Shown here one piece after another: positions 1 through 43,388 of a DNA stretch of 43,388 bases. Source of the DNA: a virus; the IMG/VR virus record IMGVR_UViG_3300048006_000273, positions 1 to 43,388 of that record. The stretch is one strand, 5' to 3'. Below the pieces are notes generated by a model. It was not told the origin of the DNA, ran no database searches, and saw nothing but the letters and a program-made list of their open reading frames with translations. The position numbers and the translations under genes are program-made. Every line of letters begins with the position of its first letter. Positions within the stretch are counted from its first letter, which is position 1.

Positions 1-926
1 CTCGCGAAGATTATTCCGCGTATCTAGCGCGTGTAAATCGTGCTGTGTTTACGCCATATACCCAACGGTTGATTCGAGCGGCAGCAGGGTTAATTCTGCG
101 TAAGCCAATTAATATTGTTGGTGATCCATATTGGACAGAAGTTTTCAACAAAGACGTTGATGGTTGCGGTTCAGATCTGGATGAGTATGCACGTCGCCTA
201 GTGATCTGTGCGCTGACCTATGGCCATTGTCATACGTTGGTTGACTTTCCCGGCCCAACAGAAGCCCGAAGCCTTGCAGAAGATCGTGCGTTAAATCGTC
301 GTCCATATTGGATTGAGGTTGACCCAACCAAAGTGTATGGCTGGCGTTTGGACCGCGAATCAAATTACGGCAACTTGACGCAAGTGCGTATTGGCGAGAA
401 AGCTGTTGTAGCTGACGGTGAATTTGGAGAAAAGGTTTATGACCAGATTCGTGTCATTGAGCCGGGTCGTTATCGCGTCTATCGGCAAGAAGAGCAAAAC
501 AAAGCGATGCAAGGGAACTTCCCATACCCCTCTTCGTTTGACCAATCAGACGCTACTGCGGAGTTTGAGCTTATTGAGTCTGGGCCGTATTCACTTGATC
601 AAGTCCCGCTGGTCACCATATACGCGAACAAGACGGACACGCTGACAAGTCGTCCACCATTACTGGACATTGCTCATCTGAACCTTGCTCACTTCCAGCG
701 TCAAGCTGACTTGATTCATAGCTTGCATATCGCATCACAACCGATGCTGGTGCTTGAGGGCTGGGATGACCAGACTAAGGATATGGCTGTGAGTGTGAAC
801 TATGCGATGGCGACACAGCCGGGAAACAAGGTCTATTACGTGGAGCCTGCCGCTAGTGCTTTTGAAGCGCAATCTGCGGAGATCCAAGAGTTACAGCAAC
901 AAATGGCGACGTTGGGCATCAGCACG
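1..926 (+). repeat. Left copy of a diverged terminal repeat (pairs with 42463-43388)
   Basis: These bases align without gaps to 42463-43388 at an offset of 42,462. I count about 53 mismatches (about 94 percent identity), nearly all at third codon positions, and none in 801-926. The repeat shows that the sequence closes into a circle. It is probably an assembly product of two co-occurring strains rather than a true duplication of half the portal gene. Confidence 0.9.
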
Positions 927-1262
927 CTTAGCCAACAGAAATTCGTAGCTGAATCGGCTGACGCACGACGATTAGACCGTATCGACACAAATTCAATGCT
1001 GTCGATGGTTTCTATGGACCTGGAGTCAGGTTTGCAAAAGGCTTATAACCTTGCTGCTAATTACTTGGGTATTGAGCCACCTGAAGTAAAAATCAGCCGT
1101 GACTTTGACCTTCAGCGTCTTATCGGCCAAGACATTACAGCGATGGCTCAACTATTCCAGGACAGCATTATTGATCGCGAAGAGTTCCGCGACATGTTGG
1201 TACAGGGTGAAATCTTGCCTAACGCAGCCGAATCGCAAGACCAGTCAACAGAGGTACAGTAG
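1..1262 (+). CDS. Portal protein, C-terminal part (open at window start)
   Basis: Head-tail portal, the dodecameric ring through which DNA is packaged. The reading frame is open from base 3, so the gene is cut by the window edge. The GTG at 45 is not the start, because the second copy of this stretch has GTC there and stays open upstream to an ATG at 42273. Joined across the circle the protein is about 483 aa, a usual siphovirus portal length. A long helix-rich stretch with Gln repeats near 885-905 and an acidic tail fit the stem and wing of portal proteins. The position between the terminase/Lys-rich genes and the scaffold and capsid genes supports the call more than any single motif does. 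Confidence 0.85.
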   Translation, partial: REDYSAYLARVNRAVFTPYTQRLIRAAAGLILRKPINIVGDPYWTEVFNKDVDGCGSDLDEYARRLVICALTYGHCHTLVDFPGPTEARSLAEDRALNRRPYWIEVDPTKVYGWRLDRESNYGNLTQVRIGEKAVVADGEFGEKVYDQIRVIEPGRYRVYRQEEQNKAMQGNFPYPSSFDQSDATAEFELIESGPYSLDQVPLVTIYANKTDTLTSRPPLLDIAHLNLAHFQRQADLIHSLHIASQPMLVLEGWDDQTKDMAVSVNYAMATQPGNKVYYVEPAASAFEAQSAEIQELQQQMATLGISTLSQQKFVAESADARRLDRIDTNSMLSMVSMDLESGLQKAYNLAANYLGIEPPEVKISRDFDLQRLIGQDITAMAQLFQDSIIDREEFRDMLVQGEILPNAAESQDQSTEVQ

Positions 1263-1284
1263 GAGCACAACAGCTCTTATTCTC

Positions 1285-1392
1285 ATGGGACTTCGTTTTG
1301 AAGAGATCAATCCTCCCAAAAAAGAGGGATCATCAACTCCTGCTGCAAAGAAAGAAACTAAAAAAGCTAAAAGCAGTAAAGTAGAAGAGTAA
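1285..1392 (+). CDS. Small Lys-rich hypothetical protein (35 aa)
   Basis: A short frame opens at ATG 1285, 22 nt after the portal stop, and ends 13 nt before the scaffold gene. The protein starts MGLRFEEI and continues as a Pro/Lys/Ala-rich, strongly basic tail rich in KK pairs. A longer version of this frame starting at 1099 lies inside the portal gene and is very unlikely. No function is recognised. Its place in the head-gene order and tight spacing suggest a translated minor head or DNA-binding protein. Confidence 0.5.
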   Translation: MGLRFEEINPPKKEGSSTPAAKKETKKAKSSKVEE

Positions 1393-1405
1393 ATTACTTT
1401 TCACA

Positions 1406-2116
1406 ATGGAAGAACAAGTCATCCAGGAGACGCCCGTGGCGCCTTCTGAACAGCCCGTGGCTGAGACTGCGACTTCAACTCCCGCTGTAGACGTTTCAGC
1501 GTATGAGCAACAGATTCAAGCGTTAAAACTACGTGCTAACGAAGCCGAGGAAAAGTTCCAAGGCGTCAAAGGCAAGCTTGATGATGTTTACAAAAAACAA
1601 GACGATCAACGCAGAAAAACGCTTGAGGACCAAGGTCAATGGAAAGACCTTTGGGAAGAGGCCAACAAAACTGCTCAAGATAAGCAACAGCAAATTGCTG
1701 ACCTAGAGCGTCAATTGCAAGAGCTTCGGACGTCAAACGAAACTGCAGCAATGCAAACGTCTGCTTTGTCTGCAATTAGTCAGGCTGGAGCAATTAATGC
1801 TGAGCAGATGCTGCAATTAGTGCAGAACGGTCTTAAAAAGTCTGAAGATGGCAGCGTCAAAGTTCTTGACGGTGGCGTCGAGCAAGACCTAGGTGTTTAT
1901 TTAGCCAAGCTAAAAAATCCTGGCTCTGGCTTTGAACATCATTTCAAGCCAAGCACTCAAGCTGGCATGGGAGCTAAGCCTTCAACAGGAACTGCAGGTG
2001 CTGCAGGCATCGCAAATCCTTGGCTAGAGGGTAGTATTAACTTAACAAAGCAAATGGCTTTGGATGCTTCCGACCCTGATCTTGCAGCTGTGCTCAGGAG
2101 AGAGGCCGGTAAGTAG
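1406..2116 (+). CDS. Capsid scaffold protein
   Basis: Internal scaffold that guides procapsid assembly and is later removed. The 236 aa sequence has an acidic, Pro/Thr-rich disordered start (1-32), a long highly charged coiled coil (about 35-115) rich in E, K and Q, then a Gly/Ala-rich C-terminal part ending in a short basic helix. This is typical of scaffolds of HK97-fold phages, whose basic end touches the capsid protein. It lies directly between the portal and major capsid genes, the classical scaffold position. No serine-protease motif is seen, so it is probably a scaffold alone and not a fused protease. Confidence 0.85.
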   Translation: MEEQVIQETPVAPSEQPVAETATSTPAVDVSAYEQQIQALKLRANEAEEKFQGVKGKLDDVYKKQDDQRRKTLEDQGQWKDLWEEANKTAQDKQQQIADLERQLQELRTSNETAAMQTSALSAISQAGAINAEQMLQLVQNGLKKSEDGSVKVLDGGVEQDLGVYLAKLKNPGSGFEHHFKPSTQAGMGAKPSTGTAGAAGIANPWLEGSINLTKQMALDASDPDLAAVLRREAGK

Positions 2117-2151
2117 TCCCAGTGGGACACCATCTCAAGTCCGTGACTTGA
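2116..2151 (+). promoter_or_regulatory. Two tandem hairpins in front of the capsid gene
   Basis: Two perfect inverted repeats lie in the 65-nt gap: GTCCCA-G-TGGGAC at 2116-2128 and TCAAGTC-CGT-GACTTGA at 2135-2151. Neither is followed by a T run, so they are not terminators. They may stabilise or process the mRNA so that capsid protein is made in excess. That role is inference. Confidence 0.5.
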
Positions 2152-2181
2152 ACTTCCGCAAACATTATCCCTGAATAAGAA

Positions 2182-3261
2182 ATGGCTGCTCCATTTCAGA
2201 ATTATTCCGGCGGTGTCCTACTAGCGGACATCGTCAAGAGGAATAATCTCAGCACTTATGTGTCTGAGGCCATCAAAGAGCGCAGCTTGTTTATCAAGTC
2301 TGGTGCTGTTGTCCGTAACTCACTGCTCGATTCCCGCTCAGGCGGTACTCGTATTCAAGTTCCCGAGTTCAATCCTGTATCTCCAACAGAAGAGATCATG
2401 GACGGGACAGCTACGTGGGGCACCGGCTCCGGTGGCTACCTGACTCCACAAAAGATCGGTACTGGCACTCAAATTGCAAGCATCTGCCATCGCGGTTTCG
2501 CGTATGCCGTAGATGACATTGCAGTGTTGGCTGCTGGTGAAGATCCAATGCTTCACATCCGCAATCAGCTGGCTGATGCGATCAACAAGCTGAACAGCGC
2601 ACGTCTGTTCTCACAGCTTGCTGGTTTGTTCGGCACTGCTCTTTCTGCCAACGCACTGGACAAAGGTAAGGCTGCTGCTTCTGGCGCAACCGAAGCCAAC
2701 TTCCTCAGTGCAACCATGGTTGCTGAAGCACGCTCCAAGCTTGGAGAACGTGGTGAAGAGCTGGACACTCTGATTGTTCACCCTTCTGTTGCTTACTACC
2801 TGTATCAGGTAGGGATGCTGACCTTCTCTACTTCAGCACTTGCCGCTTCTGGCTCAGTGACCTGGGGTGGTGGTGGCGTAGGCATTGGCGCTCGCGAAGT
2901 TGGTGAGTTCGCAGGAATGCGAGTCGTTACCGACAGTTCAGTGAACACCGTTGCTCCTGGCACTGGTGGTCACCAACGTGAGTTCTACTGCTATCTGATT
3001 AAATCAGGCACCATCCTTGAAGGTGTGCAGCAGGAGCTTCGTATTGAAGCTGATCGCAACGTCCTCTCGAAGCAAGACGTGCTTTCTGTGGATTACCACA
3101 GCACCTATCACGTGATGGGTACTAAGTGGTCTGACGCTGGTGACAACCCCACCAACGCTCATCTGGCTACCGCTAACAAGTGGGCTGCCACCTATGACAT
3201 CGACCTGATCCCTATGGTTCAGTTGACTGTCAACTCTCCGCTGGATACCAGCACCATCTGA
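2182..3261 (+). CDS. Major capsid protein
   Basis: Main shell protein, 359 aa, most likely with the HK97 fold. An N-terminal arm leads into a Gly-rich loop (about 50-95) resembling an E-loop. Then come a helical spine, a block with HPSVAYYLYQ typical of capsid P-domains, and a C-terminal part rich in beta strands. The sequence is even in composition, lacks Cys clusters, and uses common codons as expected of a highly made protein. It follows the scaffold and precedes the connector genes. The ATG at 2182 has only a weak purine-rich ribosome site. No N-terminal delta domain is apparent, in agreement with the separate scaffold gene. Confidence 0.9.
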   Translation: MAAPFQNYSGGVLLADIVKRNNLSTYVSEAIKERSLFIKSGAVVRNSLLDSRSGGTRIQVPEFNPVSPTEEIMDGTATWGTGSGGYLTPQKIGTGTQIASICHRGFAYAVDDIAVLAAGEDPMLHIRNQLADAINKLNSARLFSQLAGLFGTALSANALDKGKAAASGATEANFLSATMVAEARSKLGERGEELDTLIVHPSVAYYLYQVGMLTFSTSALAASGSVTWGGGGVGIGAREVGEFAGMRVVTDSSVNTVAPGTGGHQREFYCYLIKSGTILEGVQQELRIEADRNVLSKQDVLSVDYHSTYHVMGTKWSDAGDNPTNAHLATANKWAATYDIDLIPMVQLTVNSPLDTSTI

Positions 3262-3277
3262 TCTTGATCAGAGCAAA

Positions 3278-3299
3278 GGCCCTACCATTAGGTGGGGCC
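3278..3299 (+). terminator. Hairpin after the capsid gene, weak terminator or attenuator
   Basis: A 9-bp stem (GGCCCTACC, loop ATTA, GGTGGGGCC, with one G-U pair) lies 17 nt after the capsid stop. The following bases are only moderately T-rich, so a partial stop is more likely than full termination. It would lower expression of the connector genes relative to capsid. Confidence 0.5.
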
Positions 3300-3315
3300 A
3301 CCTTATTATTGTCTT

Positions 3316-3846
3316 ATGGCTGCCACGATCAACGCCACACTCAAGAGTGAGACAGCCAACAGCTTTGTGACGTTGGCAGAGGCAGACGCGTATTTTGAAA
3401 CCGTCCCAAGCTCAACGCAGTGGGACAACAAACAAGACGACAACAAAAATCGTGCTTTGATTTCAGCTACAAGCTGGATCGACACATTGAATTTCTATGG
3501 TGATCGTTGCGATTCAAGCCAAGCCTTAAGTTGGCCCCGCAATAATTATCATGTCGATCGCGTAGAACTGACCTGTTCGGCAATTCCAAACGCAATTAAA
3601 AAAGCTACATATCTATTAGCGTTTGAACTGGCTAATGACACGGACGCGATTACAGGGACTACCGGCGATAAGGGGTTATACGAAGAAGTCGAACTCGGAG
3701 ACCTTAAGGTCAAGTACAACACTTCCAGCCAAGCTACTGGAACTATCAATAACGTATTCGACGTTTACCCTTGGCTGCAGTCTTATCTTGGTGCTTATTG
3801 CCTTGGAGGTTCTGGCTCTTATCAAGTTCGTATGGTGAGGGGTTGA
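3316..3846 (+). CDS. Head-tail connector, DnaT-like adaptor family
   Basis: A 176 aa protein of the adaptor type that binds under the portal. A helical bundle N-terminus (FVTLAEADAYFE) and a mid-region with SATSWID and ALSWPR match the pattern of phage head-tail adaptors annotated as DnaT-like or gp6-like. The frame could start at GTG 3292, inside the preceding hairpin. ATG 3316 is preferred because it gives the usual MAATINATL start and lies clear of the hairpin. It is followed within 1 nt by the stopper gene, as in other siphoviruses. Confidence 0.7.
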   Translation: MAATINATLKSETANSFVTLAEADAYFETVPSSTQWDNKQDDNKNRALISATSWIDTLNFYGDRCDSSQALSWPRNNYHVDRVELTCSAIPNAIKKATYLLAFELANDTDAITGTTGDKGLYEEVELGDLKVKYNTSSQATGTINNVFDVYPWLQSYLGAYCLGGSGSYQVRMVRG

Positions 3847-3847
3847 G

Positions 3848-4225
3848 ATGTCACTTGTAGACAGCACTTTTAAGTCAATCCCCAAAGATCTATTGGACGA
3901 ATGGGGCCAAGACATCACGCTTGTCAAAACGACAACGCCACGCACTTACGACCCAGCGACTGGTGCTGTGACTGGTGCGGACACGTCTGTCGTGCTGAAA
4001 GGTTTGATTTCTAATGTCTCAGCGAGAGAAAACGACGGGCTTTATCAAACGACCGACATCAAGGTAATTATTGGTGGTGACGAGTTGGGTTCTTACTATC
4101 CAACTGAAGCCGACCGCATTCAGTATTCACAAGCTGGCGTGACAAGAGAAGCGAAGATTTTAAATGTATTGAGCTTGAGGGGTGAAGATCCTTTACTTCA
4201 CACGATTATCGCGAGGCCGCAGTAA
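3848..4225 (+). CDS. Head closure (stopper) protein
   Basis: A 125 aa protein in the slot where siphoviruses encode the head-completion stopper that seals the portal after packaging. It has a short helical start, then mostly beta strands (GDELGSYYPTEADRIQ, TREAKILNVLSL), as in the SPP1 gp16 and HK97 connector families. It begins 1 nt after the preceding stop, and its own stop overlaps the next start as TAATG, so translation is coupled. The family call rests on size, fold-like pattern and order, not on a diagnostic motif. Confidence 0.6.
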   Translation: MSLVDSTFKSIPKDLLDEWGQDITLVKTTTPRTYDPATGAVTGADTSVVLKGLISNVSARENDGLYQTTDIKVIIGGDELGSYYPTEADRIQYSQAGVTREAKILNVLSLRGEDPLLHTIIARPQ

Positions 4226-4797
4226 TGGCATTTAAAAATAAATTCTGGGATGCCGCTAAACAGCTAGACATGGTTGTTGCTTCTACTGTCACAGCAGGCC
4301 CGTTGCGGGCTGCACATCGAGTCGTCACTGAGTTACAAGAAGAAGGGCCAAGCTGGACAGGCAGGTTCTCAAACTCTTGGAGTGTGAGCACTTTTGACGG
4401 GCGTTCCTACCAAGGGGATGGAGCCCCCGGAGAGCCTCGTCGTCTTAATATCCCTTTGCTTACCGGCAGGCAGGCAATTAAGGCTGGTTTTGCAAAAGAT
4501 CGTGTTGTTTATACAGTTTTTAATTTCAGCCCTTGGGCTGGGCAAGCTGTTGACTTTGAACAAGATAGATTTTTTCGTCCAACTGAAACACCTCAGACTC
4601 AGCTAGGTCTGAGCAAATGGGAGGTTTCTAATAATGCCAGGCGTCCGCGAGGTCTACGTGGGGATATTTATTCAGGGCCTTCAGGAGGGCAAGCTTCCCG
4701 AACTGCGCCCTTGGATTGGTTCACTAAATACGTTACTGGCGGTAGGCTCGATAGATCTGTGACTATAGAGATGAATAACATGCTTGGGTCGTTATGA
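4225..4797 (+). CDS. Tail completion protein, HK97-gp10-like
   Basis: A 190 aa protein between the stopper and the tail terminator, where HK97-gp10-type tail-completion proteins lie. It carries an N-terminal helix, a central segment with the conserved-looking phrase WTGRFSNSW, and FNFSPWAGQAVDFE, like the part of gp10 proteins that holds N-terminal helices and the YA..VEFG-like strand. It begins by TAATG overlap and ends by a 4-nt ATGA overlap with the next gene. Function is assigned mainly by neighbourhood. Confidence 0.55.
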   Translation: MAFKNKFWDAAKQLDMVVASTVTAGPLRAAHRVVTELQEEGPSWTGRFSNSWSVSTFDGRSYQGDGAPGEPRRLNIPLLTGRQAIKAGFAKDRVVYTVFNFSPWAGQAVDFEQDRFFRPTETPQTQLGLSKWEVSNNARRPRGLRGDIYSGPSGGQASRTAPLDWFTKYVTGGRLDRSVTIEMNNMLGSL

Positions 4798-5225
4798 GGT
4801 ATCAAGCTGTTCGAGCTGCAGTTGAGTCACCCATCCAGACAGCGTTTGGGGCATTAAGCCCTGCAGTGCCTGTTTTCTTCGACAACATTACCGCCGCTCC
4901 AGAAAATTCAACAACAGAATATATCAAAGTATCTTTAAGTTTTGGGTTAACTACAGAACAAGGATTAACTACTAATCTTGACCGAATTAGGGGCTCTATT
5001 GTCGTTCGTGTCTATACCGAAAAAGGTAAAGGCCCCGCAAGGAATCAAACGTTGGTAGACACAGCGGTCACAACGCTGCTCAGTTTAAGTGCGTCAACTA
5101 GGGCAGCTACAGGTATTTATCTTCGCCCTGGAGTAGTTAATGGGCCTACTTTTTCAACGACTGAACAATCTCCCCACATGATGGGACGTATTGACGCAGG
5201 GTTTATTGCTGAAGATCACGGTTAG
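4794..5225 (+). CDS. Tail terminator protein (gpU-like)
   Basis: A 143 aa protein that probably caps the tail tube at its head end and fixes tail length together with the tape measure. The pattern is helix, then strands with EYIKVSLSFG, a basic hairpin, RGSIVVRVYTEKGKG, a helix with TLVDTAVTTLLSL and final strands. This is the alpha/beta layout of lambda gpU and of tail terminators in many siphoviruses. It is coupled to the previous gene by ATGA and lies 74 nt before the tail tube gene. Confidence 0.7.
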   Translation: MRYQAVRAAVESPIQTAFGALSPAVPVFFDNITAAPENSTTEYIKVSLSFGLTTEQGLTTNLDRIRGSIVVRVYTEKGKGPARNQTLVDTAVTTLLSLSASTRAATGIYLRPGVVNGPTFSTTEQSPHMMGRIDAGFIAEDHG

Positions 5226-5299
5226 TTGTTTTGCTGACAGCACGCTAAGCTGTATGAGTCCGGGTTTCGCCCGTAAGTCCACCATTCTCAGTACCACGA

Positions 5300-6040
5300 A
5301 TGGCTACCGTCCTTTCGGGCACCTCTGGAGCCCTTTATTACAAGCCAGCTGGCACATCTGGAACCTTTAAGGCTGCAGATGTAACTAGCGGCAGCGACAC
5401 GATCAACGTTGGAACGTTTCTGAACTTCAAAGCAAACGACAAAGTTTCGTTTACTACTGGCGGGGGTACGCTCCCCGGCGGTTTGGCGGCAGGAACTCCC
5501 GTTTTCATCAAAACCTACACGGCTTCCACTGGAGCAACAACGTTCTCTGCAACAGCAGGCGGCAGTCTCCTCAGCCTGTCAAACGACGGAACTGACGGCA
5601 CCAGTGCTTTCACGATTAAGTTTTCTGAGTTCCAAGCGGTCGCAAACGTGCGCTCTTGGAACTTTGAAGTAACCCGTGAAGAAATCGATGTAACAACCAT
5701 CGGTGGCACGCTGGGCCAAAACGCACCATTCCGAACCTTTATCTCTGGTTTTGCAGATGGTACAGGTTCAGCTGAGGTTTACTTCACTGATGACGACACC
5801 GGCATTTCGGCTCGTTTGATTGAAGACGTTACGCAGCGCAACCAAGCTGGTGCAACGTTCAAGCTGTATATGGATGCAATTGTTTCAGCTGGTACGCCAG
5901 ATGATGCAGCCAGTCGTTCCATTTCAATGGAAGCGGTGCTGACTTCTGCAAGTTATTCAGTTACTCCTGACGACGCACAGGCGGTATCAATTAACTTCCG
6001 TCCAACTGCAGCTCCTACATTCGACTTCGCTAAGAGCTAA
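5300..6040 (+). CDS. Major tail tube protein
   Basis: A 246 aa, beta-rich, Thr/Ser/Gly-rich protein in the tail tube slot (lambda gpV). The core from about 115 on has the classical tube pattern: SWNFEVTREEIDVTTIGG, then GFADGTGSAEVYF, then a final VLTSASYSVTPDDAQ segment. About 85 extra residues at the N-terminus (DTINVGTFLNFKANDKV and following) form an inserted beta domain, perhaps surface exposed. It is followed by an intrinsic terminator, which fits a highly expressed gene. The short CGGG/CCCG hairpin just upstream (5261-5275) is of unknown meaning. Confidence 0.8.
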   Translation: MATVLSGTSGALYYKPAGTSGTFKAADVTSGSDTINVGTFLNFKANDKVSFTTGGGTLPGGLAAGTPVFIKTYTASTGATTFSATAGGSLLSLSNDGTDGTSAFTIKFSEFQAVANVRSWNFEVTREEIDVTTIGGTLGQNAPFRTFISGFADGTGSAEVYFTDDDTGISARLIEDVTQRNQAGATFKLYMDAIVSAGTPDDAASRSISMEAVLTSASYSVTPDDAQAVSINFRPTAAPTFDFAKS

Positions 6041-6061
6041 TAGTCGATTGATGATAAAGAG

Positions 6062-6088
6062 GCTCCTGACATTGTTAGGGGCTTTTTT
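6062..6088 (+). terminator. Intrinsic terminator after the tail tube gene
   Basis: Stem GCTCCTGA, loop CATTG, TTAGGGGC (two G-U pairs), then six T. The tail assembly genes must be reached by read-through or by a promoter in 6089-6122 that I could not identify. Confidence 0.8.
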
Positions 6089-6122
6089 AGTGCTAGTGTA
6101 GTAAGACAATTAGTTGTAACTC

Positions 6123-6464
6123 ATGGCATTACGCGCCATTGACCGTCTCAAAAAAGCCGCAAATTTAGAAGCAACAAAAAGAGTCGTTACTCTTTCAGAC
6201 GACAGCAAGTTTGAGATGTGGGTTACGCCATTGACGATGGCAGAACGTGAGCGTGCTCAAAAACGTGCTGGATCGGATGACGCCAATGCATTTGCCCTAC
6301 AGCTTTTAATTACGAAGGCTAAGGATGAGGTGGGAGAATCTTTGTTCTTGGCTGGTGAAGTTGATGTGCTTAAGAACGAGGTCAAGGACAAGGATTTGCA
6401 AGCTTTGATGCTGGCAATTTTGACTGACGACGAAGAAGAAGAGGCAATCGACCCAAAATCCTAG
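6123..6464 (+). CDS. Tail assembly chaperone G
   Basis: A 113 aa chaperone that coats the tape measure protein during tail assembly. It has a basic N-terminal helix, a strand pair (KFEMWVTPLTMAERERAQ) and a very acidic C-terminus (a run of D and E near 105). It sits between the tail tube and tape measure genes, like lambda G. Its end contains a slippery heptamer 4 nt before the TAG stop, so some ribosomes continue into the T frame. Confidence 0.85.
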   Translation: MALRAIDRLKKAANLEATKRVVTLSDDSKFEMWVTPLTMAERERAQKRAGSDDANAFALQLLITKAKDEVGESLFLAGEVDVLKNEVKDKDLQALMLAILTDDEEEEAIDPKS

Positions 6465-6649
6465 GAGCCGAGCTTCGGAAAGATAACTGGCTCATGCTGC
6501 AGTTTGGTATTGCCAAAGAACTTGGCATGAGCTTGTCGGAGCTACGGTCAACGATGACAGCAGAAGAGGTTTTGGGTTGGAGCGCGTATTTTAAAATTTT
6601 GAACGAAGAGCAGGAGAAGGAGTTAGCAAAGGCAAGGCGTCGAAGGTAG
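6123..6649 (+). CDS. Tail assembly chaperone GT, made by -1 frameshift
   Basis: Reading starts as gene G. At 6452-6458 the heptamer C CCA AAA allows both tRNAs to slip back one base. Reading then goes on in the -1 frame (ATC CTA GGA and so on) to TAG 6647-6649, giving about 175 aa. The T part contains KDNWLMLQFGIAKELGMS and MTAEEVLGWSAYFKI, ending in a basic ARRRR-like tail. These are the usual features of siphovirus T extensions that contact the tape measure. The T frame has no good start of its own upstream of ATG 6494, which would lose its first part. The G to GT ratio set by slippage is expected to be important for tail assembly, as in lambda. Confidence 0.8.
6452..6458 (+). promoter_or_regulatory. 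Programmed -1 ribosomal frameshift site (C CCA AAA)
   Basis: The heptamer matches X XXY YYZ exactly in the G frame (CCA, AAA) and re-pairs as CCC, AAA. The zero-frame stop TAG follows at 6462. The -1 frame is open from 6428 to 6649. A GC-rich stretch after the stop (6463-6480) may add a weak stem, which I could not prove by eye. Confidence 0.85.
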
Positions 6650-6680
6650 AGTGTTGTAACTAAGGCTTTGTTGTACCGCT

Positions 6681-9137
6681 GTGGCCTATAGAGCTGAGAT
6701 TGAGATTGTTGCAAAGGGCGTAACGAAAGTTACGCAGTTGCAAAAAGGTCTCAATCAGCTTGCAAAGCAGATTGACCATTTAAACGGCCCAGGGTCTTTA
6801 AAAGACTTCAACAGTCAACTGGCACAAGCTAAAAAACTCTTAGACCGTGCTCAGCAGGGCACGGTTGAGGAGAAAAGAGCGGTTGATAAGTATGTAACTG
6901 CACTAAAAAATGCTAATACCGCACAGGTTCGTACCAACAAGCTTATTGCCGAAGAGATTAGGCAACGTGATGGTGCTACAGCTTCACTAAAACGTTATAA
7001 CGCTGCTGCTGCATCAGCTCGCCAGCCTGGTGGCAGCATGGCTGGTCGTTACATGAGACCAGGCGCCGGAGTCTCTACCGCGCAAGCATATTCCAGCCCT
7101 ATTGGTCCAGAACCTTCGTTTGTTTTTTCCGGGCAATCCACGGCAGTAGGCGGACGAATTAAAGCAATTAAGGCGGCCCAGGCCGCCATGGTCGCAGCAG
7201 AAACCGAGGTCAATCGTGTAACTCGTACGTTTGAGCAACAAGAAACGGCAAGAGAAAAGGCTAACGATAAGCTAATTTTTGACAGAAAGATGGCTCTGCT
7301 GGACGCAGAGCATCAGAAAACTTTAAAGCTAAATAAGAAGGAAAACGATGCTGCGCTGAAAAACTTTGATCAAAGGCTGAGCGCTCAGACTAAAAAAAGA
7401 GCAGCTCAAACAAAAGCGCAGGCAGGTAGGTCCAGAAAATTTACAGACATTGCAACAGGCGCTGGCTTCCCACTGTTATTTGGTGGCGGTCCAATCCAGG
7501 CATTGGCCGGGGGCCTTGGTGGAGCAGCAGGTGGACTAGGCGGGGCAATTGCTGCTAGCGCAATTACTGCACAGGTCGAAGCATTTGCGAAAGAAGCGGC
7601 AAAGGTTGGTCAAGCGTTGAACTCAACCAGTGGGGCTCTTGAGCTGGTACGTGAAAAGTCGTTATTTAGCCGTGAACAGATAAAAGAGAGAGCATTCCAG
7701 CTTGAAGAGCAAGGCAGGGTCGAAGAACTAGCGGCGTTGTTGACTGGTGAACTGACCCAATTGATTGGCAACGAAGGCGTTCGTTCTTTGCAGAAGTTGG
7801 GTGAAACTACAAGCGAAACAACAAAGCTTTGGAATCAGCTAACGACGCAATTATTTGCGTTGGTTTCAGGGCCTTTGGACATGTTCTTGAAGGCCGTAAA
7901 TGATTTATTGGGGCGGTTAACGCAGGGCGGAAAATTCAGTGCATTCTTGGGGGACCTTGATCCTGAACAGCGTTCTGCCGCTGAGGCAAGGGTTAAGGAG
8001 CTGCAGGGCAGGGTTGGGACTGGGAGAAGTGCAGCGCAAGGCGAAAGAATGACACTTCAGGCGGCTCAAGCGCAAGTTTTAGAAGAGATGGGAGGCTTGC
8101 GGCCAGCAGGCCCTTCCATCCCTGTCACAAAACAAGACCAAAGAAATTTTTCGGTCAAGGGCGGGCGTACTGAAAAAGATCGTCTTCCAAGCTTGAACAT
8201 TGAGCTTGGTCTAAAAGAAAAACTGCTCGTTCTTAATAAGCAAATTGCACAAGCAGTGCTTGATGAAGACAAGGTAACTCAGACTCTTCTTGAGAAAGAC
8301 AAAGTTAGAGAAATTTCTGCTGCCAAGATAGACAAAATCAGGGCAAAAGGGCTCGCTTCGGAGGTGGAGGCCAAAGAAATTGCTATTGAAAGAGTTAACC
8401 AATCTCAACAAATTCAAGACATCGACAGCAAGGCAGCGCAAGTTAAAGCCCAAGAAGCGAAAAAAGTAGAAGAGCTTGTTGGAAACCTAGAGAGTGAAGG
8501 AGCTTTGATAAAGGCCAAGTTGAATGGCAGGGAAGATGAAGTTAAGTTGACGCAAGAGATTGCTGAAAAAACCGAAGGGTTGGGAGAAACAGACGCAAAA
8601 AGAGTTGCAGATTTAATTAGAGGCAATGCCGAGCTAGAGAAGCAAGCTGCTATTGCAGACAGGATGCAACAGATATACGACCAAATAGGCCAAAGCATTG
8701 CTAGCGGTGTTGTTGATACCCTCAGTGCTGCAGTAGACCAAACTAAATCTCTTGCAGACGCTGCTGCAAACACGCTTCGTAACGTTGCAAGCATCCTTTT
8801 GCAACTTGGTGTCAATACTGCTCTCAAGAGTACCGGGTCTAGCCTGTTTAGCGGTCTTACAGGATTTGCAGATGGAGGCCGCCCGCCAGTTGGCAAGCCT
8901 TCAATCGTGGGAGAACGTGGCCCTGAGCTATTCGTTCCAAACACTTCCGGCACAATCGTTCCAAACAACAAGCTTGGGGGCGGTGGCGCGACAAACGTTG
9001 TCGTTAACGTTGATGCCAAAGGCAGTTCTGCCTCAGGTGACAGTGGTGCCGGTAAACAGCTCGGAGGGTTGATTGGAGCGGCTGTGCAGGCAGAATTGAT
9101 CAAGCAACAACGGCCTGGAGGCTTATTGTCTAGCTAA
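6681..9137 (+). CDS. Tape measure protein
   Basis: An 818 aa protein that sets tail length and is ejected with DNA. By the common rule of about 0.15 nm per residue the tail would be near 120 nm. It starts at GTG 6681. The first 240 residues are Lys/Ala/Gln-rich coiled coil. A Gly-rich hydrophobic stretch (about 255-295) looks membrane-active, and long helices follow to about 690. The C-terminus has the recurrent tape measure phrase SIVGERGPELFVP and a Gly/Ser tail. It follows the G/GT chaperones and precedes gpM, the fixed siphovirus order. No lytic transglycosylase or peptidase motif was seen in it. Confidence 0.9.
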   Translation: MAYRAEIEIVAKGVTKVTQLQKGLNQLAKQIDHLNGPGSLKDFNSQLAQAKKLLDRAQQGTVEEKRAVDKYVTALKNANTAQVRTNKLIAEEIRQRDGATASLKRYNAAAASARQPGGSMAGRYMRPGAGVSTAQAYSSPIGPEPSFVFSGQSTAVGGRIKAIKAAQAAMVAAETEVNRVTRTFEQQETAREKANDKLIFDRKMALLDAEHQKTLKLNKKENDAALKNFDQRLSAQTKKRAAQTKAQAGRSRKFTDIATGAGFPLLFGGGPIQALAGGLGGAAGGLGGAIAASAITAQVEAFAKEAAKVGQALNSTSGALELVREKSLFSREQIKERAFQLEEQGRVEELAALLTGELTQLIGNEGVRSLQKLGETTSETTKLWNQLTTQLFALVSGPLDMFLKAVNDLLGRLTQGGKFSAFLGDLDPEQRSAAEARVKELQGRVGTGRSAAQGERMTLQAAQAQVLEEMGGLRPAGPSIPVTKQDQRNFSVKGGRTEKDRLPSLNIELGLKEKLLVLNKQIAQAVLDEDKVTQTLLEKDKVREISAAKIDKIRAKGLASEVEAKEIAIERVNQSQQIQDIDSKAAQVKAQEAKKVEELVGNLESEGALIKAKLNGREDEVKLTQEIAEKTEGLGETDAKRVADLIRGNAELEKQAAIADRMQQIYDQIGQSIASGVVDTLSAAVDQTKSLADAAANTLRNVASILLQLGVNTALKSTGSSLFSGLTGFADGGRPPVGKPSIVGERGPELFVPNTSGTIVPNNKLGGGGATNVVVNVDAKGSSASGDSGAGKQLGGLIGAAVQAELIKQQRPGGLLSS

Positions 9138-9475
9138 TGAGTACCTTTCCCGATTTTGATCCCGCACCAGGGATGACAAAGCAGAGCGCACCAAATGTGC
9201 GTTCAATTCAGTTTGGGAGTGGTTATAGCCAGCGAGCAACGTTTGGCATTAACCAAAATCCCAAGATTTATAACCTGACGTTTCGCATATCTGAGACGGA
9301 AGCCGACATCATCGAAGCATTTTTAGATGCGCGTGGTGGTGTCGAAAGTTTTAGCTACACACCACCAGGCGAGGCAGCCAGCAGTAAATTTGTCTGCCAG
9401 CAATGGACAAAGACAATTTCCTTCGTTGATCGAGCTGAAGTTATCGCTACCTTTGTCCAGGTATTTGAAACCTAA
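9137..9475 (+). CDS. Minor tail protein, lambda gpM family
   Basis: A 112 aa tail-tip component. The N-terminal phrase QFGSGYSQRATFGIN and the end with FSYTPPGEAASSKFVCQQW and ATFVQVFE match the lambda gpM / phage minor tail family: distal tail strand, conserved aromatic core, and a length close to the usual 105-115. It begins inside the tape measure stop (TAATG) and ends the same way with the next gene, so the tail-tip genes are translationally coupled. Confidence 0.85.
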   Translation: MSTFPDFDPAPGMTKQSAPNVRSIQFGSGYSQRATFGINQNPKIYNLTFRISETEADIIEAFLDARGGVESFSYTPPGEAASSKFVCQQWTKTISFVDRAEVIATFVQVFET

Positions 9476-10500
9476 TGGCTTATCGGTACGACCTGCATAA
9501 ATGGGAAGCTGCAAAGGCTTACGCGTTTGGCGACGTTGTCCGTGCCAATCCCAACAGAGGTAACACGCTTGCGTTTAAGTGCATTGTTGCTGGGACGACA
9601 GACACCCTTGATACTTACTCGGAGTTTGAGTACGACGAGCCTGCTTTTCCGTTCAAAATTACGCAGACGTTAGTTGATGGAACGTGTACTTGGGAAGCGT
9701 TTGAGCCATTAGCCGAAGAGCTACTTCGCCTTGCCCCAACAGCAGTTATTGATCTTTATGAGATTGTTTTAACGACAGCAGTAAACGGTACTGACGCCAT
9801 AATAAGGTATCACCCCGGAAAGAATGGATTAACTGAAGAGATTAAATTTGACGGCAACTCTTATCCCGCAGTGCCTGTCGAAGTTGATGGGTTTGAGTTT
9901 GCTTCAAACGGAACATTACCTCGCCCTAGGTTAAAAGTAGCCAACGTCAACAATGCTATTACGGCGTTAATACTTTTGTATAATCCTTTAGCGGCTAAGG
10001 TCCAAAGGATTCGCACATTTGCCAAATTTATTGATACAGTAAATTATAATCAGCAAGTTCCGTTTGCTCCAGAAGAAGATATTGAAGATTTTTTGGTGAC
10101 AGAAAACAATGATCCTTTGATCGCGCAAACTTTTAACGATACTTCCGACCCTAATGCAAAGATGGTCGAAACTTGGTACATCGATCGTGTGTCAGCTGAA
10201 AGCCCGCAATTTGTTGAGTTTGAGCTAGCACCAAAGATTGACCTTGTTAATGTTGGGCTACCCCGGCGAACAATCGAAGAATTTTGCCCGTGGAAGTACC
10301 GAGGCGCTGAATGTGGGTACAAAGGAAGATCTTGCTTCACTGTTAACGATTCGGTTCTTCCAGATTCAGAAAAGGTGATAGTAAACGGTGTTGTTACTAA
10401 CGATATTTGTGGCAAACGCGTGTCTAGTTGTCAGGCAAGATTTGGCAGGGCAGACACTCTTCCTTTCGGTGGGTTCTATGGGGCAAGACTTCAGGCTTAA
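9475..10500 (+). CDS. Minor tail protein, lambda gpL family, with extra N-terminal module
   Basis: Tail-tip hub protein. The C-terminal part has Cys271, Cys280, Cys287, Cys312 and Cys319 in the arrangement EEFCPWKYRGAECGYKG...C...C, matching the iron-sulfur-binding C-terminal domain of lambda gpL. The body from about 80 (LLRLAPTAVIDLYEI, GNSYPAVPVEVDGFEF) is the usual gpL. At 341 aa it is about 100 longer than lambda gpL (232). The extra N-terminal 75 residues (HKWEAAKAYAFGDVVRAN, then LAFKCIVAG and GTCTWEAF) look like a small aromatic carbohydrate-binding-type module. That comparison is by pattern only. Confidence 0.85.
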   Translation: MAYRYDLHKWEAAKAYAFGDVVRANPNRGNTLAFKCIVAGTTDTLDTYSEFEYDEPAFPFKITQTLVDGTCTWEAFEPLAEELLRLAPTAVIDLYEIVLTTAVNGTDAIIRYHPGKNGLTEEIKFDGNSYPAVPVEVDGFEFASNGTLPRPRLKVANVNNAITALILLYNPLAAKVQRIRTFAKFIDTVNYNQQVPFAPEEDIEDFLVTENNDPLIAQTFNDTSDPNAKMVETWYIDRVSAESPQFVEFELAPKIDLVNVGLPRRTIEEFCPWKYRGAECGYKGRSCFTVNDSVLPDSEKVIVNGVVTNDICGKRVSSCQARFGRADTLPFGGFYGARLQA

Positions 10501-10792
10501 CGCGGTGAAGCACGCTAAGACTGCTTACCCAAACGAAGCTTGTGGTTTAGTTGTCAATGGACGTTATTTCCCTTGTCGAAACATTGCGCTAGACCCCAGT
10601 ACAGATTTTGCAATCAATCCTGCTGACTATGCCCGTGCAATGTTTGCTGGAACGATTGAAGCCGTAGTGCATTCACATCCAGCAGGCACACCTGTAAGCG
10701 AGCAAGATCGAAAAGCCTGCACCCAAACCAAGATTCCTTGGTACGTTTACTCTGTGCCAGATGATCAATGGTTAACTATCGAGCCTTGCTAG
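10478..10792 (+). CDS. Tail assembly JAMM (Mov34/MPN) metallopeptidase, K N-terminal half
   Basis: A 104 aa zinc metallopeptidase domain as in the N-terminal half of lambda gpK. The catalytic set is complete: Glu20 in PNEACGLV, His65 and His67 in VVHSHP, Ser74 and Asp77. The frame could open at 10388, but ATG 10478 gives the standard MGQDFRLNAVKHA start and overlaps gene L by 23 nt. It ends 25 nt inside the following NlpC/P60 gene. In lambda both domains form one protein. Here they are separate overlapping genes. Confidence 0.85.
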   Translation: MGQDFRLNAVKHAKTAYPNEACGLVVNGRYFPCRNIALDPSTDFAINPADYARAMFAGTIEAVVHSHPAGTPVSEQDRKACTQTKIPWYVYSVPDDQWLTIEPC

Positions 10793-11157
10793 GCCGTCAA
10801 TGGGATTACGGCAAGACTGATTGCTACTCGTTGCTTCGCGAATATTACGGGCTGCTTGGAATTGATCTACCAGATTTCCCGCGCCCTGAATCGCTGGAGC
10901 GTACCCACAGCATTTTTTTAAAGTATGCACGGGCCATTGGTTTTGAGCCGGTGCCTTTTGATGAGCGGCGTGAGCATGATGTTTTGATCATGCGACTTGG
11001 CACTAGAAATCCAATGCACGCAGCGATTTATGTGGGAGACGATAAAATTTTGCACCAGCGAATGAATAGCATCAGTGCTTTAGAGCCTTTAGGGCGTTAC
11101 TATAGGCAAAGCGTTGCGGCAGTTTTTCGCCATGCAGCTAGTTCTGTTGGCGGGTGA
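10768..11157 (+). CDS. Tail NlpC/P60 cysteine peptidase, K C-terminal half
   Basis: A 129 aa NlpC/P60 domain that cleaves peptidoglycan stem peptides, either during tail assembly or entry. The nucleophile is Cys19 in GKTDCYSLLREYY, and the catalytic His84 lies in NPMHAAIYVG. Size and spacing fit the family. It overlaps the JAMM gene by 25 nt and gene I by 26 nt. No signal peptide is present, consistent with a structural, tail-carried enzyme. Confidence 0.9.
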   Translation: MVNYRALLGRQWDYGKTDCYSLLREYYGLLGIDLPDFPRPESLERTHSIFLKYARAIGFEPVPFDERREHDVLIMRLGTRNPMHAAIYVGDDKILHQRMNSISALEPLGRYYRQSVAAVFRHAASSVGG

Positions 11158-12448
11158 GCTAGGCGAGAAGTATGGCCAGCAGCACGAGTATTACAACCTT
11201 CAAACGCCTGCTGATGCAATCAAGCTTCTCTGCATCAACTATCCAACGTTAAAGAATGAATTAGTTCAAGCGCACCAAAACGGCGTTGGATACAAGGTGA
11301 TTCAGGGTGGTGCGGCAATGGGGTATGACGAGTTGCAATTACCGTTTGGCAGCAAGCCATTGCTGGTAGTGCCTGTCATTTCAGGTTCTGGTGGCCAAGG
11401 TACAGGACAAATTTTGCTTGGCGTTGGCTTGGTTGCGGCTTCGTTCTTGCTGCCGGGTGCTGGAATATTTGGAACATCTGCACTTGGTAGCGGTCTTTTA
11501 GCAGCGGGTTCTACTGCTGCAGTTCCGTTTGTTGGTGCTGTTGGTGTTGCTGGTGGGGTCTTTGGCACGGCACTTGGTACGGCATTAAGTGCAGTCGGCG
11601 CAAGTATGATTCTTTCTGGGACGGCAAATCTTATTTCGCCACAACCGCAGCTTCCCAATTCTGGCAGGGGAAGAATTAAAGGTGAGGGCACTCGCGTAAG
11701 AGGCGAAGGGCCAAGTGGGATTACCAGAGGTGCTTCAGGTATTCAGTCTTATGCGTTTACCGGGCCCGCAAACACAACCGGAACAGGTGCAACATTGCCT
11801 GTCGTCTATGGCCGAGTAATCACTGGGAGTCATTTATTGGCAGCTAATTTAGAAGTTTCTGATACGTCTGACCCGTTGTTAATGGCCACGCAAACACCAG
11901 GGTTGCACACTGTAACGATCAACGGAGAAAGACTTACAAGAAGGTTTGAGTCATTGGGCGGCTTAGATAGCAAACTAGGTGTAAGGGACGTACAGAGTAG
12001 TAATGAAAATAAAAGAATAAGAGTTGAAGAAACTTTTGGCGATTTTAGTAGTGATGAATTATTGCAACCTGGAGAAATCATCTCAGCAAACGGTCTTGAC
12101 TACAAAAAAAGTAGAAGTAAAAGAAAAAAGGTTGATGTACTTTTTGAAGTTATCCGAGGCTTGTACGATAATGCTGGAGCGCCAGGCACAACAAAAATTG
12201 ATGGTTTCATTACTTACGAAATGACATTGACTGTCTCTGTAAGTGGGGAGGATATTCAAGTGGCGGTTGCTCGCAGCACATTACAAGGATTGGTCAACGA
12301 AACACAAGAATTTAGCTTTGGCCACAGGCTTGAAATTCCTAAAATTAAGGATGGGAGACGAGTTAAACTTGACGTTGAAATTATTGACGTTGGGGCCAGT
12401 GATAGAACAAAGCTCAAAGTTCAAGGCTACGGCTACAACCTGATTTAA
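11132..12448 (+). CDS. Tail assembly protein I, extended
   Basis: A 438 aa lambda gpI-like protein. The N-terminal ubiquitin-like region (VLLAGELGEKYG, DAIKLLCINYPTLKNEL) is followed by a Gly/Ala hydrophobic segment (about 90-160) and the phrase LPVVYGRVITGSHLL typical of gpI ends. Lambda gpI has 223 aa. The extra 190 or so C-terminal residues are strand-rich, with charged loops (KKSRSKRKKVDV) and no recognised domain. ATG 11132 is preferred over 11114, as it gives the standard MQLVLLAGELG start. It lies between K and J as in lambda. Confidence 0.8.
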   Translation: MQLVLLAGELGEKYGQQHEYYNLQTPADAIKLLCINYPTLKNELVQAHQNGVGYKVIQGGAAMGYDELQLPFGSKPLLVVPVISGSGGQGTGQILLGVGLVAASFLLPGAGIFGTSALGSGLLAAGSTAAVPFVGAVGVAGGVFGTALGTALSAVGASMILSGTANLISPQPQLPNSGRGRIKGEGTRVRGEGPSGITRGASGIQSYAFTGPANTTGTGATLPVVYGRVITGSHLLAANLEVSDTSDPLLMATQTPGLHTVTINGERLTRRFESLGGLDSKLGVRDVQSSNENKRIRVEETFGDFSSDELLQPGEIISANGLDYKKSRSKRKKVDVLFEVIRGLYDNAGAPGTTKIDGFITYEMTLTVSVSGEDIQVAVARSTLQGLVNETQEFSFGHRLEIPKIKDGRRVKLDVEIIDVGASDRTKLKVQGYGYNLI

Positions 12449-12454
12449 AAAACT

Positions 12455-15400
12455 ATGGCTCTCAATTCAAAGACCAACCTTAAAATAATTGACGCAATTT
12501 GTGAGGGTCCAATTGAAGGGCTTGCTGAGCACAAGAAAAGCGTTTTGTTGAATGAAACTTTGATTACGGGAAGACAATTTGTAGACCAAACGGTTGTATT
12601 TACAGAAAGAAGAGGAACTCAGAATCAAAAACGTTTTGACGAAAGCTCTATGTTGAGCGATGTTCAGACAACAATTATTGATGTTAACGAGCAGCTTGGC
12701 AGTAATTATTCTGAAGAGCTTAACGCCGAGAATCAGGTCGTAAAACGCGATTATGGTACGGGGCAAATAACCCGTGCAATAAACGACAGCGAGGCTGATT
12801 TTGTTGTGCTTGTGTTTACAATTCCAAAGCTGTACTGCACTGCTATGGAGGGGTTGGCGCGGGGTCAATTGTTCTTTGCTCAGATTCATCTAGATATTGC
12901 GCTCAGTGAAGACGGCGGTGCCTTTGAAGACAAATGGTTCAGGGTTGAAGGGCAAGAGCAGAGAAATATTATCAAAGGTGTTTCTACGTCCCAGTATCAA
13001 TTTAAAACTAAACCATTTAATCTTTCACGGAACAAAGCTCCATACAAGATTCGCGTTAGAAAAGTAGAATTTGACAATGCAGAAGACGCTTTTGAGATCA
13101 AGTACACCGATTTTCAGGATTTACCTGGAACGACATCGCTAGCTAACAACAGAGCAGATACTATTATTTGGAACAGTATTATTGTCGGCAAAAGAGTAAA
13201 AGTCAGTTATCCTCATACTGCTCTTGTTCATTTAAGTATTGATTCGGAAGAGTACAACACCTTGCCTGCGAGGGCGTATGACATCAAAGGCTTAAAAGTA
13301 CAAATTCCATCAAATGCAACTGTCAGGAGAGACGGCAGCCTTAGATTTAATAATAGTATTCCTTTTGATGGTAGTCTTACCACCAACTTACATTGGACTA
13401 CCTGCCCAATTTGTTGTTTCTATGACTTGCTTACAAATAATCGCTATGGGGCAGGCGATTTTGTAGACAAGGCCAAAATTAACTGGGTTGATTTAATTGA
13501 CCTTGCAAAATATTGCAACGAAGAAATTGATACGCCTGAAGGAAGACAGCCAAGATTTGCGATTAACACAGTGCTTGGTTCGCAGGCTGAGGCGTATAAC
13601 GTTTTGCAAGACATGGCAAGCGTTTTCCGTGGAATGATTTTTTGGAAGGCGGACAATGTTCAAATTGCTGCTGACCACGGAAATCTTGGCGAAGAAAATG
13701 CAGAGCCATTAGCGGCTATCCATGTTTTTAGTAATTCTAATGTTGTCAACGGAAGTTTCTCCTACAGCGGCTCTTCGTTAAAAACCAGAAGCACTAGAGT
13801 ACGCGTAAGATATAACGATCCTGACAACTTCTATAAACCCAATTTTCTAATTATTGAAGATCAGGCTGCGATTGAAAAGTATGGGGTACAAGAAAAAAGT
13901 GTTGTGGCTTTTGGTTGCACTTCAAAGTATCAAGCGCAACGCATGGCGCGTTGGGTTTTGTATTCAGAAACAGTGCATGACGACACAGTTAACTTTTCAG
14001 TTGGGCTTGAAGGATTAAACGTATTGCCAGGCCAGATATTTGAAGTGTCTGATGAAATGCGCCTATCAACTCGGTTGGCTGGCCGCATTGTTGGTGCGCG
14101 AAGAGAGTTTGTGGACTTAGACCAACCTCCAGTAATGCCATCTGGAGCAAATGACAAGATAAGCGTTGTCATGAAGGATGGGACGATTGAAACTCGTTCA
14201 ATTTTTAGCGATCAAATCAGCGGCAATAGGGTCACGCTTGTCTCTCCTTTTACTCAAGTGCCGCCTGATGATGCTCTGTATTCGATTACAAATGATTCAG
14301 CAGTCATCAGAAAGTATCGGTGTCTATCAGTAGCGGAAGGAGAAGGTGGTGTCTATTCCGTTATTGGCGTTCGTCACGTTGACGGCATTTACAAATTCGT
14401 TGAAGGCGATAGCGCAACTTTAGACCTGCCCAAGCCATTTATTTACGGTCGGCAACCCGATCCAGCAAGCAATGTAAGCATTACATTTCAGCAAATTGAC
14501 ACTGGCAGTAGTACAACAAACCGTGCCACTATTTCATGGACCAGGGGTCTTACCGGACCAGTCGCAGATTTTGAAGTTAGATGGAGAGTGGGGGACGCAG
14601 GTAACTGGAATAGTATATTTACCGCCAACACCTCTGTAAATATAGATTCAAACATACTTCCTGGCGAAATATTATATGCAGAAGTTACAGCAAGAGGCCC
14701 TCAGCCAGACAGAAAAAGATCTGATATTGGCAGACAGCAGCGAGAAATTGCTGTTGGTGGAACGAGTGACGGGTCTGATGGCATCTCAAGAATTGTTCTT
14801 CCGCCTGACCCAGAAGACGTAACCATTGAAGCTTTTGGCGTTGATCAAGTTATCTTGCGATGGTCGCCAACGGCTAGCGGCCAAAATGTTGAAAACTTTG
14901 TTGCTGTAATTAGGCATACAGGATTGCTTACAGGGCAGGGCTCATGGCCCAACAGCACTCTGCTGAGAAAAGTTGAGGCAAGAACAACTTCGTGTGTATT
15001 GCCATTGTTGAATGGAGAATATCTAATTAAATTTGAAAACGCAGAGAAGCAGCGCAGTTTTAGTGCAGCTAGCGCGTTAATTAACATCCCTGACGGGATT
15101 CCGAGATTTAACTATGAGGTGGTGCGGGAAGACGCATCCCCTGCACCATTCTCAGGAGAAAAATTCAACGTTAACTACAGCGAACAATATGACGGCTTAG
15201 TCCTAGGGGGAGATGCTTCTTTTGACAGCATTGTGGACCTAGATGCGTTTACAGCAAATATTGACACACATTTTGGTACTCAATTCACTAAAGGTACTTA
15301 TTTCTTTCACGAAATTATTGATCTTGGCGCAAAGTTCAGTGTGCGGATGCAACGTATCCTGACAGCCCGTGGCCTTTACACAAGTGACCTTATTGATGAT

Positions 15401-16321
15401 CGTTCTGCTTTAATTGACACATGGTCTGACTTTGATGGTGAAATCCCTGACGATACAAACGTTGAGGTTTATTTTAGAAAGTCAGACAATACCGCTACGG
15501 ATTCAGACATTGTTTTTGAAGATGGATCGAAGATTCAGTTTGAGGGCGATACTGTTACTTTGGCAGTAACAGTTGTCAGCTCTGGTGGGAGCAACAAGTA
15601 TCGAATTAATGGCTCTAGTACCGACAATGAAACGTTAATTTTGACAGAGGGTAATACCTACATCTTTGATCAATCAGACGCAAGCAACTCTGGCCATCCC
15701 GTAAGAATTAGCGCGACAAGCGATGGAACGCATGGCGGTGGCTCTGCATACACAGTAGGAGTGACAACGGTTGGAACGCCAGGAACTGCAGGCGCTTACA
15801 CGCAGATTGCTCTGGCAGCTGGCGCTCCAATCCTTTACTACTACTGCTCAGACCATTCCGGGATGGGAGGTCAGTTGACTACAAATCCTGGCAGCTACTC
15901 AGACTTGCAGCAAAATTCAGATCTTGTGTTTGAGGATTGGATCCCTCTTGAAAACAACGTGTATGTTGGCCGTTCATTCCAGTTCAAGGCTGAGCTAACA
16001 GCAGATCACGTTGACCAGACACCGCTTGTAGACGAGCTTGGGGTAAGGCTGCAGATGGAACGGCGTACTGAAAACAGCGGGACAATTACGTCTGGCTCGC
16101 AGCCATCTGGCGCAACTGTTGTCTTCGACAATGCGTTTTACTCCGACAACGATACGAAGGTAACTGTCGGAATTACAGCGTTTGACTTTGATGCTGGTGA
16201 CTACTACGTGATGTCAGAGCCAGCCTCAACAGGATTTACGATTCTGTTTAAAAATGGCGGCTCTGTGATTAGTAGGAGATTTCAGTACACTGCAATAGGA
16301 TACGGAACGCAACAGGTCTAA
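12455..16321 (+). CDS. Central tail tip / host specificity protein J
   Basis: A 1288 aa gpJ-type hub. The N-terminus begins with KTNLKIIDAICEGPIEGL, the classic opening of gpJ. The tail-hub region runs to about 680, followed by two FN3-like domains (about 675-775 and 785-880, with RATISWTRG and QVILRWSP). The C-terminal part carries strand repeats of the type DIVFEDGS. Between about 1060 and 1140 lies an inserted cupredoxin-like domain with His1081, Cys1131, His1134 and Met1137 in YYYCSDHSGMGG. It starts 6 nt after gene I. It probably contacts the host receptor. The far C-terminus, the usual receptor-binding part, is unlike lambda J. Confidence 0.9.
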   Translation: MALNSKTNLKIIDAICEGPIEGLAEHKKSVLLNETLITGRQFVDQTVVFTERRGTQNQKRFDESSMLSDVQTTIIDVNEQLGSNYSEELNAENQVVKRDYGTGQITRAINDSEADFVVLVFTIPKLYCTAMEGLARGQLFFAQIHLDIALSEDGGAFEDKWFRVEGQEQRNIIKGVSTSQYQFKTKPFNLSRNKAPYKIRVRKVEFDNAEDAFEIKYTDFQDLPGTTSLANNRADTIIWNSIIVGKRVKVSYPHTALVHLSIDSEEYNTLPARAYDIKGLKVQIPSNATVRRDGSLRFNNSIPFDGSLTTNLHWTTCPICCFYDLLTNNRYGAGDFVDKAKINWVDLIDLAKYCNEEIDTPEGRQPRFAINTVLGSQAEAYNVLQDMASVFRGMIFWKADNVQIAADHGNLGEENAEPLAAIHVFSNSNVVNGSFSYSGSSLKTRSTRVRVRYNDPDNFYKPNFLIIEDQAAIEKYGVQEKSVVAFGCTSKYQAQRMARWVLYSETVHDDTVNFSVGLEGLNVLPGQIFEVSDEMRLSTRLAGRIVGARREFVDLDQPPVMPSGANDKISVVMKDGTIETRSIFSDQISGNRVTLVSPFTQVPPDDALYSITNDSAVIRKYRCLSVAEGEGGVYSVIGVRHVDGIYKFVEGDSATLDLPKPFIYGRQPDPASNVSITFQQIDTGSSTTNRATISWTRGLTGPVADFEVRWRVGDAGNWNSIFTANTSVNIDSNILPGEILYAEVTARGPQPDRKRSDIGRQQREIAVGGTSDGSDGISRIVLPPDPEDVTIEAFGVDQVILRWSPTASGQNVENFVAVIRHTGLLTGQGSWPNSTLLRKVEARTTSCVLPLLNGEYLIKFENAEKQRSFSAASALINIPDGIPRFNYEVVREDASPAPFSGEKFNVNYSEQYDGLVLGGDASFDSIVDLDAFTANIDTHFGTQFTKGTYFFHEIIDLGAKFSVRMQRILTARGLYTSDLIDDRSALIDTWSDFDGEIPDDTNVEVYFRKSDNTATDSDIVFEDGSKIQFEGDTVTLAVTVVSSGGSNKYRINGSSTDNETLILTEGNTYIFDQSDASNSGHPVRISATSDGTHGGGSAYTVGVTTVGTPGTAGAYTQIALAAGAPILYYYCSDHSGMGGQLTTNPGSYSDLQQNSDLVFEDWIPLENNVYVGRSFQFKAELTADHVDQTPLVDELGVRLQMERRTENSGTITSGSQPSGATVVFDNAFYSDNDTKVTVGITAFDFDAGDYYVMSEPASTGFTILFKNGGSVISRRFQYTAIGYGTQQV

Positions 16322-16330
16322 ACCGCTGCT

Positions 16331-17434
16331 ATGGCTACGCACGATTACAACATTGCAAACGCCAGCGGCCAAGCCGTGCGGCAAGACCTGAACAATGTTT
16401 TGGCGGCTATTCAAAGCACCAACAGCAACGCGACTGCTCCAGCCACTACCGTTGCTCATCAACTTTGGTATGACACCTCAGAGAACAAGTTAAAAATCCG
16501 CAACGCAGCTAATGATGGCTGGGTAGATGTTGTGGCTTCTGCAAGCGGCGCTTTAGTTGGGTCAAGCTCTACAAGAGTTCAAGTTACGCCTGGCACGCAA
16601 GCTTTACCTAGCGTTTATTTCGGCACCAATACAACTTCTGGATTTTATGCACCTACAAATCTCAGCGACAATGAAATTGCATTATCGCTCGAAGACCATA
16701 CTTACTTAAAGATTGGCTACGACGTTGCTACAGGCAGTACCCCAAACAGAAGTTTATTTCTTGGGAATGCTGCATCAGAGCAAAGCCCTTTAAAGCCAAA
16801 AGATGTTACAGACAATAATGCCACTGCAAACCAAGGGTTAATGGTTAGTGAGCTTGGCAGGTTGCAAGTATGTGCGAAAGAAGGGCCTCCAGTAGAGCTT
16901 AACCGTACTAACAACGATGGAAACCTTATTACGTTTTATGGTAGTGGGACAACTGAAGGCGCGATAGTCATTAGTGGAACCACTGTTTCTTTAGTTGGTT
17001 CTCACTTATCACGTTGGTCACAATTGCCAGGCAATGCTGCCCGCGCTGAAATTTTGCGTGGCACGGTATTGAGCAACATCGACGAAATGTGCGAATGGGG
17101 TACGGAAGGCAACCCTCAGCTAAACCGTTGCAAAGTCAGCGAAGTTGAAGGAGACCCTAATGCAGCTGGTGTGTTTCAGTCTTGGGATGACGACGACGAA
17201 ACATACACAAAAGATTTGTATATTGCGATGACGGGTGACTTTGTTATTCGCATTGCACAAGGGACGACAGTCGCCCGTGGTGATCTATTGATGTCAGCAA
17301 GTGATGGAACGGCCAAGCCACAAGGCGATGATATTGTTCGCAGTAAAACGGTTGCCAAAGTGACGAGCACCTACGTGTCAGAAACTTATAGCGATGGCAG
17401 CTATTGTGTTCCTTGTGTCCTTATGGCTTGCTGA
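16331..17434 (+). CDS. Tail fibre / tip-attached protein
   Basis: A 367 aa beta-rich protein directly after J. It opens with a helix (YNIANASGQAVRQDLNNVLA) followed by an aromatic strand block, HQLWYDTSENKLKIRN, a frequent start of cyanophage tail fibres. A middle module (VYFGTNTTSGFYAPTNLSDN) is repeated in the next gene. The C-terminal part includes GDFVIRIAQGTTVARGDLL, similar to structural beta modules of trimeric fibres. It probably forms side fibres. No enzyme motif is visible. Spacing to both neighbours is 2-9 nt. Confidence 0.7.
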   Translation: MATHDYNIANASGQAVRQDLNNVLAAIQSTNSNATAPATTVAHQLWYDTSENKLKIRNAANDGWVDVVASASGALVGSSSTRVQVTPGTQALPSVYFGTNTTSGFYAPTNLSDNEIALSLEDHTYLKIGYDVATGSTPNRSLFLGNAASEQSPLKPKDVTDNNATANQGLMVSELGRLQVCAKEGPPVELNRTNNDGNLITFYGSGTTEGAIVISGTTVSLVGSHLSRWSQLPGNAARAEILRGTVLSNIDEMCEWGTEGNPQLNRCKVSEVEGDPNAAGVFQSWDDDDETYTKDLYIAMTGDFVIRIAQGTTVARGDLLMSASDGTAKPQGDDIVRSKTVAKVTSTYVSETYSDGSYCVPCVLMAC

Positions 17435-17436
17435 TT

Positions 17437-18537
17437 ATGGCTGACAGAAAGATTTCTCAACTGGCGTCACTGATTACACCAGCGGCGCTTGACGATTTTG
17501 TTGTTGTTGACGCAAGTGAAGCGAGTAGTGCTGATAAGAATAAAAGATTATCTTTTAGTGTTTTGCACAAAGCGGTGCCAGATGGCACTGTTACTGACCC
17601 TTCAATCAGTTTTTTAACAGATAGTAGTGCCTCAGGTTTTTACCGCTCAGCAGCCAATGAAGTTGCAATTACTGCAAACAGAAGTTTTATTGGCAAATTT
17701 ACTACTACTGGGTTCCAATTAGGCACTGGAACGGCAGCTGCCCCGCTGCATCTTTTTAGTACAGACACGACTGATCAAGTCATTATTGAGAATACTGATG
17801 ATGGGTTGGATACCGCACCAGACCTTGTGCTGTACCGCAATTCAGCAACGCCTGCAGCAGGCGACAACTTAGGCAACCTTGAGTTTCGCGGCCAGAATGC
17901 TGAAAATGAATATATTGCCTACGCGCAAATCACAGCGCAAATTTCAGACACAACTGACGCCAGCGAAGACGGCATTCTGCAGTTGATGTCGATGTCAGCT
18001 GGTGCGTCTGCTGCACGCCTTACGTTAAAAAGCAACAAGGTTGGTGTAAACGAGGCTAACCCTGAGCACCCGCTCCACATCACTGAGTCTGTTACCAACA
18101 CTGGTCTTTTTATTGAATCAGCGGAAGCCGTTCCAGTTAGCGCAGCTGACATCACTTTGTATCACCATCGTGGTGATGCTGTTGCCGGTCAAGACGCTGA
18201 CGTTTTAAGCAGCATCAATTTCCAGGGCAATAACGACGCAACGACACCAGAGCTTGTGTTGTTTGGAACGATTGAATCGTCAATTGTTGACGCAACTGAT
18301 ACGTCAGAAGACGGCAAGCTTGATTTCAAGGTTCAGGCAGCTGGAACGTTGACGAGCATGGCTGCGATTACAGCAGCAAACGTGACGCTTGGAAGTCGCC
18401 CAATTTTGCCGACTTTGACGCCTGCTTCTGCAACTGCTACCGGTATTGCTGGTGAGGTGGCATGGGACGAAAACTACATTTACGTTTGCACTGCGGCTAA
18501 CACCTGGAAACGGGTTGCTATTTCAACTTGGTCGTGA
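17437..18537 (+). CDS. Tail fibre protein with KISQL adaptor
   Basis: A 366 aa fibre. ATG 17437 is chosen over an upstream start at 17404 because MADRKISQL is the conserved-looking adaptor start shared with the next gene. Residues 45-75 repeat the ISFLTDSSASGFYRSAANE module of the preceding gene. The middle has two long similar repeats (LVLYRNSATPAAGDNLGNLEF and ITLYHHRGDAVAGQDADVLSS), each followed by DTTDASEDG or DATDTSEDG. The end (GEVAWDENYIYVCTAANTWKR) is a common fibre cap. It acts as a fibre shaft with repeated beta units. No chaperone-protease is recognised in it. Confidence 0.7.
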   Translation: MADRKISQLASLITPAALDDFVVVDASEASSADKNKRLSFSVLHKAVPDGTVTDPSISFLTDSSASGFYRSAANEVAITANRSFIGKFTTTGFQLGTGTAAAPLHLFSTDTTDQVIIENTDDGLDTAPDLVLYRNSATPAAGDNLGNLEFRGQNAENEYIAYAQITAQISDTTDASEDGILQLMSMSAGASAARLTLKSNKVGVNEANPEHPLHITESVTNTGLFIESAEAVPVSAADITLYHHRGDAVAGQDADVLSSINFQGNNDATTPELVLFGTIESSIVDATDTSEDGKLDFKVQAAGTLTSMAAITAANVTLGSRPILPTLTPASATATGIAGEVAWDENYIYVCTAANTWKRVAISTWS

Positions 18538-18569
18538 TGCCAGTAATATCAGGGAAAGTCTGAGGCGCT

Positions 18570-19178
18570 ATGGCAAATACCAAGATTTCAGAACTAACCG
18601 AACTGGTGTCTGTTCAGGGCTCAGACGTTGTGCCAATTGTTGACACGCTCAACAACCAAACGAAAAAAGCTACTGTTGTCAATCTCGTCACGACCGGCTT
18701 ATCAGACACTGCTGTTACTGCCGGGAGCTACACGCTAAGCAGTATTACTGTTGATGCCAAAGGTCGAATTACAGCAGCATCAAACGGAACTGCTGCAGAC
18801 ACCGACAAGATTGTTGAAGGCGATACGGAAGCTGAGGTTGTTGACACTGGTTCGGATGGCCATTTTAAAGTTACGACCGAAAACGCTGAAAGGTTCCGTG
18901 TTGGACCTGCTGGCCAAATTGGTGTTGGTGGAGCGAATTACGGCACAAGTGGCCAGGTTTTAACAAGTGGTGGTCCATCAGGTGCAATTACTTGGTCTGC
19001 TGCTGCAGCTGGAGCGACTGGCGGGGGATCAGATGCTTGGGCCTTAGAGCATGACAACACGATTACGACGACTTATACGATTGGCACTGGTAAGAATGTG
19101 ATTTCTGCTGGTCCGCTTAGTATTAATGCAGCGGCAACCATTACAGTGCCTGCAACGTCTAACTGGGTGATTGTCTGA
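18570..19178 (+). CDS. Short tail fibre with KISEL adaptor
   Basis: A 202 aa protein starting MANTKISEL, a paralogue of the adaptor of the previous gene. It continues with VVPIVDTLNNQTKKATVVNL, typical of fibre N-termini in marine phages. The rest is Gly/Ser/Thr-rich strands (YTLSSITVDAKGRITAASNG) ending in a small cap. It ends by sharing its last base with the next ATG. It may form a separate fibre or compete with the longer one for the same anchor. Confidence 0.65.
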   Translation: MANTKISELTELVSVQGSDVVPIVDTLNNQTKKATVVNLVTTGLSDTAVTAGSYTLSSITVDAKGRITAASNGTAADTDKIVEGDTEAEVVDTGSDGHFKVTTENAERFRVGPAGQIGVGGANYGTSGQVLTSGGPSGAITWSAAAAGATGGGSDAWALEHDNTITTTYTIGTGKNVISAGPLSINAAATITVPATSNWVIV

Positions 19179-19384
19179 TGGCACTACGACTTGTTGGTCA
19201 GACTTCTGGCTATGTAGAGATCCAAGCTCATAGCACTGCATCAGACAATGCTTTGACTCTGCCTGTTGATAATGGGACTAATGGCCAAGTCTTGACAACT
19301 GACGGGTCAGGCGGTTTATCGTTTACGACGATATCGGTTCCACCTGCTGGTGTGAGCCTTGGGCTTGCCATTGCGTTAGGTTGA
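19178..19384 (+). CDS. Short fibre-associated protein (68 aa)
   Basis: A 68 aa beta-type protein (SGYVEIQAHSTASDNALTLP, then TNGQVLTTDGSGGLSF). The phrase GQVLTTDGSGGLSF is like the linker of the previous fibre (GQVLTSGGPSGAITW), so it looks like a detached fibre cap domain. It starts by a 1-nt overlap with the preceding stop and ends 4 nt before the next gene. No further function is recognisable. Confidence 0.55.
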   Translation: MALRLVGQTSGYVEIQAHSTASDNALTLPVDNGTNGQVLTTDGSGGLSFTTISVPPAGVSLGLAIALG

Positions 19385-19388
19385 TCTC

Positions 19389-19727
19389 ATGGCTGAAACT
19401 TTTAACAACGCATCCGTCAAGCTAACGACGACAAATGCGACAGATTTATATCAAGCGCCAACTGGTGCGGCAACAGATCGAGCGATTGTGCTGAGTTGCT
19501 TGGTTGCCAACGTTGATGGTAATTCTGCTGTTGAAATTACAATTGCGTTGACAGATGGCAGTGACGCTGTTTTAAGCACTCTGGCTAGCACAATTGCTGT
19601 TCCTGCGGATGCGTCTATTGAGATTATTCCGAACAAAGTAGTAATGAAGCAATCGCAAAAGCTGAGAGCAACTGCTGGTGCCGCAAACGATATTGAAGTA
19701 ACAGTTAGTGCATTGGAGATTACATGA
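19389..19727 (+). CDS. Small beta-sandwich structural protein
   Basis: A 112 aa protein: MAETFNNASVKLTTTNATDLY, then AIVLSCLVANVDGNSAVEITI and NKVVMKQSQKLRATA. I recall many marine cyanophages carrying a small conserved structural protein of this pattern in their tail regions. No biochemical role is known to me. It overlaps the next gene by ATGA, so it is co-translated with the Gly-rich adhesin. Confidence 0.6.
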   Translation: MAETFNNASVKLTTTNATDLYQAPTGAATDRAIVLSCLVANVDGNSAVEITIALTDGSDAVLSTLASTIAVPADASIEIIPNKVVMKQSQKLRATAGAANDIEVTVSALEIT

Positions 19728-20554
19728 TGGGGGAAGGTGGACTTATTGGGAAACAAAACCCTACAACGGTTGATTCTGCTTCAGGAGTGTGGCCACTAAA
19801 TCAAGTTTTTCTGCGAAATACTGTTGGAGCTGAATGGCCTAGTTTTAATGCGCCTGATACTGTCAGTTATAACCTTATAGGTGGTGGTGGTGCTGCTGCT
19901 GGGGGTTCTGGAACCTACACAGGAGGCGGTGCTGGAGCTGCTTTGTTTCAGGGCACTTTTGTCCCAACAGGTGGAACGACTTATACCGTGACAGTAGGTG
20001 CGGGGGCAAGTAGTTCTGCTGACGGAGCAACAAGCTCAATTGTGGGTATTGTGAATGCAGCCGGAGGCGGTTCAGGCTACAGCTCTAGCAGCGGAGGCGT
20101 TGGTGGAAGCAATACTAGCTTTAGTGGCGGTGTTAGCAATTACAGTCTTGCTGCAGGTGGAGGCGCAGGTGCTAGTGAGAATGGCGGGCCAAATGTAAAC
20201 ACTTACTACGGTGGTGCAGGTGGTGATGGTGTGGCGGTGCCTTTGCATCCAACGGGCTTAACTGCTGGCGGTGGCGGTGGGGGCGCTGGACTCTTTGATT
20301 CTGGCAGTCCAGGAACTGGTGGCGGTGGAGCGTATGGCGGCGGTAATGGCACTGCTGGTGCAGGTGGTGGCGGCGGAGCTAACCTTTCCAATAACACTCC
20401 AAATTCCGGTGGCAACGGAGGATCTGGCCGCGTTATTTTGCGTTATGCAGACGGATTCCCTGCAGCAACAACAGTAGTTGGAAACCCTACAATTACAGTT
20501 TCAGGTGGGTATAGGTACTACGATTTTACTAGCTCAGGGAGCATCATGTTCTAA
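19724..20554 (+). CDS. Glycine-rich tail adhesin
   Basis: A 276 aa protein. After a short strand-rich start, residues about 50-245 consist largely of GGGG, GGAGA and similar runs broken by short loops (NNTPNSGGNGGSG). It closes with GRVILRYADGF and a final strand block. Gly-rich sheets of this type occur in phage adhesins such as the polyglycine-II sandwich of T4-like gp38, where variable loops bind the host receptor. That comparison is by composition only. The start ATG 19724 overlaps the preceding stop. Confidence 0.7.
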   Translation: MMGEGGLIGKQNPTTVDSASGVWPLNQVFLRNTVGAEWPSFNAPDTVSYNLIGGGGAAAGGSGTYTGGGAGAALFQGTFVPTGGTTYTVTVGAGASSSADGATSSIVGIVNAAGGGSGYSSSSGGVGGSNTSFSGGVSNYSLAAGGGAGASENGGPNVNTYYGGAGGDGVAVPLHPTGLTAGGGGGGAGLFDSGSPGTGGGGAYGGGNGTAGAGGGGGANLSNNTPNSGGNGGSGRVILRYADGFPAATTVVGNPTITVSGGYRYYDFTSSGSIMF

Positions 20555-20925
20555 TGGCACATTTTGCACTAATTAAAAACAATATAGTTGAACAGGTTGT
20601 TATCATTGACAATGCCAGTTTGATAAACACCGAAGGCAACGAACAAGAGGCTTTAGGGGTTGCGTTCTGTCACTCACTGTTTGGTGCGGGTGACACATGG
20701 ATGCAAACTTCTTACAATGGCAAAATACGCAAAAATTTTGCAGGAATTGGATACACATACGATTTAGCACGTGATGCGTTTATCGCGCCACAGCCTTATA
20801 CGAGCTGGTTGTTGAACGAAACGACTTGCCAATGGGAGGCACCTACGCCATGCCCAGATGATGGCAATGTATATCGCTGGGACGAGTCAACGACTTCATG
20901 GGTTCAGGTTGAAGTGCCCGAATAG
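20554..20925 (+). CDS. Trp-rich tail-fibre-region protein
   Basis: A 123 aa protein starting MAHFALIKNNIVEQVVIID, with FGAGDTWMQTSYNGKIRKNFAGIGYTYD and two aromatic repeats near the end (SWLLNETTCQWEAPTPCP, YRWDESTTSWVQVE). Proteins of this pattern are frequent near tail-fibre genes of marine T4-like cyanophages, where their function is unknown. It shares a base with the stop of the previous gene. It may be a fibre attachment or assembly factor. Confidence 0.65.
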   Translation: MAHFALIKNNIVEQVVIIDNASLINTEGNEQEALGVAFCHSLFGAGDTWMQTSYNGKIRKNFAGIGYTYDLARDAFIAPQPYTSWLLNETTCQWEAPTPCPDDGNVYRWDESTTSWVQVEVPE

Positions 20926-21016
20926 AGCCATTAAGGATCAACTTTCAGAAGATGAACGTGCTCAGATGGGGCTGGTCAGTTAAAGTTGGCGTAATTGCCC
21001 TACGGCTGGCCTAGCA

Positions 21017-21490
21017 ATGGCGTTTGGAACGGTAAAGGTCGATTCGATTACGACCAGCACCAAGACAGTCACAGTTGACAATGTCTTGGATTCAACTGCT
21101 ATTGGCAGCACTGTTCAGGGGTTTGACGCTGACACTGCAAAAACTGATGTCGCGCAGACCTTTACCGCTAGCCAGCGCGGTGAGATTACAACGCTGGCAA
21201 GTGGCTCGACGGTAACGCCCGATTTTGCGGCAAGCAATAATTTCACGTTGACGTTGGGCGAAAACTTGACGTTTGCTAATCCAACAAACCTTGTAGTTGG
21301 TCAGTCTGGATCAATCTTTTTGGTGCAAGACGGCACTGGGTCACGCTCCATCTCATGGGGAAGCTTCTTTGATTGGGCTGGAGGCAACCCGCCATCTTTA
21401 AGCACTGCTGCGGGGTCGGTGGATCGTTTGGATTACATAGTTCGCACCACAGGTTCAATCCATTCTGTTGTAACTCTGGCTTACTCATGA
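21017..21490 (+). CDS. Tail fibre N-terminal / shaft protein
   Basis: A 157 aa protein (MAFGTVKVDSITTSTKTVTV, then DVAQTFTASQRGEITTLASG and FTLTLGENLTFANPT). The middle phrase AQTFTASQRGEI is a common junction in marine phage tail fibres, followed by a small beta domain. It is preceded by a 91-nt gap (20926-21016) with a doubtful 20-codon frame only. Its stop overlaps the next start (ATGA), so it may anchor the long DUF7483-like protein that follows. Confidence 0.65.
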   Translation: MAFGTVKVDSITTSTKTVTVDNVLDSTAIGSTVQGFDADTAKTDVAQTFTASQRGEITTLASGSTVTPDFAASNNFTLTLGENLTFANPTNLVVGQSGSIFLVQDGTGSRSISWGSFFDWAGGNPPSLSTAAGSVDRLDYIVRTTGSIHSVVTLAYS

Positions 21491-23421
21491 GCGTTATTGG
21501 CAGCAACATTCTTGCTGGGGCGTCTGGCGCAGCAGGCGGAGACAAGGTTTACGTTGATGATGTTTTTAGTACTTATGTATATGAGGGCAAAACCACGGCT
21601 CAAGCAATTCCTAATGGAATTGATTTAGATGGTGAAGGCGGACTGATTTGGATTAAGAAAAGAAGTTCTGGATCTCATAGCCTGACAGATACAGTAACTG
21701 GTATTGATAAAAATTTAATTACCAACAGCACTAATCCACAAGCTACTGATGCCAATAGAATTACTGCCGTTAGTGCGAATGGGTTTACTTTATATGGTGA
21801 CGGTACAAATGTAAACACTAATGGTGATAATTTTGTCTCCTGGACATTCCGCAAAGCGCCTGGTTGTTTCGATATAGTTACTTACAGCGGTAGCTCATCT
21901 AATCAAACTATTCCTCATTCGCTCGGCTGCGTGCCAGGAATGATTATTGTTAAAAACCTTACTAAAAATCCTGGTGAGTCATGGGCCGTTTACCATAAAG
22001 ACGTTGGACGATTAAATTCGCTATATTTAAACGAAACTTCAAGCCAATCAGGCACAGTAACTGACTGGGCTTATACTACCCCTACTGCTGACAACTTTTA
22101 TGTTGGGTCTAGCTCTGACAAAACAGGTAGGGATGGCCACAATTATGTCGCTTACCTTTTTGCTAGCGACGAACCAGTGTTTGGCACGGATGGTGATGAA
22201 AGCATTATTAAATGTGGGACTTATACGGGTACAAATGCAGAAAATATCATTAATGTTGGATTTGAACCCCAATACTTTTTTATAAAAAAGACCAACGGTA
22301 GTGGTCTTTGGATGTGTTGGGACTTTATGCGTGGTGCCGCTAATAACAGTACAAATCAACCATCTCTTTACTTTACCTCAGCTGATGCTGAATCCCCGTT
22401 TGGGCATGCATACGTTCATCAGAATGGATTTGCCTTTTCTAACTCTGATACAGATTTCAACGTATCTGGTGGTACCTTCATCTACATGGCAATCCGCCGT
22501 CCGAATAAGCCACCTGAAACTGGAGCGGATGTGTTTGCTATTGATACCAGAGGTGGTACAAGTCCTACTCCACCAACATTTTATTCAGGGTTTCCAGTTG
22601 ACTTTTCCATTCGAAGAGATACTACTGCAGACGACTGGCACTTTAGGACAAGAATGACCGGCGAAGCTGGACTGCTTTTTCCAAATCAAACTCTTGGTGA
22701 GACCAGTAATTCATCATCAACAGTTACGTTTGACCGGATGGATGGCACCGGATTCAATACTGGCGCGGATTCAGCTAATTACTCTTGGATGTTCAAACGT
22801 GCTCCAGGTTTCTTTGATGTAGTTGCATATAATTCTGTATCAGGTGGCGGCGTTTCCAACAGCCAAAATCACAACTTAGGTGTAGCGCCTGAGATGATTA
22901 TAGTTAAAAAGAGAGATGCTCTTAGCGGCTGGCCTGTTTATCATACTGCTACTGGATTAACTACTTCTACAAAACTTCACAGCCCTTATATAGACACAGG
23001 TGCTGGTTCTTACTGGGAATCTGCACCAACATCTACACAATTTTTCCCTTACGGTAGCGACACGAATAACACTGGTTCATGGATTGCCTACCTTTTTGCA
23101 AGCCTGGACGGTATCAGTAGTGTAGGTACTTACAACGGAACTACTGGCGACCAAGAAATTGACTGTGGGTTTATTGCAGGTGCAAGGTTTGTATTGATCA
23201 AACGCACCAATAGTACTTCTGACTGGTTTCTTTGGGATACAACAAGAGGCATTAATGATGGCGCTAATCCAAATGATCCATACATTAAGCTAAATCATGA
23301 TGAAGCCCAAGTAACAAACACTAATCTCATTGATCCACTTCCCGAAGGTTTTATCGCTAAAAATACTGATGCCGACATCAATGCTGTTGGCGGCACCTAC
23401 CTCTACCTTGCAATCGCTTAA
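21487..23421 (+). CDS. Tail fibre with repeated lectin-like domains (DUF7483-like)
   Basis: A 644 aa fibre. ATG 21487 is chosen because it overlaps the preceding stop (ATGA) and gives MSVIGSNILAGASGAAGG, a typical start. At least two homologous units are visible: NFVSWTFRKAPGCFDIVTY at about 115 and NYSWMFKRAPGFFDVVAY at about 430. Each is followed by HSLGCVPGMIIVKN or HNLGVAPEMIIVKK, then a Trp/His block and YVAYLFAS or WIAYLFAS. The units alternate with IKCGTYTGT / SVGTYNGTTG sheets. Concanavalin-like sugar binding is plausible for this family but unproven. Confidence 0.75.
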   Translation: MSVIGSNILAGASGAAGGDKVYVDDVFSTYVYEGKTTAQAIPNGIDLDGEGGLIWIKKRSSGSHSLTDTVTGIDKNLITNSTNPQATDANRITAVSANGFTLYGDGTNVNTNGDNFVSWTFRKAPGCFDIVTYSGSSSNQTIPHSLGCVPGMIIVKNLTKNPGESWAVYHKDVGRLNSLYLNETSSQSGTVTDWAYTTPTADNFYVGSSSDKTGRDGHNYVAYLFASDEPVFGTDGDESIIKCGTYTGTNAENIINVGFEPQYFFIKKTNGSGLWMCWDFMRGAANNSTNQPSLYFTSADAESPFGHAYVHQNGFAFSNSDTDFNVSGGTFIYMAIRRPNKPPETGADVFAIDTRGGTSPTPPTFYSGFPVDFSIRRDTTADDWHFRTRMTGEAGLLFPNQTLGETSNSSSTVTFDRMDGTGFNTGADSANYSWMFKRAPGFFDVVAYNSVSGGGVSNSQNHNLGVAPEMIIVKKRDALSGWPVYHTATGLTTSTKLHSPYIDTGAGSYWESAPTSTQFFPYGSDTNNTGSWIAYLFASLDGISSVGTYNGTTGDQEIDCGFIAGARFVLIKRTNSTSDWFLWDTTRGINDGANPNDPYIKLNHDEAQVTNTNLIDPLPEGFIAKNTDADINAVGGTYLYLAIA

Positions 23422-23427
23422 TTAATC

Positions 23428-23934
23428 ATGGAAATCCGCAACCGTTCCACAGGCGCTGTCACCACTGTCAGCCAGTTCAAAGCTGAGCACCCCAACACCA
23501 GCTTCCCGAAACAGATCAGCACAGAGGTTTTAAATAGCTTTGGCTATGACGCTGTTTTGAATGGAGCGGCGGCAACTGTTACTGCTCCTTATGGCGTCAG
23601 CACCCGTAGTGGTGTTGAAGAGATCAGTGGGCAATGGTTCACCAAGTTCATTGCTGGTCCAGTTTTTACTGACACAACTGATGACGATGGCAACGTAACG
23701 ACAGCAGCCGACAATGAAATTGCATACAAAGCACGTATTGACAGCGAAGTTGCTGCATCTGTTCGTGCTGAGCGTGACAGGTTGATTGCTGAAACCGACT
23801 GGGTTGTTGTTATGGCAAAAGAGACTGGAACAAACATCCCAGCCGCGATGAAAACTTACAGGCAAGCGTTACGCGATTTGCCGTCAGCAGAGGGCTTCCC
23901 GCATACGATGACTTGGCCAACTAAGCCTTCATGA
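23428..23934 (+). CDS. Tail fibre assembly chaperone-like protein
   Basis: A 168 aa protein. The N-terminal half (MEIRNRSTGAVTTVSQFKAE) is small and globular. The C-terminal half carries the well-known tail-fibre-chaperone signature: AERDRLIAETDWVVVMAKE, then YRQALRDLPSAEGFP and the final TWPTKP. Such proteins help trimeric fibres to fold. It is the last gene of the fibre block. Its stop overlaps the start of the next small gene. Confidence 0.75.
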   Translation: MEIRNRSTGAVTTVSQFKAEHPNTSFPKQISTEVLNSFGYDAVLNGAAATVTAPYGVSTRSGVEEISGQWFTKFIAGPVFTDTTDDDGNVTTAADNEIAYKARIDSEVAASVRAERDRLIAETDWVVVMAKETGTNIPAAMKTYRQALRDLPSAEGFPHTMTWPTKPS

Positions 23935-24128
23935 TGCAAAGACCTGACCCAATGATCCCCTGCAAGCCAGGGGCAGAGGATTTAGTTGCGATGAATAATC
24001 GTATTGTCTGGCTCGACATGCTTTACAAGCTTGAAGGCCGCGACAGAACAGATCATCCAAAGCGTGGTCTTTACACCGGACTGCATAAGCGTCATTTCTC
24101 AACGTTCCCTGGAACGGATGACAACTGA
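23931..24128 (+). CDS. Conserved-looking small hypothetical protein (65 aa)
   Basis: A 65 aa protein with a Pro/Asp-rich start (MMQRPDPMIPCKPGAEDL) and a helix with NRIVWLDMLYKLEGRDR, then HPKRGLYTGLH. The start overlaps the preceding stop by ATGA, which supports translation. No family with a known function is recognised. It may belong to the fibre block or be a small late protein. Confidence 0.6.
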   Translation: MMQRPDPMIPCKPGAEDLVAMNNRIVWLDMLYKLEGRDRTDHPKRGLYTGLHKRHFSTFPGTDDN

Positions 24129-24199
24129 AGAACACATTCAAAACCGTCCATTGACTAGGCCAGTTAATCTGGTTCAAGGAAACCTATCCTCTTCTCAAA

Positions 24200-24562
24200 A
24201 TGATCAAGTCTTTTGTGATTTCTGCAGCCGCTACGGCAGTTGCATTGGCACCAGCGTCTGCCCTCGCTGGCCCTTACCTAAACCCAGAATTTAACGGTGC
24301 AACTGTTGGCGACGACTACTTAGGTGGTGCGCTGAATCTTGACGTTGGCTACGAAGGCGGCCAAGGCGCTTATTCCTGGTTTGTGCAAGGTGGTCCTGCC
24401 ATCCTGATGCCAAACGGTTCAGAGAACGAAGTTGAGTTTGCCGGTAAATTCGGTGGTGCAGTTCAGGTTGCTGAAAGCGTTTCCGTTTACGGAGAACTCA
24501 GCGGCGTAACTGGCGACGAATTTAGCTGGGGTTCCAAGCTTGGCCTCAAGTATTCGTTCTGA
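24200..24562 (+). CDS. Exported outer-membrane-type beta-barrel-like protein
   Basis: A 120 aa protein with a clear Sec signal peptide (MIKSFVISAAATAVALAPAS, cleavage near ALA-G at 24). It continues in alternating strands (YLGGALNLDVGYEGG, YSWFVQGGPAIL, VEFAGKFGGAVQV, SVSVYGELSGVTG) and ends in LGLKYSF, whose C-terminal Phe is the outer-membrane insertion signal. About six to eight strands would make a small barrel. A host-like surface protein in a phage suggests change of the cell envelope during infection, for example exclusion of other phages. That role is inference. It is followed by a strong terminator. Confidence 0.7.
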   Translation: MIKSFVISAAATAVALAPASALAGPYLNPEFNGATVGDDYLGGALNLDVGYEGGQGAYSWFVQGGPAILMPNGSENEVEFAGKFGGAVQVAESVSVYGELSGVTGDEFSWGSKLGLKYSF

Positions 24563-24591
24563 GCTAGCATTTAGCCGGAAGAGCAACTGCA

Positions 24592-24628
24592 CCTCCCTTG
24601 GTCTCACACAGCAAGGGAGGTTTTTCTT
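24592..24628 (+). terminator. Strong intrinsic terminator
   Basis: A perfect 9-bp stem CCTCCCTTG / CAAGGGAGG with an 11-nt loop is followed by TTTTTCTTT. It closes the fibre and barrel-protein transcript. Confidence 0.9.
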
Positions 24629-24640
24629 TGGAGCCTGATC

Positions 24641-24880
24641 ATGCAAAAGGTTTTTAACCTGCTTGGCGTTCTGGGTTTTGTAATGTCTGGAACGATGGTT
24701 GTTGGGTCGTTAGTTCTCTACACGCGCATCCCATCGCTGACGAAGTATTACATGAGTGAGCTAAAGCTTGAGCTAACGAAAGTGATAACTCAGATGGTGC
24801 CAGCCAAGCTCGATGACGTGATGCCTGAGTTGCCATCAGCAACAGGGCCAGCAATCGAAACGCCTAAATTACCGTTCTGA
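24641..24880 (+). CDS. Small membrane protein (79 aa)
   Basis: One clear transmembrane helix at about 6-28 (LLGVLGFVMSGTMVVGSLVLY) is followed by an amphipathic helix and a Pro-rich tail (PELPSATGPAIETPKLPF). It lies 13 nt after the terminator's T run and 4 nt before a second membrane-type gene, so the two are probably co-expressed. The Pro-rich end resembles the opening of the next protein. Function unknown. It may be a virion or envelope protein. Confidence 0.65.
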   Translation: MQKVFNLLGVLGFVMSGTMVVGSLVLYTRIPSLTKYYMSELKLELTKVITQMVPAKLDDVMPELPSATGPAIETPKLPF

Positions 24881-24884
24881 TTCG

Positions 24885-25643
24885 GTGCCTGAAATACCTG
24901 AGATTGGTGTGGGGCGTGTTTACGTTCCAGAAATACCAACTTGGAGAGGCATTCCACCGCAAAGCATTCCACAAGAGCCACCAATTACGTTAATGCTGGG
25001 TTTTCCGGTTGCAGATATACCGGGTTGCGTTGAGACCAGGAGTACACAGCCCGGCAACGCAGACGCTTACACCAATGATCCAAAGGGGAACTTTGTTGTT
25101 TGTGATGGAACGATGCCCAGTTATGACGCGCTGGATTTTACGCCTGGCACGTTGACTTATGGGCCAGCTAAGCCACCAGCTGTTGAAGCACCAAAAGAAA
25201 AACCGGTTGAGTCGAAGCAACCGGCCAAGTCCCCTTCACCAGCAGCCTCCCAACTTGCTGGCGTTCCAAATGTAGACACGGAGTTGCCATGTCCGCCACC
25301 GGACGCAATACCTATTGGCGCTAAAAATAAGCTTCAGACTGCTGTGATCACCGGCTATGAGCGGATTGATGGAGAATGCAAAGCACAGCTCGACCCGTTG
25401 GACATACCAGCGATTCTCGGCAACCACTTACCTGGCACACCTGTTGTGGTCACAACTGCAACGATTGCGGCAGTGGCAACAACAGCAGCTATCTTCGCAA
25501 AACCGTTAGGCGATATTTTGCTGAAGGTGATCAAGCCTCTTGTCAAAAAGACGATCAAGAAAATTAAGGAGAAGCTGGGGAAGAAAGTTGTTGTTGAGTC
25601 GGCTTGGCAACGCCGGAAGTTTCAGAGGTCTTTAAAGAAGTAG
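24885..25643 (+). CDS. Proline-rich protein with C-terminal membrane anchor
   Basis: A 252 aa protein starting with GTG (MPEIPEIGVGRVYVPEIPTW). Residues 1-150 are Pro-rich. A small Cys-containing domain (ELPCPPPDAIPIGAKNKLQ, ERIDGECKAQLDP) follows. Near 195-215 lies a hydrophobic Ala/Thr helix, and the end is very basic (KKTIKKIKEKLGKK). It looks like a tail-anchored membrane or virion protein that may bind DNA or phospholipid by its basic end. Its last 80 nt overlap the convergent gene at 25564, so the two transcripts are antisense to each other there. Confidence 0.65.
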   Translation: MPEIPEIGVGRVYVPEIPTWRGIPPQSIPQEPPITLMLGFPVADIPGCVETRSTQPGNADAYTNDPKGNFVVCDGTMPSYDALDFTPGTLTYGPAKPPAVEAPKEKPVESKQPAKSPSPAASQLAGVPNVDTELPCPPPDAIPIGAKNKLQTAVITGYERIDGECKAQLDPLDIPAILGNHLPGTPVVVTTATIAAVATTAAIFAKPLGDILLKVIKPLVKKTIKKIKEKLGKKVVVESAWQRRKFQRSLKK

Positions 25644-26298
25644 GGATTGAATGTATGTGGGGCGGCAGAACACCTGGCGGATTGGTCAGGACAACATCAG
25701 CGCAGATTGACGCATAGGGGCTCTTGGGATGAAACATGATTCCTTCCTTCATCAAGCCAGCGCAATTTTTAAGCCTTGCGATTTCGTAGTTCAACCTTTT
25801 GTCTGCAAGTGTTGCGTCTAGAAGTGCCACCTGTTTTTCGGCGGCTTTTCGACAAGTTCGTACGTGATGACGATCCAGCGGTATCGAAATTGTGGCAGTG
25901 ATGCCGCCGTTAATCGATAAGTTGGTTTTTTGCCCTGTTCTAATTGGCTTGTAAAAGAGGATATCGCCCGGATTATCTGGTCTGCCATCTGGGACAGGAT
26001 TGCCTTCAGGGTCAAACGCGCCAACAACATCGATCGTGTCATATACAGGTTCGTTGTAGTGGCTTTCGTACGGTTGTGCCCAGCCTGTTGTTGTACTGAT
26101 GAAAGGGTTAATGCTTAGCGTTGCACCTTGGCAGCTAATCCCACCGCCGTAAGTATTAGTGAACTGTCGTGCTGGTACGACCTGAACAGCTTGGTTAGTA
26201 ACTGAGCCTGAGCTGTTTGCTACTGGAGCGGCAGTGCTTGAGACCTGTGCTTGTGCCGGAGCGGTTAACAGCAAAAGCGTTGCGATAACTCGCTTCAT
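25564..26298 (-). CDS. Secreted protein 1 of the minus-strand export operon
   Basis: A 244 aa protein with a signal peptide (MKRVIATLLLLTAPAQAQ, cut near AQA). Its mature start is SSTAAPVANSSGSVTNQAVQ. The middle has NTYGGGISCQGATLSINPF and a DILFYKPIRTGQK block, followed by a conserved-looking helical Cys region (RTCRKAAEKQVALLDATLA, IARLKNCAGLMKEGI) and a Pro-rich end. I recall unannotated relatives in marine cyanophages. Two or more disulfides are possible in the periplasm. It is the last of four genes joined by ATGA overlaps. The role is unknown. Confidence 0.75.
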   Translation of the reverse strand: MKRVIATLLLLTAPAQAQVSSTAAPVANSSGSVTNQAVQVVPARQFTNTYGGGISCQGATLSINPFISTTTGWAQPYESHYNEPVYDTIDVVGAFDPEGNPVPDGRPDNPGDILFYKPIRTGQKTNLSINGGITATISIPLDRHHVRTCRKAAEKQVALLDATLADKRLNYEIARLKNCAGLMKEGIMFHPKSPYASICADVVLTNPPGVLPPHIHSIPTSLKTSETSGVAKPTQQQLSSPASP

Positions 26299-26717
26299 TG
26301 GCTAAAGGTGCTTGTCGTCTCTGTTAAAGATTCAATGTCTGTTTCTCTGTTGATCAGGGTGTGGTTTGTAAGTCCTGGCCCTTGGAGCGTTTCGACGAAC
26401 TGAAACGATGCACCTTGGGTGACGATGTTCCAAACAGGTTTGCTAGCAGGGTCAAGACCAGTCCAACGACTAGAAACACCATTAAGAGTGTTTGTTGTTG
26501 TGGTCAGACTAGCCGGAGCAATGCTGCCACCAATCGGGGCAATATTAGTTCCGCTTGCGCTGTACTCATATCCTGTTCTGTATTCGTATGAGTTGATAAT
26601 TTCAGTTACTTTTGTTTTGGTGCGTGTCGTGGAAGACAGAACACCTTGCTGAAAATTTGGCACTACAGGAATTGCTGCAGCTGGAGCAGCCAAAAGCAAC
26701 AGCAGCAGGATTCTCAT
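26295..26717 (-). CDS. Secreted protein 2 of the minus-strand export operon
   Basis: A 140 aa protein with a short signal peptide (MRILLLLLLAAPAAA). The mature part is beta-rich and Thr/Ser-rich (SSTTRTKTKVTEIINSYEYR, SYEYRTGYEYSASGTNI) and ends with TDIESLTETTSTFSQ. It has no Cys. It overlaps both neighbours in the operon by 4 nt (ATGA), so equal production is likely. The strand-rich pattern and secretion suggest a periplasmic or surface assembly with its neighbours. No family with a known function is recognised. Confidence 0.7.
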   Translation of the reverse strand: MRILLLLLLAAPAAAIPVVPNFQQGVLSSTTRTKTKVTEIINSYEYRTGYEYSASGTNIAPIGGSIAPASLTTTTNTLNGVSSRWTGLDPASKPVWNIVTQGASFQFVETLQGPGLTNHTLINRETDIESLTETTSTFSQ

Positions 26718-27211
26718 CGAATAGTTAGCTCCTGAATTACCTGTCCAATTGCAGTTGTACCTGCTCCCCCAGCAGTAATCGCTAGTGCGCCATCTGTTGC
26801 AATCGTTCCAGCCAAAGTGCCAGCTACACCGCCCGAAGTTGTAGTGTTGCTGCCAAAGATAGGCATCGCTGGGACTACGCCAGCAGTGACAGTTGTAGAC
26901 AATACGGTTGGAACGTCATCACCCTCTATGTACGACTCTGTATATGAAAAAGCGTCACCAGCAGTAGTAATAGTGTAAGCGCCAGGAGTGTAGCCAACAG
27001 CGGTGCCGGAAGTAAGTGTCCCCAAAGCAGGAGCAGTACCCAAAGTGACGTTAGAGCCAGATACCGCCACTGAAGAAGGTACGCGCGTTGAGATTGATCC
27101 CGCTCCATCAACAGTTAGCGAAATTGAGGATTTAATAGCGTGCGTAATGTCTGCCGAAGCAGGACTTATCGCAAAAAATGTTAGGCACGATACAAAAAGA
27201 AAACGCCTCAT
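26714..27211 (-). CDS. Secreted protein 3 of the minus-strand export operon
   Basis: A 165 aa protein with a signal peptide (MRRFLFVSCLTFFAISPASA). The mature part is almost entirely Thr/Ser/Gly/Ala beta strands (SISLTVDGAGSISTRVPSS, GVAGTLAGTIATDGAL). The composition resembles secreted fibre or autotransporter-like passenger sheets. It has no Cys after the signal. ATGA overlaps connect it to secreted protein 2 and to the membrane protein gene. Role unknown. Confidence 0.7.
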   Translation of the reverse strand: MRRFLFVSCLTFFAISPASADITHAIKSSISLTVDGAGSISTRVPSSVAVSGSNVTLGTAPALGTLTSGTAVGYTPGAYTITTAGDAFSYTESYIEGDDVPTVLSTTVTAGVVPAMPIFGSNTTTSGGVAGTLAGTIATDGALAITAGGAGTTAIGQVIQELTIR

Positions 27212-27471
27212 TTTGGCTTGGAGGTAGGGGTTTCTTCCTTAAGTGTAGGCTGCTCTTTCTTCTTTTTATTGTTGCCAACAGCTAGTCCAAAGGACGCCGC
27301 CGTGCCAGAAAGAATGGAAGCTGGATAGGTGGGGTCAAGCGATTGCTTGAAGACGCCAAGGTAGTTAGCGGTCAGGATTGCCATTGCCCAAGCAAGCAAG
27401 ACAACCTTGATTACATCGCCTAGGCGTGAGTTGTCGTTTTCTTGCTCTTGCTTAACCTGTTCTTCTGCCAT
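27208..27471 (-). CDS. Small two-helix membrane protein, first gene of the export operon
   Basis: An 87 aa protein. A charged start (MAEEQVKQEQENDNSRLGD) is followed by a helix (VIKVVLLAWAMAILTANYLG) and a second, weaker one (ILSGTAASFGLAVG). The end is Lys-rich (NNKKKKEQPTLKEET). The layout is like a class II holin, but the gene is in an operon with secreted proteins rather than beside the peptidase. It could therefore be a membrane partner or anchor for them. It starts 23 nt from the oppositely directed gene at 27495, so a two-way promoter should lie there or inside. Confidence 0.65.
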   Translation of the reverse strand: MAEEQVKQEQENDNSRLGDVIKVVLLAWAMAILTANYLGVFKQSLDPTYPASILSGTAASFGLAVGNNKKKKEQPTLKEETPTSKPK

Positions 27472-27494
27472 GATGAGTTCACGCTAGAGGTCGA

Positions 27495-27749
27495 ATGGTG
27501 GTTGAAATCTGGGCTGCTGTGGCTGGTGCGTCAATAGGCGTAGCAGCTTCTGGTATCAAAGGTGCCAACCGTGAGACACAGCATGGAAGGGATTCGTTGG
27601 TGCGTCTGACCTCAGCTGTCGATAATTTAGCGTCAAGAATGGATGTGCTCCACGCTGACTTGAGGGTTCGAGACCAGGAGCTATTCGCTCGAATCTCAGA
27701 CCTAGAGCAGAATGTTGCACGACTGGAAGGCCACGCAAATCGGACTTAG
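27495..27749 (+). CDS. Membrane-anchored coiled-coil protein of the lysis cassette
   Basis: An 84 aa protein. The N-terminus (VEIWAAVAGASIGVAASGI) is a membrane or glycine-zipper helix. The rest is a coiled coil with heptads (LVRLTSAVDNLASRMDVL, ISDLEQNVARLEGHANR). This is the layout of inner-membrane spanins and of small coiled-coil holin partners. I remember near relatives in cyanophages, with no function assigned. It precedes the small gene 27774 and the C39-like peptidase, so a lysis role is plausible but unproven. Confidence 0.65.
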   Translation: MVVEIWAAVAGASIGVAASGIKGANRETQHGRDSLVRLTSAVDNLASRMDVLHADLRVRDQELFARISDLEQNVARLEGHANRT

Positions 27750-27773
27750 ACTTCCGGCACACACAGTGCTGTC

Positions 27774-27947
27774 ATGGTTTTACTTCTAAAGCCAATCCTT
27801 TTTAGCTTCATCAAATCAAAGGCTGTAAAGCAGCTGCTACTTGACTGTTTGATCAAGATCAGTGAGCAGACAGACAACCAACTGGATGATGTGGCCTGTA
27901 AGTATGTGCAGGACTTACTGTTTCCGGATGGTCGCGTTGAAAAGTAA
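27774..27947 (+). CDS. Small hypothetical protein in the lysis cassette (57 aa)
   Basis: A short frame from ATG 27774 to TAA 27947, touching the start of the next gene (TAAATG). The protein begins MVLLLKPILFSFIKSKAVKQ and continues as a helix with LLLDCLIKISEQTDNQLDD and two Cys. Part of the N-terminus could lie on or in a membrane, with an acidic C-terminal helix (CKYVQDLLFPDGRVEK). Position and close packing favour a real gene. Function unknown. Confidence 0.6.
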   Translation: MVLLLKPILFSFIKSKAVKQLLLDCLIKISEQTDNQLDDVACKYVQDLLFPDGRVEK

Positions 27948-28667
27948 ATGTGGCTTTGGGTCGTAATAGTTGTGGGCTTATCACTCCTCCCGTTCTTTCA
28001 GTTTTTTAAAAAAGGCGATCCTCACCAGCTAGCTGCGATTGCTGAGCTGGAGAAATCCATTGACCAAGACCTCCTCAGTGATGAGGCTGAATGGTTTGAG
28101 ATGTGGAAAACAAGCGGCATTCACCAAGAGGTTTATGGCGTCCCGTATTACAACCAAATGGATAGCCTTACCGGCTATGGCTACCGGGAATGCTTTGATG
28201 CAGCGGCTGCAATGGTTGTAGCGTTCCACCATGGCATCAGAAGTCAAGATGCTTATCGGCATGTACGCCGAAAGTTTGGTGATACGACAGCAGTCCACGC
28301 TCAGGTTTCTGCGTTGAGATCACTTGGCTTGGACGCTGAGTTTCGCAGGGATGCCAGGGTTGAGGATATTGAGATTGAGATCGATGCTGGCAGGCCAATC
28401 ATGGTTGGCTGGCTGCATAAAGGCGATCTAACCAAAGGCAATCCAGCAGTGTGCGATAGCGAAGGCTGTGGTCATTGGAGCGTAATCATTGGCTATGACA
28501 AGGATGATTTCATTGCTATGGATCCGATGGGTAAGCCAGATATGGATCATGGCGGCCATGACATTACAAAGTCAGGTGAGTTGATCAGGATGTCTCGCCC
28601 TGCTTTCTATCAACGCTGGTCTATCGAAGGAGAAGCAAGCGGCTGGGCTGTATTTGTTGATCGATGA
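27948..28667 (+). CDS. Membrane-anchored C39-like cysteine peptidase, candidate endolysin
   Basis: A 239 aa protein. Residues 2-20 (WLWVVIVVGLSLLPFFQFF) form an uncleaved signal anchor. From about 62 there is a papain-fold C39-like domain: VPYYNQMDS opening, nucleophile Cys82 in GYGYRECFDAAAAM, His in CGHWSVIIGYDKDD near 175, and the following Asp in MDPMG. Such domains cut Gly-Gly or peptide cross-links. In a phage lysis position a signal-anchor (SAR-like) endolysin is the best reading. No other endolysin is seen in the window. A processing or virion peptidase is the alternative. Its stop overlaps the next start (ATGA). Confidence 0.75.
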   Translation: MWLWVVIVVGLSLLPFFQFFKKGDPHQLAAIAELEKSIDQDLLSDEAEWFEMWKTSGIHQEVYGVPYYNQMDSLTGYGYRECFDAAAAMVVAFHHGIRSQDAYRHVRRKFGDTTAVHAQVSALRSLGLDAEFRRDARVEDIEIEIDAGRPIMVGWLHKGDLTKGNPAVCDSEGCGHWSVIIGYDKDDFIAMDPMGKPDMDHGGHDITKSGELIRMSRPAFYQRWSIEGEASGWAVFVDR

Positions 28668-28861
28668 ACTGGGGATATATCAGTGCGTTTTGGACAACAG
28701 TCGTGATGAACTGTGTCCAACCCGTGAATTGGCAGGCTTGTTTACCAGTGCAAGACTGGTTATTCCCAGCTATAGGTGATTACATACGGTTCAAGACGGA
28801 GGAACCCTATGCTTCCGAAAAGCGGGCCTTACGATCCATCAATGCAATGGATGGTCGTTGA
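28664..28861 (+). CDS. Small Trp/Cys-rich protein after the peptidase (65 aa)
   Basis: The start overlaps the stop of the peptidase gene (ATGA). The protein MNWGYISAFWTTVVMNCVQP has a hydrophobic helix, two Cys (CVQPVNWQACLPVQDW) and a charged tail. It may be a small membrane or secreted partner of the peptidase. The last 53 nt overlap the next gene in another frame. The coupling supports it, but the tail end looks like an out-of-frame sequence, so confidence is moderate. Confidence 0.5.
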   Translation: MNWGYISAFWTTVVMNCVQPVNWQACLPVQDWLFPAIGDYIRFKTEEPYASEKRALRSINAMDGR

Positions 28862-29033
28862 ACAGAGTCTTGAAGAGGAGTTGACGCTCGAACGCAGTAT
28901 TAGGGAAATTGAGGATTGCGAGAACATAGATGTGCTGTCACAGCTTTGTGTTGCTATGGCGCGTCAACAGTGGCATCAGGGCAAGTTGCTAAAGCAAGCT
29001 GTTGGACATATCGCTGGACTGGAACAGGTTTAG
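28809..29033 (+). CDS. Small helical protein (74 aa)
   Basis: The start is ATG 28809, chosen because the strong ribosome site GGAGGAA lies 4 nt upstream. The GTG at 28776 in the same frame has none. The protein is acidic and helical (MVVEQSLEEELTLERSIREI, VLSQLCVAMARQQWHQGKLL) and ends HIAGLEQV. Small proteins of this pattern are common near the lysis or replication genes of cyanophages; function unknown to me. It converges with the - strand gene at 29030 with a 4-nt overlap. Confidence 0.7.
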   Translation: MLPKSGPYDPSMQWMVVEQSLEEELTLERSIREIEDCENIDVLSQLCVAMARQQWHQGKLLKQAVGHIAGLEQV

Positions 29034-29305
29034 GGCTCTTCCTTGAGGCCAGCACGTTCACGTCGCTTAGCGGCACGTCCAGCAATTCTTGCTTCTACAG
29101 AGTTCTGCCATTCCTGCTTGTCCTGGATTAGGGCTTGTTCGTACGTTTCAAGGTTGTTTTCGCTGGCGATGTGGTCATAAATAATTTCACGCATTAAGGA
29201 AGAGGGTTTAATGCTTTTTTCTGCGGCTTCAAGTAAGAACAACGCTCCACGATTAGGGTCTAGGAGAACTTGGATGTAAACACGCTTGCCGTGATTGCTT
29301 GCCAT
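29030..29305 (-). CDS. Ribbon-helix-helix-like DNA-binding protein
   Basis: A 91 aa protein starting at ATG 29305 (MASNHGKRVYIQVLLDPNRG). The opening beta strand KRVYIQVLLD is followed by two helices (ALFLLEAAEKSIKPSSLMRE, IIYDHIASE), the pattern of ribbon-helix-helix repressors. A Lys/Arg/Ala tail follows (RIAGRAAKRRERAG). A promoter with an overlapping palindrome (29325-29353) lies directly upstream, so it may control itself. An upstream in-frame start at 29317 is non-ATG and less likely. Confidence 0.65.
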   Translation of the reverse strand: MASNHGKRVYIQVLLDPNRGALFLLEAAEKSIKPSSLMREIIYDHIASENNLETYEQALIQDKQEWQNSVEARIAGRAAKRRERAGLKEEP

Positions 29306-29324
29306 CAAACGGCACAATAGTACA

Positions 29325-29353
29325 GTAATATTACCATGTTACTGAGTTGTCAA
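29325..29353 (-). promoter_or_regulatory. Promoter with operator-like palindromes
   Basis: On the - strand the perfect -35 box TTGACA (29348-29353), a 17-nt spacer and -10 TATTAC (29325-29330) can be read. The -10 lies inside the perfect palindrome GTAATATTAC (29325-29334). A second inverted repeat CAGTAA-N10-TTACTG (29323-29344) covers the spacer. The arrangement suits repression by a dimeric protein such as the adjacent ribbon-helix-helix product. Confidence 0.6.
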
Positions 29354-29540
29354 CCTTTTTCTCCCAAGCATTGGCTTGTGCTTTTCGAGCGGAAGATCGT
29401 TGACGGCTTGAGCCTGCCCTAATCTTTTTGGCTCCTTCTAGGAGCATTGCAGCTCGTTGGATGTCAGCAGTCGCGGCTGATCTAACTGCTGCATATAGAC
29501 GATCCAGCATCAGTTGACGCCCTGATTTTGGTAGAGGCAT
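29331..29540 (-). CDS. Small basic protein (69 aa)
   Basis: A frame from ATG 29540 to the stop inside the next gene's promoter region. The protein (MPLPKSGRQLMLDRLYAAVR, AADIQRAAML-type helix, then a basic KKIRAGSSRQRSSARKAQ tail) looks like a small helical nucleic-acid-binding protein. An earlier in-frame start at 29558 is possible. No family is recognised. The overlap of its end with the promoter 29325-29353 is unusual, so confidence is modest. Confidence 0.45.
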   Translation of the reverse strand: MPLPKSGRQLMLDRLYAAVRSAATADIQRAAMLLEGAKKIRAGSSRQRSSARKAQANAWEKKVDNSVTW

Positions 29541-29593
29541 CAGCCATCGCTCCAGCAAGCGTTTGATGGAACGTTATCTCATTATTCTCTGTT

Positions 29594-29610
29594 AGCACAA
29601 TCCATGTGCT
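29594..29610 (-). other. Hairpin between small regulatory genes
   Basis: A perfect inverted repeat AGCACA-N5-TGTGCT lies in the 93-nt gap upstream of the 29540 gene. No T run follows on either strand, so it is not a terminator. It may be an operator or an mRNA structure. Confidence 0.35.
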
Positions 29611-29633
29611 GTCATTGCGAAAGATTTTAAGTT

Positions 29634-29891
29634 TCAAGCTTGTTGCGAGAGTTGTTTAATCCAGGCAAAATCTTCCATTGGTGAAGCCGTGATGACACTT
29701 ACGTCAACACCGCATGAAAGAGCAGCAGAGACCTGAGCTTGAAAGTAATTCGGGTCACTTTCGTAAGTTACCTGCTCTACAGACAAGGGTTTGTGGTCCT
29801 CGTCATAGGCAGTAAATCGAGCAATGGCTAATGGGAAGTGCTCGTCGTCATCATCGACCTGGCAGTAGTACAGATTAATTTTTTGCTGCAC
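29634..29891 (-). CDS. Small acidic hypothetical protein (85 aa)
   Basis: The frame is open further upstream, but most of that lies inside the ribbon-helix-helix gene. The real start is probably GTG 29891, since AGGAG lies 9 nt upstream of it and the reading overlaps the preceding gene by only 17 nt. The protein is acidic (YYCQVDDDDEHFPLAIARFT, YDEDHKPLSVEQVTYES) with a small alpha/beta pattern and an end DFAWIKQLSQQA. No family is recognised. Confidence 0.6.
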   Translation of the reverse strand: MQQKINLYYCQVDDDDEHFPLAIARFTAYDEDHKPLSVEQVTYESDPNYFQAQVSAALSCGVDVSVITASPMEDFAWIKQLSQQA

Positions 29892-30147
29892 GAAGACTGG
29901 CTCCTGAGAACTCTGCGAAGACTGACGCCACAACGCTTTCAGCCTGATGGCGACCAATAAGATGGCCACAACGCTTACGAACCCTGACAACAGCTTTGTT
30001 GTAATCATCGGGCGTAATGTCAAAACTTGTTTGAGAGTTAAGGATGAGGTCACGGATCAATTCTGATCGTCCAACGCCAATGCTTTCTGCTTGATCAGAA
30101 AGACGTTTGGCGACTTCCTCGGGGAGGTAGGTTTCGACTCTTTTCAT
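29875..30147 (-). CDS. Ribbon-helix-helix (CopG-type) DNA-binding protein
   Basis: A 90 aa protein. The start MKRVETYLPEEVAKRLSDQA and the following SIGVGRSELIRDLILNS are a textbook ribbon-helix-helix: one strand, then two helices with the GRSELIR turn. The remaining 45 residues are basic (VVRVRKRCGHLIGRHQAES) and may set dimer contacts. A regulator of nearby replication genes is plausible. Its first 53 nt overlap the preceding small gene, and its end overlaps the next by 17 nt. Confidence 0.75.
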   Translation of the reverse strand: MKRVETYLPEEVAKRLSDQAESIGVGRSELIRDLILNSQTSFDITPDDYNKAVVRVRKRCGHLIGRHQAESVVASVFAEFSGASLRAAKN

Positions 30148-30292
30148 TCCGTGATTTTACGGGTTTCTTTTTGGATTTCTTGGATTTGTTGGACGATTTA
30201 ACTCTGGGTTTGGAGCGTACCGAAGCAACGGTTTCAAGGTAGCCCGGAGGTTCAGGAACACCAGCCTTGCTAAGGATTTCGCTCCAATTCAT
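30095..30292 (-). CDS. Small Lys/Ser-rich protein upstream of the RHH gene
   Basis: A 65 aa protein: MNWSEILSKAGVPEPPGYLE, then a highly basic tail (KSSNKSKKSKKKPVKSRN) that is probably disordered and binds nucleic acid. The N-terminal 25 residues resemble openings of small cyanophage proteins. It overlaps the RHH start by 53 nt in another frame. The basic tail may be partly a by-product of that overlap, so the C-terminus is less certain than the N-terminus. Confidence 0.55.
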   Translation of the reverse strand: MNWSEILSKAGVPEPPGYLETVASVRSKPRVKSSNKSKKSKKKPVKSRNEKSRNLPPRGSRQTSF

Positions 30293-30368
30293 CGAAAGGC
30301 TTCTCGCGCGTATAGATGTAAAAAGTGTCCCTTTTGGTCAAAAGCCAGTCATGCCAAAGAGTTTGCAT

Positions 30369-30529
30369 GGGGACACCCAAGGGGGACAGTTAGAGTTGTC
30401 CCCTTTGTTCCTCGGTCAATTCAATCTCAACCGCTCCATCCATCAAAGGGGGACAGAGTGGGTTGTCCCCCATGCTTTGTCCCCCTTCAGATACCGCTCC
30501 AGCACTAGGTTTACTAGTAGAAGGGGACA
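30369..30529. repeat. Iteron-like cluster of GGGGACA / TGTCCCC, candidate origin
   Basis: Seven perfect copies of a 7-bp word lie in 161 bp. Direct copies start at 30369, 30382, 30449 and 30523. Inverted copies start at 30397, 30464 and 30478. Two pairs have the same geometry, GGGGACA-N8-TGTCCCC at 30382-30403 and 30449-30470, each with an additional 5' G and with GTTGTCCCC on the right. The cluster lies in the C-terminal codons of the primase-helicase gene, where the protein is low-complexity. Iterons near or inside initiator genes are common in plasmids and phages (known). An origin or operator role here is inference. Confidence 0.65.
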
Positions 30530-32648
30530 GTCTTTGACCCTCTCCGCACGCGAGAACAGCTTGATAGTGTTTGGAACGAGATCCTTCTAAGACGTAAGAG
30601 ACGATCAACTTACGGTCTTCCATTCGTTGGAGCGTTTTCTTAATTGCGACAGCAGACCCAGCAACCAAAGGATCAGCAAGTAGATCCGTTTTGGTGCGTG
30701 ACTCAGGGAAAGCAGTGCGAAGGCGGCTAAGAACGCGACCTGCAACAGACGAAGGAGTGTTGTCCTCTGGATCCATTTCGGGCGTGAAGTCTTCGATATA
30801 AAAACCGAGGTCTTCATTCTGCCCAAGCTTGAGCTTGGTGCCAGAGCGACCAGAGCGGCTTTTTTCGATAGTGATAAGCCGTTCATGCTTTTCAACCCGT
30901 TGGTCCTTCATTGGGCGGTTCTGAAGTTTGTTCTCAGGGTTGTGGGGGTTCTGAAGCGACCAAGTTTCATCTACAGCGTCACGGATAGCTGAAGTGCCTC
31001 TGAACCCTCCATTTTTGTTGGCATGGTGGATGATCAAGATTGTGGTGGCAGGGAACAGCTGACCATTGTTTTTTGTGAGCCAATAAAGGGGGGTCGCGAA
31101 CTCAGACTTGTTCTCGTCAAAAGCTGCACCGCCAGAGCAGCCAATCAAGGAATCAATGACGACAAGCTTTGGCTTGTATTTTTCCATCAGCTTGATGAAC
31201 TGGGCGTAACGACGAAGATGCCAGTCACTTCGGATGTAAGTGTCACTATTTATTGGAAAATCGGCTTCGATCAACTGTTCTTTCAACTGCGGCAGACCTT
31301 GATCGCCATTTAGCAAAAGGACAGGGCCTTGTTCGACTGGTACGTCAGCCCCCCGAACCTTGAATGGTTTACCGGAAGCTATATGCCCTGCAAGAGCCCA
31401 AGCTGCTGTGGACTTACCGTCACCACCAGCGCCATAGATCAAGACGACAGAAGGGTGAGGCAGAACGTCAGGGATCAAGTAATCACGCTTAACTTCTTTT
31501 TCCATCAACTCTTCAACAGTGAGAAGTTCAACTTTTTTCTCAAAAGCGATTTGATCAACAATGAGTTTTTCAAGTGCGCTTTGATCTCTGTATCCAGCCT
31601 GTAAAGCAAGGCTGTTGAGCTTGTAGTTGACCTCAGCTGGGTTATCAAGATTGAGTATTTGTTCGCAGCGGCGAATGACCTCTTCAAACTCAAGAGTTGC
31701 TGTGCGGAACTCTTGGACTACTTTTTCTTCGGCTGATTTGACGACTTTGGCCAAACTATCTGAAAACCTAAGCCGTTTGGGATCCTCCCTGTCCGCCAAG
31801 TGAATAAGAGTTCCGATGCCTACGCCATTGCCTTTAAAGGTGTTCCAGACATCAGCGCAAGGGTTGTCGTTTTCCCATTCAGAGGCGTAATCAGAATCCT
31901 CTGCTGACCATGCTGACCAAAGCATGAAGCCCATTTCATTGGGCAAAGCAGAATTAATTGCCATGCCAATCCTGACCCAGTGATCCCTGGAGCCAGCGCC
32001 TTTGCATGGGATGACGTTTAGGCAGTCACGGACAATCTCAAAGATTTCGTCTTGCGTGCGATCCGTGAAATCAGGATCACGCTTGTTAATAGCCTTTGCA
32101 GGCTGCTTCATCTCAGCAAGCAACCAATCTGGGGCGACAGGAATGCTGGATAGGTCGCCAGAGATCTTGTACTGACCAGGCTCAGAGTTTTTGCTGCCGG
32201 GATACTCGCCAAAGATCACGCCTTGGCGCTTGGAGTTCCAAAGGATCTCGTAGTCCTGATCGCCTAAACCTCTGCCTTCAACGCTGCTCCAGAGGTCTTC
32301 AGGCACGCGGAAAAGGTATTTAGCGGCGTTGCTCTTGGTCGATGTGATTGTTGGAGCGCCTTCAAGGGAGGAGCCCCAGACCTTGAGAAGTTTTTTTAAG
32401 CCAAGGTCAACGTCAAGGATGACGATGCCATTGCCACGAATGCCAGTAAAGACACCAACAGCGTGAAGCTCAGGATTGCGTTGAATGGCAAGGGCAACAT
32501 CAGCTGCATCAAACTTGCGATCAAAGCTTGCCTCTAAGGGGTTCTTGCCAGTAGCAGGCTTGCCAGAGGCCATTGGGGCGCCTTTGGCATATATCGGTGC
32601 ATAGACCAGGCCAGAGGGCAGCTGGGCAACAAATTCCTGAAGGTTCAT
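30390..32648 (-). CDS. Primase-polymerase / RepA-like helicase fusion
   Basis: A 752 aa replication protein. Residues about 1-170 form a primase-polymerase-like domain (opening LPSGLVYAPIYAKGAPMASG, metal-binding Asp pair in VILDVDLG near 77). About 195-300 looks like a PriCT-type linker domain (GSRDHWVRIGMAINSA, GIGTLIHLADRED). About 395-590 is a RecA-fold RepA-like ATPase, with Walker A GAGGDGKS at about 405, Walker B KLVVIDSLIG near 495 and ILIIHHANKNGG with its sensor. The last 130 residues include a winged-helix-like part and a low-complexity end coding the iteron cluster. It primes and unwinds phage DNA. No phage polymerase is present. Confidence 0.85.
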   Translation of the reverse strand: MNLQEFVAQLPSGLVYAPIYAKGAPMASGKPATGKNPLEASFDRKFDAADVALAIQRNPELHAVGVFTGIRGNGIVILDVDLGLKKLLKVWGSSLEGAPTITSTKSNAAKYLFRVPEDLWSSVEGRGLGDQDYEILWNSKRQGVIFGEYPGSKNSEPGQYKISGDLSSIPVAPDWLLAEMKQPAKAINKRDPDFTDRTQDEIFEIVRDCLNVIPCKGAGSRDHWVRIGMAINSALPNEMGFMLWSAWSAEDSDYASEWENDNPCADVWNTFKGNGVGIGTLIHLADREDPKRLRFSDSLAKVVKSAEEKVVQEFRTATLEFEEVIRRCEQILNLDNPAEVNYKLNSLALQAGYRDQSALEKLIVDQIAFEKKVELLTVEELMEKEVKRDYLIPDVLPHPSVVLIYGAGGDGKSTAAWALAGHIASGKPFKVRGADVPVEQGPVLLLNGDQGLPQLKEQLIEADFPINSDTYIRSDWHLRRYAQFIKLMEKYKPKLVVIDSLIGCSGGAAFDENKSEFATPLYWLTKNNGQLFPATTILIIHHANKNGGFRGTSAIRDAVDETWSLQNPHNPENKLQNRPMKDQRVEKHERLITIEKSRSGRSGTKLKLGQNEDLGFYIEDFTPEMDPEDNTPSSVAGRVLSRLRTAFPESRTKTDLLADPLVAGSAVAIKKTLQRMEDRKLIVSYVLEGSRSKHYQAVLACGEGQRLSPSTSKPSAGAVSEGGQSMGDNPLCPPLMDGAVEIELTEEQRGQL

Positions 32649-32675
32649 GTACTATGGAAGGGTAATCAATTAACT

Positions 32676-32720
32676 CTCCCGATTGGCCCCCTGGTTCGTG
32701 GGCTAGTCGGGAGTTTTTTT
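32676..32720 (+). terminator. Plus-direction terminator between divergent replication genes
   Basis: Stem CTCCCGA / TCGGGAG with a 24-nt loop, followed by seven T on the + strand. The gene to its left is on the - strand, so it must stop + strand read-through from the lysis region, antisense to the replication genes, or act in a leader RNA. Confidence 0.65.
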
Positions 32721-32733
32721 ATCCTAGCCCATA

Positions 32734-32762
32734 TTGACAAAAGGCAAGGTTGTTTGTAGTTT
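32734..32762 (+). promoter_or_regulatory. Possible promoter for the ssDNA-binding-like gene
   Basis: A perfect -35 TTGACA (32734-32739), a 17-nt spacer and a weak -10 TAGTTT (32757-32762) lie 48 nt before the GTG start at 32810. The -10 matches poorly, so an activator or a shifted box is possible. Confidence 0.4.
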
Positions 32763-32809
32763 GTTGGAGCGTCAAACACTGACGCGACAACCCACAAGAC
32801 AACTTTCTC

Positions 32810-33415
32810 GTGAAACTTTCCGCAGGCTTCATTCAATCTCTTGAACAAGAGAATGACGGTAGTTCTTCTAAAGATAACTACCTTGGATATACAAAACTAG
32901 AGCAGGGTAAGCCAGCAAACTTTGCACTTTTAGAGCAAGACCCGCTTGAATACTGGCTTGTCTGGGCAGAAGCCAAAGCATCAGGCTCCATGAAACCATT
33001 CCGTTTTATGGGTCAGCCATCATCCGATGAGATTGATTTAGAGCTTGGCTCTGAATATGTTCAGTCGATGAATTATGACAAGACAGCTATTCGCAAGCCA
33101 CAACAATGCTTGACATGGCCTGTTTACAACTGGGACATGGATAGAGTCCAAGTTCTTGAAGTTTCACACATTTCATTGGCACGTCAGTTTGCAAAGTATG
33201 GCTTGAACAAGAAGTACAGCAAGAACTTGCTGGACTGGGATTTCGAGCTGAGCAAGATCAAGGCTGACATGGTGCGTTATGAGCTGTTGATCGTTCCCCG
33301 TGATGAGGACGAGCACAACGAGACTCAGATGGAGAAAGCTTGGCTGCAGGTGCAGAAGGGTGGATTTGACCTAAACCGAATGGTGACAGGCGACGATCCG
33401 TTTAGCGAGGGTTGA
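32810..33415 (+). CDS. Putative ssDNA-binding protein
   Basis: A 201 aa protein starting at GTG 32810. The middle has the phrase PVYNWDMDRVQVLEVSHIS, followed by a helix and LLDWDFELSKIKADMVRYEL. This is similar in pattern to phage single-strand-binding proteins whose core pairs an iso-aromatic strand with DYDF-like strands. The C-terminus is acidic (GDDPFSEG), a common tail of ssDNA-binding proteins that recruits partners. It lies between the primase-helicase and the nuclease and has its own strong terminator, which fits a highly made protein. The call is by pattern and context. Confidence 0.55.
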   Translation: MKLSAGFIQSLEQENDGSSSKDNYLGYTKLEQGKPANFALLEQDPLEYWLVWAEAKASGSMKPFRFMGQPSSDEIDLELGSEYVQSMNYDKTAIRKPQQCLTWPVYNWDMDRVQVLEVSHISLARQFAKYGLNKKYSKNLLDWDFELSKIKADMVRYELLIVPRDEDEHNETQMEKAWLQVQKGGFDLNRMVTGDDPFSEG

Positions 33416-33424
33416 TTTTGGAGC

Positions 33425-33449
33425 GGGGGCCTTGCGCCCCCTTTCTTTT
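33425..33449 (+). terminator. Intrinsic terminator after the ssDNA-binding-like gene
   Basis: Perfect stem GGGGGC / GCCCCC with loop CTTGC, then TTTCTTTT. It begins 9 nt after the stop codon. Confidence 0.9.
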
Positions 33450-33480
33450 CATGTAGATTAATCTTGGGAAAGAGCGTCTA

Positions 33481-33678
33481 ATGCCCGGTACAACAGAACT
33501 ACCCGAGACAGTCACAGAGTTTCTAGAGGATGGCTCCGTTGCTGTCGTCGTTGGTCATCTAAGAGGCTGGGTTTCGAGCGCCCATTTGGTTGAGCCAAAA
33601 GCAAACCAACTTATGCGTCAATGGCTCAATGAAAAATCAGAGGCTCTATTGAACGAGGATTATGACGGAGCAGCTTGA
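33481..33678 (+). CDS. Small hypothetical protein before the nuclease (65 aa)
   Basis: A 65 aa protein (MPGTTELPETVTEFLEDGSV, then VVVGHLRGWVSSAHLVEPKA, QLMRQWLNEKSEALLNED). A small beta barrel followed by a helix is suggested, perhaps an OB-like or SH3-like fold. Its 3' end overlaps the nuclease gene by 17 nt, so the two are co-translated. No function is recognised. Confidence 0.6.
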   Translation: MPGTTELPETVTEFLEDGSVAVVVGHLRGWVSSAHLVEPKANQLMRQWLNEKSEALLNEDYDGAA

Positions 33679-34483
33679 CGCCCAAGACATATTGGCGTCA
33701 CTGCGTCGATGGCAACTGGAACAAGATAACTCTGGCCCATTCAGGGTTTACAGAGATCAAGAAGGGCAGATTTATCATTCTGTCACCCATATCCTGAAGC
33801 ACACAGCCCCTCAAACACAAAAAGATGCATTGGCACGATGGTCCAAGAGACCTGGCAGTTCATTGGAGCGTGATCTTGCCTGTGACCGGGGTACTGTTGC
33901 CCATGAGCATTGCGAGTATGTGCTCAAGACAGCAGCCAAGTTGGCCCGTCAAAGTGCCAACAAGAAAGGAGCGTGGAAGGTTTGGGATGATGGTTTGGCA
34001 CGTCCTCCAAAAGCCATCACCACCTGGGCACTTAAGAAGTCAGAAAAGGGAGCGCCCAAAGTATCGTGGGCAGCCCGTGAGTACGCCAGAGGTTTATCCG
34101 ACTGGCTGGTGAGTGGAGCGGTAACGGCCATTCATGCCTCAGAATTTAGCGTTAGCCATTCATCAGGCTTTGCTGGAACGGCAGACGCCTTGCTGGACAC
34201 AGAGCTAGGACTAACGATCTGCGACTTCAAAACTAGCGGCAGGGAGACCGACAAGCCCGAGTCTTGGCTAAAAGACCATCAGGACCAACTTGGCGCTTAT
34301 AGCCTCGCCTTATATGAAAGGGCTGGCATCCGTGTTGGTGGTGGAGCGGTAATTATTGGCAAACCCAATGGGACCATTCAACTAAGAATGTTGAACGAGT
34401 TAGAGATGAGAGGCTGTGAGGCTCGATGGACCGAACGAAACAACCTCTATCAGGAGATGCTTTTAGCTGGCGAGGTGTTTTAG
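33662..34483 (+). CDS. PD-(D/E)XK exonuclease (RecB/Cas4-like)
   Basis: A 273 aa nuclease. The catalytic core lies at about 165-220: FAGTADALLDTELGLTICDF with Asp of TAD, the Asp-x-Lys of CDFKTS, then HQDQLGAYSLALYE, the conserved Gln-Tyr helix of RecB-type nucleases. The N-terminal helical part (IYHSVTHILKHTAPQTQK, GTVAHEHCEYVLK with its His) completes the family pattern, as in the MGME1-like phage nucleases. It likely trims ends in recombination or replication. It converges with the helicase gene with a 4-nt overlap. Confidence 0.85.
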   Translation: MTEQLDAQDILASLRRWQLEQDNSGPFRVYRDQEGQIYHSVTHILKHTAPQTQKDALARWSKRPGSSLERDLACDRGTVAHEHCEYVLKTAAKLARQSANKKGAWKVWDDGLARPPKAITTWALKKSEKGAPKVSWAAREYARGLSDWLVSGAVTAIHASEFSVSHSSGFAGTADALLDTELGLTICDFKTSGRETDKPESWLKDHQDQLGAYSLALYERAGIRVGGGAVIIGKPNGTIQLRMLNELEMRGCEARWTERNNLYQEMLLAGEVF

Positions 34484-36291
34484 CGCCCCCAGTAACATTC
34501 ACCTTTTGCGAGTCTATATTTAAGCTCTTCAAGAGGAACGTAGTAGATCATAAAAGCTTGGATTAATGGATCAATTTCGTAATAAGTAAGCAGTTTTTTG
34601 GAATTTTTATCGTAAAATCTTAAATCTTGCAATTCAACATTGACATACCTGGAGTAGTCCCCTACGTATATTTCGTATCTACTATCTTGCATAACACTTT
34701 CCATAAATTTGTTTCCAAGGACTTGAATAAACATGGGCCAATTAGAGTATGGAGCGCCACTTTCGGATTTAAGTTCTGTCCTGTTTCTATAGGCTGACAG
34801 GACATTAAAAGGCTTGCCATCCATGCTTTTATTGTTTATGCCTACATAATCCCAAGCCTTCCAGCTGTTAAAAACATAATTTGAGAGCATGTTTTCAAAT
34901 GACTCAATTTGCGCTTCTGTAAGTTGATCTCTGTTTTCATCAAGCAGCCAATGCAGCCTTACTCCGTACCAGCGAGTGCGATTTAGCCTTATTTCTCTGT
35001 TAATAATAAAATCAATCCTACCAGTAACCTCAAAAAGATTTAATTCTTCAATTTCTAGTTTTACTACTTCCTCCTGTGACAATAAAGGAGCTGCATTTTT
35101 TTTGTTCTGCTCATTTGGCTTGTAATCAGGGTTTTTGGCTCCGCAGTTGTCACAAAACTCTTGTACTTTACTTAGGATCGAGTCACAACAAGTGCATTTA
35201 GTAATTTGTACGATTTTGGTTTTTCTTAGTCCGCGAGTAATGCTCCATTCTCTATGCTCATCTGGCAATCCATGTTTCCAAGTATTGCCAGCAAGATCAA
35301 TTATGAAAGCAAATCGTTTACCAGGCGAAGTTCTTAAAACCCGTCCAACCTGTTGCAAATAAAGGCTTTCAGATTGTGTTGGTCTAAGCAAGATAGCAGC
35401 TTGAGCGTCTGGGATGTCAGTGCCTTCACTGATTAAGTCTCTGCTAGTAATGACTTGGATAGTCCCCTCTTGAAATTGTTGAAGGATAGATTCACGCTCT
35501 AATTTAGAAAGTTTTCCATGCAAGCAGGCAGATGAAAACCCTGCATTTTGGAACGCTTGTGCGGTGTGTTCCGCATGGAGGACACTGCAACAGAAGACTA
35601 TTGCTTTAGCGTCTGGACAAATCCGTTTAAAGTTAAAAACAGCTTCATCTGCGACTTCTGGAGTGTCAAAGCGTTCAGTAAGTTGGCTTTGAATATATTC
35701 TCCAATTCTAGTTCCAACGCCTTCAGCGGTTACAGAAGCTTGAGGGCTGAACACTCTGACTGGGGCCAGATAATTTTGAGAAATAAGTTCAGCGGTTGGC
35801 GGCCCTGATACGAGGATGTTGAACAGATTACCCAGAGGTTTGCCGTCAAGGCGACAAGGCGTTGCTGTTACTCCAAGTGTTTTTGCCTTAGGCCATTTTT
35901 TAATAGCTTTAGTCCAGTTGTTGTTACCTGCTGCATGGTGTCCTTCATCGATGATAAGGATGTCTGGCTGAAAGGTAAGTGTTCTTCTGTTCAAGGACTG
36001 AACTGAAGCGACAATGACCGTATGGGACGGGTCTACGCGTTCACCTGGCGCGATAAGGCTGTGTTGTATTTGTAGTCTCGAAAGTGCTGTAGAAGCCTGA
36101 TCCAAAAGTTCTTTTCTATGGACAACAATAATTGCTTTTTTATTTTTAGCTAAATACTGTTTAACTATTTCGCAAAAGATAACTGTTTTACCTCCGCCTG
36201 TTGGGAGTTGAAGCAAGACTTTTGGAGCTTTCGAGAAAGCTTCATTAACTGACTGAACGATGGTTTGCTGGTAGGGTCGAAGTGTAATCAT
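34480..36291 (-). CDS. SF2 DNA helicase (SSL2/UvsW-like) with zinc ribbon
   Basis: A 603 aa helicase. The start is taken at ATG 36291 (MITLRPYQQTIVQSVNEAF), giving the standard Q-motif opening; the longer frame to 36396 overlaps the divergent gene at 36315. Walker A LPTGGGKT at 29-36, DEGH box LIIDEGHH near 112, and motif VI QQVGRVLRT near 315 are all present. A four-Cys zinc ribbon (CTCCDSILSKVQEFCDNCG) follows near 375-395, then a 200 aa C-terminal domain that I do not recognise. It likely remodels forks or recombination intermediates. Confidence 0.85.
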   Translation of the reverse strand: MITLRPYQQTIVQSVNEAFSKAPKVLLQLPTGGGKTVIFCEIVKQYLAKNKKAIIVVHRKELLDQASTALSRLQIQHSLIAPGERVDPSHTVIVASVQSLNRRTLTFQPDILIIDEGHHAAGNNNWTKAIKKWPKAKTLGVTATPCRLDGKPLGNLFNILVSGPPTAELISQNYLAPVRVFSPQASVTAEGVGTRIGEYIQSQLTERFDTPEVADEAVFNFKRICPDAKAIVFCCSVLHAEHTAQAFQNAGFSSACLHGKLSKLERESILQQFQEGTIQVITSRDLISEGTDIPDAQAAILLRPTQSESLYLQQVGRVLRTSPGKRFAFIIDLAGNTWKHGLPDEHREWSITRGLRKTKIVQITKCTCCDSILSKVQEFCDNCGAKNPDYKPNEQNKKNAAPLLSQEEVVKLEIEELNLFEVTGRIDFIINREIRLNRTRWYGVRLHWLLDENRDQLTEAQIESFENMLSNYVFNSWKAWDYVGINNKSMDGKPFNVLSAYRNRTELKSESGAPYSNWPMFIQVLGNKFMESVMQDSRYEIYVGDYSRYVNVELQDLRFYDKNSKKLLTYYEIDPLIQAFMIYYVPLEELKYRLAKGECYWGR

Positions 36292-36314
36292 GGGTTGTTT
36301 GTTGGAGCGGTGGG

Positions 36315-36497
36315 ATGAAGCTTGAGGAAGCGTTAGACCTTTGTTATCGGGGAAAGAAGAATGTGGCGAAAGCAGCCGAAGAGGTAGAGATCCCATTCAT
36401 AGAGATGAAACGTCTTCTGACTGCTTACATTTTGGAACGACCAATAAACGGCCATTCATGGGAGGAAGAGCTAGAAGTTAGTTGGCCCTGGTGTTAA
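36315..36497 (+). CDS. Small HTH-like protein (60 aa)
   Basis: A 60 aa protein: MKLEEALDLCYRGKKNVAKA, then AAEEVEIPFIEMKRLLTAYI, a likely helix-turn-helix, and a Trp-rich end (WEEELEVSWPWC). I recall very similar unannotated proteins in marine cyanophages. It is transcribed away from the helicase gene with 23 nt between starts and overlaps the convergent gene 36494 by 4 nt. A small regulator is plausible. Confidence 0.65.
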   Translation: MKLEEALDLCYRGKKNVAKAAEEVEIPFIEMKRLLTAYILERPINGHSWEEELEVSWPWC

Positions 36498-36658
36498 TCA
36501 TCAAGATCAAGGCGGCCAGTTTTTAGGGCATGAAGGTAAGCCCGTTCAAGGGCAGTGAGCCCTTTACTGTGTTTTTTGTGGAGCGCAGCAATCGCCCTAG
36601 TTTTAGCGGCTGCTCTCATCTCTTCTGGTCTTTTAGACCAACTAGAAAAGCTAGTCAT
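36494..36658 (-). CDS. Small basic protein (54 aa), last gene of the minus early operon
   Basis: A short frame read from ATG 36658, which overlaps the preceding stop (ATGA), to TAA at 36494. The protein (MTSFSSWSKRPEEMRAAAKT, then RAIAALHKKHSKGLTALERA) is basic and helical, ending in TGRLDLDD. The coupling to the previous gene is good evidence that it is real. It could bind nucleic acid. No family is recognised. Confidence 0.6.
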   Translation of the reverse strand: MTSFSSWSKRPEEMRAAAKTRAIAALHKKHSKGLTALERAYLHALKTGRLDLDD

Positions 36659-36942
36659 GACCATTCAACCTCTCTGATTAAAGTTGACAAAACCTTTAAC
36701 GATTGAACGCTTGATAGTTTGCGTTGAGATCTACTCAAGGCAGTGCTAACCATGTCAGGATCACCCAATTTTATGTCGTTCTCCATTTCCTGCCCAATCA
36801 GTTTCAAACAAAGTTCTAAACGTTCTGGGATGTAATTTTCCAGATGATTAGATGCCAAGGCTTGTCTTCTGCCAATGATGACAGATAGCAATTGATTGAC
36901 GGCACGATCAGCTTGTTGACGTGAGATTAGTTCGTTATTCAT
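36655..36942 (-). CDS. Hypothetical early protein (95 aa)
   Basis: A 95 aa all-helical protein (MNNELISRQQADRAVNQLLS, ENYIPERLELCLKLIGQEME, KLSSVQSLKVLSTLIREVEW). It shares ATGA overlaps with both neighbours. Its start lies in the recurring context CACCAATG and no AGGAG is near. Function unknown. Confidence 0.6.
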   Translation of the reverse strand: MNNELISRQQADRAVNQLLSVIIGRRQALASNHLENYIPERLELCLKLIGQEMENDIKLGDPDMVSTALSRSQRKLSSVQSLKVLSTLIREVEWS

Positions 36943-37166
36943 TGGTGAAGGAAATCGTAGGAGGTTTGTGGTGTTGGGTCGTAATTTACCTCAGCTTCCA
37001 GCAATGGAATGATCTCATATTCGAGAAGATCTCGCATGGAATGTGAAAGGTGTTCATCCATCATATGGCGCTTCTTTTCGCGCTCAATAACAGACTGAAG
37101 TTCTTTCAAGACCCTCTCAATCTTTGCTAGTTCGTACTCTTGTTGTGGTTGGTAGTGGTACGTCAT
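36939..37166 (-). CDS. Hypothetical early protein (75 aa)
   Basis: A 75 aa protein with a Tyr/Gln-rich start (MTYHYQPQQEYELAKIERVL), one long charged coiled-coil helix (KELQSVIEREKKRHMMDEHL) and a loop end. Overlaps of 4 nt on both sides join it to the operon. No family is recognised. Confidence 0.6.
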   Translation of the reverse strand: MTYHYQPQQEYELAKIERVLKELQSVIEREKKRHMMDEHLSHSMRDLLEYEIIPLLEAEVNYDPTPQTSYDFLHQ

Positions 37167-37408
37167 GAGTGGTTACGGATGAAAGTTTTACATTTGGCGA
37201 CTTCATCGCCATCGATAGCTTGATCACGACCGTATTCGTTAGACAGCATCAATCCATCACCTTCTTTAATTGAATTAAAGGTGCTGACGTAATAGCTGCT
37301 AACCAGAGACCCAGCTCTGGTTTTGAAGAAGATGATCTTCTCAGTTTTGCTGGTGTAACGTCCCAAGGTGGCTATCAAAAGCTCACCGGTTTTAGTGTTG
37401 ATGTTCAT
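37163..37408 (-). CDS. Hypothetical early beta protein (81 aa)
   Basis: The start is ATG 37408 (MNINTKTGELLIATLGRYTS), placed 7 nt after the stop of the preceding small gene and in the context CACCAATG. Longer in-frame starts (37489, 37549) would lie inside that gene. The protein has strand-rich SKTEKIIFFKTRAGSLVSSY and ends EVAKCKTFIRNHS. A small beta barrel is likely. Function unknown. Confidence 0.6.
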   Translation of the reverse strand: MNINTKTGELLIATLGRYTSKTEKIIFFKTRAGSLVSSYYVSTFNSIKEGDGLMLSNEYGRDQAIDGDEVAKCKTFIRNHS

Positions 37409-37415
37409 TGGTGCG

Positions 37416-37571
37416 TTAAGCCTCAGTGAGTGCGAATTGGTGGATGCGTTCTTGAAGATCACGGAGAAGGTCGGCTCGTTTGGAGTCATGCCATCCCTTC
37501 TCTTCAAGAAAGAACAGCTCCCAGCTGATGGCATCAACAAGGAGTTCAAGTTCGTGAACGGTTAGGTCCAT
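37416..37571 (-). CDS. Small helical early protein (51 aa)
   Basis: A frame from ATG 37571 (context AACCAATG) to TAA 37416. The protein reads MDLTVHELELLVDAISWELF, then FLEEKGWHDSKRADLLRDLQ and ends with a short helix. The acidic-aromatic helix pair resembles the small early proteins of many phages. It fills exactly the space between its neighbours (3 and 7 nt), so it is almost certainly real. Confidence 0.7.
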   Translation of the reverse strand: MDLTVHELELLVDAISWELFFLEEKGWHDSKRADLLRDLQERIHQFALTEA

Positions 37572-37574
37572 TGG

Positions 37575-37934
37575 TTAAGCGAAGGGTGATACGGACTGGG
37601 TGTTGTACCCGTTCCATTGTTTGGCTTGGTTCATAGCTTTAATTAAGCTGCAGACTGCTTTGTCGTCACCAGTGGCTACAGAGACCTCCAGACGATGCTG
37701 GAGCATCGCCAGGACGCTATCGGTGTTGATTGGTTCGGAAGCTTCCTCCAGGCTTGGTCCATCGTCACTCAGCTCAATCTCAGCCTGGGCGGCTGTGATG
37801 TCGTTATATGCGGTGGAACGTGAGACGCAAAATTTTGCGCTAACCATTGTGGCGACTGAAGCTGTACGGATACCCCTTTCCAGCATTGCTCGGGTGTAAC
37901 TGAGGCGGGCTTGAACTTCCAGTTGGGTTGACAT
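37575..37934 (-). CDS. HTH DNA-binding protein (119 aa)
   Basis: A helical protein, MSTQLEVQARLSYTRAMLER, with a clear helix-turn-helix in MVSAKFCVSRSTAYNDITAA (about 31-50). Then an acidic linker and a second helical domain (VLAMLQHRLEVSVATGDDKA, CSLIKAMNQAKQWNGYN). The HTH plus oligomerising helix layout is also that of small terminases. The one at 39771 is the better small-terminase candidate, so this may be an early regulator. Confidence 0.65.
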   Translation of the reverse strand: MSTQLEVQARLSYTRAMLERGIRTASVATMVSAKFCVSRSTAYNDITAAQAEIELSDDGPSLEEASEPINTDSVLAMLQHRLEVSVATGDDKAVCSLIKAMNQAKQWNGYNTQSVSPFA

Positions 37935-37964
37935 TGGTTGAGTTGGAAAAGCTGGACAAAAAAA

Positions 37965-38135
37965 TTAAAGGGTGCAGTGCTGAAGAATCCGAATCTTGGC
38001 TAGCAAGATTTCGCTTTTTGGAGTGCAAGCGCATTCGTCCATCAACAGGTGTTCAATGTGAGCCAGATCCTCACTGTCGAGTTCGATAAAGTCTTGAAGC
38101 GTGACGCCTGTCCATTCGGCTGTGAGTTCTTTCAT
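37965..38135 (-). CDS. Small acidic early protein (56 aa)
   Basis: The start is ATG 38135 (MKELTAEWTGVTLQDFIELD), which overlaps the stop of the preceding gene as ATGA; a longer frame to 38192 is within that gene. The protein continues SEDLAHIEHLLMDECACTPK and ends in a basic helix. Two Cys lie in ECACT. Function unknown. Confidence 0.6.
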   Translation of the reverse strand: MKELTAEWTGVTLQDFIELDSEDLAHIEHLLMDECACTPKSEILLAKIRILQHCTL

Positions 38136-38326
38136 TTGAGGTTTGGGTTTAGTTCTGCTGGTGTTGGAACGGATGGCAGGGATTCGCGCCAAAGCTCCTC
38201 CGCGATCAAGTCGTCAAGCTTCTGGCGGTCGTAGGCATCCAGCTCCATGGCTTCGATGTCATCGTCGGATGGCGGCCAAGCTGGCTCAAGCTCACTGGGG
38301 AGCATGAAGTCGTCAGAGTTGTTCAT
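38132..38326 (-). CDS. Small very acidic early protein (64 aa)
   Basis: A 64 aa protein with D/E-rich composition (MNNSDDFMLPSELEPAWPPS, DDDIEAMELDAYDRQKLDDL). It could be a DNA mimic or an inhibitor of a host nucleic-acid enzyme, as seen for acidic early proteins of other phages; this is speculation. A 1-nt overlap (TAATG) joins it to the previous gene and ATGA to the next. Confidence 0.6.
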   Translation of the reverse strand: MNNSDDFMLPSELEPAWPPSDDDIEAMELDAYDRQKLDDLIAEELWRESLPSVPTPAELNPNLK

Positions 38327-38541
38327 TAGTTAAATTGTGATGTGTTCTGGTGCGGGCCAGTGATGTACCAGGAGCAGACGGAACCAGGGATCCCGCGTTC
38401 TGATAGTGATTGATTCCAATCGTCCGCCAGTTCATCGGCGTCCATTTGGGACGTGATCAGTTGATACACGACTTGGTGGCCGTGTCGTTCGGTGTACTGG
38501 CAGAGATGAAAGACGTGGGTTTGTTGCTTGGGTTGGTTCAT
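38326..38541 (-). CDS. Small hypothetical protein (71 aa), first gene of the early operon
   Basis: A 71 aa alpha/beta protein (MNQPKQQTHVFHLCQYTERH, QVVYQLITSQMDADELADDW, GIPGSVCSWYITG). The start has the context AACCAATG. A possible promoter lies about 25 nt upstream, after two terminators that close the preceding gene. It heads the run of overlapping genes down to 36494. Confidence 0.6.
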   Translation of the reverse strand: MNQPKQQTHVFHLCQYTERHGHQVVYQLITSQMDADELADDWNQSLSERGIPGSVCSWYITGPHQNTSQFN

Positions 38542-38566
38542 TGGTTGTAGTTGTGACTACTCCCCT

Positions 38567-38596
38567 AGTATTGCATCAATATCGGCCAGCCGTCAA
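38567..38596 (-). promoter_or_regulatory. Possible promoter of the 38541-36494 early operon
   Basis: On the - strand TTGACG (38591-38596), an 18-nt spacer and AATACT (38567-38572) can be read. The mRNA leader would be only about 20 nt. Promoters this close to a terminator and a start codon are plausible. The -10 is imperfect. Confidence 0.35.
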
Positions 38597-38607
38597 CAAC
38601 AAGGCAT

Positions 38608-38634
38608 AAAAAAAGACCCCTTTGATGGGGGTCT
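38608..38634 (-). terminator. Minus-strand intrinsic terminator, second of a pair
   Basis: On the - strand the stem AGACCCC / GGGGTCT, with a 7-nt loop, is followed by seven T. It lies 21 nt downstream of another terminator, so transcription is doubly blocked before the 38541 operon. Confidence 0.9.
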
Positions 38635-38654
38635 AATGTTTGTTGGTACGGATG

Positions 38655-38680
38655 AAAAAGGCCAGCCATTCAGGCCGGCC
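38655..38680 (-). terminator. Minus-strand intrinsic terminator after the 38692 gene
   Basis: On the - strand the 8-bp stem GGCCGGCC / GGCTGGCC (one G-U) with a 5-nt loop is followed by five T. It begins 11 nt after the stop of the small gene. Confidence 0.85.
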
Positions 38681-38691
38681 ATTCATGACGG

Positions 38692-38850
38692 TTATTCGGC
38701 TGTGTAGCAGTCAAACCAGACGCCAGCCTCACGGGTATCGGGACGGCGACAATGTGCCTGTGCCTCGTCAAGCGTTAAACCGCGTTTAATGGTGCGGTCT
38801 GACTTGTTGAGGCTTGGGTTGAACGACCGAACAATTTTGAAGGTTTCCAT
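38692..38850 (-). CDS. Small conserved phage protein (52 aa)
   Basis: A frame from ATG 38850 to TAA 38692. The protein begins METFKIVRSFNPSLNKSDRT and carries the phrase IKRGLTLDEAQAHCRRPDT and the end VWFDCYTAE. This belongs to a very widespread small phage protein family (fold like TLEEAQ-HC...GWFDG-Y), found in many phages including those of actinobacteria. To my knowledge its function is unproven. It sits alone between terminators, with start context CACACCATG. Confidence 0.75.
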   Translation of the reverse strand: METFKIVRSFNPSLNKSDRTIKRGLTLDEAQAHCRRPDTREAGVWFDCYTAE

Positions 38851-38885
38851 GGTGTGATTGGTTGGTTCTTTAGAATACTAGCAGA

Positions 38886-38914
38886 CAAGAAGAAAGCCCA
38901 GCGCGTGGCCGGGC
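38886..38914 (-). terminator. Minus-strand intrinsic terminator after the 38922 gene
   Basis: On the - strand the 7-bp stem GCCCGGC / GCTGGGC (one G-U), loop of 5, is followed by TTTCTTCTT. It starts 8 nt after the stop codon. Confidence 0.75.
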
Positions 38915-38921
38915 CTCTTGC

Positions 38922-39110
38922 TTAACGTCCGTACACAGTTAGAAGACATTCCGCCTTCTCCGCATTGGAACGTAAGCACCGCTGCATCGCTTGTTCATTC
39001 TCAACGTTAAAGACGACAGCCCCGAACGTTAAGACCAACAAGAACGCCGACAGCGTGGCACCTAAGCGCCATGCGTCCAAGGTGTTTTCTTCAATCATTC
39101 TTTGAGCCAT
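38922..39110 (-). CDS. Small membrane protein (62 aa)
   Basis: The start is ATG 39110 (MAQRMIEENTLDAWRLGATL), context ACAACCATG; the frame is open to 39155 but that part covers the preceding terminator. A single transmembrane helix (LSAFLLVLTFGAVVF, about 20-36) separates a charged start from an outer part with two Cys (RCLRSNAEKAECLLTVYGR). It is monocistronic, between two terminators. It might alter the host membrane early in infection. No family is known to me. Confidence 0.6.
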   Translation of the reverse strand: MAQRMIEENTLDAWRLGATLSAFLLVLTFGAVVFNVENEQAMQRCLRSNAEKAECLLTVYGR

Positions 39111-39132
39111 GGTTGTTGGTGCGGTTGATTTA

Positions 39133-39164
39133 AAAAGAATAAAAGAAGGGGACAAAGTCCCCCC
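39133..39164 (-). terminator. Minus-strand intrinsic terminator after the 39168 gene
   Basis: On the - strand GGGGAC-TTT-GTCCCC is followed by the T-rich run TTCTTTTATTCTTTTT. It starts directly after the stop codon of the first early gene. Confidence 0.85.
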
Positions 39165-39167
39165 TTA

Positions 39168-39344
39168 TCAGACACATTCGACAGCAGACTTTAGACACTG
39201 TTCAGCGAATTGCTGAAGTGTTTCGCCGCGTTCAAATGTAATTTTTAAGTCTGATGTTAATCCTTCGTAGTCATCAGCCGTTGTGATGTAGAAATCCCAG
39301 AGGACTTCCCATGCACACTTATCACTTAAATTTGAATTTTTCAT
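39168..39344 (-). CDS. Small early protein (58 aa), first gene after the leader
   Basis: A frame from ATG 39344 (context TAAACCATG) to TGA 39168. The protein is MKNSNLSDKCAWEVLWDFYI, then TTADDYEGLTSDLKITFERG and ends EQCLKSAVECV; it is acidic, helical, with three Cys. It is the first gene downstream of the folded leader and has its own terminator, so it should be the first product of infection if the promoter at 39587 is early. Function unknown. Confidence 0.65.
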   Translation of the reverse strand: MKNSNLSDKCAWEVLWDFYITTADDYEGLTSDLKITFERGETLQQFAEQCLKSAVECV

Positions 39345-39586
39345 GGTTTAGTGATTGGGTGGTTTTGGGTTGGTTTTCCTGCATACAGTGGGAGCGAGCT
39401 TGTGAGGCTCACAGGCTGCGAGGTCGCAGTCGTGAAGCTGCCAGGCTCACCCAAGCTGCGCAGGATTGGAGCCAATCGGCTCCCAAGTTGTCAAGGTCTT
39501 GAGGATGTAAAGTCCTCTTGTTTATTATCCTAGTCGGTAGCACGGCGAATTGCGACTGCGTCGGCTGGAAATAATTATTTCTTAAT
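39345..39586 (-). promoter_or_regulatory. Folded untranslated leader with nested inverted repeats
   Basis: This 242-nt stretch has no credible gene. It holds GTGAGGCTCAC (39402-39412), CTGCGA-GG-TCGCAG (39416-39429), two overlapping alternatives GATTGG-AG-CCAATC (39464-39477) and GGAGCC-AATC-GGCTCC (39468-39483), and GAGGA-N7-TCCTC (39500-39516). AGGCTCAC occurs twice (39405, 39443). The overlapping stems could switch. It lies between a promoter and a chain of terminators, which suits an RNA that changes the polymerase, like the put sites of phage HK022. That role is inference. Confidence 0.5.
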
Positions 39587-39616
39587 ATTCTAGTATGTTA
39601 CAGCTGGGTGTGACAA
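39587..39616 (-). promoter_or_regulatory. Strong minus-strand promoter for the early genes
   Basis: On the - strand -35 TTGTCA (39611-39616), an 18-nt spacer and -10 TAGAAT (39587-39592) match the host sigma-70-type consensus at 5 of 6 positions each. Transcription would start near 39580 and make a leader of about 235 nt before the first early gene at 39344. Confidence 0.65.
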
Positions 39617-39716
39617 CTGGCGACTGGCACAGGGGTGGGGGCAGGGTCGCGGATCCCAGCGGCTGAACACTAATACCCATACCCCAAATATATATTGGCC
39701 ATTTTGTTGATTCTCA
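39617..39716. other. Non-coding stretch, upstream part of the control region
   Basis: No gene is supported. It has a G-rich segment (39640-39655), a distant inverted pair GCTGGG (39603-39608) / CCCAGC (39655-39660), and an AT-rich part (39680-39716, with TATATAT). It may carry activator sites for the early promoter, a cleavage site for packaging near the terminase genes, or both. Nothing decisive is visible. Confidence 0.4.
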
Positions 39717-39742
39717 ATAAAAAACCCCTTCTTGCGAAGAGG
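39717..39742 (-). terminator. Minus-strand intrinsic terminator after the small terminase gene
   Basis: On the - strand stem CCTCTTC / GAAGGGG (one U-G), tetraloop GCAA, then six T. It starts 28 nt after the stop at 39771 and isolates the early promoter from transcripts of the small-terminase-like gene. Confidence 0.9.
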
Positions 39743-39770
39743 TAATTAAGTCGGCGGGGGGAGGGTGTTG

Positions 39771-40154
39771 TTAATCCTGTTTGTCTTGAATCTTGATGGT
39801 CAAATCAGGCGCTTGAATATTGACGATCTCGGTGGACTCACCAATCACGCGCCCAATCGAATCCAAAACCTGGCTTGCGGTCTGCAATTGCCCCTTCTTG
39901 ATGGCCTGATTAAACAGTTTGGTACGCATGTGCTGAAGCCGCGCCAACATATTTTCGCGGTCAGACTTCCAATCTTCATCAACGAGAAGCTTTACTTCGG
40001 CCCAATCACGCCAAGCGGTATTGATGCTGACCTGTTCCCGTTCAACATGTTCATAAACAAGTGCCCTAGCGGACAAACCCTCTAGCTGCCGACGATATAA
40101 ACGCCGCACACGATCTTCTTTTGCATTTGTGGTACGGCGTTCGTCTTGAGTCAT
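39771..40154 (-). CDS. Small terminase subunit-like protein
   Basis: A 127 aa protein starting at ATG 40154 (MTQDERRTTNAKEDRVRRLY). It has an HTH-like N-terminal part with RRQLEGLSARALVYEHVERE, NTAWRDWAEVKLLVDEDW, then a helical oligomerisation region (MLARLQHMRTKLFNQAIKKG, LQTASQVLDSIGRVIGES). The end is an acidic-hydrophobic tail. This is the layout of small terminases, and I recall cyanophage relatives annotated so. It is next to terL but on the other strand, transcribed away from it. That is unusual. A different HTH regulator is the alternative. Confidence 0.65.
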   Translation of the reverse strand: MTQDERRTTNAKEDRVRRLYRRQLEGLSARALVYEHVEREQVSINTAWRDWAEVKLLVDEDWKSDRENMLARLQHMRTKLFNQAIKKGQLQTASQVLDSIGRVIGESTEIVNIQAPDLTIKIQDKQD

Positions 40155-40201
40155 GCTTGATACGACCTTTTCCAAGATCTTAACTGGTAGAAAGGCTTCT
40201 A

Positions 40202-40220
40202 GCCCCTATTGAAGGGGGGC
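40202..40220. other. Hairpin in the divergent terminase promoter region
   Basis: GCCCC and GGGGC arms lie 9 nt apart in the 97-nt gap between the two terminase starts. No T run follows. It may be an operator, or part of a packaging site. No ORF is present in the gap. Confidence 0.3.
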
Positions 40221-40251
40221 AGGGGTCAAGAATCTGTGTAATGTGGCATTT

Positions 40252-41505
40252 ATGAGCCAAAAAACCGGACCAATTGAGCTTCGATGGGCTCAAGGCCAAG
40301 TATTTTCGTGCGAAAAACGCTTCAGAGTTTTAGTAGCAGGCCGTCGTTTCGGCAAATCGTACTTGTCTTGCGTTGAATTGGTGCGTGGAGCGATTAATCG
40401 TCCTGGGGAGACATTTTTTTATTGTGCTCCGACGTATCGGATGGCAAAGGATATTGCATGGCGAGCCTTAAAGAAGCTTGTGCCACAAGTTTGGATCAAG
40501 AGCAAGAACGAAACCGATCTACGCCTTGAGTTAATCAATGGATCAACGATTGAGTTAAAGGGAACAGAGAACGCAATGGCCTTGCGGGGTCGCAGCTTAT
40601 CTGGGGTCGTATTGGATGAGGCTGCTTTTATGAGTTCGGACGTATGGTTTGAGGTGATCCGGCCTGCGTTAGCGGATAAGGAGGGTTGGGCATTATTTAT
40701 TTCAACGCCGGACGGTACGGCTAGTTGGTTTTATGACTTGTGGTGTTATGTGCCGGAGGACGAGACAGGATTATGGGAACGCTGGAGTTATACAACAATT
40801 GACGGTGGGAATGTTAGTAAGCGTGAGGTTGAGGCAGCACGCGCCCAACTTGACACGAGAACATTCCGCCAAGAATTTGAGGCAAGCTTCGAGAACCTTA
40901 CGGGTCTTGTTGCAATCAGCTTTGGCGACGAAAACATCTCTCAAGAGGCGAAGGATATAAGCATCCAGCCATTGCTTTTAGGAGTTGACTTTAACGTTGA
41001 TCCAATGAGTGGTATTTGCGCGGTCAAGGACGGCGAAACGTTATATGTATTTGACGAGATTATGTTGACTGGCGGTGCAACAACCTGGGATTTTGCCGAG
41101 GAAGTTACACGTAGATATGGTGTGGATCGAAGAATTATTGCGTGCCCGGACCCTACAGGCGGAGCACGAAAGACAAGTGGGGTTGGTGTAACGGACCATG
41201 CAATTTTGCGGCGCAGTGGATTTACGGTCCAATCACCTAGGGCTGCATGGAAAATCCGCGACAAGATCACAGCAGTCAACACTGCATTAATGGATGCATC
41301 TGGGACGCGAAGAACGGTGGTGCATCCAAGGTGCAAACACCTGATTAAATCGTTGCGAACACTGACTTATGCGCCTGGGACAGGGCTGCCAAACAAGAAT
41401 CTGGGAGTTGACCACGCGTTTGACGCATTCGGTTATTTAGTTTTACAACAGTTTAATTTGGCAAAACCGGAGACGATGGGCTCTACGTCTTATCGGCTGT
41501 ATTGA
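40252..41505 (+). CDS. terL: Large terminase subunit (ATPase-nuclease)
   Basis: A 417 aa DNA-packaging motor. ATG 40252 is chosen (MSQKTGPIELRWAQGQ); a GTG 9 nt upstream is also in frame. Walker A AGRRFGKS at 29-36, Walker B LSGVVLDEAAF with Asp122 and Glu123, and coupling motif FISTPDG near 149-155. The RNase-H-type nuclease part has Asp in GVDFNVDP near 245, CPDPTG near 295 and DHAFDAFGY near 390. It cuts concatemers and pumps DNA through the portal. It is slightly shorter than many terminases but shows all motifs. Confidence 0.95.
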   Translation: MSQKTGPIELRWAQGQVFSCEKRFRVLVAGRRFGKSYLSCVELVRGAINRPGETFFYCAPTYRMAKDIAWRALKKLVPQVWIKSKNETDLRLELINGSTIELKGTENAMALRGRSLSGVVLDEAAFMSSDVWFEVIRPALADKEGWALFISTPDGTASWFYDLWCYVPEDETGLWERWSYTTIDGGNVSKREVEAARAQLDTRTFRQEFEASFENLTGLVAISFGDENISQEAKDISIQPLLLGVDFNVDPMSGICAVKDGETLYVFDEIMLTGGATTWDFAEEVTRRYGVDRRIIACPDPTGGARKTSGVGVTDHAILRRSGFTVQSPRAAWKIRDKITAVNTALMDASGTRRTVVHPRCKHLIKSLRTLTYAPGTGLPNKNLGVDHAFDAFGYLVLQQFNLAKPETMGSTSYRLY

Positions 41506-41765
41506 GGTTGTTCTGGATGCGGCAATGTCACTCTGACTTGGTCGCCAGTACCAGCCCAAGATATGCACGGGCCAATATTTACTTCAGGTGCCTGAGCGGT
41601 GTACCAGCGGAAATCACAGCTATTGCAGTGTCTACGACGCACAGTTTCATAAGGCCCTTCAACGGTTTTCTTAGTCGTAACGACATGCACGCGAAAAGAT
41701 CCGCACTTGGGACAGTTCAATGTGGTTGTTGATTGGGGCGAAGGACTAGAATAGGCCAAAGCCAA
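41490..41765 (-). CDS. NrdR-like zinc-ribbon protein, TTG start
   Basis: A frame of up to 91 aa without an ATG; the first usable start is TTG 41765, and TTG 41720 is an alternative. The core has two Cys pairs, CPKCGSFRVHVV and RRRHCNSCDFRWYT, spaced as in the zinc ribbon of the NrdR repressor. The ATP-cone of NrdR is lacking, so it is a zinc ribbon only. It converges on terL with a 16-nt overlap. It may bind DNA or RNA polymerase. The lack of a normal start lowers confidence. Confidence 0.5.
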   Translation of the reverse strand: MALAYSSPSPQSTTTLNCPKCGSFRVHVVTTKKTVEGPYETVRRRHCNSCDFRWYTAQAPEVNIGPCISWAGTGDQVRVTLPHPEQPQYSR

Positions 41766-41773
41766 GCCTCGTC

Positions 41774-41986
41774 ATGCCCCAAGGTCGCGGAACTTACGGA
41801 AGTAAAAAGGGGCGTCCTGCGAAGAAGAAAAAAGGGCTGTACGCAAATATTGCAGCAAAAAAGAAGCGAATTGCGGCGGGATCTGGTGAAAAGATGAGAA
41901 AAGCGGGCGATCCTGGCGCACCAACCGCAAAAGACTTCAAAAAATCTGCTAAAACCGCTAAAAAGCCACCCAAAAAGAAGAAGTAA
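41774..41986 (+). CDS. Lys-rich basic protein (70 aa)
   Basis: A highly basic protein (MPQGRGTYGSKKGRPAKKKK, GLYANIAAKKKRIAAGSGEK, ending in KKPPKKKK). It probably binds DNA or the packaged genome. The SKKGRP phrase resembles AT-hook-like motifs. Such proteins are common beside head genes in cyanophages, and virion location is likely but not shown. It shares a base with the start of the next gene. Confidence 0.7.
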   Translation: MPQGRGTYGSKKGRPAKKKKGLYANIAAKKKRIAAGSGEKMRKAGDPGAPTAKDFKKSAKTAKKPPKKKK

Positions 41987-42252
41987 TGGCTGAAAAGAAA
42001 AAACGCAAAAAGGGGCCAAACCTTAGCGTTGGCCGGGGTGAAAAACTTCCAGCAAGTAAAGGTGCTGGCCTGACTGCAAAAGGCAGGGCTAAATATAATA
42101 AAGAGACCGGTTCAAATTTAAAAGCACCTGTCACGGGCAAGCCTAAAACCAAAAAAGAAGCAGCACGCAAGAAATCTTTTTGTGCCCGCAGCAAGAGTTG
42201 GACTGGCGAAAGAGGTAAAGCCGCTCGAAGGAGATGGGGTTGCAACAACTAA
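41986..42252 (+). CDS. Basic protein of the DUF6321-like family (88 aa)
   Basis: An 88 aa protein. The N-terminus is Lys-rich. The central phrase KGAGLTAKGRAKYNKETGSN, followed by LKAPVTGKPKTKKEAARKKS and FCARSKSW, is the signature of a small phage family annotated as DUF6321. The end RRRWGCNN is basic with a Cys. It probably binds nucleic acid in the virion or during packaging. It precedes the portal by 20 nt. Confidence 0.75.
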   Translation: MAEKKKRKKGPNLSVGRGEKLPASKGAGLTAKGRAKYNKETGSNLKAPVTGKPKTKKEAARKKSFCARSKSWTGERGKAARRRWGCNN

Positions 42253-42272
42253 TCAGCGGTTAAAATAATGAC

Positions 42273-43388
42273 ATGACTTACTCCGTTCCAGGGCTCGTTC
42301 GGACCCATTTGGTCAGCAGCTCCTATATGGGGAGTGTTGACAGTCCATTTGTCCGAACACGGGCAGTGATTGACCAGATGAAAGGCTGGGAAATCATGAA
42401 AGCCGTGGTGTCTGGCACTGAGTATTTACGTGATAACAGCGAAGCATTTCTACCGTTAGAGCCCCGCGAAGATTATTCCGCATATCTAGCGCGTGTAAAT
42501 CGTGCTGTCTTCACGCCATATACCCAACGTTTGATTCGAGCGGCAGCAGGTTTGATTTTGCGTAAGCCAATTAATATTGTTGGCGATCCATATTGGACAG
42601 AAGTTTTCAACAAAGATGTTGATGGCTGTGGTTCAGATCTGGATGAGTATGCACGTCGTCTAGTTATCTGTGCGTTGACCTATGGCCATTGCCATACGTT
42701 GGTTGACTTTCCCGCTCCAACAGAAGCCCGAAGCCTTGCAGAAGAGCGTGCATTAAACCGTCGTCCATATTGGATTGAGGTTGATCCAACCAAGGTGTAT
42801 GGCTGGCGTTTGGATCGTGAATCAAATTACGGCAACCTGACGCAAGTGCGTATTGGTGAGAAGGCTGTTGTCCCTGATGGTGAGTTCGGAGAAAAAGTTT
42901 ATGACCAAATTCGTGTCATTGAGCCGGGTCGTTATCGCGTCTATCGGCAAGAAGAGCAAAAGAAAGCGATGCAAGGGAATTTCCCATACCCCTCTTCGTT
43001 TGACCAATCAGACGCTACTGCGGAGTTTGAGCTTATTGAATCTGGGCCGTATTCACTTGATCAAGTCCCGCTGGTCACCATATACGCGAACAAGACGGAC
43101 ACGCTGACAAGCCGTCCACCGTTATTGGACATTGCTCATCTAAATCTTGCTCATTTCCAGCGCCAAGCTGACTTGATTCACAGCTTGCACATCGCATCAC
43201 AACCGATGCTGGTGCTTGAGGGGTGGGATGATCAGACTAAGGACATGGCTGTAAGTGTTAATTATGCGATGGCGACACAGCCGGGAAACAAGGTCTATTA
43301 CGTGGAGCCTGCCGCTAGTGCTTTTGAAGCGCAATCTGCGGAGATCCAAGAGTTACAGCAACAAATGGCGACGTTGGGCATCAGCACG
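42273..43388 (+). CDS. Portal protein, N-terminal part (open at window end)
   Basis: The start ATG 42273 (MTYSVPGLVRTHLVSSSYMG) gives the true beginning of the portal. The frame stays open to the window end, covering about 372 residues. It is the strain-2 version of the protein encoded at 1-926. Differences include Gly to Ala, Asp to Glu, Ala to Pro and Asn to Lys at a few sites. The circular junction completes it with the C-terminal part at 1-1262. Confidence 0.85.
   Translation, partial: MTYSVPGLVRTHLVSSSYMGSVDSPFVRTRAVIDQMKGWEIMKAVVSGTEYLRDNSEAFLPLEPREDYSAYLARVNRAVFTPYTQRLIRAAAGLILRKPINIVGDPYWTEVFNKDVDGCGSDLDEYARRLVICALTYGHCHTLVDFPAPTEARSLAEERALNRRPYWIEVDPTKVYGWRLDRESNYGNLTQVRIGEKAVVPDGEFGEKVYDQIRVIEPGRYRVYRQEEQKKAMQGNFPYPSSFDQSDATAEFELIESGPYSLDQVPLVTIYANKTDTLTSRPPLLDIAHLNLAHFQRQADLIHSLHIASQPMLVLEGWDDQTKDMAVSVNYAMATQPGNKVYYVEPAASAFEAQSAEIQELQQQMATLGIST
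42463..43388 (+). repeat. Right copy of the diverged terminal repeat
   Basis: Gap-free alignment to 1-926 with about 53 substitutions in the first 800 positions. The last 126 bases (43263-43388) are identical to 801-926. The length of that exact stretch is close to a common assembler k-mer size, which explains why the contig stops there. Confidence 0.9.

Follow-up and report, generated by a model that had tools for sequence, protein, structure and literature searches.

The stretch of viral DNA analysed here (the window, 43,388 nt) encodes a tail-tip attachment protein J in which an earlier note, made from the letters alone, had seen a cupredoxin-like domain with the complete ligand set of type-1 copper proteins. 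This raises the question of whether a copper-protein domain is built into the host-contact end of a phage virion, and what such a domain might do there.

Cupredoxins, J proteins and the plastocyanin genes of cyanophages are already known; the use of a cupredoxin module within virion proteins may be new. A literature search on copper or cupredoxin domains in phage structural proteins found none by title or start of the abstract, and a description elsewhere is possible. The plastocyanin gene petE is treated as a metabolic gene of cyanophages (PMC3037559), and a viral NirK is described which is a separate matter from the J domain (PMC8115048). A parallel is the YHYH domain of jumbo phages and pelagimyophages, which is tail-associated and predicted to bind zinc (PMC7824862, PMC7029224). 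The YHYH and J domains are thus both tail-associated and predicted to bind metal; their ligands, however, differ, those of YHYH, a predicted hydrolase, being three His and one Asp (PMC7824862).

The tail-tip protein J and its inserted domain

The carrier protein matches Phage-tail_3 (PF13550, E 2.4e-23) in Pfam and the central tail fiber J family phrog_31 (E 1.2e-136) in PHROGs, and among PDB entries the F2-pyocin tail fibre (E 2e-63) and the lambda-type tip attachment protein J (E 3.3e-54). The open reading frames directly upstream match minor tail proteins (phrog_14, 18 and 30) and a tail assembly protein (phrog_32). With Phage-tail_3, the J core and the upstream tail-tip genes all present, the sequence matches identify the carrier as a J tail-tip protein of the lambda type. 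The likeness to lambda J covers residues 5–648 of the present protein and stops there, whereas the carrier region and its insert lie beyond that point (Table 1).

All four residues named in the earlier note—His1081, Cys1131, His1134 and Met1137—are found in the translation of 12455–16321, in which residue 1068 is the first of TYIFDQSD and residue 1128 the first of YYYCSDHSGMGG. In six-frame translation of the window, the C-x2-H-x2-M motif formed by the last three occurs nowhere else, and the domain itself was found once when the virus record was searched. The domain is somewhat longer than the place that had been assigned to it (about residues 1060–1140).

Table 1. Features of the tail-tip locus; positions refer to the window.
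Feature	Position	Strand	Basis and remarks
Lambda-type tail-tip genes directly upstream of J	9137..12448	+	ORFs 9137-9475, 9475-10500, 10768-11157, 11114-12448
Tail-tip attachment protein J	12455..16321	+	1288 aa; carrier of the cupredoxin-fold domain; ORF, Pfam, PHROGs and PDB matches
J part upstream of the insertion, residues 880-1028	15092..15538	+	Empty-site alignment of J relatives; model of 880-1288
Cupredoxin-fold domain, J residues 1029-1144 (about 116 residues)	15539..15886	+	AlphaFold2 model, fold matches, family members
His1081, predicted ligand 1	15695..15697	+	His-Pro motif right before a strand; aligns with conserved His of PF00127
Cys1131, predicted ligand 2	15845..15847	+	Strand end; translation, model, alignment, conservation
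His1134, predicted ligand 3	15854..15856	+	Shared PF00127 column; absent in 14/14 domains without ligand 1
Met1137, predicted axial ligand	15863..15865	+	Shared PF00127 column; Met in 262/263 domains
J part downstream of the insertion to the C-terminus, residues 1145-1288	15887..16318	+	J-relative searches, empty-site alignment, model

Sequence alignment indicates that the domain was inserted into the C-terminal part of J. Among the J relatives found via the C-terminus (the best 80 of 228), 19 carry it; the 61 rows without it are an upper count, some being cut or partly matched (the sequence of L259 starts only a short way upstream of its match). Several of the 80 contigs also overlap or are nearly identical. 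The empty site is seen in alignment A4, which comprises the window and 42 of 49 thinned J rows (L015, L081, L082, L272, L273, L286 and L289 being omitted): the window reads KIQF-EGDTV...domain...LQQNSDLVFEDW, as opposed to KIEF-ETGAGSNI-RQESDLAFEEW in the close relative L256. A more distant J relative, that of Prochlorococcus phage MED4-117, is also without the domain.

The carrier region around the insert (J residues 887–1202, 15113–16060) resembles part of the Staphylococcus phage phi812 baseplate chain 9euj_G (Z 10.1, 121 residues aligned over range 8–323 of a model of J 880–1288), a match that suggests a baseplate kind of structure for this region of J.

Predicted fold and relation to cupredoxins

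The AlphaFold2 model of J 1029–1144, built from an alignment with 42 relatives, has a mean pLDDT of 96.1 and a pTM of 0.89. In domain numbering, His 53 is placed just ahead of strand 55–58, Cys 103 ends strand 99–103, and His 106 and Met 109 lie in a short loop before strand 110–115; this order of strands and ligands in the modelled domain is the cupredoxin layout, as in type-1 copper proteins. In the larger model of J 880–1288 (pLDDT 77.1, pTM 0.52), nearly the same strands are predicted, and the segments that join the domain to the rest of J on either side have low confidence.

Comparison of the domain model with the PDB gave cupredoxin-type copper proteins for all 50 matches listed by Foldseek, of which the best reaches an E of only 1.0e-3, and cupredoxin-type copper protein chains for all 50 listed by VIA-align. 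The closest fold is the N-terminal cupredoxin domain of the three-domain nitrite reductase of Hyphomicrobium (2dv6, 6tfo; best match 2dv6_A, Z 9.9, rmsd 2.5, 99 aligned, with 22% identity over the aligned part), which is again the top match of the larger model (Z 10.3); in contrast to the J domain, which is part of a virion protein, it belongs to an enzyme. Two-domain small laccases and rusticyanin share the fold as well (Z 8.5–9.2; small laccases about 9, rusticyanin 2cal 8.6), and the His-Pro seen at the first ligand also occurs at the type-1 His of multicopper oxidases. Unlike the laccases, J bears no Pfam sign of an oxidase, with no such match at E up to 1. The model thus assigns the domain to the cupredoxin fold superfamily, i.e., a Greek-key beta-sandwich of the cupredoxin type. 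The structure comparison proposed in the earlier note therefore agrees with its claim of a cupredoxin-like domain, with Z up to 9.9, and a fold that parts the four residues, which it had named as the outcome speaking against that claim, was not obtained: the strand order is that of cupredoxins, and across the family both His are lost together. Among predicted viral proteins (BFVD), 60 fold matches were found at E up to 0.001, several of them from cyanophages. The fold is also matched in BFVD by two small giant-virus "beta-sandwich proteins", A0A481YVH3 and A0A481Z6J5 (Marseillevirus LCMAC201 and Pithovirus LCPAC302).

At the level of sequence, no Pfam model reaches the window domain, and in PHROGs its matches carry the labels tail fibre, baseplate or unknown. 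The domain gives no row against PF00127 (Copper-bind) at E up to 10 and misses the cut-off of 21.2 bits; hence, we place it as a sister branch outside the curated family. That cut-off is exceeded by the cellular domains L154 (24.8 bits) and L162 (25.3 bits), both from Woeseiaceae, and by a more distant, bridging flavobacterial domain, L327 (27.4 bits). The latter lies outside A2, a set of 20 hand-picked rows, and is retrieved by the A2 profile (25.8 bits, E 1.7e-5), while L154 and L162 are themselves rows of A2, so that their own scores with this profile carry no meaning. PF00127 is matched by 4 of the 43 members of A1 (42 loci and the window, from 84 domain matches thinned at 93% similarity; best 1.1e-4) and by 7 of the 20 members of A2 (best 3.2e-5), while the plastocyanin model TIGR02656 is matched by 2 of 20 (best 1.9e-4). 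Via L154, L162 and L327, a sequence relation to the cupredoxin family is thus detectable.

The four residues fall into the same columns as the His/Cys/His/Met of five PF00127 proteins from the same genomes in three MAFFT modes. This test set held five of the seven proteins of A3 (L323 and L326, with longer ligand loops, were left out; A3 itself represents 7 of 12 PF00127 places found), L327 and five domains of the family. As the residues occupy the ligand columns of Pfam Copper-bind proteins, the full copper-ligand set that had been claimed is present. Plastocyanin and azurin (PF00127) accordingly share ligand order and columns with the J family, but differ in the residue after the first His—mostly Pro in the family, Asn in the seven PF00127 members compared—and in the stretch from this His to the Cys, which is longer in the J family. 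The C-x2-H-x2-M loop, the spacing of which is that of amicyanin, is shorter in the J family than the loops of the PF00127 members compared.

Profile-profile comparison with the seven PF00127 members was weak (probability 11% and 2%), and profiles A1 and A2 retrieved no cupredoxin from the PDB sequences, where their matches were weak ones to antibodies and unrelated proteins; homology therefore rests on the fold and the intermediates. Taken together, we consider it almost certain that the domain belongs to the cupredoxin family.

Conservation and loss of the ligand set

The full set of His, Cys, His and Met is present in 247 of 263 distinct domains (205/217 in an earlier set, before one further scan), a degree of conservation by which a chance motif was ruled out. 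Broken down by source, the window together with IMG/VR contributes 163 complete sets in 169 domains, deposited phage records 12 in 12, and genome contigs 71 in 81; the single domain from a genome search (1/1), the same place as L154, is complete too. Since the search patterns included the stretch with the Cys, conservation was rechecked in sets chosen independently of it. Full ligands were found in 17 of the 19 domain-bearing J relatives identified by their C-terminus and, by tblastn, in all 12 ligand-spanning domains of 11 chosen deposited phage records, a count that excludes a partial match in S-B68 (E 1.3). The least similar of these records is S-CAM4, with 36% identity; eleven of the 12 domains have C-x2-H-x2-M and one has C-x2-H-x3-M. 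Given the ligand set and the family, copper is probably bound in most family members.

Losses of the set follow a pattern. His at ligand 1 is kept in 249 of the 263 domains; both His are lost jointly in 14, the second alone once (L152) and the first alone never, and the lost first His is replaced by Phe or Tyr only where the second is also gone (14/14). Phe stands in its place, with both His lost, in the J proteins L063 and L257, in L143, L145–L147, L149 and L150 from Verrucomicrobia, and in the viral L422 and L398. When near-invariant columns were compared in 276 pairs, none proved more joint than the two His (0.91); the pair of the second His and Gly110 came next and close behind (0.83). On a quick tree built without the four ligand columns, parsimony gives four changes for each His, the second changing in parallel in 3.5 of 4 pairs and in the opposite sense in none, four pairs being too few for significance. 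Joint loss is what would be expected of one shared site. The roughly four independent losses of both His with retention of the domain, which persists without its site even in J itself (L063, L257), imply that copper is not indispensable to the domain in every carrier.

These site-less lineages, in which the domain stands without the site, would also fit a plain immunoglobulin-like spacer, with the four residues as metal-free relics of the fold. However, relics are not expected to be retained in 247 of 263 domains with joint loss of the two His, nor would they be expected to leave Met, Cys and both His within the 16 most conserved columns, and we consider this reading extremely improbable. A purely structural site occupied by zinc instead of copper has more to recommend it, considering that virion assembly takes place in the cytoplasm, where zinc is the more accessible metal, and that type-1 sites accept zinc. 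Nevertheless, two His together with Cys and Met make up the copper set and not the usual zinc set, and the axial position is held by Met in all domains except L156, where it is Gln, the axial ligand of stellacyanin; a zinc site is, thus, regarded as unlikely, and copper is retained as the preferred metal.

Distribution of the domain and its possible role

The domain is not confined to J. Further carriers are virion structural proteins (phrog_3287, phrog_16122), a minor tail protein (phrog_15525), a tail fibre (phrog_5616), T7-type tail fibres and proteins filed as head/packaging. The individual scans returned 491, 108, at least 590, 228 and 445 relatives, with the best 80 loci retained from each; the lower bound of 590 refers to relatives of the domain in IMG/VR. 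At E 1e-3, the domain is matched by 86 of 50,697 deposited phage records. By the first word of the name, these are 63 Synechococcus, 8 Prochlorococcus, 5 Cyanophage, 4 Methylophilales and 3 Pelagibacter records, and three single ones beginning with Marine, uncultured and phage, of which the one named phage is of seawater origin. No match at this threshold was found in 72,556 plasmids. The statement in the earlier note that similar domains occur in other marine phage structural proteins is supported by the matches in IMG/VR, in deposited phages, in BFVD and in varied virion carriers. In L342 (ACG-2014d), the domain is present in diverged form in two adjacent baseplate genes, one for the gp9-type connector and the other for a wedge subunit, and both copies retain the four ligands.

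Cellular copies are found as well. Genome contigs hold 108 relatives (best 80 retained), mostly from marine groups according to the record titles. Two genes in SAR11 assemblies (L099, L118), located in contigs of >50 kb, carry the domain behind a T7-type tail fibre N-terminus and are therefore read as phage genes; a cellular origin in SAR11 was rejected on this basis, and they may be prophages or captured phage sequence. Other copies look chromosomal, such as L117 of SAR86, beside fatty-acid-type metabolic genes, and the archaeal L123, near a nitroreductase. A lipoprotein-like start is seen in L105, L107, L117 and L123, among others; Pfam finds cadherin-like (Big_9) and Ig repeats in L107 and collagen repeats in L123 and L137, and the Flavobacteriaceae copies L091, L092 and L126 lie in frames of >3000 codons. 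These starts, repeats and very long frames suggest surface display as a theme common to phage and cell. Across the sequences collected, the domain is a mobile module that appears to have been shuffled among virion proteins unrelated to one another, mainly in marine phages, and among surface-type proteins of bacteria and archaea.

This distribution bears on metal delivery or mimicry, by which copper-loaded tails would dock on metal-uptake proteins of the host surface; the iron counterpart is reportedly the "Ferrojan horse" idea. A metal-type ligand set in a host-contact protein would suit it, as would the names of the deposited carriers (mainly Synechococcus, Prochlorococcus, SAR11 and Methylophilales phages). 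However, the module is also present in proteins filed under head/packaging or baseplate, and no copper-protein family was found among the nine neighbours scanned of two cellular copies (SAR86 L117 and archaeal L123), which leaves this explanation very doubtful.

Likewise, the site might be a true blue copper centre for electron transfer or redox sensing, with the Cu(I)/Cu(II) state at the cell surface controlling adsorption or ejection. The strongly conserved full type-1 set is in line with such a centre, and the closest folds are domains of redox copper proteins; yet no redox partner or pathway was seen, the structural proteins that carry the domain are very diverse, and the domain has outlived about four losses of the site. 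In our view, a redox centre is quite unlikely.

A role in display or adhesion is favoured because the carriers have exposure and attachment in common, visible redox chemistry is absent, and the domain outlives the loss of its site; taken by itself, this role has a little less than an even chance. As a whole, the explanation of a metal-locked cupredoxin module for display or adhesion in J is, in our view, slightly more likely than not. In this proposal, the inserted domain, with its complete predicted type-1 set, would be synthesised metal-free in the cytoplasm of the host and would probably be loaded with copper, or some other soft metal, once the cell has lysed; this timing is a guess based on the scarcity of free copper in the cytoplasm. 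The bound metal may then stiffen and protect the ligand loop at the host-contact end, so that the domain could act as a compact, metal-locked module. Copper as the metal, the time of loading, the rigidity and the part in host contact are what we infer here. The further-reaching idea that a large part of marine tailed-phage virions are copper metalloparticles—with the shuffled module at tail tip and baseplate apo in the cell and loaded from seawater after lysis, and with copper occupancy or redox state gating attachment, so that infectivity would depend on dissolved copper—seems rather improbable to us.

Should the domain bind copper, annotation would have overlooked a metalloprotein that is common in the tails of ocean phages, and phage adsorption or persistence would be tied to trace-metal chemistry. 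The domain would then be a small, expressible object for a direct test of the metal link, with the site-less domains of the related J proteins L063 and L257 as natural controls. For annotation, tail genes with the domain might be taken for metabolic genes of the plastocyanin type. In Prochlorococcus phage MED4-184 (L083; JF974286.1, 34025–38327), no gene is annotated across a long J-like frame near the end of the record.
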